Below are positions 1 to 36,388 of a DNA stretch of 36,388 nt, piece by piece. The notes beneath the pieces are model-generated. The model had not been told where the DNA came from. It saw nothing but the letters and a program-made list of their open reading frames with translations, and searched no databases. Source of the DNA: Acidimicrobiales bacterium (GTDB lineage: Bacteria; Actinomycetota; Acidimicrobiia; Acidimicrobiales; SZUA-35); assembly GCA_020629155.1 (NCBI GenBank), contig JAHDDW010000011.1, positions 83,412 to 119,799 of the forward strand. The letters are read 5' to 3'. Numbering within the stretch: the stretch's first letter is position 1; every line of letters starts with the position of its first letter. A program made the translations under genes and the position numbers.

Positions 1-150
1 GTTCAGGAGTTCCGCCAATTTTCTAACTAAATCTCCATCAAAACCAATTTCAGCTTGTGAGAAAAGTCTTCTTACCAAACCTGAGTCAAAAACAAGCAAC
101 ACCGTAGAATCTTCACTTTTTTCTGGATTTGCGTAACAAACCACATCCAT
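1..150 (-). CDS. Partial unknown protein, N-terminal 50 residues only
   Basis: An open frame runs off the left edge of the window. The ATG at 150 has AGGAG eight bases upstream, so it is the preferred start. The visible part begins MDVVCYANPE and continues with a hydrophobic-to-acidic stretch (VLLVFDSGL) and a helical tail (DLVRKLAELL). The frame stays open upstream to a stop near 225. A TTG start there would add a hydrophobic segment (LLIGLLLGIGVLTLGIG) that could be a signal or membrane anchor. I do not recognise the family. It lies downstream of and in the same direction as the PadR-like gene, about 120 bases away, so co-regulation is possible but not shown. Confidence 0.4.
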   Translation of the reverse strand, partial: MDVVCYANPEKSEDSTVLLVFDSGLVRRLFSQAEIGFDGDLVRKLAELLN

Positions 151-273
151 AGCCATTTCTCCTATACCTAGAGTTAGAACACCGATGCCTAGTAGAAGCC
201 CTATCAACAGAGCTCTTCAAGACCCAAGGAATATAGAAGTTACAGAGACACTAACCAACCTGCGATAAAAATT

Positions 274-1167
274 TTATGCAACCCAAAACCAAATTCGGTA
301 TTGGGTTCGCAATGACAACTTTCCAGGTTTCCAAGAAATCACACCCGCTTTATCTTGAAGCGAGCTTACAACTCTTTTGCGCTCTTCTCGGTCCTGAAGA
401 TGCATCGGCCCGTGTAGAACTTCGAGAGATCCTGGCTCCTCCACTAGTTGGAGCTTTCTATCCTTTGACTTCGACTTAATTTTTAGGTATTGCTGATCAG
501 TCAAAAATTCTGATTGTTCGATCAACACTCCGCCTGGTTGAGAGTCGGGTAGAAACAGTTCAGGCATATAGAATTTGACTTGCACCTTGTTCCAGCCGTT
601 TGGCAATGGGATGCAAAGTAACTTCCAAACCTCAGCAGGTTCATCGGCTTCTCCAAGAATCTTTTTTGTTGCCCCAAACTCAACTTCATTGATTTTATCT
701 GCCCCATTAACTAACACTTTTTGTAGTTCTAAATCGGAATCTTTTCCAGTGAAGCTTTTACCCACTAAAGGAATATTCAGCTCGCGTTGCTGGTCCAGGT
801 GATAGGTCCAGTCAAATGTCATGCCGCCTTGATCATCTACTGTGACAACGTCAGTTCTTGAAGTTTTTTCAGGCGTTACCAGTGGCAGCGCTGACGACTT
901 CTTAAGAACTTGTTCAGCTAGAATCACACCTTGTTCTGTTAGACAATAGTATTTTTTAGCCTGCCTATTACTATCAGAGCTTTCTTCCGCTCTATACTCT
1001 AGCCAGCCTGCCTTTTCTAAACGATTTAGAATCGGGTAAAGAGACCCTTGTTTAATAGATAGTCTCTTTGAAAGCTCGAACCCATACCATTCTCTTTCAG
1101 GGTTACGCATCATTGTGTGTAACGTCAGCTTGGTTTGTAAACTAACTCGTTTAAGCGGTTCAGCCAT
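274..1167 (-). CDS. PadR-family transcriptional regulator with long C-terminal domain
   Basis: Residues about 1-90 form a PadR winged helix: KLTLHTMMRNPEREWYGFEL, then KQGSLYPILNRLEKAGWLEY and a wing ending KKYYCLTEQG. PadR proteins normally sense small molecules and repress nearby genes or their own. The usual PadR C-terminus is a short dimerisation helix. Here some 200 further residues follow, with alternating hydrophobic/polar pattern suggesting beta structure (LLCIPLPNGWNKVQVKFYMP; LSLRTQYRIWFWVA at the end). I do not recognise this part. I chose the ATG at 1167 (MAEPLKR) because a TATACT -10 box lies six bases before it, pointing to a leaderless transcript. The frame also permits a start five codons earlier. 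The N-terminal assignment is firm and the function of the C-terminal half is unknown. Confidence 0.8.
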   Translation of the reverse strand: MAEPLKRVSLQTKLTLHTMMRNPEREWYGFELSKRLSIKQGSLYPILNRLEKAGWLEYRAEESSDSNRQAKKYYCLTEQGVILAEQVLKKSSALPLVTPEKTSRTDVVTVDDQGGMTFDWTYHLDQQRELNIPLVGKSFTGKDSDLELQKVLVNGADKINEVEFGATKKILGEADEPAEVWKLLCIPLPNGWNKVQVKFYMPELFLPDSQPGGVLIEQSEFLTDQQYLKIKSKSKDRKLQLVEEPGSLEVLHGPMHLQDREERKRVVSSLQDKAGVISWKPGKLSLRTQYRIWFWVA

Positions 1168-1173
1168 GCAAAA

Positions 1174-1179
1174 AGTATA
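1174..1179 (-). promoter_or_regulatory. -10 box of the PadR-like gene (leaderless)
   Basis: On the minus strand TATACT is followed by six bases and then the ATG at 1167. That places the transcription start at or within a base or two of the start codon. No Shine-Dalgarno is present and no good -35 was found. Confidence 0.45.
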
Positions 1180-1229
1180 CAAAATCAGTCATGTAGATTT
1201 TCTTCCTAAACTTGTTTGCGAGCTCCGAT

Positions 1230-1499
1230 TTATGAGGTTTCTTTGAGGTAACTGTCCAGCGCACTGCGTATTACATCACTTTCGCTCGTGGCATCTGATT
1301 CAGCCCGTTTCTTAATTCTTTTTTTGAAACTCGGCGGCGCTCTGAACGTATAGACTTCAGCGTTTTGCTCACCGATCTGAGGCGAACGTCTTCTTGTCTT
1401 CTTAATTTTTTTAACTTCTGAAATAGAAAATTGCTTCTTCTCGAAAGCATCTGCCATTGCGTCTATTTTTTTTGACTTGTTATCAGATTTTTTTTCCAT
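1230..1499 (-). CDS. Ribbon-helix-helix antitoxin-like protein
   Basis: This 89-residue protein has a very basic, lysine-rich N-terminal half. Its C-terminal RHH-like segment reads AEVYTFRAPPSFKKRIKKRA and then ends in a helix (SESDVIRSALDSYLKE). This beta-strand plus two-helix pattern is typical of CopG/Arc-type antitoxins, which bind the operon operator as dimers and neutralise the partner toxin. It starts five bases after the stop of the 81-residue gene upstream, so the two form a two-gene unit in toxin-first order, as in BrnT-BrnA. The antitoxin role is inferred from fold and context. It could instead be a free-standing RHH regulator. Confidence 0.6.
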   Translation of the reverse strand: MEKKSDNKSKKIDAMADAFEKKQFSISEVKKIKKTRRRSPQIGEQNAEVYTFRAPPSFKKRIKKRAESDATSESDVIRSALDSYLKETS

Positions 1500-1504
1500 C
1501 GTTC

Positions 1505-1750
1505 CTATCCCAGTAAATAGTTAGAGAAGACTGGCCTCAGCTGCATCGCATGAATTACAAGATCACCATCATCTCCAAGTTCCAAATAGAGGACCTCTAG
1601 AAGATTTCCCGAACAGTCAGGCCCAATGCATAGACTTTTCCGAGGTTCACTTTCTCTATCAATATCAAAGAATCCAAGACTATTCTCCCAAGCGTGATAG
1701 ATATCAGATTCGGTCATTCCATGTTTGTACGCCGACCGATGAACTTTCAC
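1505..1750 (-). CDS. BrnT/RelE-like putative toxin of a TA pair
   Basis: This 81-residue protein reads HRSAYKHGMTESDIYHAWEN, then RKSLCIGPD, LLEVLYLELGDDGDLVIHAM and a terminal RP motif. The layout (K-H-G near the N-terminus, an R-x-L-x-I-G strand, then two strands ending in H-A-M-x-x-R) matches a family of small actinobacterial proteins that pair with RHH proteins and resembles BrnT ribonuclease toxins. If active it would be a ribosome-independent or ribosome-dependent RNase, but activity is inferred. Translation starts at GTG 1750, six bases after a TACATT -10-like box. The RHH protein follows after five bases. Confidence 0.6.
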   Translation of the reverse strand: MKVHRSAYKHGMTESDIYHAWENSLGFFDIDRESEPRKSLCIGPDCSGNLLEVLYLELGDDGDLVIHAMQLRPVFSNYLLG

Positions 1751-1756
1751 TACTTA

Positions 1757-1762
1757 AATGTA
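1757..1762 (-). promoter_or_regulatory. -10-like box of the TA pair
   Basis: TACATT on the minus strand ends six bases before the GTG start at 1750. No Shine-Dalgarno is visible, so a leaderless mRNA is likely. Confidence 0.35.
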
Positions 1763-1844
1763 ATACACATAAGCTATTGAGTCAAGCGAGGCAACCTTAA
1801 TCAAATAAAAATCTCTGGGATAGTCTAACTATGGCATTTCCTTG

Positions 1845-1856
1845 AGATAGCTATCT
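1845..1856. repeat. 12-bp perfect palindrome upstream of the TA pair
   Basis: AGATAGCTATCT is a perfect 12-base palindrome without a loop. It sits in the 138-base gap between atpC and the toxin gene, about 95 bases upstream of the toxin start. RHH proteins bind such sites, so it could be an operator, but the distance from the -10 box is large. No clear terminator for the ATP operon was seen in this gap. Confidence 0.35.
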
Positions 1857-1888
1857 AATGCTCTGCATTACAATACTTACGCTCGCAG

Positions 1889-2289
1889 CTACTCGTCGAT
1901 AGCGCCAGTTGCTGAGAGTCGGATTTGTGCCCATTTTCTATCAGCTTGAGAATACTTACTCTCTGGGTTTTCTTCTAGCGCAGCGTCAGCTTTTTCTAAA
2001 TCTTTTTGCGCTGCTGCTACGTCAATATCGCCAGCAGCTACAGCCGCATCAGAAAGAACTGTCACTTTTTTACCGTCGACAGAAACAAAGCCGCCTCGAA
2101 CAGCAAACACTTTTTCACTATCGCCAGATTCGACCACTCGAACTTTCGAGGTGATAAGGCTGCCGATGAAAGGCTCATGACCTTCAAGAAAAGCTATTTC
2201 GCCGCCGCCACGAGTGCGGGCAACGACGATTTCGGCTTCGCCAGAATACAGTATTGCTTCTGGCGAAACGAACTCTACCTGCATCGACA

Positions 2290-2290
<1 letters not shown>
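1889..2290 (-). CDS. atpC: ATP synthase F1 epsilon subunit
   Basis: This 133-residue protein has the N-terminal epsilon beta-sandwich (VEFVSPEAILYSGEAEIVVA; GHEPFIGSL; FAVRGGFVSVDGKKVTVLSD) followed by a short helical C-terminal part. Epsilon sits on the central stalk with gamma and couples rotation to the c ring while restraining ATP hydrolysis. The start ATG overlaps the atpD stop by one base (TAATG), so translation is coupled. It is the last gene of the operon. Length and motifs are normal for the family. Confidence 0.95.
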
Positions 2291-4705
<2,415 letters not shown>

Positions 4706-4708
4706 CGG

Positions 4709-6331
4709 TTATGACTCCGCTCGGCTAACGTCTTCTTCTGGCAATGTGTTAGTGGCATCAACAATCTTTGTTGACTCAGAACCTTGCGCTTGTGCTTCTG
4801 GCTCGTTCTTCTCAGCTTTTTTTGTGCCGACAAACTGTTCTGTGAAGGCAGCAATTGCAGCTTCGAGAACTTCCTCGTCAGCATACATGCCTTCGTTTTT
4901 GATTGTTGAAAGAACATCGCTGTGGCGAGAATTGAACCATTCAAGCAACTCGGTTTCATATTGCGCAACATCTTCAATTTCGACGCCGTCAAGATAGCCA
5001 CGAGTTCCAGCGTAAAGAACAACAACTTGCTCTTCAACAGGAACAGGAGCGTTAATCCCCTGTTTTAATAACTCAGTCAAACGATAGCCTCGGTCGAGCT
5101 GTGCTTGCGAAACATCATCAAGATCTGAACCAAATGCGGCGAAGGCAGCAAGGTCACGGAACTGCTGCAAATCAGATTTCAACGTACCAACAGCTTTTTT
5201 CATCGCTTTAATCTGCGCTGCAGAACCTACACGAGAAACGGAGATACCAACGTCAACCGCTGGGCGAACACCCGATTTAAACAGGTCGTCCTGTAAATAA
5301 ATCTGACCGTCTGTAATAGAAATAACATTTGTAGGAATATAAGCAGAAACGTCGCCCGCTTTCGTCTCGATAATAGGCAGAGCGGTGAGCGAACCAGCAC
5401 CAAGCTCGTCTGAAAGTTTCGCTGAACGCTCAAGAAGGCGACTATGCAAATAGAATACATCGCCAGGGTATGCTTCACGGCCTGGCGGACGACGAAGCAG
5501 CAACGAAACTTGACGGTACGCTTCAGCTTGTTTAGAAAGATCGTCATAGATAGCTAAGGCATGATCGCCTGTTTCCATCCAATGCTGCCCCATTGCGCAA
5601 CCAGAATATGGAGCCAAGAATTTAAATGGTGCTGGGTCAGAAGCTGGAGCCACAACCACAACGGTGTATTCCATAGCACCGTATTCTTCAAGCAACGCAA
5701 CCGTTTGGGCAACAGTTGAACCTTTTTGGCCGATAGCAACATAAATACATTTAACGCCAAGACCTTTTTGCGCCAAGATTGTATCGATCGCAACAGTTGT
5801 TTTTCCTGTTTTACGGTCACCGATAATTAGCTCACGCTGGCCACGACCGATAGGGATAAGCGAATCAACGGATTTGATACCTGTTTGCATTGGCTCATGC
5901 ACAGGTTTACGACCAGTGATACCAGGTGCCTGAATTTCAACACGACGATTTGTCACATTTGTTAAAGGACCTTTGCCATCAATAGGCTCGCCCAACATGT
6001 TGACAACACGGCCTAAAAGACCGTCACCAACAGGAACAGAAAGGATTTCGCCTGTTGATTCAACTGGTTGACCTACTTGGATTGAACCAACTTCACCAAG
6101 GATTACGGCACCGATCGTATCTTCGTCTAAGTTTAACGCCAGGCCAATCGTGCCATCAGCGAACCGCAACATTTCGTTAACAGAAGCATTTGGCAGACCG
6201 CTTACACGAGCGATACCGTCACCGACTTCTGCAACTCGACCAACTGTTTTACCTTCTACGTCAGTTGAGAAATTCTCAAGATTTTTTTCTAGAATATTTG
6301 CGATCTCTTGTGGATCCAAAGATAAAGCCAT
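4709..6331 (-). CDS. atpA: ATP synthase F1 alpha subunit
   Basis: This 540-residue protein has a P-loop GDRKTGKT at 171-178 and the alpha-type conserved blocks ([49 protein letters not shown]). Alpha carries the non-catalytic nucleotide sites. The C-terminus extends about 30 residues past the usual end with an acidic, low-complexity tail ([17 protein letters not shown] onward). Mycobacterial alpha has a comparable C-terminal extension known to restrain ATP hydrolysis; whether this tail does the same is inference. It is 24 bases downstream of atpH. Confidence 0.98.
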
Positions 6332-6355
6332 GTTTCTCTTTCAGGTTGTTGAGGC

Positions 6356-6880
6356 TTACAGCGCCTCACGCATGTTGCTAATTTTTGTACGAACCGAACC
6401 ATCGATCACTACGTCATCGATCGTTGTTATAACACCACCGACAACGTCGGGGTCAACAATATTATTAATCTGAACTTCTGCACCTACTGAAGTGGCAAGA
6501 GCAGCCGCCAGACGAGCTGACTGCTCATCTGAAAGTGCTACCGCACTTGTTACCGTCGCCACTTTACGGCCGCTAGTCTGAGCAGATTTATGAACTAACC
6601 CTTGCGCAACAGCTGCTATGTCAGCAGTTTTTCCGCTAACAACGAGAAGTGCAACGCATGCTTGTGTAACGCTGGTTACTTTACCGTCAAGCAATTCCTG
6701 CAGAATTTGACTTCGCTGCATTGCTGGAACTGACGAGTTAGTAAGTGCTGTTCTAAGGTCATTGTTAGCATCAATTGATGCAGCGACAGCCGATAACTCT
6801 TGTTTAACGACTTCTACTTTGTTCTCCGCAGAAGCTATTTCGTAGACTGCTGATACATATGCTGAGTTTTTGTTTGTCAT
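6356..6880 (-). CDS. atpH: ATP synthase F1 delta subunit
   Basis: This 174-residue protein has the delta/OSCP layout: an N-terminal helical bundle (SAYVSAVYEIASAENKVEVV) and a C-terminal domain ending SVRTKISNMREAL. Delta attaches the peripheral stalk (b subunits) to the top of the alpha-beta hexamer. Its ATG overlaps the stop of the second b gene by four bases (ATGA), so the two are translationally coupled. Mycobacteria carry a fused b-delta protein; here the same two modules are separate but adjoining genes. Confidence 0.93.
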   Translation of the reverse strand: MTNKNSAYVSAVYEIASAENKVEVVKQELSAVAASIDANNDLRTALTNSSVPAMQRSQILQELLDGKVTSVTQACVALLVVSGKTADIAAVAQGLVHKSAQTSGRKVATVTSAVALSDEQSARLAAALATSVGAEVQINNIVDPDVVGGVITTIDDVVIDGSVRTKISNMREAL

Positions 6881-7410
6881 GCGAGCTGCCCGACCTTTGT
6901 TATGTAAGCATCAATCAGGTTAGCGTGTGACTGCGGCGTCATTTCCTGTGCCACTGACATCTCTGCTGCCTCTTTTGTGAGGGTTGAAACTTGTGAAGCT
7001 AATTCAGAAGCGGCCTGATTTCTCATTGTTGCTACTTCAAGGTGACCGCGTTCCACAATAGATGCAGCCTCTTTTTTCGCTTTACTAATAAGATCTTTTT
7101 TAAGTTTCTCCGCTGTTTCAAGAGCTTCTCTTCTGATCCGAGATCGTTCTTGTCCAACATCAGGCATCGTGTCAGCCTTTGCTTCGACTGCTGATTCGGC
7201 TGCTTCGCGTTCGCTTTGTGCATCAGCGAGTTCCGAACGGATTCGTTCAGTTCGGCCACGTAAATTCTCTTTTATTGGGCCAAGACCTTTCCATAGGAAA
7301 AGAATTACCAGAACAGCAAATGCCGCACTTCCCCAGTAAACCTCTTTAAGATCCCCAGCTAGATGAACGCCGTTGTCGCCCACAGCTAGAACTGTAAGTG
7401 GATTTAACAT
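6877..7410 (-). CDS. ATP synthase Fo second b-type subunit
   Basis: This 177-residue protein has one N-terminal membrane helix (VYWGSAAFAVLVILFLW, about 24-40) and then a long charged helix rich in A, E, K and R, as in peripheral stalk subunits. It forms the stator together with the first b protein. The two b proteins differ enough to suggest a b/b-prime heterodimer rather than a recent duplication. It precedes atpH with a four-base overlap and follows atpF after eight bases. It could be named atpF2 or atpX. The b role is firm; heterodimer formation is inferred. Confidence 0.85.
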   Translation of the reverse strand: MLNPLTVLAVGDNGVHLAGDLKEVYWGSAAFAVLVILFLWKGLGPIKENLRGRTERIRSELADAQSEREAAESAVEAKADTMPDVGQERSRIRREALETAEKLKKDLISKAKKEAASIVERGHLEVATMRNQAASELASQVSTLTKEAAEMSVAQEMTPQSHANLIDAYITKVGQLA

Positions 7411-7418
7411 GCCTACCT

Positions 7419-7943
7419 TTACTTTGAACTTTCCATAAGTTGATTCAACGAAGCTTGCGCTGTTGCATCAGCTACGTTTGTATCAAGAACTTTCGATGCT
7501 GCTGATGCCGCAATGTTTGCCATCTTCGGTTGAAGTGACGAAAGTGCTGCTAACCGCTGCGCATCTATTTCTTCTTGGACTGCTTGCTTTCCAACTGCAA
7601 CTTCACGTTCAGCTTGGCTGACAAGACGAGAACGCTCAGCCGCAGCTTCACTTCTCGCCTGCTCAATTATTGCATCCGCTTCAGCTTTCACATCACTGAG
7701 TTGTTCTTCAAGCTCAAATGATGCATTCGCAACTTTGTGTTTTGCAGATGCCGCTGCTTGCAAGTCATCAGATACCTTCTTTTCTCTGCCATCCATTACT
7801 TCAAGAACAGGAGGAAGGAAAACATATCGAATGAGCAAATACAGCAGCGTAAAGCATATGGCAGCCCAGAACATCTCACTCGGCTCAGGCAGAATGGGGT
7901 TTTCAGTTGATGCGGGTGCGTCTTCGGCTAATAGTGCGATCAC
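7419..7943 (-). CDS. atpF: ATP synthase Fo b subunit
   Basis: This 174-residue protein has a short N-terminus ending PILPEPSEMFWAAI, a membrane helix (WAAICFTLLYLLIRYVFLPP, about 26-45), and a long heptad-like helix with VMDGREKKVSDDL and many EA/EQA repeats. The pattern PxxxExFWxxIxFxxLxxLxxxVxLPPVxxxxxxR is a standard b-subunit signature. It lies 12 bases after atpE and 8 before the second b gene. Confidence 0.92.
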   Translation of the reverse strand: MIALLAEDAPASTENPILPEPSEMFWAAICFTLLYLLIRYVFLPPVLEVMDGREKKVSDDLQAAASAKHKVANASFELEEQLSDVKAEADAIIEQARSEAAAERSRLVSQAEREVAVGKQAVQEEIDAQRLAALSSLQPKMANIAASAASKVLDTNVADATAQASLNQLMESSK

Positions 7944-7955
7944 AATGAACGCCGC

Positions 7956-8279
7956 CTATACGAATTTCAAAAGCATCGCTACAACGAAGCCGATAATACC
8001 AAGACCCTCAGCCATAGCTACACCAAGAAACATCATGGTCTGAATTTTGCTATGCGCTTCTGGCTGACGTGCAGTCGCTTGCATAGCCATACCAACGATG
8101 ATACCTACAGCAAGACCAGGCCCTAGTGTTCCTAAAGCGAATGCGAGGCCAGCACCTTCCGCAGCAGCTATATTCTGCGAATCTTTTGCGGTTATAGCGG
8201 CAACTTCGCCTACCTCTGCTGCTGGGGTTTGTGCGGCCAAAGCGAGAAGCTCTAGACCTGTTGAAGCTAGAAAGCTCAT
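7956..8279 (-). CDS. atpE: ATP synthase Fo c subunit (proteolipid)
   Basis: This 107-residue protein has two membrane helices: about 38-65 with GAGLAFALGTLGPGLAVGI, and about 82-104 with FLGVAMAEGLGIIGFVVAM. They are joined by the polar loop ARQPEA (70-75). E91 is the ion-carrying carboxylate. The residues around it (A-E-G) lack the hydroxyl pattern of sodium-type rings, so proton coupling is likely. The N-terminal part before helix 1 is about 35 residues, longer than typical; a Met-initiated hydrophobic stretch (LELLALAAQ) there may be a cleaved leader or an extra periplasmic segment. Confidence 0.95.
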   Translation of the reverse strand: MSFLASTGLELLALAAQTPAAEVGEVAAITAKDSQNIAAAEGAGLAFALGTLGPGLAVGIIVGMAMQATARQPEAHSKIQTMMFLGVAMAEGLGIIGFVVAMLLKFV

Positions 8280-8342
8280 TTTATTTTTTCTCCTTAGATT
8301 AGTACCCGTACTTTACAGGTAACTGTTTTAAGTCCTAGTTAA

Positions 8343-9092
8343 TTAGTGATGCGGATGCAATGACGAGTCGATATAAACAGCGGTAAGCAACGCAAAGACA
8401 TACGCCTGCAAGAAAGCAACGCCACCTTCATAAGCCGTTAAAGCAACAAGCGGAGCAAACGGCAGTATCGAAGCTGGAATGAATAAGTCCCACAAACCGA
8501 TACAAAGAACACCGAACGTTACAAGCAGAATGTGACCGGCGAGCATGTTTGCGAAGAGACGGACGGTAAGACTGAACGGACGCAAGATAAGCGTTGAAAG
8601 AAGCTCAATCGGTGTCACCAAAATGTAGACCAATTTTGGCACACCTGGAGGAAAGAGAACGCCTTTAATATAGCCAAGACCATGGTGCTTAATACCAATA
8701 GTGAGGTAGGTAACCGCAACGACCAAAGCTAGAAACAACGGCGCTGCAACACGAGCGTTACCAGGCATTTGGAACGTAGGGATAATTTCAAATATGTTAC
8801 CGAAGAAGACAAACAGGAAGAGGCTTAGCAACAGCGGCAAGTAAGGCCTGCCACCAGGTCCAATGATTGATGAAACAACTTGCTTATCAATGAAACCAAC
8901 AATTAACTCAACTATGTTTTGCAAACCTGTTGGGATAAGATCTCGCTTCGAGAACACAAACATAACTGAAGGGATAACCAAAGCTAGAACTGCTATTAAA
9001 GCGATTTTATTAAACTCGTAAATTTTACCCTCACCGAAGTAAGCGGGCCATTTTACTAGATTGTCGATTGATGGGAACTCAAGTGCGAACAC
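8343..9092 (-). CDS. atpB: ATP synthase Fo a subunit
   Basis: This is a multi-helix membrane protein with the a-subunit signature PFSLTVRLFANMLAGH, whose arginine (R178 with this start) faces the c ring and is needed for proton transfer. Further conserved segments are FEIIPTFQMPGN and LQAYVFALLTAVYI near the C-terminus. The frame is open for 40 codons upstream, but I chose GTG at 9092 because AGGAG lies eight bases before it and the longer version overlaps the upstream gene extensively. With this start the protein is 249 residues, normal for the family, and the overlap with the preceding gene is 14 bases. Confidence 0.93.
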   Translation of the reverse strand: MFALEFPSIDNLVKWPAYFGEGKIYEFNKIALIAVLALVIPSVMFVFSKRDLIPTGLQNIVELIVGFIDKQVVSSIIGPGGRPYLPLLLSLFLFVFFGNIFEIIPTFQMPGNARVAAPLFLALVVAVTYLTIGIKHHGLGYIKGVLFPPGVPKLVYILVTPIELLSTLILRPFSLTVRLFANMLAGHILLVTFGVLCIGLWDLFIPASILPFAPLVALTAYEGGVAFLQAYVFALLTAVYIDSSLHPHH

Positions 9093-9546
9093 CAGAGCGA
9101 CTCCTTTTTTCGTAACCAGCAGCAGGCTGAAACCCCACCGCTTTGGGCGTAAGTCCAGGCTGAGTAATTGTCTTGGAAATAAATTGCAACTCCCAGAACA
9201 GCAACCCAACATGGGCGATAACTATTGTAAAACTTAGCAGAATTATGTTAATCCACGTGACATCTTTGCATAACCATATGACAGCTGCGATTGATGACAT
9301 GCGAATAAAGAATCCACCTATGGTCATAGAGGCTAGCAGCCTAATTGCGTTATGCACCGTCCAAGCCATAAGATATGCAGAAATTATAAAATTCGTCATG
9401 ATGATGAACAAACCGATGAGTATAGAGACTGAACCGACGAGGCCGTCAAACAGGAAACCAGCAACAGCACCAACAGGCAGAAGATACAGCGAGCGGCGAA
9501 CCATGTCGTTCACGATTTCAACAACTGGCGAATTTTTATAGGCCAT
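9079..9546 (-). CDS. AtpI-like ATP synthase assembly membrane protein
   Basis: This 155-residue protein has about four membrane segments (VGAVAGFLFDGLVGSVSILI; NFIISAYLMAWTVHN; MTIGGFFIRMSSIAAVIWL; WINIILLSFTIVIAHVGLLF). Small poorly conserved membrane proteins in this position, just before atpB (Rv1303-like in mycobacteria), are grouped with AtpI and help c-ring assembly or Mg supply. Its stop lies 14 bases inside atpB and its start overlaps the upstream gene by 11 bases, so it is clearly part of the operon. Function comes from position and topology rather than strong motifs. Confidence 0.7.
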   Translation of the reverse strand: MAYKNSPVVEIVNDMVRRSLYLLPVGAVAGFLFDGLVGSVSILIGLFIIMTNFIISAYLMAWTVHNAIRLLASMTIGGFFIRMSSIAAVIWLCKDVTWINIILLSFTIVIAHVGLLFWELQFISKTITQPGLTPKAVGFQPAAGYEKRSRSGVRT

Positions 9547-9778
9547 CTTGTCCTTCTTCGTGTTGTTTCATTTCATGTTGATAACGATAGTAAACTTGAC
9601 AACCCACACCAATGACACCAAGACAAAAGAAGAGAAGAAAAAACAAGGGTGTTGTATCTGTTTTTGAATCAATCCATAAACCAAGCAACCCTAAAAGCAC
9701 TGGCGAAAGACCCACTTCGACACCCATGCCGCTTTTCATAAGCTGCGATGAAAGCCGTTCAGAGTTTTTTTCAGACAT
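9536..9778 (-). CDS. AtpZ/AtpI-family small membrane protein
   Basis: This 80-residue protein has two membrane helices separated by a short loop (VEVGLSPVLLGLLGLWIDSK, then TPLFFLLFFCLGVIGVGCQV), the usual two-helix AtpZ/AtpI (F0F1-ATPase subunit) layout with G-x-W-x-D-x-K-x-x-T-x-P between the helices. It is the first gene of the ATP operon. GGAG four bases before the ATG is a close-set ribosome site. It probably assists assembly of the c ring. Confidence 0.75.
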   Translation of the reverse strand: MSEKNSERLSSQLMKSGMGVEVGLSPVLLGLLGLWIDSKTDTTPLFFLLFFCLGVIGVGCQVYYRYQHEMKQHEEGQDGL

Positions 9779-9873
9779 ACGACTCCATAACCGAGGCTAT
9801 TTTCACAAATAGAACCACCCATAGTGTAGCTTCGCCTCACAGAATAAAACCCAACTCGCTAAAACTAAGAGGT

Positions 9874-9879
9874 ACTATA
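9874..9879 (-). promoter_or_regulatory. Possible -10 of the ATP synthase operon
   Basis: TATAGT on the minus strand lies about 95 bases upstream of the first operon gene, in the 172-base gap after hipA. No good -35 is placed 16-18 bases upstream, so this is tentative. A second candidate, TACACT, lies nearer the gene. Confidence 0.3.
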
Positions 9880-9950
9880 AAAAGTGGTCCTGTGGCAATA
9901 ACACAAGAGGCAATTTACCTCAGCATTCTATGAAGCGAAGCTTGGATTTG

Positions 9951-11219
9951 CTAGATCTCACTAGCAGAAAAAGCTGGCGACAACTGCTCCTGTTCTGCGC
10001 GAGAGATGTTTAAGCTAGCTGCGACGCTACGCCACTGCCTGACACTTGCGACAATCTCTTTGACAAGCACGTCAGCTTGTGACGACGTGACCCTAAAATA
10101 GGGTGCCACTTCTAAAACTAAATCCAGATCAAGAGAATTATCCGTCTCAGAAATATTAAGGCTTAACCCGCCAGGTGATGGACTAGGGTTTATGTCGAAT
10201 GCTGGCGACAACTCCCAACCATCGCCCCGCAGAAGAAAACCATGATTACGCAGATGGTCATCAGTATTGCTGATACAAACAGAAAATACGATGCGCTTCC
10301 AAAGTTCAACCAAGTCAGCTGTTGGATTACTGCCAAACCGATTGAGAATCTCGGCGATTTCTAGATAACTAACATCTGTGTTGTGACTAGCTCCATCGCT
10401 ACAACCAAGCATTGTCATCGCAGAGGCAAAATGAAGCCGCTTACGATCTTCACCTAACACAAGGCGATCGAAACGCTTTGTTAAAAAAGCTCGACGTTTT
10501 TCTGTGACACTAATCAATTGACATTGAGGCACCCGCAAACCAGCTTTACACGCCAATTCATAGGCCAACATTTCCCATGCTGCATTGTCATAAGAATCGC
10601 TTCTGCTAGAAAATTTCGCAATCCAAAGGTGACCGCCTGGGTCGCTCACTCCTGCCTTCGGGCGTGCACCTCCAAGTGACGAGCCAGGAGCCAATAACAT
10701 GGCAAGCCACTGGCTATACTCTGCCCCATCCATTTCATCGCCCTGCACCTGCCAACTGGCTTTTTCTAATTCACGCAACCTGGCCCACGGCGGCGCTGCC
10801 AACACACCGTCATCGCTAAGAAACGGACCATCACTTGAAGCTCTGTAACGCAGAGCTCCGGTACGCTGCCTATCATGCACTCCTAAGAAATAATCCATTT
10901 CTGTCAGCCGACGCTGCTGCCGTTCCTCCACTCTCGCAGCGATCGCCTCACGTCGCTGCATCAGCGTTCGACCCCATCTATCTGGAGACGAATCCAGAAA
11001 GACCCCAAAATTTGTTTGCTCAGCGCCTGCCAAAAATTGTTGACCGCCATAGAGCTGCAAGTTAGGGTCTAGTTGTATTACACCTCGTTCAAGCCACTGG
11101 CTGTCATACATGAAAGCGAACGTTTCCTTACCTCTTGCAACTATAGACTGCAACTCCCCTACTTTTTGGGGCGTGTGCAGCCCTTGCCAATCTGCGTACA
11201 CTTCGACGCTGACGGTCAT
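9951..11219 (-). CDS. hipA: HipA-family serine/threonine kinase toxin
   Basis: This 422-residue protein has the HipA fold. The N-terminal domain carries FGVFLDSSPDRWGRTLMQRR at 71-90. A glycine-rich loop SSLGGARPKAG sits at 180-190, with ATP lysine K202 in LWIAKF. The catalytic loop SNTDDHLRNHGFL at 317-329 aligns D320 and N325 with the E. coli catalytic D309 and N314, and the metal aspartate D342 is in PAFDINP. All key residues are present, so an active kinase is likely. HipA proteins phosphorylate aminoacyl-tRNA synthetases or related targets and cause growth arrest. The start overlaps hipB by four bases. Target unknown. Confidence 0.9.
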   Translation of the reverse strand: MTVSVEVYADWQGLHTPQKVGELQSIVARGKETFAFMYDSQWLERGVIQLDPNLQLYGGQQFLAGAEQTNFGVFLDSSPDRWGRTLMQRREAIAARVEERQQRRLTEMDYFLGVHDRQRTGALRYRASSDGPFLSDDGVLAAPPWARLRELEKASWQVQGDEMDGAEYSQWLAMLLAPGSSLGGARPKAGVSDPGGHLWIAKFSSRSDSYDNAAWEMLAYELACKAGLRVPQCQLISVTEKRRAFLTKRFDRLVLGEDRKRLHFASAMTMLGCSDGASHNTDVSYLEIAEILNRFGSNPTADLVELWKRIVFSVCISNTDDHLRNHGFLLRGDGWELSPAFDINPSPSPGGLSLNISETDNSLDLDLVLEVAPYFRVTSSQADVLVKEIVASVRQWRSVAASLNISRAEQEQLSPAFSASEI

Positions 11220-11548
11220 GAATCAGCCTTAGAATTTTTTCGTCTCGGCGCTCGCTTTTTGGGTGTTTTTATCTGCGCGTCTTGCAATTTGCGACCAAGT
11301 TCATCGTCTTGTCCCAACATCGCTAAATCGCCGTCCAATCCTAACACCGAGAGAGTTCGCAATAGCGTACCAATTGATGAGTTTGCACTACCTTTCTCCA
11401 AATGATAAAGCGTAGAGCGGCTAATACCAGCTCGTTCAGCAACCTGCTGTGCAGTCAACCGACGACGAAGCCTAGCAAGCTTAATATTCTCCCCCAAAGA
11501 AACAAGAACCCGCTTTTGACGCGGCAACAAAACAACCGAACTGGACAT
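11216..11548 (-). CDS. hipB: HipB-like XRE antitoxin/regulator
   Basis: This 110-residue protein has an N-terminal XRE helix-turn-helix at about 15-70 (ENIKLARLRRRLTAQQVAER, AGISRSTLYHLEKGSA, IGTLLRTLSVLGL). A basic tail follows (KKRAPRRKNSK). HipB binds HipA and the operon promoter as a dimer, repressing transcription. The gene precedes hipA with a four-base overlap, the standard antitoxin-first order. A TATATA box seven bases before the ATG suggests a leaderless mRNA. Confidence 0.85.
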   Translation of the reverse strand: MSSSVVLLPRQKRVLVSLGENIKLARLRRRLTAQQVAERAGISRSTLYHLEKGSANSSIGTLLRTLSVLGLDGDLAMLGQDDELGRKLQDAQIKTPKKRAPRRKNSKADS

Positions 11549-11555
11549 AATGATT

Positions 11556-11561
11556 TATATA
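11556..11561 (-). promoter_or_regulatory. -10 box of hipBA (leaderless)
   Basis: TATATA on the minus strand is followed by seven bases and then the hipB ATG at 11548. An overlapping TATAAA register lies five bases from the ATG. No ribosome site is seen. Confidence 0.45.
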
Positions 11562-11678
11562 CTACACGTGAAAGGCCTTAATGTCCACCATACAAGACAT
11601 AACAAGATTCATACTGAAACTGAAGTGCTCGCAAATGATTGCCCATTCGCCAAAAGTACCATTGACGTATGAGATTCT

Positions 11679-11894
11679 TTGTTGAAGCGTCGAATCTATG
11701 TATGGGTTCTTGCAGCCGCTTCGTCGAGTGGCCTAGTAGCAATGTGGGGCGATACACTAAAAGGTCACGTAGATCTCAGCTATGGATTTTATCTGTTGCA
11801 GGCTATGGCAATCTCTGCTCATTTAGTCTTGCTGTTTTTTGTGATTTGGGTATCAAAAGATCTGCAGCAAGATCAAGGCGCGTCTATTTCATGA
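11679..11894 (+). CDS. Small two-helix membrane protein, unknown
   Basis: A TTG-started frame of 71 residues has a short basic N-terminus (LKRRIYVWVL), a first hydrophobic helix (YVWVLAAASSSGLVAMWG), and a second (LLQAMAISAHLVLLFFVIWV) followed by a charged tail (SKDLQQDQG). The two-helix pattern with positive N-terminus favours a real protein over a shadow. Another frame starting at ATG 11669 overlaps it but has no such pattern. The 3' end overlaps the end of the convergent wecA-like gene by 22 bases. No family recognised. Confidence 0.5.
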   Translation: MLKRRIYVWVLAAASSSGLVAMWGDTLKGHVDLSYGFYLLQAMAISAHLVLLFFVIWVSKDLQQDQGASIS

Positions 11895-13126
11895 ACAAGT
11901 CTTTCTTTGGCGTCACTTTCTAGCGCTTTGCGATTTTTGAAACGTGCGTCACGCTTAATGATTAGAGGGCTTGGTTTGCTACGAATGCCTTTTTCAAGCT
12001 GCAATGACTCTTGGTCTATATTTCGTGGTTTCAGCGTGTAAAAAATTAAGCCGAGATAGAGCATCGCTCCTAAGGCTGCGACGCCTAACGGAACGATAGC
12101 GTCACCTTTACCCTCGTTATAGGTCGGGTAAAGAACAAATAGCGATAACAGCCCCGTCCAGGCCCAGAGAATCAGCACACTACGTCTATGTCCATGCCCA
12201 AGCCGAACTAAACGATGGTGTAAGTGATCTTTATCAGCAGTCGCCAAACCCTGTCTGCTTGACGCACGACGAATAATTGCAAAAGCTGTATCAGCGATAG
12301 GCACGCCAAGAATAACCAGCGGAATAACTAACGGGGCGTAGAAGAAGAACGTCTGGCCGCTAAAAGGGTCAGCGGTGCGACCACCGACTGCCATAGTAGA
12401 CGACGCGAGCAACGTCCCTAGCAACAACGAACCGCTGTCACCCATAAAAATCTTTGCGGGATAAAAATTCCACGGCAGAAACCCTAGACACACACCAGCG
12501 ATAATTGCTGCAAGAAGTGGGCCTATATTGCTAGCAAATAGCAGATCAACCTCGCCGAGTCGCATACCATAGAGAAGAAACGCGATAGCTCCTATCCCTA
12601 CGACACCAGCAGCAAGACCATCCAAACCATCGATAAAATTCACAGCATTTGTCATGCCTAGAACCCACAAAATGGTGACAAGAAAAGATAAATCGTTATC
12701 AACAACAAATACATCCAGAAACGGCACCCTAAACCAGATAATATTCACTCCGCCAAGCACCAGCGAAATCCCCACGACAGCCATCCCCGCTGTTTTTGCT
12801 GGCGCAGAAATATCTCTAACATCGTCTAACAAACCTACGCCACAAGCAATAGTGACAGCCAACAAAACACCTAACGGCTCGCTTGTGCCAGCGAACACTT
12901 CGGTAAATTTCCCAGAAACAAACGCAACGCCAATAGCGATAACAAACCCGCTATACATTGCTAGGCCCCCGAGCAACGGTGTAGATTTTTTCTCTTTTCT
13001 ATAGCTGTCAGCTGTTGCCTCAACACCAAACTTTTTTGCCCCAACTCGACAAAACGGAACCGCTGCGAAAGTAGTTACAGCAGCAGCCAGCGCAATGAGA
13101 CAATATGGCAACAACGCCGAGAGCAT
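11873..13126 (-). CDS. wecA: WecA/TagO-like undecaprenyl-phosphate sugar-1-phosphate transferase
   Basis: This 417-residue polytopic protein belongs to the MraY/WecA superfamily. Motifs in order: TPLLGGLAMY, GLLDDVRDI (the Mg-binding DD), NAVNFIDGLDGLAAG, PAKIFMGDSGSLLLG and DKDHLHHRLVRLGH (HIHH-type motif of WecA rather than MraY). It transfers a sugar-1-phosphate, usually GlcNAc-1-P, from the UDP form to undecaprenyl or decaprenyl phosphate, starting cell-wall polymer linkage (arabinogalactan, teichoic acid or glycan). About 60 residues follow the last conserved motif region, ending in a basic cytoplasmic tail. In mycobacteria this gene (rfe) sits just before the ATP operon, as here apart from the hip module. 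Confidence 0.9.
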   Translation of the reverse strand: MLSALLPYCLIALAAAVTTFAAVPFCRVGAKKFGVEATADSYRKEKKSTPLLGGLAMYSGFVIAIGVAFVSGKFTEVFAGTSEPLGVLLAVTIACGVGLLDDVRDISAPAKTAGMAVVGISLVLGGVNIIWFRVPFLDVFVVDNDLSFLVTILWVLGMTNAVNFIDGLDGLAAGVVGIGAIAFLLYGMRLGEVDLLFASNIGPLLAAIIAGVCLGFLPWNFYPAKIFMGDSGSLLLGTLLASSTMAVGGRTADPFSGQTFFFYAPLVIPLVILGVPIADTAFAIIRRASSRQGLATADKDHLHHRLVRLGHGHRRSVLILWAWTGLLSLFVLYPTYNEGKGDAIVPLGVAALGAMLYLGLIFYTLKPRNIDQESLQLEKGIRSKPSPLIIKRDARFKNRKALESDAKERLVHEIDAP

Positions 13127-13132
13127 CAGAGA

Positions 13133-13138
13133 ATTTTA
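13133..13138 (-). promoter_or_regulatory. -10 box of wecA (leaderless)
   Basis: TAAAAT on the minus strand ends six bases before the wecA ATG. No Shine-Dalgarno is visible. Confidence 0.45.
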
Positions 13139-13228
13139 CTTCACGATCACGTGCGAGTCGGGGACCTCCAAGTATTGGCCTATCAATAGCAATGACCTCT
13201 AAAGAACACTCGGAGTTCCGTCGAATAC

Positions 13229-14695
13229 ATGGTGATGAATGAAGAACTCACTTTAGTACCTGCAGCACGGCTCGGCGCTCTCCTATCGACCCAACGCAGA
13301 CGTTATAACGAGACCCTGGCTTCCCTAGCCGCAAATTCTGGAGGAACGTTCTCAGTACATGACTTAGAACAGGCAGAACGAGGACGTTATAAACTATCGA
13401 CCGAACGTATCCAATCACTCATTTCGCTCTATGAACTAGGCGCCACAGAGGTTGTCCCACGAAGAACACACCTTGTCATAGATTTTGACAACAATACAAT
13501 GGCTTCAGGCGACAACTCAGCCAAGCTAGGCCCGCCTGACACAAAAGAAATCCTCAAACGATATCTGGCTTTTGTCTATGTGATGCGTCAGCAACAGCCA
13601 GGAACCCCGATAAGTCTTCGAAGTAACGACCTTGCTGTTCTTAGCCAAGCGCTACAGCTTTCGACCGACACAGTCTATGACCAGCTGACAGCGCTTATGA
13701 GCGACGCTGATGTTGCCACTAAATCTGCTTCAATCAAAAAAGGGTTCGCTGTAGCTGGTGCGGGCCTTCTCGTAGCAATCACGTCGCTAGGTTCCCTTGT
13801 TTTTGTGAGCGGAGACTCATCAGATCGGCTAGCCACTCCTGCGCCTACAACAGAACAGAGCTCAACGCCCCAGCTATCACAAACCCTACAATCTGAAGCG
13901 CAAACCAACGTTGCTCATGTTGGTTACAACAAAAAACAAACCAATCAGAAACAGGTTTCCGACACTGTCGAAGCTAGCACAACGATAGAAGAACAAGAAA
14001 AGACTAGCACAACAGAAAAAAAGCAAGTAGAGAAAACAGTTACGACCGCCTCGAAAGAACATCAAACCGAAACGACGAAGGAAACTACCAAAGCGACCAC
14101 AGAACTCAAGGCTAATAAACACAATCATGAGCCGATAAAACAAGCATTCGCTGACAACGATCCAACAGACAGCGTAAAGCCGGTCGAGGCAATAGCGGCA
14201 ACACAAGAAACGACTGGAGAAACAGAAGCTGCAGCGACGCAGACCCAAAGTGCTTCTTTAACATATGAGGCTATCGGCCAGCAAGCTGAATCTATGATCG
14301 CCTACGACTGGCAGTCAAAACTGCCTGGATGGACTGTTCGCTACGAAGGTGACCGGCCTGGCTATCGAGGCATAACTGTTTTAAGCGAAAAAAGCGTCAC
14401 TATCTATATAAACCCAGGTGACACCGCCACCGATGTAGCAGGCATCCTAGCGCATGAGCTCGGGCATGCGCTTGACGTAACGTATCTACAAAACCAGGAC
14501 AGGGTTCAATGGTTAGAGGCACGAGGCATGCCTGCTGTGTGGTGGGCAGGTGAAGGTCTCAACGATTTCAGCGTCGGCGCAGGCGACTTCGCCGAGGCAG
14601 TTGCTGCTTTGTGGGTAGGCTCTCCAAGTGACTCGGTTCACGGCAATTTCACCCCTGCACAGCTCCAGCTCACTGCGGAGCTACTTCCCAGATAG
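13229..14695 (+). CDS. HTH - membrane helix - HELGH metalloprotease-like protein
   Basis: This 488-residue protein has three parts. (1) Residues 10-80 resemble an XRE-like helix-turn-helix (LGALLSTQRRRYNETLASLA, SVHDLEQAERGRYKLS, ERIQSLISLYEL), and residues 128-157 look like a second helical module. (2) One membrane helix lies at about 172-195 (GFAVAGAGLLVAITSLGSLV), with KK before it. (3) A long Thr/Lys/Glu/Gln-rich spacer at about 200-340 is followed by a compact C-terminal domain with HELGH at 409-413 (zinc ligands H409 and H413, catalytic E410) and a candidate third ligand E456 in DFAEAV. The HTH would be cytoplasmic and the protease outside. Substrate and signal are unknown. Divergent from wecA across 102 bases. 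Confidence 0.8.
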   Translation: MVMNEELTLVPAARLGALLSTQRRRYNETLASLAANSGGTFSVHDLEQAERGRYKLSTERIQSLISLYELGATEVVPRRTHLVIDFDNNTMASGDNSAKLGPPDTKEILKRYLAFVYVMRQQQPGTPISLRSNDLAVLSQALQLSTDTVYDQLTALMSDADVATKSASIKKGFAVAGAGLLVAITSLGSLVFVSGDSSDRLATPAPTTEQSSTPQLSQTLQSEAQTNVAHVGYNKKQTNQKQVSDTVEASTTIEEQEKTSTTEKKQVEKTVTTASKEHQTETTKETTKATTELKANKHNHEPIKQAFADNDPTDSVKPVEAIAATQETTGETEAAATQTQSASLTYEAIGQQAESMIAYDWQSKLPGWTVRYEGDRPGYRGITVLSEKSVTIYINPGDTATDVAGILAHELGHALDVTYLQNQDRVQWLEARGMPAVWWAGEGLNDFSVGAGDFAEAVAALWVGSPSDSVHGNFTPAQLQLTAELLPR

Positions 14696-14736
14696 GTTTT
14701 ACTTACGCAAATTTTAGCGTTCTGTTGCAAAACAAT

Positions 14737-14767
14737 TTGATATAAAACGAATAAGTAGAGATAGAAT
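14737..14767 (+). promoter_or_regulatory. Promoter of the serine hydrolase gene (leaderless)
   Basis: TAGAAT at 14762-14767 ends seven bases before the ATG at 14775. TTGATA at 14737-14742 is a possible -35 with a longish 19-base spacer. No ribosome site lies in between. Confidence 0.5.
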
Positions 14768-14774
14768 TTGTTGT

Positions 14775-15599
14775 ATGGACCCTCTAGCATTAACCCAGCA
14801 ATGGCCTGTTTCTACTGTGTCGGCTGGTTGGATAACTGGGGCAGGCAAATCGGACAGCGTCGGCGATAGCACCCATAGGTTTCACCTTGCCTCAGTTACT
14901 AAACTGCTTTTTTCTTACGCTATTTTGATTGCGGCTGAAGAAGGGGTCCTGCCGCTGAATAAACCTACGGCGATTGAACATGCGACGATTAGCAATCTGT
15001 TGTCGCACAGCTCAGGGCTAGCTGCTGAAGCGACCACTCGGGACAACACGCCGACATTGGCTGCCGCTGGGCAGCGACGTATTTACTCAAACCTAGGATT
15101 TGATCTGCTCGCTCAAGAGCTTGAACAGGCTAGCGCCATGCCAGCAGCCGACTATTTCAAAGAAGCAGTGGCCGAGCCGCTTGGTCTACGCAACACGACA
15201 ATCGAAGGTTCTGCCGCTTTTGCTGGCTATAGCACTATAGAAGATCTTTTGAAAGTAGCCGCTGAGCTGCTCAACCCTACGCTTATCTCTTCCTATACGT
15301 TGACGAAAGCTACTTCGCCTCATCTGCCAGCGTTGGAAGGGATACTTCCTGGCTTTGGCAAACAAACACCTAACTCTTGGGGGCTGGGTATGGAAATTCG
15401 GGGTATGAAGTCGCCGCATTGGACGGCGGCAAGTAACTCGCCAGCGACCTTCGGCCATTTCGGAAAATCGGGCACCTTTTTGTGGGTTGACCCTCTTGCT
15501 AAAATTGGCTGCGTTGCTTTAACAGACCAAGAATTCGGACCTTGGGCTACGCCTCTATGGCAAGACTTCTCAGAAGCAGTATTACGCCATGGCTCTTGA
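14775..15599 (+). CDS. Serine beta-lactamase/penicillin-binding-like hydrolase
   Basis: This 274-residue protein has the three active-site motifs of the class C beta-lactamase/DD-peptidase/esterase fold: S-x-x-K as SVTK at 40-43 (in FHLASVTKLLFSYAIL), Y-x-N as YSN at 104-106, and HFGKSG at 228-233. SNLLSHSSGL at 73-82 is another typical block. It is shorter than AmpC (about 360) and has no signal peptide, so a cytoplasmic esterase or peptidase is more likely than a secreted beta-lactamase. The next gene overlaps its end by 11 bases. Confidence 0.85.
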   Translation: MDPLALTQQWPVSTVSAGWITGAGKSDSVGDSTHRFHLASVTKLLFSYAILIAAEEGVLPLNKPTAIEHATISNLLSHSSGLAAEATTRDNTPTLAAAGQRRIYSNLGFDLLAQELEQASAMPAADYFKEAVAEPLGLRNTTIEGSAAFAGYSTIEDLLKVAAELLNPTLISSYTLTKATSPHLPALEGILPGFGKQTPNSWGLGMEIRGMKSPHWTAASNSPATFGHFGKSGTFLWVDPLAKIGCVALTDQEFGPWATPLWQDFSEAVLRHGS

Positions 15600-16122
15600 T
15601 GAAAGAAATGCGCTGAAAAGAGCAATTTTCTCTCTTTCGCGGTTTAGACATAACAAACTTGGTCTCGGCTGTATCATAGCTTCCCTAGCACTCGTCTCTT
15701 CAGATCAGTTAGCTGCCACCCCTATAACTACAGAGATGGCAGATACTAAGGCGTCGACATCAATTCAAAACAAACTTGAAGTAATCCAAACAGCTTTCAA
15801 AAATAAAATTCCTTTGACATATATCGTTTCGTATAACAGCGAATATGATGGATACTACCTGACCATAGATAGAAATAGCGGTAAAGATAAGTATAAGATA
15901 ATGTGGGTAGACGATCGCCCTGTTGCTGCTATTCATCCTGGTGGACGTCTCATGATCGTCGCGGACCAAGAAGCATTATCTAAGGCTACTTTTCCAAACA
16001 ATATGCAATATCTCGCTTCTGGCTCGCCTATCTTTGGTGAAGTTACTACTGCAAACGGTCCAGCTGTCTTCGTTGCTCCAGGTCAAGACACAAGCCAGAC
16101 AAATTCTGGACCTGCTCTTTAA
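15589..16122 (+). CDS. Exported protein of unknown function
   Basis: This 177-residue protein has a positively charged N-terminus (DERNALKRAIFSLSRFRHNK) and a hydrophobic core (LGLGCIIASLALVSSDQLAA, about 24-43) that looks like a signal peptide with an A-x-A-like end. The mature part contains YIVSYNSEYDGYYLTIDRNS and VDDRPVAAIHPGGRLMIVAD, consistent with a small beta-rich domain, and a Gln/Ser/Thr-rich tail. I do not recognise it. The start overlaps the serine hydrolase stop by 11 bases, so the two are likely co-translated. Confidence 0.7.
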   Translation: MALDERNALKRAIFSLSRFRHNKLGLGCIIASLALVSSDQLAATPITTEMADTKASTSIQNKLEVIQTAFKNKIPLTYIVSYNSEYDGYYLTIDRNSGKDKYKIMWVDDRPVAAIHPGGRLMIVADQEALSKATFPNNMQYLASGSPIFGEVTTANGPAVFVAPGQDTSQTNSGPAL

Positions 16123-16191
16123 TTTCTATAGTTTCTGCCGATACGAGACATGTGAATCGTCTGCGAAATACTGTACCGCTGGAGCTCAACC

Positions 16192-17172
16192 ATGAGCGAC
16201 CTTAAATCTAATTTCGCTAAAGTGCGCGCAAGACAGATCCTCAAAAATGTAGGGCTAGAAAATCAGGCGCTGGAACGAGTCAGTAGTACACGCAATGAAG
16301 TTTTCCTAAGCAAAGACTACGTTATCCGCACAAACAAACGATCTGATCAACGCCTAAAAAGAGAAACCGAGGTTTATCGACTGTTACCTAACGAGTCGTG
16401 GGCTCCCGAGATCATTACCTACGGCACAAATAACACAAATGATTATCTGATCTGCAAACGTAAACCAGGCGCTTCGCTTGCGCGACACTGGCCGCAAATG
16501 CAACCGCAGCAACGCCGCCGTGCAATCACACAGATTGTCGCTATTTGCAAGCAAATTCATGCAATAGACGGCGACATTCCTCCTTTGGCTAGCTCACCTC
16601 ACCTGCTCGACTTTACGAACTATTCAATTGTTCAACCAGCTCTAGAGATGCTCGAAAAAGTGTCACCCTTCTATGACCTTCATTTCCTTGACGATATTAG
16701 GCAAAAAATTGATGCGCTGTATTCGATAATCACTTTCGAGAAACAACTTCACCTTATTCACGGCGATTTAACATTCGAAAATATTTTGTGGGATGGCAGC
16801 AATATTAGTGCTGTTGTTGACTTTGAATGGGCTAGAGCTGCGCCACTCGATTTAGAGATAGACGTTCTTTTTCGCTACTATGGGTTACCTGAAGCACACG
16901 CACCTGCAGAACATCAGCACAGCGTCAAACCGCAAGATTATTATGCGGTGCCACTCTGGTTAATGGAAGATTATCCTGCACTTTTCGAGGTTGACAAGTT
17001 GACCGAACGTCTTGTGCTTTACGCGCTTTGTTTTGAAGTCAACGAGCTGCACCATTGGCAAAACGCTGATCTCAAAAACCCGCTTCACCCTCACGGGCGG
17101 CTCAAACTTCTTTTAGGCACAGGCGGCTATCTGGAAAAGACGCTGCATGCGCTACGAATCAACTGGCTATAA
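16192..17172 (+). CDS. APH/choline-kinase-fold phosphotransferase
   Basis: This 326-residue protein has an aminoglycoside phosphotransferase-type kinase fold. The N-lobe runs to about 95. The catalytic loop is LIHGDLTFENILW at 188-200 (D192 base, N197 metal), and VVDFEWARAAPLDLEID follows at 208-224 (D210 metal; DFE replaces DFG). The final third is rich in H and L. Such proteins phosphorylate small molecules (antibiotics, choline, homoserine, sugars); nothing here decides the substrate. GGAG seven bases before the ATG is a good ribosome site. The stop lies five bases from the convergent lgt stop. Confidence 0.82.
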   Translation: MSDLKSNFAKVRARQILKNVGLENQALERVSSTRNEVFLSKDYVIRTNKRSDQRLKRETEVYRLLPNESWAPEIITYGTNNTNDYLICKRKPGASLARHWPQMQPQQRRRAITQIVAICKQIHAIDGDIPPLASSPHLLDFTNYSIVQPALEMLEKVSPFYDLHFLDDIRQKIDALYSIITFEKQLHLIHGDLTFENILWDGSNISAVVDFEWARAAPLDLEIDVLFRYYGLPEAHAPAEHQHSVKPQDYYAVPLWLMEDYPALFEVDKLTERLVLYALCFEVNELHHWQNADLKNPLHPHGRLKLLLGTGGYLEKTLHALRINWL

Positions 17173-17177
17173 GAGCC

Positions 17178-18035
17178 TTACTTTTTGCTTGAGACTTTAG
17201 AAGACGCACTCTTGACTTTGTCGAGTTCGACAACTTTCTGGTTATCTGCTGATTTATCTTTTGATGACATGTACACAAGCACCATAATTGCAGCTATAGC
17301 GGCAACGCCACTTGTAATATTGTTAACTCGGATACCTTCAATTTCAGTAGCGTTATCGATACGTAAACTTTCAACCCAGAAACGACCCACTGAATAGCCA
17401 GCAATATAAGCAGGCAACATCTGCGCCCCCTTCAAAATGCCTTTCCTGCCAAGAAAAACAAGCAAAGCAAACAACCCGACACTCCAAAGCGCTTCATAAA
17501 GAAACGTTGGATGAAATGTTTCAAAACCTTCAAAGCCAGCAACCCGATATTCAGGGTCTATTTCTAACGCCCAAGGCACATCGGTTGGACGACCGTAGAG
17601 CTCCTGATTAAACCAGTTACCGAAACGCCCTATGGCCTGGGCAATGGGAATCGCCGGAATGACAGCAAAGATAAACGACCCGATATCTAACTTCCGACGA
17701 CGCGCGGCAAGCCAGCCTGCAAGCAAACCAACTACTAGACCACCTGGGATACCTAAACCTGGAGTCCAGACTTTAAAAATTTCTACTATAGGTTTACCAT
17801 CTGTGATAACGTGATAGATCTTCGCTCCCCAAAGACCAGCGAGTGTTGCGATCAAAGCAACTTGCGCAACGTCGTCAGGGTTGCCGTCTTTAGCAGCCCA
17901 ACGCTTAGACGCTATCGTAATGCCAGCCACAACACCGATGCCGATGCACAGCCCATAGAAACGCAAGCTAAGTGGCCCCAGTTCAAAACCGTTACTTGAA
18001 GGGCTTGGGATGGAGGCCAGTAAAGAATAGAACAT
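17178..18035 (-). CDS. lgt: Prolipoprotein diacylglyceryl transferase
   Basis: This 285-residue protein has about seven membrane helices and the Lgt signature AIGRFGNWFNQELYGRPTD. LSLRFYGLCIGIGVVAG near the N-terminus and HPTFLYEALWSVGLF are also typical. It transfers diacylglycerol from phosphatidylglycerol to the lipobox cysteine of prelipoproteins. The C-terminal tail is basic and Ser-rich (KVKSASSKVSSKK). GAGGAA nine bases upstream of the ATG is the ribosome site, and it falls in a 10-base sequence repeated upstream (see findings). Confidence 0.96.
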   Translation of the reverse strand: MFYSLLASIPSPSSNGFELGPLSLRFYGLCIGIGVVAGITIASKRWAAKDGNPDDVAQVALIATLAGLWGAKIYHVITDGKPIVEIFKVWTPGLGIPGGLVVGLLAGWLAARRRKLDIGSFIFAVIPAIPIAQAIGRFGNWFNQELYGRPTDVPWALEIDPEYRVAGFEGFETFHPTFLYEALWSVGLFALLVFLGRKGILKGAQMLPAYIAGYSVGRFWVESLRIDNATEIEGIRVNNITSGVAAIAAIMVLVYMSSKDKSADNQKVVELDKVKSASSKVSSKK

Positions 18036-18066
18036 AAGAAAATTTCCTCGAATAGAATCGCTACCG

Positions 18067-18090
18067 TTGAAGTTAGAAGACTAACTTCAA
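18067..18090. repeat. Perfect 10-bp inverted repeat with 4-base loop upstream of lgt
   Basis: TTGAAGTTAG at 18067-18076, AAGA, then CTAACTTCAA at 18081-18090. It lies about 30 bases upstream of the lgt start in the divergent gap with the MBL-like gene. Neither side is followed by a T run, so it is not a simple terminator. It could be a leader hairpin of lgt mRNA or an operator. Confidence 0.6.
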
Positions 18091-18197
18091 GAAACAAACC
18101 TTATTGACCGTTATTCCTCGAATCTTCAAGGTCTTGCTACATGCAGGTTAGAGAAGGATCACTTTTCAATTCTGTAGAGCTTCGACCTATAGAAGCC

Positions 18198-18203
18198 TAT
18201 AAG
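18198..18203 (+). promoter_or_regulatory. -10 box of the MBL-like gene (leaderless)
   Basis: TATAAG ends eight bases before GTG at 18212, the start chosen for the downstream gene. The other possible start, TTG at 18206, would lie too close to the -10 to be transcribed. Confidence 0.45.
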
Positions 18204-18211
18204 ATTTGTCT

Positions 18212-19042
18212 GTGCCTTTCACTTTGATAGAAATAGAACCCCACGCATTTGTGCTTTCGCCGCTCGAAACTAGCTACGGCATGAGCAATATCGGCGTCTT
18301 GGTTGAAGATGGCGCAGCCACATTGATTGACACTGGCGCCACACCCCGTCATGCGTTTGAAGCAAACAAGCAGTTACTTGAGACGCACGATGTTTATATC
18401 AAACGGGTTATAGTAACTTCTAGCAAAGTTGCTTTCACTGGGGGAAGCCAGGTTTTCTGGAAAGCATCATTTTATGGGTCGCAACTAACTAGCGAGGCCC
18501 TCGATATCGCTCCATCACTAGAAGCGTTTAAAAAATTGTTGCCAGCTTTTACAGATGACTACACAGCTGAAGACTTTGCTCCTCGCCCTGTGACACACAC
18601 TATTAGTGAGCATGTAGCTGTCACACGTTTTGCAGCGGCGCAACCCTTCGCAGGCGATACAAGCAATAACCTTCTTGTGACAACTGACACTATTGCGTTT
18701 CTTGGCTCTTCGACGAGTTTCGGCGTTACCCCACTCGGGTTTCAAGCCAATTTTGACCAATGGGTCGAATCGCTACAGACGTTGCACGCAAGTGACATCG
18801 AACAGTTTATCCCTGGGCATGGCACCCCTGGCAGCAAACGCGACCTTGAACAATTTATTGCCTATCTACAAGCATGCCAGCAAGCCAACGGCGATGTGTC
18901 ACAGCTTGCAGCCGGACCGTGGGATACATGGGCCAACAAAGAGTTTGACGCTATAAATGTTGAGCGTGCTCATGCGATGAGCCAAGGAATCGACACAATC
19001 GGAGATGCCATGTATACGCTTCTTGGAATTGATCAACGATAA
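18212..19042 (+). CDS. Metallo-beta-lactamase-fold protein lacking most metal ligands
   Basis: This 276-residue protein has the MBL fold order: an N-terminal strand pair (NIGVLVEDGAATLIDTGATP at about 26-45), a helix, then RVIVTSSKVAFTGGSQVF at about 65-82 where the family normally reads THxHxDHxGG. Here the three motif histidines and the aspartate are absent (S, S, V, T). The later histidine/aspartate positions are also altered (PFAGDTSNN for a PGHTPGS block; FLGSSTSFG for F-x-G-D). Only FIPGHG near 200 keeps a family histidine. The frame is intact, so it is more likely a non-catalytic or repurposed protein than a decayed one. Binding partner unknown. Confidence 0.75.
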   Translation: MPFTLIEIEPHAFVLSPLETSYGMSNIGVLVEDGAATLIDTGATPRHAFEANKQLLETHDVYIKRVIVTSSKVAFTGGSQVFWKASFYGSQLTSEALDIAPSLEAFKKLLPAFTDDYTAEDFAPRPVTHTISEHVAVTRFAAAQPFAGDTSNNLLVTTDTIAFLGSSTSFGVTPLGFQANFDQWVESLQTLHASDIEQFIPGHGTPGSKRDLEQFIAYLQACQQANGDVSQLAAGPWDTWANKEFDAINVERAHAMSQGIDTIGDAMYTLLGIDQR

Positions 19043-19046
19043 TGCG

Positions 19047-19526
19047 TCAGACCAGGCAGTTGTCTACTTGATCCATTGCGTCTTGTTCTTCGACTTCCAA
19101 AGCGAATGAAAGCTCTGAAACAAGCACTTTGCGTGCTTTGTTGTACATGCTTTTTTCACCAGCAGAAAGCCCTTTATTATTTTCGCGTAGCGACAAGTTA
19201 CGCACCACTTCAGCCACCTGGTAAACATCACCAGATTTAAGTTTCTCTTGATGGTTTTTGAAGCGACGGCTCCAGTTTGAAGGCTCACGAACATCTTTTT
19301 GTGAAAGCAGCGCAAAAATGTCTTCAACATCTTCATTTGTAACAGGCGGCCGCATGCCAACATCTTCTGCACGATCAACAGGAACACGGACAGTCAATTC
19401 ATCATGAGCTGTCTTTAAGACAAAGTACTCTTTCGACTCACCGTTAAGTTCAATCGTTTCGGTTTCTTCGATAATTGCTGCGCCGTGATGCGGGTATACT
19501 ACGCGATCACCAAGTTTGAAAGACAT
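19047..19526 (-). CDS. carD: CarD-family RNA polymerase-binding regulator
   Basis: This 159-residue protein has an N-terminal Tudor-like RNAP-interaction domain (FKLGDRVVYPHHGAAIIEET, EYFVLKTAHDELTVRVPVD) and a helical C-terminal DNA-binding domain including NWSRRFKNHQEKLKSGDVYQ with the tryptophan used by CarD to stabilise open complexes. It binds the RNAP beta subunit and affects rRNA and general promoters. GAGGAG just before the ATG is a good ribosome site. It is convergent with the MBL-like gene, four bases apart. Confidence 0.95.
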   Translation of the reverse strand: MSFKLGDRVVYPHHGAAIIEETETIELNGESKEYFVLKTAHDELTVRVPVDRAEDVGMRPPVTNEDVEDIFALLSQKDVREPSNWSRRFKNHQEKLKSGDVYQVAEVVRNLSLRENNKGLSAGEKSMYNKARKVLVSELSFALEVEEQDAMDQVDNCLV

Positions 19527-19594
19527 TAAACTCCTCTAGAAGTACGTACCTAGTCTAGCGTAAGCAAAACCTGTTTACCCATGTTTCTCGCAGA

Positions 19595-19789
19595 CTATTG
19601 CGAAGCGATCGCCAGAAAAAACGTATAAACGACCGAAAAGACCATAGCAGCCACACCTAAAATGACGCACCAAAATACGACAGGCTTACGCTTACGCAAA
19701 GAAGGGATTTGGTATGAGGCTGCTGGCGCTGATTGTGGGCTTGCAGATTCGGGGGCGGTCACTCGACCTGATTTCTTGGGACGTACCAT
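19595..19789 (-). CDS. Small single-pass membrane protein, unknown
   Basis: This 64-residue protein has a basic/Pro/Ser-rich N-terminal half (VRPKKSGRVTAPESASPQSA) and one C-terminal membrane helix (VVFWCVILGVAAMVFSVVYT, about 37-57) preceded by RKRK, so the tail is probably cytoplasmic. The layout resembles the actinobacterial division protein CrgA or secretion accessory proteins, but motifs are too few to name it. It starts ten bases after the upstream gene ends; a TAGGCT box overlaps that stop. Confidence 0.55.
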   Translation of the reverse strand: MVRPKKSGRVTAPESASPQSAPAASYQIPSLRKRKPVVFWCVILGVAAMVFSVVYTFFLAIASQ

Positions 19790-19798
19790 AGCTCTAGC

Positions 19799-20188
19799 CT
19801 AGAGACCTTTCACTCCTAAACCATTTTCTTTGAAAAAGTCTTGCCATGTTTCATAATTTTCTATTGACCCAAAATGTTTTCTTCGCCCAATCCCCAAAGT
19901 GCCAATAGCTTTAACGAGATCTTTAATAACTTCTTTCGGCTTTCCGACAGAAGAACCCATAGGGTAAAAAGCTATAGCTTTACGGCCGTCGATCTTCTCG
20001 GTCAAACGAACCATGACAATACCTTCAAAAGCGTACGCCAACTTGATTTTGGATAAAGGAATGTCAAAACTTATTTCTGCGCTTTTAAAACTAAGATAGT
20101 CATCATGAGCGCTGAGCTCTCCTTCTATTCTTCTTGAGAAAACAGTTTGACCGTTCAGGAAAAAACAAGATGATCGCAAAGGCAACAT
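19799..20188 (-). CDS. Unknown 129-aa protein, possibly PH-like
   Basis: The sequence alternates strands (QTVFSRRIEGELSAHDDYLS, FKSAEISFDIPLSKIKLAYA, GIVMVRLTEKIDGRKAIAFY) and ends in a helix (KPKEVIKDLVKAI), a pattern seen in small PH-like domains. There is no signal peptide or membrane segment. It lies nine bases after the RDD gene in the same direction, so it is probably in one operon with it. The PH-like reading is a guess from the strand pattern. Confidence 0.55.
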   Translation of the reverse strand: MLPLRSSCFFLNGQTVFSRRIEGELSAHDDYLSFKSAEISFDIPLSKIKLAYAFEGIVMVRLTEKIDGRKAIAFYPMGSSVGKPKEVIKDLVKAIGTLGIGRRKHFGSIENYETWQDFFKENGLGVKGL

Positions 20189-20197
20189 GCTAAGGTT

Positions 20198-20845
20198 CTA
20201 ACGCTTGACAACAACGGTTTGCGCAAGCTTATCCCATGCGGTTTGTGAGCGACGATCTCTAAATAGCGCAACGACACTATAGGCACCCAACAAATACAGA
20301 GCCAAAGACGACAAGACAACCACTGGCTTGTTCGGAATAACCGACAGAAGCGCAATCGAAACAAAAAGAGCAATTCGTCTCATGGCTACAACATAATCGA
20401 CAGACTTTTTATCTTTGGTCGAAACTTTAATTTCTAACGCCATCTTCCCTAACGTTGCTTGCCGAGTATGCAACAAAACAACTTCGTATGCAGCAATCAA
20501 TGACGCCCCAAGAGCAACCGACAAAAGCACTTGCGGAGAGAAAGAATCAGGGACAGGCCAGATAGGGATTACATAAAGAAACTGGTCAATAACTCCGACA
20601 CCAAAAATAATTTTTGCTAGCGAAAAGATAGAAACCCACAAAAATAAGTCAAGAATTCTCGCTGCTATACGGTCATAAACACCAGCCAAAGCAGGATCTT
20701 CGACATGCGGCAATTTTTTAAGCGTACCTTTTGGTGTAGGCCTCGGGTAGCCTTCCCAGCGTTGCCCATCCCAATATCGTTGAGTGTTTTCAGGGTCGCC
20801 TTCAGCGTAGTACCAGCCTTTGGGAGGATTTCCAGTATCAGACAT
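20198..20845 (-). CDS. DUF2510 - RDD family membrane protein
   Basis: The protein begins with a DUF2510 motif (PKGWYYAEGDPENTQRYWDG, then QRWEG) at about 6-32. An RDD membrane domain with about four helices follows, starting with DRIAARILDLFLWVSIF (R..D.L motif) and including ATLGKMALEIKVSTKD. RDD proteins are mostly of unknown function, some acting as cation transport or stress membrane proteins. I chose ATG 20845; a TTG two codons earlier (20851) is possible and would sit nearer to the GAGG ribosome site. Confidence 0.8.
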   Translation of the reverse strand: MSDTGNPPKGWYYAEGDPENTQRYWDGQRWEGYPRPTPKGTLKKLPHVEDPALAGVYDRIAARILDLFLWVSIFSLAKIIFGVGVIDQFLYVIPIWPVPDSFSPQVLLSVALGASLIAAYEVVLLHTRQATLGKMALEIKVSTKDKKSVDYVVAMRRIALFVSIALLSVIPNKPVVVLSSLALYLLGAYSVVALFRDRRSQTAWDKLAQTVVVKR

Positions 20846-21117
20846 AGACAAACAAACCTCTCTCCCTCTACGGAGTCAACATGTTTAATTGTGCCGCCTG
20901 ATAACTAGATGCACAACTCTATGACAAAGAAGCAAACGAAGAGAAAAGAAGACAGAAGTTTGATAACTCCAACAACAGATTTCCGCCTGAAAAAGCTTTC
21001 CAAACCGCAGGCAAGCAATAGAGCTTGCATTCAGCTAGTGTTTGTCAAAACAATTAGGCTCATTAGGGCATTTACCGTACTATAAATCTTCAGATATCTA
21101 TTTGGAAGGCACTATCG

Positions 21118-22131
21118 ATGACAAAAACTGTTCTCATAACAGGCGGCGCAGGCTATATAGGCAGCCATACTGCTGTTGCACTTCTAGAGAAAAACTATGA
21201 CGTCGTTATTGCTGACAATTTAGCTAACAGCTCTCCCAAAGCGATCGAAGCAATTGAAACCATCACAAGCAAAACTGTTACGTTCTGTAAAGTTGACCTT
21301 TGCGAACAGCAAGCTGTGCGAGAGCTCTTTGCCCAACACCCGATTGAAGCTGTCATCCATTTTGCAGGACTCAAAGCAGTGGGCGAATCGGTCGAGAAAC
21401 CATTGTGGTATTACCGAAATAATCTTGTTACGACTATGAACCTGCTTGATGAGATGCAAACACATGAGGTGTACGACTTTGTGTTCTCATCATCGGCAAC
21501 CGTTTACGGCGACCCTGAGACAGTCCCGATTGTTGAAACAGCCAAAACGGGCCCAACGAATCCGTATGGCCACACGAAACACATGATCGAGCAGATCTGC
21601 CAAGATCAAGCAGCAGCCGACGACCGGTGGCGTATCAACTTATTACGCTATTTCAACCCTGTCGGTGCCCATGCAAGCGGGAAAATGGGCGAAGACCCAA
21701 ATGGCATCCCTAACAACTTGGTTCCCTACGTTATGCAAGTTGCTGTTGACCGACTTGACAAACTGAAGGTTTTTGGCGGCGATTGGGACACGCCAGATGG
21801 CACAGGCGTCCGCGACTATATACACGTCTGTGACCTTGCCCAGGGTCATCTCGCCGCACTTGAAAACATACAGGCAGGCTGCCAGGCATATAATTTAGGC
21901 ACGGGTACAGGTGCGTCAGTGCTTGAGGTTATCGCAGCAGCAGAGCAAGCTTCCGGCAAGCAAATTCCGTATACGATTACCGACCGCCGAGCAGGCGACA
22001 TTGCGACATCGCTGGCAGACCCAACAAAAGCCAACGATGATTTAGGCTGGCGAGCCGACCGCAACCTTGCAACAATGCTTACCGACGCTTGGCGCTGGCA
22101 ATCTGAAAACCCCTTGGGTTACGAAGAGTAG
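21118..22131 (+). CDS. galE: UDP-glucose 4-epimerase
   Basis: This 337-residue extended SDR has the NAD loop GGAGYIGSH at 9-17, the FSSSATVYG block at 123-131, Y150 and K154 of the catalytic YxxxK (NPYGHTK), and a C-terminal substrate domain. It interconverts UDP-glucose and UDP-galactose, supplying galactose for cell-wall polymers, which would link it to the WecA-type pathway. GGAAGG eight bases before the ATG is a good ribosome site. TACTAT/TATAAA around 21078-21086 is a possible -10. Confidence 0.96.
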   Translation: MTKTVLITGGAGYIGSHTAVALLEKNYDVVIADNLANSSPKAIEAIETITSKTVTFCKVDLCEQQAVRELFAQHPIEAVIHFAGLKAVGESVEKPLWYYRNNLVTTMNLLDEMQTHEVYDFVFSSSATVYGDPETVPIVETAKTGPTNPYGHTKHMIEQICQDQAAADDRWRINLLRYFNPVGAHASGKMGEDPNGIPNNLVPYVMQVAVDRLDKLKVFGGDWDTPDGTGVRDYIHVCDLAQGHLAALENIQAGCQAYNLGTGTGASVLEVIAAAEQASGKQIPYTITDRRAGDIATSLADPTKANDDLGWRADRNLATMLTDAWRWQSENPLGYEE

Positions 22132-22144
22132 AACCTTTAACAGG

Positions 22145-22402
22145 CTACTTTTTCATTTGTTCGTAGATTTCTTTGCACTCTGGGCAGATTGGGTATTTTT
22201 GAGGGTCACGGCTTGGCACCCACTTTTTGCCGCACAGCGCAACCAGGGCGCTACCTTCGACAGAGCTTGCAACTATCTTATCTTTGCGAACATAGTGAGA
22301 GAATCTGTCATGATCACCTTCATCAGCGAGAACTGACTCTGGTTTAATTAGCGTGTCTGTGCCGCCGTCTTGTGTCGCAGTAAGAAACTCTAAAGAAGCC
22401 AT
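22145..22402 (-). CDS. DUF3039 family protein
   Basis: This 85-residue protein has the actinobacterial DUF3039 pattern: DHDRFSHYVRKDKIVASSVE, then GSALVALCGKKWVPSRDPQK and CPECKEIYEQM. The cysteines (CGK plus CPEC) probably bind zinc. Function unknown. I start it at ATG 22402 (MASLEFLTATQDGG); the frame is open nine codons further. Convergent with galE, 13 bases apart. Confidence 0.85.
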   Translation of the reverse strand: MASLEFLTATQDGGTDTLIKPESVLADEGDHDRFSHYVRKDKIVASSVEGSALVALCGKKWVPSRDPQKYPICPECKEIYEQMKK

Positions 22403-22561
22403 GGCCCCATTTTGCCTTCTTACGATCAAGAAACAAACCTTTCACGACTGTTGTTCATCACTTTTACCGTCTTGCAAACTATCGTTTTTACTCTCTTGAT
22501 TCCAGGATCGTCATTCCCACTTTCGCAGCAATGACGCCTGAATAGGCTAGGAATAGACCAT

Positions 22562-23107
22562 CTAGGCTACACAAGCAATCACTTCATTTTCAAACCCAAG
22601 GTGTGTCATGGCTATATCATGTGTCTCTTCAGGAACAGCATCAACCAAGGTCGTCACAATGCCGATCTTGAGAACTTTTTTGTCCAGCCTTGCCAAAAAC
22701 CTGTCGAAATACCCCTGCCCATAGCCAAGGCGAGCGCCGCGCAGGTCGAAAGCTAAACCAGGCAACAACACAGCACCTATATCTGTATCGTCGAGGCGAG
22801 GAGCTTCTGCAACAGGTTGCCTGAATCCATAAGGACTCATCTCAGAAGCACTATCGTAGTTGTGAACTGTTAACTGTCGATGTGGCGCGACTCTTGTGAG
22901 TCCACAGCGAAACGTAGCAGCTAGCCCTGTAATGTCTACCTCTCCATGCAATGGACTGTAACAAACCACGTAGCTGCCGCAAAGTGTAGTCGACGAAAGA
23001 AACTGTTGAAGCGACTGTTGATAACACTGGCTTTGTTTTATTGAAATTTCGCTACGGTTTACTTTGAGTTGCGTTCGTAAAAATTTCTTCGCATAGTATC
23101 GCTCCAT
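22562..23107 (-). CDS. 5-formyltetrahydrofolate cyclo-ligase
   Basis: This 181-residue protein has the family signature RGARLGYGQGYFDRFL at about 123-138 (ATP/folate site) and PGLAFDLRG before it. The N-terminal basic helix (YYAKKFLRTQLKVNR) and VVCYSPLHGEVDI are also typical. It converts 5-formyl-THF to methenyl-THF using ATP. A TATGGT box lies six bases before the ATG. The middle (residues 68-105) is less conserved than usual, but the active-site motif is intact. Confidence 0.88.
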   Translation of the reverse strand: MERYYAKKFLRTQLKVNRSEISIKQSQCYQQSLQQFLSSTTLCGSYVVCYSPLHGEVDITGLAATFRCGLTRVAPHRQLTVHNYDSASEMSPYGFRQPVAEAPRLDDTDIGAVLLPGLAFDLRGARLGYGQGYFDRFLARLDKKVLKIGIVTTLVDAVPEETHDIAMTHLGFENEVIACVA

Positions 23108-23113
23108 GGTTTA

Positions 23114-23119
23114 ACCATA
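23114..23119 (-). promoter_or_regulatory. -10-like box of the formyl-THF cyclo-ligase gene
   Basis: TATGGT on the minus strand is followed by TAAACC and the ATG at 23107. The same bases form ATGGTT-T-AACCAT, an inverted repeat across the start codon, which could also be an operator or a chance overlap. Confidence 0.4.
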
Positions 23120-23213
23120 GATGCTACTTTGCTCTATGGGTCAAACATCCCTGGTGGTAGTTTGACGGCGGCTTTCATGAGATCATGATAAGAGTGTTTA
23201 TTGGAACGGCAGT

Positions 23214-23807
23214 ATGAATTTCGAGCGGATTAACGAATATCTAAGAGAATCGTCCAACCAGAGTAGGTTTATTTTGGCGTTGTCACTGTCGACTGTGATG
23301 ACATTAGCGCTTGCAATGCCGCTAGCTATCAAAGCCTCTGGAACAGATCCACAAAGTGCTTCAGAACAAGTTATCGACCTTAAAGGACCATCTACTGCAC
23401 TTTTAGATCAGCAAGGCAATACTGTTCTTGTGCCACAAGCTGTTGTCCCACGTTCAGGCACTGTGGCTTCTTCAGAGGAACCGCCTGCACCTGAAAGTAA
23501 CCGCCCCGCGAGAACGAACCCTGCTGCACCCACTGCATCTCCAACACCAGCACCGCCAGCAACTACAGGCACAGGCGGTTCAGTTACGGTGCCAGTAAGC
23601 CCAATTGAAACAACAACCGCAACAACAAACCCTTCCACTTCAAAGCAAACGTCGACGACTGAAGACGACGAGCCAACAACCACTGAAGATACTACCGTAA
23701 CAACAGTTGAGGACACCGAAACAACGACTGACACGCCAGTATCGTCAGTTGCCCCGAAGCCAACGTTAAGCGATCCTCCGACAACGGCAGCATCAATCAC
23801 AGAGTAG
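23214..23807 (+). CDS. Membrane-anchored Thr/Pro-rich surface protein
   Basis: This 197-residue protein has an N-terminal charged segment, one membrane helix at about 20-40 (ILALSLSTVMTLALAMPLAI), a short conserved-looking stretch (QVIDLKGPSTALLDQQGNTV), and about 110 residues almost wholly of T, P, S, A, E and V (for example ETTTATTNPSTSKQTS). There is no enzymatic domain. Such spacers are often O-glycosylated cell-wall stalks. The stop overlaps the ung start by one base. The base composition of the T/P-rich part is strongly biased, so homology here should not be read from similarity alone. Confidence 0.7.
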   Translation: MNFERINEYLRESSNQSRFILALSLSTVMTLALAMPLAIKASGTDPQSASEQVIDLKGPSTALLDQQGNTVLVPQAVVPRSGTVASSEEPPAPESNRPARTNPAAPTASPTPAPPATTGTGGSVTVPVSPIETTTATTNPSTSKQTSTTEDDEPTTTEDTTVTTVEDTETTTDTPVSSVAPKPTLSDPPTTAASITE

Positions 23808-24484
23808 TGTTAGTGACACGTACCGACTGGAACCCTCTGCTTAACAAAGAGTTCAAAAAAGACTACTGGCAGGATTTACAACGGTTTGTCCACACCGAAC
23901 GCCAGAAGCATCAAGTATTTCCTCCAGAAGAAGACGTATTTCGCGCTTTTCACTTAACAAGCTTCACAAATCTTAAAGTTGTCATCTTAGGTCAAGATCC
24001 TTACCACGGACCTGGCCAGGCGCATGGTTTATGTTTCTCGGTGAAGCCACCAACAAAACCGCCCCCTTCACTCAACAACATTTTTAAAGAGCTTATTTCT
24101 GATATAGGCACACAGCCAGCCGCCAACGGATCTCTTGACTCATGGGCTGCGCAAGGTGTTCTTTTGCTAAATACAACGCTCACGGTCAGGGCACACAAAG
24201 CCGCTTCGCATCAGAAACAGGGGTGGGAAACCTTCACTGATGAAGTGATATCTTGCATTAACAACAAACAACATCGAGTTGTTTTTATTCTCTGGGGTGC
24301 GTCAGCTCGCAAGAAAAAAAGACTGATAACGAATACTCAACACTTCGTTATAGAATCTGCACACCCTTCACCACTTTCTGCGCATCGAGGTTTTTTGGGC
24401 TCAAAACCTTTTTCTCGAACCAATGAGGCCCTTCACGAAGTTGGACTTGGCGCTATTGATTGGCAGTTACCTGTCCAGGGTTGA
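23807..24484 (+). CDS. ung: Uracil-DNA glycosylase, family 1
   Basis: This 225-residue protein has the water-activating motif GQDPYHGPGQAHGLCFSV (D64, H67) and HPSPLSAHRGF at 186-196 with the catalytic histidine and minor-groove loop. It removes uracil from DNA and starts base excision repair. GTG 23807 overlaps the preceding stop by one base; GTG 23813 is an equally plausible start. Full length. Confidence 0.96.
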   Translation: MLVTRTDWNPLLNKEFKKDYWQDLQRFVHTERQKHQVFPPEEDVFRAFHLTSFTNLKVVILGQDPYHGPGQAHGLCFSVKPPTKPPPSLNNIFKELISDIGTQPAANGSLDSWAAQGVLLLNTTLTVRAHKAASHQKQGWETFTDEVISCINNKQHRVVFILWGASARKKKRLITNTQHFVIESAHPSPLSAHRGFLGSKPFSRTNEALHEVGLGAIDWQLPVQG

Positions 24485-24523
24485 AACATTTGGACAGAGC
24501 ACGACGTGCATAAACTTCTCTAC

Positions 24524-24955
24524 TTAGAGAGCTATCCCACCAGCTGGCCTGTCCTGAGGGCGAAGATCTATAACCTTTGCATCCTTTTGACCAAGCGCAG
24601 CGGTAAGGCGGGCGATTTCAGTTTCATATTCATCACGCTTTTTTCGCGCGGCGGCAAGCGCAGAATCTGCACGAGCAACCAGGTTGCGAAGGTTAGCCAT
24701 TTCGGCAGCTACCTTAGGGTCTTGCTTAGGTTTTATTGTAACTGCTGGCTGCTGGAGAGAGATCGGGTTGTTTTCGACCTCGGCACGCAAAGCGAATAAA
24801 TCATTAACAGCTTTTGTGCGTTGTCTTTCAAGCTTGCGGCGACTTTCGATAAGTTTCTTGACGGTCTTTTGATGGTTGCGTGTAATAACAAGCAGACCCA
24901 ATGCCCCGAGTACGATTCCTATGGCTATTCCTATAATCATTTGAGTGTCCCCCAT
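24524..24955 (-). CDS. Membrane-anchored coiled-coil protein, unknown
   Basis: This 143-residue protein has an N-terminal membrane helix (MIIGIAIGIVLGALGLLVIT) and a long charged helix in two blocks (KTVKKLIESRRKLERQRTKA and NLRNLVARADSALAAARKKR) separated by a Pro/Gln linker. It ends in a flexible tail. The ATG five codons in (24940) has GGGGGA at a good distance and may be the real start. The layout recalls division or envelope-scaffold coiled-coil proteins, but no family is recognised. Confidence 0.65.
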   Translation of the reverse strand: MGDTQMIIGIAIGIVLGALGLLVITRNHQKTVKKLIESRRKLERQRTKAVNDLFALRAEVENNPISLQQPAVTIKPKQDPKVAAEMANLRNLVARADSALAAARKKRDEYETEIARLTAALGQKDAKVIDLRPQDRPAGGIAL

Positions 24956-25147
24956 TGATCAATATGCTCCCGACTTCATTCTGTAATCAAACTGTAGCTT
25001 ACAGTACACACAGATTATAGCAAACATTACACTACAATCTTCGACACCCAGCTACAGAATTTCTCATTCATTCGAAAGGTTCCAGTACTTTTCAAGATAT
25101 CTGCCGACAGAAACTGTGTATATAGGCGCTCCAACCTTCCCAAAAAC

Positions 25148-25179
25148 AGAAAGAGTAGACCCTATGGCCTACTCTTTCT
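25148..25179 (-). terminator. Rho-independent terminator after the Bax-inhibitor-1-like gene
   Basis: An 11-base stem (AGAAAGAGTAG at 25148-25158 paired with CTACTCTTTCT at 25169-25179) plus a two-pair inner extension encloses a short loop. On the minus strand the hairpin is followed by GTTTTTGG. It lies about 65 bases downstream of the stop at 25243. Confidence 0.75.
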
Positions 25180-25242
25180 TACATTCTATTCTCACCACTT
25201 CTAAATGAGATGCTCTCAAAATTCTTCAAGAACAGACAATGT

Positions 25243-25944
25243 TTATCTATCCAAGAAAAGGCTCAAGATGTACCAGAACATTGTCATCAACGAGCCGAAC
25301 AGACCAACAGCTGCACCGACATATGCCCACTCTGGATATACTCTAACGATTTTCTGTGTCTGATATAGAATTGAGGCACCTGCTAAACCAACCATAGCAA
25401 TTGAAAATACTGCCCCAAGATTAAAGCTGAACAAGGTAGCTGCAATGATCAGCCCTATTGCGATAATAGAACCCCACATGATAAGCGGTCGCAAGAACGA
25501 CAAATCTTTCCGGGTGGTAAAGGCAACAACTGACAAAGCTGCAAAACCTATACCCGTAACAACAGCAGCTAGCCAAACATCGCTGTCTTGACCTGTACCA
25601 AAAGCGTATTTAAGAAGTGGAACAAAAATCAACGCTTCGGCAGCAGCCAAACCGAAAAGAGCTGCATATTGGATCTTAGGGTTACCGATAGAATGCGCAG
25701 ATTTTGAACTGATCATGCCCACAATCGAGAACGCACCGAGGATGAGCAGCCAACCGGCACCCCCGCTTTTTATGATAAAATTGTTAATAGTGTCTGCCAC
25801 ACCTGTCACAAAAAGCAGATATTCAAACCCCATAAAAGCTGCAACTGCTAATGCAAGATGCTGATAGACCTTAACCAGAAACGTTGTTCTGACTTCTTCA
25901 GACGCTTGGATGACTGGCGTCATATTTGCCTGCGTGTACGACAT
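25243..25944 (-). CDS. Bax inhibitor-1/YccA family membrane protein
   Basis: This 233-residue protein has about seven membrane helices with the family pattern: cytoplasmic N-terminus, TFLVKVYQHLALAVAAFMGF, IGNPKIQYAALFGLAAAEAL, GIGFAALSVVAFTTRKDLSF, and ILYQTQKIVRVYP before the last helices. Bacterial members are proposed calcium-leak channels or FtsH partners; the role here is not shown. AGGAGG six bases before the ATG is an unusually strong ribosome site for this window. A hairpin terminator follows. Confidence 0.9.
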   Translation of the reverse strand: MSYTQANMTPVIQASEEVRTTFLVKVYQHLALAVAAFMGFEYLLFVTGVADTINNFIIKSGGAGWLLILGAFSIVGMISSKSAHSIGNPKIQYAALFGLAAAEALIFVPLLKYAFGTGQDSDVWLAAVVTGIGFAALSVVAFTTRKDLSFLRPLIMWGSIIAIGLIIAATLFSFNLGAVFSIAMVGLAGASILYQTQKIVRVYPEWAYVGAAVGLFGSLMTMFWYILSLFLDR

Positions 25945-26051
25945 TGATAGCCTCCTAGAATAAACCTGCTTCCAAGGATACCTTTCAAAATAGACTTTCT
26001 GCGACTATTTAGCTGGACTATCAATGTTTTACTCGTCGACCTCAGGCCGAC

Positions 26052-26079
26052 TTGGGGATTTTTACTCAGCTGCTATACT
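26052..26079 (+). promoter_or_regulatory. Promoter of the GH26-like gene, extended -10
   Basis: TTGGGG at 26052-26057, a 16-base spacer, and TATACT at 26074-26079 preceded by TG at -15/-14 (TGCTATACT). The transcript would have a short leader carrying AGGAGG before the ATG at 26107. Confidence 0.6.
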
Positions 26080-26106
26080 TCTAGAAGCCAGGAGGTATGG
26101 GGCGGT

Positions 26107-27516
26107 ATGAAATTTAAAATTGCGGCGGCAGCAATAGCAATGACGGCAGTCATCGCTGGATCGTTTTTTATGGTGAGAAGCTCAGGGAAGGAAGCTATAA
26201 CAGCTTCTGATAACTCAACCACCACAGATTGGCGTGTGCCACAGCTTGAGGCAAGTGGCATTTCAATTCCTGAATCAACACAAACAAGTAGCCTCGCAAC
26301 AGATGCAGAGACTTCAGATATGACGTCTACGTCTTCGACCGACAAGACGTCGCAAGACACTTCAAAAAGCAACACATCGCTACAACCAGGCAGCCCTACG
26401 ACAACGCGTCCATCTTCGACTGATACGAAAACGACGACTGGCAACACAACTCGCCCTAATCAAACTACTGATAAAACAGTTACGACAACTAGGCCCACCA
26501 GTTCGAACCCAACTACCAGGCCTCCTCTACCTACACCAATCAACCAAACAGATGGCGGCCCTGTGAAAGCGCCTCAATGCGGTGCCTATTGGGGTGCCTA
26601 TGTTAACTCTCCAAGCCGAACGGGTGGGTCAAGCGCACCTGACAAATTGCGGGCACTTCAGATTGTTGAAAATAAATCTGGACGCACGTTCGATTTAGAT
26701 CACCAATTCTATCGTTGGGATGACTTTTTAGGAACTGGCAGCAGCAGCTACCACATTGATAACTACATCAAACCGACGATAAACCAGGGTCGCATACCTT
26801 TTATTTCGTGGAAACCTGTCATGAAAAACAATGACAACATTAGTTGGGCGAGCATTGCGAACGGCAGCCGCGACAATGTTATTAGGGAGAAAGCACGGAA
26901 AGTAAAATCAATTGGGTCACCAGTCATACTTGTTTTTGGACACGAAGCCGACTCACGCATCGGGGCTTTTCAGCCAGGCAAAACAGAAGGCGGCCATGTA
27001 AAGACAGACGCTGGCAGCGCGCAAGATTTCGCGAATGCTTACCGTCATGTCCATAATGTTTTCAGAGCCGAAGGTGTCACAAATGTCAGTTGGGCATGGG
27101 TGATGACCCGCGCACCATTTACCGCTACGGGCGAGCGTGCAGCAGACAACTTATACCCAGGTAACGAATATGTTGATATTGTTGGCATCGACCCGTACAA
27201 CTTCTTCCACGGCGGCCGCAACTGGGCGGAGATGGACGACCTTATGCAAGGGTTCACAAACTGGAACGAAACCCGCAAGACAAACAAGCCATGGATGATA
27301 GCTGAATGGGGCTCAGTCGAAGACCCAAACCAGACAGGCAGAAAAGCACAATGGCTGCGCAACGCTGCCGACTACTTTGAATCAGAGCCGAGACTCAAAT
27401 ACATCACACACTTCGACTCATACCCAGAATACAACTGGAAGATTGACACGAGTCCTTCTTCTGAAGCAGCATGGCGAGAAATTTCAAACAGACCATACTT
27501 TAAACAAGCCTGCTAA
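26107..27516 (+). CDS. Secreted/anchored GH26-like glycoside hydrolase
   Basis: This 469-residue protein has an N-terminal signal anchor (FKIAAAAIAMTAVIAGSFFM), a Thr/Ser/Lys/Pro-rich spacer at about 40-150, and a C-terminal (beta/alpha)8 domain starting CGAYWGAYV. FGHEAD gives the candidate acid/base E280 with H279 before it. IAEWGS gives the nucleophile E400. VSWAWVM and YVDIVGIDPYN are other GH26-type strands. GH26 enzymes cut beta-mannan or related glucans; the substrate is not decided by the sequence. The extended spacer would hold the enzyme off the cell. Confidence 0.82.
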   Translation: MKFKIAAAAIAMTAVIAGSFFMVRSSGKEAITASDNSTTTDWRVPQLEASGISIPESTQTSSLATDAETSDMTSTSSTDKTSQDTSKSNTSLQPGSPTTTRPSSTDTKTTTGNTTRPNQTTDKTVTTTRPTSSNPTTRPPLPTPINQTDGGPVKAPQCGAYWGAYVNSPSRTGGSSAPDKLRALQIVENKSGRTFDLDHQFYRWDDFLGTGSSSYHIDNYIKPTINQGRIPFISWKPVMKNNDNISWASIANGSRDNVIREKARKVKSIGSPVILVFGHEADSRIGAFQPGKTEGGHVKTDAGSAQDFANAYRHVHNVFRAEGVTNVSWAWVMTRAPFTATGERAADNLYPGNEYVDIVGIDPYNFFHGGRNWAEMDDLMQGFTNWNETRKTNKPWMIAEWGSVEDPNQTGRKAQWLRNAADYFESEPRLKYITHFDSYPEYNWKIDTSPSSEAAWREISNRPYFKQAC

Positions 27517-27637
27517 AGTTGACCCTTTAGAAAGGCTCAATGACAGATCAAAGACATCGCTGGTAACCGTTTAGAAAATGGGTCTAGCTGCTAAGCTTTT
27601 AACGTAGCACAAGCTATGCAACACAAAGAGAGCAGTT

Positions 27638-28117
27638 ATGACATCATCGGATGACCACGCACTTGTTGCCGCGTTACTAGGCAGACAACCACAGGGGGCT
27701 TTCAGCGTGGCAGTGCGTCGTAACGACAAGTCGCCTGTTGTGTTAAAAAACCACCCCATTCTTGATTCTGGCAGGCCGATGCCAACGTTGTATTGGCTTA
27801 TCGATAAAGCGTTAGTGAAAGAAGTCAGCCGACTAGAATCTCGCGGCACGATTGATGCAATTGAAGCCGACGTTGACGCCGACGAGCTAGCAGCAACACA
27901 TGCGACATATGAAAAAGAACGAGATGCGTTGATCCCTGCCAACCATGTTGGCCCTACCCCTTCTGGTGGCGTAGGCGGCACGAGGAAAGGCGTCAAATGC
28001 CTTCATGCTCACTATGGCTACTATCTAGTTGGCGGGCAAGACCCCGTCGGCGAATGGGTACACGCTCAGCTTCGCGATGCTGGCGTAGCATATGATCCGA
28101 GCAGGACAGCACAGTGA
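27638..28117 (+). CDS. DUF501 family protein
   Basis: This 159-residue protein has the DUF501 pattern: LLGRQPQGAFSVAVR, MPTLYWLIDKALVKEVSRLE, and GGVGGTRKGVKCLHAHYGYY, then LVGGQDPVGEWV. Function unknown. In actinobacteria it commonly lies between ftsB/eno and a Ppx/GppA gene; here the next gene, overlapping by four bases, is a Ppx/GppA remnant, which supports both calls. Confidence 0.9.
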   Translation: MTSSDDHALVAALLGRQPQGAFSVAVRRNDKSPVVLKNHPILDSGRPMPTLYWLIDKALVKEVSRLESRGTIDAIEADVDADELAATHATYEKERDALIPANHVGPTPSGGVGGTRKGVKCLHAHYGYYLVGGQDPVGEWVHAQLRDAGVAYDPSRTAQ

Positions 28118-28626
28118 CTGACACACTGCTATTTTCAATCGACGAGACTGAGACACGCATCTCATTCCCAACTAAGGCGTTGCCAGCCCACACCATGCCT
28201 ATAGGGTCAAAAACACTTACCGCTGACTATCTGCATGGCGATCCGCCAGCGGCGGCGGAACTTTCTGCGGCGCTTTCTATTGTTGAGCTTCACATCGATG
28301 ACCTTAAACGCGCCTTCGATGACTTTGCGGCCACACTTACTAGCTGCGACCTGCGAGGCGACAGCTTAATCGCGGATTTAGCGGCCATCGAAATAGGCAA
28401 TGATGCGTTTGCCTCTAACGAAACAAACTTTGTCTTCACAGCCGAAGCCGCAGAAGATGTGTTTCGGACATTAGCTACAGAAAACACACAAGATCGTGCG
28501 CACAACCCAGGGCTTCGACCTGATCGAGTTGGACATATAGTAGGCGCAGGCTGCATACTGGTTGAACTTTTCCGCCAATTAGCAATACCTGCTCTACATG
28601 TTGACATTGCGGCGGTCACAGCGTGA
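28114..28626 (+). CDS. Half-length Ppx/GppA-like protein (C-terminal half only)
   Basis: This 170-residue protein resembles the C-terminal half of the Ppx/GppA actin-like fold: an N-terminal strand then KTLTADYLHGDPPAAAELSA (family: RLTE-x-H-DPP), a middle helix region, and LRPDRVGHIVGAGCILVELF (family: R-x-D-V-I-x-G-G-A-x-x-L). Full-length homologues are about 310 residues. The N-terminal half with the catalytic glutamate and first nucleotide/phosphate loop is absent. The second loop (normally GLAGT) is altered (ADLAAIEIGNDAF). Exopolyphosphatase or (p)ppGpp hydrolase activity is therefore unlikely. GTG start overlaps DUF501 by four bases. Confidence 0.7.
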   Translation: MTDTLLFSIDETETRISFPTKALPAHTMPIGSKTLTADYLHGDPPAAAELSAALSIVELHIDDLKRAFDDFAATLTSCDLRGDSLIADLAAIEIGNDAFASNETNFVFTAEAAEDVFRTLATENTQDRAHNPGLRPDRVGHIVGAGCILVELFRQLAIPALHVDIAAVTA

Positions 28627-29216
28627 AAAACTGGGTTTTGTTTGGACGCAGGATACTTTTGCGTCCAATAACACTGAGCGATTATGGCCAGTGGGCTGAA
28701 GTGCGGACAAGAAACGGAGAATGGCTAACTAAATGGGAGCCGACCAAACCAGCAGGGCTGCCTAACTTTATTGGCGATCGAAGCGCATTTGCGTTACGCT
28801 GCAACGCTCGTGAACGTGACTGGAACCTCGACATTGCCTATAGTTTCGGCATATTTCTCGACGGTAACTTTATTGGCGAAATCAATATGAACTCGGTGCA
28901 GCGCGGGCCATTCCAAAGCGCATACGTAGGGTATTGGATAGACAAAAAACACGCAGGCAACGGCTACGTCCCTGAAAGTTTAGTGCTGACTTTACAGTTT
29001 GCTTTTGAGGAGAAAAAGTTGCATCGCATGCAAGTTTCGATGCTGCCACGCAACGAGTCCTCCATCAGAGTGGTCGAAAAGCTGGGTTTGCGCAACGAAG
29101 GACTGGCGCAGAGCTACCTCGAAATAAATGGGGTGTGGGAAGACCATTATCGTTATGCCATGTTAGAAGAGGAATGGTTCACCAGGCGAGATGAATTGCT
29201 AGCAGCCTGGCTTTAG
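28623..29216 (+). CDS. GNAT acetyltransferase, RimJ-like
   Basis: This 197-residue protein has the GNAT layout: RRILLRPITLSDYGQWAEVR at the start, strands (IGEINMNSV; AYVGYWID), the acetyl-CoA loop KKHAGNGYVPESLVLTLQFA, and KLHRMQVSMLPRNESSIRVV with EKLGLRNEG, typical of RimJ/RimL N-terminal acetyltransferases of ribosomal proteins. The target is unknown. GTG start overlaps the preceding gene by four bases, so all three genes are translationally coupled. Confidence 0.85.
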   Translation: MKNWVLFGRRILLRPITLSDYGQWAEVRTRNGEWLTKWEPTKPAGLPNFIGDRSAFALRCNARERDWNLDIAYSFGIFLDGNFIGEINMNSVQRGPFQSAYVGYWIDKKHAGNGYVPESLVLTLQFAFEEKKLHRMQVSMLPRNESSIRVVEKLGLRNEGLAQSYLEINGVWEDHYRYAMLEEEWFTRRDELLAAWL

Positions 29217-29308
29217 CAGAGCACCCTACATCGTTTCTAGCATATAGCGACCCCAAGCAATGAGTCTAGAAAAGCAATAAAAAGACATGGCCTGACGGAA
29301 TATACCCT

Positions 29309-29314
29309 TATCCT
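29309..29314 (+). promoter_or_regulatory. -10 box of maf (leaderless)
   Basis: TATCCT is followed by seven bases and the maf ATG at 29322. No ribosome site. Confidence 0.35.
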
Positions 29315-29321
29315 GGATTAG

Positions 29322-29963
29322 ATGGCACCAAGAAAAAATATAACGGTTGTGCTGGCTTCTGCTTCACCACGACGAAAAGACCTTCTCGCTAGGCTGGCCA
29401 TTACGCCTACGATCATCCCAGCTAATATCGACGAGAAAGAACTGCCTGGCGAAACCTCGATCGAACTAGTGCAACGGCTTGCTAGCGAAAAAGCAAGTCA
29501 TGTGTACGCTCAACTGGCAGAACATGACAAGACGCTGGTGATAGGCGCTGACACAATCGTCGATCTTGACGGCCAGGTTTTGGGGAAACCAACCGACGCT
29601 AACCACGCTGAAGAAATGCTTTTTGCGTTACAGGGTCGATCACACACTGTTTATTCAGGGGTCGCTATCTGTTATCAGCAACAAACATTTGCTGCATACG
29701 CCGAAACGAAGGTAACAATGCGCTCGGCAACTCGAAACGAACTGCGAAACTATGTTGCCCTGGGCGAGTCGTTTGACAAAGCTGGAGCATGCTGCGCGCA
29801 AGGTTTCGGTGGCCTCTGGATCGACCATTTTGAAGGGTCATACCAAAATGTTTTAGGCCTTCCATTACAAACCCTTGACACGCTCTGCCATACCGTTGGT
29901 CTACCACTACTGTCATTAACTGACGCAACTAATGTAAACGATTTCGAGGCAGAAATCTCATGA
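29322..29963 (+). CDS. maf: Maf/Ham1-type nucleoside triphosphate pyrophosphatase
   Basis: This 213-residue protein has the Maf motifs SASPRRKDLL at 13-22, GADTIVDLDGQVLGKP at 75-90, and GRSHTVYSGVAI at 105-116. It hydrolyses dTTP/UTP or modified nucleotides to the monophosphate. It overlaps the next gene by four bases. Confidence 0.92.
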   Translation: MAPRKNITVVLASASPRRKDLLARLAITPTIIPANIDEKELPGETSIELVQRLASEKASHVYAQLAEHDKTLVIGADTIVDLDGQVLGKPTDANHAEEMLFALQGRSHTVYSGVAICYQQQTFAAYAETKVTMRSATRNELRNYVALGESFDKAGACCAQGFGGLWIDHFEGSYQNVLGLPLQTLDTLCHTVGLPLLSLTDATNVNDFEAEIS

Positions 29964-31039
29964 AATTCAACGCCCCTATAACCGAAGAGTACTGGCTAGG
30001 GGAACCCGCTGTTGAAACCGACGAGCCTTCATCAATCAAAAAAAATATTCTACGAAGTCTAGCCCTTTTTATTTTTCTAGGCATAGCCTTTTTCCTAACA
30101 CGTGAACGTCTAGTCGACGTTTTTGCTTCTGCCCCCAGGGTGCGGCAGATCCCGTTCATGTGGCTTGCGCTGGTTTTCATTTGTGAATTTCTAAGTTTCG
30201 CATCGCTGTGGTGGCTTTTTAAAGCGGTGCTTCCAAAGGTTTCTTGGGGCGTTATCATCGTGAGCCAGCTTGTGTCAAATGCGGCAAGTCGTGTCATTCC
30301 AGGTGGAGCGGCAACAGGCGGAGCCGTGCAATTTCACATGATGTCGGCTGCTGGCGTCAAAACAAGTGAAGCTGCTGGAGCACTAGGGGCAAGCACCGTT
30401 TTGACGATGATAGCGTTGCTTGCCGTGCCGACTTTCGCTGGCATAGCGTCGCTCTTTTTTGAACCTTTATCAGGGTTGTTCGCGACGGCAGCTATTACGT
30501 GCGGCATCGTGTTCGCTTTTTTCGTGCTCTTGCTCCTTATGACGGTTTTCTCAACGAAACCTCTTTTGTGGTTAGGGCGAGGCGTCGACGGAGTATGCGA
30601 CTTCTTCTGTCGCCTTCTCGGCAAGCAGTGGCAACGCGACGAGAACCGTTTGATAACAGAACGTGACCGACTCGGCGAAGTTCTCGAATCTAACTGGCAG
30701 GGAGCACTGCTTGGTTCGCTTGGCAAATGGGGTTTTGACTGCTTGGTCCTTATTGTTATAATTCGCGCTCTTGACCCAGAGCCACGGTTTGGATTTATTC
30801 TACTTGCCTATTCAGCGACGGCTATTTTGACGATGATCCCTTTAACACCTGGCGGTTTCGGCTTCGTCGAAGTTGGGCTTGCAAACATGTTAGAAAGCAT
30901 CGGTGTGGCTTCCTCAAGTGCGGAACTTGCAGTGTTTGTGTATCGTCTTGTTTCATTCTGGTTTCCTATCGCAGCTGGGCTTATCGCCTGGGGGTTCTAT
31001 AAACGGGTGAATGAAGCACATTTGCGAATCACAACATAA
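29960..31039 (+). CDS. UPF0104/lysyl-PG-synthase-like membrane protein
   Basis: This 359-residue protein has about eight membrane helices and the family block ASRVIPGGAATGGAVQFHMM (P-x-G-x-x-G). A second conserved motif, MIPLTPGGFGFVEVGLANML, follows near 290-310. These proteins resemble the membrane part of MprF and the YbhN family, which may flip lipids or lipid-linked intermediates. There is no synthase domain, so lysylation is not expected. Start overlaps maf by four bases. Confidence 0.85.
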   Translation: MKFNAPITEEYWLGEPAVETDEPSSIKKNILRSLALFIFLGIAFFLTRERLVDVFASAPRVRQIPFMWLALVFICEFLSFASLWWLFKAVLPKVSWGVIIVSQLVSNAASRVIPGGAATGGAVQFHMMSAAGVKTSEAAGALGASTVLTMIALLAVPTFAGIASLFFEPLSGLFATAAITCGIVFAFFVLLLLMTVFSTKPLLWLGRGVDGVCDFFCRLLGKQWQRDENRLITERDRLGEVLESNWQGALLGSLGKWGFDCLVLIVIIRALDPEPRFGFILLAYSATAILTMIPLTPGGFGFVEVGLANMLESIGVASSSAELAVFVYRLVSFWFPIAAGLIAWGFYKRVNEAHLRITT

Positions 31040-31235
31040 GCAGGTGCATCGTTCGGCTTCTCAACTATGAGAGACGGGTTTCAGCGATATGATTATCAGT
31101 TTGTGCACGTCTTTTTAAGCCACAACTAGGACGGTCTTCAAATTGGCTAGGTTTTTGGCCTATTCGACTAGATATTTGTTCCTTACGCCTAATTTTTGTG
31201 TTCAAGTTAAGCCATACTATGATTAGGTGATTTGA

Positions 31236-31688
31236 ATGGCGGTTCAGATGGCACAAAACGATGCCAAGTCTCAAGGAATATCAAAACAAAATTTTATCAT
31301 TGTGGCGGTCGTCGGTTCGCTGCTTCTTTTGACGGTCGTACGGTTCGCTGTTATCAGCAACTTTGACTCTTTCTCGACTCGTTATGCCTGCATTAACCAT
31401 GTCCGAGGGTTAAATGATGAAGCCGCAGCTCAACTTGACGAGACCCAAAACCCGGAGGATGTTGTTACCTGGCGTGTACTTGGCCATGTACGATCTAACA
31501 AGCTTGGGATTCTGAATCGTGATTCCGCTTCATGCAAAATCGCTCCAAGCGTTGGCGAGGTTGAAGATATTGCAATGGGTGACGTGAACACAGGCAGGTT
31601 CTATGGTTTTAGCAAATTGGCTGGCGTTGTACTGCAAATAGGTCTAGTCGGCGCTTTCGTTCGTTGGCTCAAATATCGACTTGGATAA
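31236..31688 (+). CDS. Two-helix membrane protein, unknown
   Basis: This 150-residue protein has a membrane helix at about 20-40 (FIIVAVVGSLLLLTVVRFAV), an extracytoplasmic loop of about 85 residues containing two cysteines (YACINH and SCKIAPSV), and a second helix near the end (FSKLAGVVLQIGLVGAFV) followed by RWLKYRLG. The cysteines could form a disulphide. AGGTGA before the ATG is a usable ribosome site. No family recognised. It is the last chromosomal gene before the integrated element. Confidence 0.65.
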   Translation: MAVQMAQNDAKSQGISKQNFIIVAVVGSLLLLTVVRFAVISNFDSFSTRYACINHVRGLNDEAAAQLDETQNPEDVVTWRVLGHVRSNKLGILNRDSASCKIAPSVGEVEDIAMGDVNTGRFYGFSKLAGVVLQIGLVGAFVRWLKYRLG

Positions 31689-31725
31689 CATATTCATCTC
31701 TGGCGTATGATCCTGAGCTTAATTG

Positions 31726-31756
31726 TTGACAAATTCATGTGTCGACTAGCAATAAT
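31726..31756 (+). promoter_or_regulatory. Promoter of tRNA-Leu
   Basis: TTGACA at 31726-31731 is a perfect -35. AATAAT at 31751-31756 with a 19-base spacer is the best -10. The tRNA begins 24 bases downstream of the -10. Confidence 0.5.
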
Positions 31757-31780
31757 TCAGATAACTTAGAGTAGTGCCTC

Positions 31781-31866
31781 GCCCGGGTGGCGGAATTGGC
31801 AGACGCAGAGGGCTTAAACCCCTCGGAAGGTAAAACTTCGTATGGGTTCAAGTCCCATCCCGGGCA
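31781..31866 (+). tRNA. tRNA-Leu(UAA)
   Basis: The acceptor stem GCCCGGG (31781-31787) pairs with CCCGGGC (31859-31865). The anticodon stem-loop reads GAGGG-CTTAAAC-CCCTC, giving anticodon TAA. A long variable arm follows (CGGAAGGTAAAACTTCG), as expected for tRNA-Leu, then the T-loop GGTTCAAGTCC. The discriminator is A and CCA is not encoded. The gene marks the left boundary of an integrated element. Confidence 0.97.
31844..31866 (+). other. Candidate attL core in the tRNA-Leu 3' end
   Basis: The 3' part of the tRNA (T-arm and acceptor strand) is the usual integration target for such integrases, and the integrase starts about 110 bases downstream. The exact core needs the right-end copy, which is not in this window. 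Confidence 0.45.
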
Positions 31867-31920
31867 CACCCTCACCAGGGAAAACGCTACAAAACGTTGA
31901 CTGGTTGGGACGTGCGAAAC

Positions 31921-31960
31921 GCACACAAAATAGGTCGGCGCACACAAAACGCACACAAGT
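31921..31960 (+). repeat. Three GCACACAA direct repeats before the integrase
   Basis: GCACACAA begins at 31921, 31940 and 31951; the first two copies extend to GCACACAAAA. They lie between the tRNA end and the integrase start, where arm-type integrase or Xis sites would be expected. The last copy lies just upstream of the TAGAGT -10. Confidence 0.7.
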
Positions 31961-31975
31961 GCTAGAGTTTTGTGT

Positions 31976-33127
31976 ATGGCTAGAGGGTCGATCTACAAAC
32001 GGAACAGCGGGTATGGCTACGTTGTCGATCTCGGTCCCGACCCAGCGACGGGTAAACGGCGTCAAACGTATAAGCAGGGTTTTCGCACTAAACGTGAGGT
32101 GGAGGCAGCTTTGGAGAAAGCTTTGGCTGCTATTCGTGACGGCACTGTTGTGTCGAAGGACTCCGTAACGGTGGCGACGTATCTTGGGCAGTGGTTGGAG
32201 CAGCAAGAGAACCAGTTGAAAGCCACTACGTGGTCTAGCTATAAAGTCGCTGCTGAACGGATCAATCGGTTCATTGGTAAACGTAAATTACAGGCGTTGA
32301 CGACGGCAGATATTGAGAAGTTCTATGCCGACTTATCGGCTCGGGGCGCTAAGTCAGGTGGGCCGTTAGCGGCGAAGACTGTTCGTAACTCGCATATTGT
32401 GTTGCGTAAAGCTCTGGCCGATGGGGTGCGGCTGGGTGTTATGACTCGCAATGTGGCAGCTTCTGCGAAGCCACCTCGATCAACGCCAACTAAGCACGAA
32501 ACGTGGAGCGGCGACCAACTAGCTGAATTTTTCGCTTCGATCGTTGAAGATCGACTGTACGCCGCTTTCGTTTTGGCGGCGACGACGGGGATGCGTCGTG
32601 GCGAGGTTATGGGTGTTCGTTGGAGTGATATCGATTTCGATTCGAACATGTTGAGCATCGTGCAGACGATCACGACGGTTGATTACAGGCCAGTGGTTTC
32701 GACGCCGAAAACTAAGCGAAGTCGTCGAGTCGTTTTTCTGGATGAGCAAACTATTGGCGTGTTGAAAGCTCATCGAACGGCGCAACGCAAAGAGAAGAAT
32801 GCTGCTGGGGAAGATTGGGACAACAGCCATGACCTGATCTTTCGTGACGAGTTAGGCAGCCTCGTCAATCCTGACTGGTTCTCAACCGACTTCGCTCGCA
32901 AAGTACGCCAATCAGGTCTACCGAAAATACGGTTGCACGATCTACGCCACTCATATGCGACGCTAGCTCTAAAAGCCGGGATGCATCCCAAAGTCGTTTC
33001 AGAACGTCTAGGTCACGCCAGTGTCGGAATCACTCTCGATCTCTACTCACACGTCACCCCAGCGATAGCCAAAGAAGCTGCTGACGTAGTCGCATCAAAA
33101 ATCTTTGACAGCTCAGAACTAACATGA
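31976..33127 (+). CDS. int: Tyrosine recombinase integrase of the element
   Basis: This 383-residue protein has an N-terminal arm-binding domain (MARGSIYKRNSGYGYVVDLG, 1-50), a SAM-like core-binding domain (about 65-165), and the catalytic domain: R207 in TTGMRRGE, a lysine in STPKTKRSRRV, H321 and R324 in HDLRHSYATL, H347 in LGHAS and nucleophile Y357 in LYSHV. All catalytic residues are present, so integration and excision may be active. TAGAGT seven bases before ATG 31976 favours that start and a leaderless mRNA; GTG two codons earlier is an alternative. Confidence 0.95.
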   Translation: MARGSIYKRNSGYGYVVDLGPDPATGKRRQTYKQGFRTKREVEAALEKALAAIRDGTVVSKDSVTVATYLGQWLEQQENQLKATTWSSYKVAAERINRFIGKRKLQALTTADIEKFYADLSARGAKSGGPLAAKTVRNSHIVLRKALADGVRLGVMTRNVAASAKPPRSTPTKHETWSGDQLAEFFASIVEDRLYAAFVLAATTGMRRGEVMGVRWSDIDFDSNMLSIVQTITTVDYRPVVSTPKTKRSRRVVFLDEQTIGVLKAHRTAQRKEKNAAGEDWDNSHDLIFRDELGSLVNPDWFSTDFARKVRQSGLPKIRLHDLRHSYATLALKAGMHPKVVSERLGHASVGITLDLYSHVTPAIAKEAADVVASKIFDSSELT

Positions 33128-33242
33128 GTTGTTTGCAACAAGTGTTCCTTAGGTCAAGCCTCGTACATTGGTGAGATGTTGCAGAAAAAAGCAATCTTTA
33201 GCGAAGCACGAATCGTCGAGTTTAAGGTTTTGGCGCATGTTC

Positions 33243-33845
33243 TCACAGTTGTAGGAGTATGACGTCGAGAACAACTATCGCTAGAGCGAAACCAGTAACG
33301 ACAACTAGCTCACGCCTCAGGCTCTCAAAATCAACACGGACATCGAGGGGGTTGTCTACTTCCCCGTTGGAAGAATGCAATGTCAATGCCGTAATAGAAA
33401 TAGGTAGGAGTGTGCCGAATATTAGGCCGGAAGGGTCTGGTAAAAGTAGGAAAATTACGAAGGCTGGCCCAAATACGAATACGGATACCGCTACGAAGGT
33501 CCCAGTGATTGAATCTCCAAGGTCACCTCTACCATCGAACTTTTCTTTGACCAGTTTAGTGTTGGCTCTAACGTACGATCCAGCATAAACCCCGATTATT
33601 GTCAACCCATGAGCCTCAAGATCAGATATGTCTAGACCAGCAAAATCAACCCAACCGAAAAGAAGGTCTGAGATCCGTTCGACGGTGTGTTTCCAGGAAT
33701 CTATCCAATCTTTGAGACTGCTTCTAAACGCTCGGGCGTCATCTATAACCGAAACCAATCCGAGAGTGCTGAGTCCTAACCCGATAAGCCTTCGGATAAA
33801 CATTTCGTTTTTGTTTGAGGTCGTTGTTTCGGTCACGCTGGCCAT
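33243..33845 (-). CDS. Element membrane protein, unknown
   Basis: This 200-residue protein has four or so hydrophobic segments (LIGLGLSTLGLVSVI, LTIIGVYAGSYVRAN, FVAVSVFVFGPAFVIFLLLP, LVVVTGFALAIVVLDVILLQ). A soluble stretch with aromatic and charged residues (SLKDWIDSWKHTVERISDLL) follows the first, and a charged loop (EVDNPLDVRVDFESLRREL) precedes the last. No family is recognised. It lies between int and the xis gene, convergent with int. Confidence 0.6.
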   Translation of the reverse strand: MASVTETTTSNKNEMFIRRLIGLGLSTLGLVSVIDDARAFRSSLKDWIDSWKHTVERISDLLFGWVDFAGLDISDLEAHGLTIIGVYAGSYVRANTKLVKEKFDGRGDLGDSITGTFVAVSVFVFGPAFVIFLLLPDPSGLIFGTLLPISITALTLHSSNGEVDNPLDVRVDFESLRRELVVVTGFALAIVVLDVILLQL

Positions 33846-33940
33846 TTCGTTCGAGACCTTTCAGGCTAACCTGCAGCACCCAAGCAGAACAAGTCGGTCT
33901 TTCTGCCACGTAAAGGGGGCTTCTCAGATTTTCGGAGTTC

Positions 33941-34138
33941 TCAGTTGTCCTGGTTCGACAGTAATTCGTCGATAAATCGTTTGGGGACGACTACTCTTCG
34001 GCGGAATCGCAGCGATGGAATCTCACCAGATTTTATGCAGGCATACGCTGTGGATCGGCTTATGCCAAGTACAGCTGCCGCTTCGTCAACAGTGTAAGTT
34101 CGACGAACAATGTCAGGCGATGATGTTACGTTACTCAT
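33941..34138 (-). CDS. xis: Xis-like excisionase / HTH_17 protein
   Basis: This 65-residue protein has the MerR-like helix-turn-helix of excisionases (RTYTVDEAAAVLGISRSTAY, then IKSGEIPSLRFRRRVVVPKR). Xis proteins bend attachment DNA and direct integrase to excision. AAGGAGGTGA eight bases before the ATG is a near-perfect ribosome site, overlapping the stop of the 39-residue ORF upstream. It closes the transfer operon. Confidence 0.85.
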   Translation of the reverse strand: MSNVTSSPDIVRRTYTVDEAAAVLGISRSTAYACIKSGEIPSLRFRRRVVVPKRFIDELLSNQDN

Positions 34139-34153
34139 GGCAATTCACCTCCT

Positions 34154-34273
34154 TCAGAAGATCGTGTGGGTTATCGCCAATAATGTGACGGTTCGGATGG
34201 TGTGGTCGACGGAGGGGAAGAACCAGCGGAAAACGCCGCTAGCGATTCGGCTGATGGTTCGTTGTAGGCTCAT
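34154..34273 (-). CDS. 39-aa ORF coupled to the FtsK-like gene
   Basis: ATG at 34273 overlaps the FtsK-like stop by four bases (ATGA). The 39-codon frame has a basic/aromatic N-terminal half (SLQRTISRIASGVFRWFFPS) and a hydrophobic C-terminal half (TIRTVTLLAITHTIF). The stop overlaps the strong ribosome site of xis. The exact packing between two real genes supports it as a real microprotein. Small proteins next to TraSA genes in related elements (SpdA/SpdB class) aid spread; identity here is not shown. Confidence 0.6.
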   Translation of the reverse strand: MSLQRTISRIASGVFRWFFPSVDHTIRTVTLLAITHTIF

Positions 34274-35601
34274 GGCTGTTCTTCTTTCAGTTCGGTTTGG
34301 GTGATGTATGCGATTTGTGCGGCCATCACATGGTTGGTGATGTGCACGTTGGTTTGGGTTGCTAACGCTCGTCCTGGTGTGGAATCCAAGATTCGGATGA
34401 TGTCAGGGTCGAGAGTTCCGAAGAGCATTTGACGGCCCTGCTGATCTAAGGTGCCGATAGCGATTCGTGCGGTGATGTTATTTCGCAGCTGCCCGCCGTA
34501 AGGTCCGAGAGTTTGAGCGTCTGGTCGTTGGGCTGCAATGGCGAGGTGGATGCCGGAGCTGCGTCCCATCGCAGCGATGGTGTTTAATGCAACAGCGATA
34601 TTTTCTCGTAGGTCTTTGTCGGTTTTGCCCATCAAGAGTGTCGGTGTTTCGTCGACCACGATAAGTTGGCGTGACCATTTCTCTGAGTGCCAGGTTTCCT
34701 CGCCTTTCTCATCCAAAATTTCTTGCCGTCGGTACAGCTCTTTCAACGTTGCTTGAAGCATCTGCTCGGTTTCATGAAGCTGCGAGAGGACGGTGACGCC
34801 ACGGTTTTTGGTCCAGTGATATTCACCAGAGCGCTTCGGATTCACCACGATGGTTTCCCAGTTCGATTGGACAGCGTGAAGCAGGCAGAGTCGAATTACG
34901 CTGCCTTTCCCTCCGCCGGTGGCTCCGGTTATGAACAGGTGTGGTGCATGGTCGACATCCCAGGTGAGGTCGGTTCCGTCGGCGCATGCACCGAGATAGA
35001 TCTCATTCTCAACCACAGCGACCTTCGTACGGTTGAGTTCGAGCATTGTTGGTAGTGGCGTTTTTGTGAGGGTGATTTGGAGGTGGCCTGGTGTGTTTTC
35101 TTTCCAGGTTGCTTGGGTGTGGTTCGTAAGGCGTCGCAGGGAGTCGGCCATCTCAGGCCAGGCACCTATTCGGTGATCGGCTAGTGGTTGTAGCTCGACG
35201 ACGGTGCGGGTCGGTTCGATTTTGAGTGCACGAAGTTTCGGGGTGTGTTGTGTGCGTCCGTAGGTTTTTGACCAGCCGAGCTGGGTAGCATAGGTCGGCC
35301 AACGGCGACGCCATGTCGAATGGCGGTACCGTTCAACCGATGTTCGCCACTCAGCAATAGTCATCTGTCTCAGTCGGGGTAGCGGCACAACAGTTACGGC
35401 GGCGAGTGCTGCTGGGTGAACAAAAATCGCAGCCGCCAAGAGCACAACGACTGGAGCGCATAGGTTGCGGAAGTCCCAGCATGTTTGCCATACCCAGACG
35501 ATCGAGCGGACGAGTATTTCTGCTGCTTGCTCTACGAGGTCGGGGCGCTGTGGGGTGGAGTTTTGGTTGCCTGGGTCGAATCCCGTCAACGAGTCAGTCA
35601 T
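34270..35601 (-). CDS. FtsK/SpoIIIE (TraSA)-like DNA translocase
   Basis: This 443-residue protein has two hydrophobic N-terminal segments (around 30-42 and 48-74), then an FtsK-type motor domain: Walker A GATGGGKGS at 226-234, Walker B QLIVVDE at 312-318, and AIAAQRPDAQTLGPYGGQLR (FtsK signature block). TraSA/TraB proteins move double-stranded DNA between mycelia or cells in AICE transfer. Overlaps by four bases at both ends show tight coupling. Confidence 0.88.
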   Translation of the reverse strand: MTDSLTGFDPGNQNSTPQRPDLVEQAAEILVRSIVWVWQTCWDFRNLCAPVVVLLAAAIFVHPAALAAVTVVPLPRLRQMTIAEWRTSVERYRHSTWRRRWPTYATQLGWSKTYGRTQHTPKLRALKIEPTRTVVELQPLADHRIGAWPEMADSLRRLTNHTQATWKENTPGHLQITLTKTPLPTMLELNRTKVAVVENEIYLGACADGTDLTWDVDHAPHLFITGATGGGKGSVIRLCLLHAVQSNWETIVVNPKRSGEYHWTKNRGVTVLSQLHETEQMLQATLKELYRRQEILDEKGEETWHSEKWSRQLIVVDETPTLLMGKTDKDLRENIAVALNTIAAMGRSSGIHLAIAAQRPDAQTLGPYGGQLRNNITARIAIGTLDQQGRQMLFGTLDPDIIRILDSTPGRALATQTNVHITNHVMAAQIAYITQTELKEEQP

Positions 35602-35786
35602 GTCTCTCCACTCTCATCGCTTTGGTCGAGGTCGTTGTCTCCGTCGGGCTGGTTTTGTTTGAATAGTGGTAACTGTTTTTCTCGCCAGTACGCATCTTCG
35701 AGGCGACGTGCCCAGCCACGGATGATGGCGTTGTTCGAGTGGTACATGCGTTTGATGAGGCTGAGGAATTCGTTTGTTTCGGTCAT
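35598..35786 (-). CDS. 62-aa element protein, unknown
   Basis: The protein has a helical N-terminal part (TETNEFLSLIKRMYHSNNAI, IRGWARRLEDAYWREKQLPL) and an acidic, Asp/Gln/Ser-rich tail (PDGDNDLDQSDESGET). It starts inside a four-base overlap with a 28-residue ORF and its stop overlaps the FtsK-like start. No family recognised; its position suggests a transfer accessory. Confidence 0.6.
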   Translation of the reverse strand: MTETNEFLSLIKRMYHSNNAIIRGWARRLEDAYWREKQLPLFKQNQPDGDNDLDQSDESGET

Positions 35787-35869
35787 GGTGGTTTCTTTCT
35801 TTGTGGGTTGGTGGGAGTCGGCCAGCGATGAAGCTTCTGACCAACTCCCGGATTATTGGTTGTGGTCAT
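35783..35869 (-). CDS. 28-aa micro-ORF in the transfer operon
   Basis: ATG at 35869 follows directly on the stop of the 124-residue gene (TAA-ATG). The 28-codon frame is basic and Pro-rich (PTPTNPQRKKPP at the end). Its stop overlaps the next ATG by four bases. The exact fit is the only evidence; it overlaps an imperfect hairpin and could be a coupling leader rather than a functional peptide. Confidence 0.4.
   Translation of the reverse strand: MTTTNNPGVGQKLHRWPTPTNPQRKKPP
35813..35849. repeat. Imperfect 9-bp inverted repeat
   Basis: GGGAGTCGG (35813-35821) and CCAACTCCC (35841-35849) pair at 8 of 9 positions with a 19-base loop, inside the 28-codon ORF. No T run follows on the minus strand, so it is not a clear terminator. 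Confidence 0.4.
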
Positions 35870-36244
35870 TTAGTTGGCGGCACCTGCTGGCGCTGGTTTC
35901 CGTCCTACTGGTTTCGGGATTTTCACTGCTGTTGCGGTGAATGATTGCCCGAGGGTTCCTTTGGATTGCCAGAACTTGACTGACAGGTTCTCGAATTCGA
36001 TTGGAGCTTCAAATTCGGTTACGGGTGGGTCGGTTGCTGGGACGGTGACGGTTGCTGACCCTGCTTGTTCGTTGGCGGGGTCGATGATCATCACCCGTAT
36101 CTTCCACAAGGGTTGGCCGGTGTTTTCGTCCCGTGCTTGGCTGGTGGCTCGGACTCCGTCTGCCCATAGGTAATGCTCAGCTGTGGCGATGTACCTGAAT
36201 TTCAGGGTTTGGGTGTTGATGGTGAGTTGGTTAATGGTCGACAT
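35870..36244 (-). CDS. 124-aa element protein, unknown
   Basis: The preferred start is ATG 36244 (MSTINQLTINTQ), preceded by AAAGGAGA at a good distance; a longer frame starts at 36316 without a ribosome site. The sequence is strand-rich (LKFRYIATAEHYLWADGVRA, PLWKIRVMIIDPANEQ, EFEAPIEFENLSVKFWQSKG) and ends in a Pro/Ala/basic tail (KPVGRKPAPAGAAN). The strand pattern could be an OB-like fold, but no family is recognised. It is the first visible gene of the transfer operon. Confidence 0.7.
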   Translation of the reverse strand: MSTINQLTINTQTLKFRYIATAEHYLWADGVRATSQARDENTGQPLWKIRVMIIDPANEQAGSATVTVPATDPPVTEFEAPIEFENLSVKFWQSKGTLGQSFTATAVKIPKPVGRKPAPAGAAN

Positions 36245-36279
36245 GGTTGTCTCCTTTATGGTTTGTTTTTTGGTTTGAT

Positions 36280-36296
36280 GCGGGGTATTTCCCCGC
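36280..36296. repeat. 6-bp GC hairpin upstream of the 124-aa gene
   Basis: GCGGGG (36280-36285), TATTT, CCCCGC (36291-36296). It lies 36 bases upstream of the 124-residue gene on the minus strand with no T run after it in that direction. It may be a leader structure. Confidence 0.5.
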
Positions 36297-36331
36297 TGTT
36301 GTCGAACACCGCCCACCTACAAAAGGGTTTG

Positions 36332-36346
36332 AGTGTTCGAAACACT
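36332..36346. repeat. Operator-like palindrome
   Basis: AGTGTT-CGA-AACACT is a perfect 6-base inverted repeat with a 3-base centre. A second TCGAACAC at 36302-36309 is inverted relative to GTGTTCGA at 36333-36340, so the half-site occurs twice. This suits a repressor operator for the transfer operon. Confidence 0.5.
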
Positions 36347-36349
36347 TGT

Positions 36350-36375
36350 GACGCTCCATGTTTTTGTTGAGCGTC
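36350..36375. repeat. 7-bp inverted repeat at the window edge
   Basis: GACGCTC (36350-36356) and GAGCGTC (36369-36375) with a 12-base loop containing a T run. It is part of the palindrome cluster before the transfer operon. Confidence 0.45.
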
Positions 36376-36388
36376 GATGAGTTGATTG

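Follow-up and report, generated by a model that had tools for sequence, protein, structure and literature searches.

RodZ carries an HTH in the cytoplasm, one membrane helix and an outer domain. LapD is a degenerate GGDEF/EAL protein and LapG a cysteine protease; a cytoplasmic c-di-GMP receptor, a membrane pass and proteolysis outside are there divided between two proteins. In BlaR1 and MecR1, membrane signalling is tied to a metalloprotease domain which faces the cytoplasm. BldD is a soluble master regulator whose dimer is glued by four c-di-GMP molecules. The Streptomyces protein reads this c-di-GMP tetramer via R114, D116, R125 and D128: motif 2 (R125, D128) holds one c-di-GMP dimer, D116 reads the other, more exposed dimer, and R114 contacts both. 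These signature residues are solvent exposed, and BldD with charge-reversed motif 1 (both R114 and D116) lost c-di-GMP binding (PMC4151990). One c-di-GMP dimer is enough to dimerise BldD, and the fully functional state has two (PMC11082216). A search among open-licence papers for a membrane-tethered BldD gave none among the papers listed, PMC13118837 and PMC4255298 included.

The protein described here is encoded in a stretch of 36,388 nucleotides from an Acidimicrobiales bacterium (the window). It joins a BldD fold and a zincin-like domain on one chain, in contrast to the two proteins of other folds in the LapD/LapG system, and the Pfam scan of it gave neither a GGDEF/EAL receptor nor a LapG-type protease domain. 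Its layout is that of RodZ (HTH inside, one helix, outer domain), but the HTH is BldD-derived and the outer domain zincin-like. Unlike the protease domain of BlaR1/MecR1, that of the window protein is predicted to lie outside. The features are as follows.

13229..14695, + strand: whole gene, 488 aa (BldD-derived module, membrane helix, spacer, zincin-like domain); open frame
13262..13453, + strand: HTH of BldD type, residues 12-75; model against 2ewt, charge
13532..13696, + strand: BldD C-terminal-domain-like region, residues 102-156; profile matches
13586..13630, + strand: altered c-di-GMP signature, residues 120-134; R120, R131 and D134 kept, Q122 in place of D116
13751..13807, + strand: single membrane helix, residues 175-193; hydropathy, with G179, V182 and G188 invariant
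13814..14263, + strand: extracytoplasmic Thr/Lys/Gln-rich spacer, residues 196-345; family-wide comparison
14264..14692, + strand: zincin-like domain, residues 346-488; AlphaFold model, conservation, fold matches
14453..14467, + strand: HELGH zinc motif, residues 409-413; found in 15/15 both-ended proteins, with H, E, G and H in 35/35 rows
14594..14596, + strand: E456, probable third zinc ligand, on a separate helix (model residues 117-130); conservation, model

The frame 13229-14695 reads through without interruption, as the original prediction had it; since M3 is an invariant alignment column, translation may actually begin two codons later, at 13235 (third codon). The same prediction had placed an HTH at 10-80, a membrane helix at about 172-195, a Thr/Lys/Gln-rich spacer of about 140 residues and HELGH at 409-413 with E456, the HTH being inside and the protease-like domain outside. 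This anatomy is borne out: the HTH match spans residues ~9-77, the Kyte-Doolittle maximum lies at 175-193 with no second segment above 1.6, the spacer occupies residues ~196-345 (both its length and its sequence vary across the family), and the positions of HELGH and of E456, which sits in GDFAEA, are correct. A second conserved cytoplasmic domain (~102-156) behind the HTH had gone unrecognised. The membrane helix is flanked by net charges of +2 (N-terminal side) and -1 (C-terminal side); all 15 proteins that keep both ends have one hydrophobic segment with the more positive flank on the N side, which by charge corresponds to an N-in/C-out topology, the reverse of a C-terminus inside the cell. 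In the predicted model the membrane segment has a pLDDT of ~30, so the helix packing is not readable from it. Judged by sequence comparison, the protein is descended from BldD in its cytoplasmic half, has a single helix with the N-terminus inside, an exported-type C-domain and a complete zinc motif, and we hold this anatomy to be highly probable.

The cytoplasmic half is, by its profile matches, a whole BldD-derived module comprising the HTH and a C-terminal domain of the c-di-GMP-binding type. The profile of the window's branch (22 modules, including a 213-aa copy without peptidase) aligns with that of canonical BldD by hhalign at 99.1% (E 1.6e-18, 154 columns; canonical rows shorter than 120 residues, 5 of 38, were omitted from this profile and from the tree discussed below). 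The XRE-like HTH of the original prediction is thus indeed an HTH, but not a generic XRE one. Family models match the same region below their cut-offs: Pfam PF21179 (BldD C-terminal domain) at residues 102-155 (E 0.001; 19.3 against a 27-bit cut-off) and NCBIfam NF050110 (BldD) at residues 13-155 (E 8e-4; 19.1 against 250 bits). The HTH model superimposes on the BldD DNA-binding domain 2ewt with Z 9.2 and rmsd 2.3 over 69 residues (Foldseek TM 0.78 on target), where 2ewt is tied with other XRE HTHs. Structures of the BldD C-terminal domain are absent among the best 50 rows for the N-terminal model, and the kinship of that domain therefore rests on profiles. The same genome also encodes canonical BldD in a gene of its own (L098), PF21179 exceeds its cut-off in 38 of the 41 genomes searched, this one included, and the membrane segment is present in 15/15 both-ended proteins, unlike small soluble BldD.

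In the cytoplasmic module and helix, 18 columns do not vary across 21 rows. E50 and G52 of the HTH are among them, and the recognition region differs strongly among orthologues. HTH net charge averages -3.1 in the branch (22 rows, -7 to +1, negative in most) and +3.8 in canonical BldD (38 rows, 0 to +6); a separate extraction covering 21 of 30 canonical rows gave +2 to +11. The helix 2-3 segment is alike in both, with mean charges of -2.0 in the branch and -2.1 in canonical BldD. Loss of DNA binding was considered on these grounds and not adopted: charge of the whole HTH separates the branch from canonical BldD, that of the helix 2-3 segment does not, and the difference is a hint only.

The c-di-GMP signature is partly retained. 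Window residues R120, R131 and D134 correspond to BldD R114, R125 and D128, and Q122 occupies the site of D116. The equivalents of R114, R125, D128 and also of G119 are kept in 22/22 branch modules; that of D116 is kept in 0/22, so that RXD-X8-RXXD is not found in the branch, and the equivalents of N118 and R130, which are also c-di-GMP contacts in BldD, are lost in all 22. Canonical BldDs of the lineage have all four signature residues in 34/34 readable rows (4 of the 38 charge rows have no letters at the signature), and RXD-X8-RXXD is intact in 30/30 canonical BldDs from this genome and its relatives. R120, R131 and D134 make up three of the six charged invariant columns. A ligand or partner probably accounts for the retention of the two arginines and the aspartate better than folding does, since their BldD equivalents lie on a solvent-exposed surface. 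By analogy with BldD, loss of D116 may abolish c-di-GMP binding. A re-spaced motif 1 of the form RXX[ED], suggested by an E or D at residue 123 in 16 of 21 rows, was considered possible but rejected, both 122 and 123 being Q in the window protein. GGDEF genes give at least 14 matches in the same genome, and at least one match was found in each of the 31 genomes searched, this one included.

The window protein belongs to a wider set of divergent BldD relatives. A class-wide search matched at least 118 of 198 genomes, canonical BldD included; 29 loci were read from it, 8 of them canonical and 21 divergent, and adding L047 and L049 to the latter brings the divergent modules that lie outside the branch to 23. 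All 23 retain R114, R125 and D128, and one of them D116; counted with the branch, the three residues are present in 45/45 divergent modules (22 branch and 23 other). Directly behind the module, a hydrophobic segment of at least 1.6 is found in 15 of the 23; the others are L116 (1.48), L133 (none) and six LamG-like forms (none at that place). The outer ends were compared by eye. Eight proteins (L047, L049, L111-L116) end outside in a short tail whose motif, of IGDAVVIER or ERNPDGSPG type (e.g. IGDAVVIER, VGDAAVQERNPDGSPG), is loosely conserved and occurs twice in L115 and L116; the membrane segment reaches 1.6 in seven of the eight, L116 being the exception. In L117, L119, L121, L122 and L126, a basic HTH and a membrane segment are followed by a Pro/Thr-rich stretch and a DPPVSILPGE-like end such as DPPVSILPGETPI. 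L123-L125 and L127-L129 have no membrane segment directly after the module, then a long Pro-rich stretch and an end which we take to be LamG-like; long repeats were seen at further outer ends.

In a tree of 78 modules, which is rooted at midpoint only and carries a long-branch warning, canonical BldD splits off at 100/99, and a modestly supported split (91/79; found in 88% of 200 bootstrap trees) sets the 22 branch rows apart, the peptidase branch lying among the short-tail forms. By module sequence, the branch groups with divergent Acidimicrobiia relatives of BldD, many of which are membrane-tethered by their hydropathy. The simplest reading is that the peptidase was gained once.

Homologues were sought in 61 genomes (the window's own and 60 relatives). 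At E <= 0.001, 50 of them matched the window protein, many of the matches being N-terminal only (BldD-like) or C-domain only. Homologues that keep both ends, which the original prediction had called for as a check, number 15 and occur in 11 of the 61 genomes; one of them is a second both-ended protein of the same genome. Named genome contigs contain at least 29 loci, and those listed comprise 27 from Acidimicrobiales/Acidimicrobiia, one from an Acidobacteria MAG and one from a Frankiaceae MAG. Fifteen of the listed loci encode 19 both-ended proteins and the 213-aa copy, which stops at the membrane helix, several of these loci repeating proteins of the 61-genome set. A plasmid search gave no match. 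Tandem co-directional copies, with frames that overlap or sit within ~53 bases, are present in 5 of the 15 named loci (L051, L052, L055, L059, L061); some of these are near relatives, so that the independent events are fewer than five. The tandem copies suggest paired products and thereby hint at a dimer. At L061 the first tandem copy ends directly after the membrane helix.

The outer domain was modelled by AlphaFold over 155 residues with a mean pLDDT of 93.8; the HExxH helix spans model residues 67-86 and the helix of E456 residues 117-130. H409, E410, H413, D416 and E456 are invariant in the 15 both-ended proteins and in 35/35 rows of the C-domain alignment, so that conservation of the proposed zinc site, on which the original prediction depended, stands. 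Among 38 distinct C-domain-only proteins, HExGH and GD[FW]AE are each present in 38/38. Their open frames, read stop to stop, contain an upstream hydrophobic segment of at least 1.6 in 34 of 38 cases, and look exported in this respect; three of the remaining frames reach 1.47-1.54 and one is cut by the contig end. A phylum-wide sample contained the domain in 6 of 296 genomes, and no BldD module was found at the five loci outside the window's own genome. These export signs and the module-free relatives elsewhere indicate that the zincin-like domain is a secreted one which in the branch was joined to a BldD-derived anchor. Two exported relatives (L044, L046) have upstream repeats which presumably are of DUF4214 type.

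With the M34 and M78 zincin families (which we take to be the lethal-factor and IrrE types, respectively), the domain shares HExxH, a downstream Glu and a partial fold alignment. The likeness is distant: aligned M34 and IrrE rows have 12-15% identity, Foldseek of the C-domain model is weak (E 0.11 or worse, the best being IrrE), and M34 does not appear among its best 50 rows. Structure realignment gave the M34 catalytic domain up to Z 9.4 (rmsd 3.9, 141 residues) and IrrE Z 7.5 (rmsd 3.6, 93 residues), little above the Z of 7 to 8 that is usual for models lacking a clear relative; in the top M34 row (Z 9.7) the alignment falls on the N-terminal part of that chain, not on the catalytic one. No Pfam family exceeds its cut-off for the window domain: PF06114 (Peptidase M78, IrrE) stays below with 14.5 against 22 bits and matches 20 of 35 C-domain members at E up to 1 (best E 3.7e-4), and PF07737, the family tried for M34, matches 4 of 35 weakly (best E 0.052). 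Sequence searches against solved structures gave nothing significant, either with the whole protein (best E 0.2) or with the C-domain profile (best E 0.021). From the sequence we infer an active peptidase.

The descent from BldD, with its partly kept c-di-GMP signature, changes which mechanism is likely. The reading we favour, at a probability of roughly 0.4, is that a surface peptidase is controlled from inside through ligand-driven dimerisation: a cytoplasmic ligand, perhaps one c-di-GMP dimer, would dimerise the BldD-derived modules, dimerisation would pass through the glycine-patterned membrane helix, and the signal would shift the position or activity of the peptidase. It is favoured because of the kept ligand residues, the tandem copies, the plentiful GGDEF genes and the lack of a partner for a RodZ-like role. 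The opposite direction is rather unlikely: the protein would be an outside-in sensor, a membrane-tethered transcription factor similar to CadC/ToxR, whose outer domain senses a surface event or is cut by one and whose HTH acts on transcription while still membrane-bound or once released. The intact BldD-like fold of the HTH, invariant E50 and G52, a helix 2-3 segment no more negative than in DNA-binding canonical BldD and the basic HTHs of other divergent groups (mean charge +6.0 in PPGE and +2.5 in LAM) agree with such a sensor, but the negative mean charge of the branch HTH, set against the positive one of canonical BldD, and the strong variability of the recognition region between orthologues do not.

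The RodZ-like scaffold of the original prediction, in which the HTH would bind a cytoskeletal or cytoplasmic protein and place the peptidase at growth or division sites with no small-molecule signal, has the shared layout in its favour, and contacts with proteins would be in keeping with an HTH of net negative charge. In the genome, which is 97.4% complete, no MreB and no RodZ could be recognised, however, and a RodZ-like role is for this reason unlikely. The two MreB-family matches, both over the cut-off, are both Hsp70 (HSP70 E 7e-160 and 3.5e-45), so MreB is likely absent; the sole match over the cut-off of the RodZ-type HTH_25 is to an HTH_3 protein of 85 aa and spans 34 of the 62 positions, and HTH_25 (PF13413) is not among the Pfam matches of the window protein at E up to 10, a level at which HMMER filters drop most weak matches. 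A scaffold would also leave the kept BldD ligand residues unexplained. Least probable of all, in our estimate, is that the cytoplasmic half serves only as an inert anchor and export signal for a peptidase constitutively active on the surface: the C-domain-only relatives do manage without the module, but the invariance of 18 module and helix columns and the retention of the three ligand residues throughout the divergent modules speak against inertness.

In the window protein, the BldD fold forms the cytoplasmic half of a membrane protein in a mostly uncultured bacterial group. If c-di-GMP is bound, control of the peptidase from inside would show a route from transcription factor to transmembrane receptor and would provide a single-chain counterpart to LapD/LapG, in which an inside signal controls a periplasmic protease; this reading predicts an altered stoichiometry, with two c-di-GMP per dimer. 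A broader proposal, which we regard as possible but doubtful, is that in Acidimicrobiia the BldD fold no longer serves transcription and has given rise to membrane-spanning receptors, in which a c-di-GMP half-site (R114, R125 and D128 without D116) would bring about dimerisation through the membrane and govern interchangeable outer parts, here a surface metallopeptidase.

The neighbouring genes lend no functional support to control from inside. When open frames of at least 100 aa around 28 loci (24 distinct, four regions occurring twice) were clustered, no neighbour besides the family itself was common to more than 4 of the 28. Those identified as shared are an FtsX/MacB permease (4 loci), NicO (3 loci) and the pair of S-adenosylhomocysteine hydrolase and ribosome hibernation factor (3 loci, two being the same region); 2 of the 10 proteins looked at for this are without a family, and ten further neighbours comprise nine assorted families and one without any. 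The wall role that had been argued from divergent wecA does not hold up, as wecA adjoins the gene only in the window among these neighbourhoods. Since no neighbour is widely shared, the wecA argument was dropped and no operon partner is claimed; of the original interpretation, the topology and zincin domain survive, and the scaffold and wall argument do not. At 14775-15599, 79 bases downstream, lies a co-directional serine hydrolase gene (PF00144; beta-lactamase/DD-peptidase-like), which did not turn up around the other loci compared. At 9951-11548, in the interval from the ATP synthase genes to wecA, a HipA-like kinase is preceded by a HipB-like HTH gene, and the two likely form a toxin-antitoxin pair.
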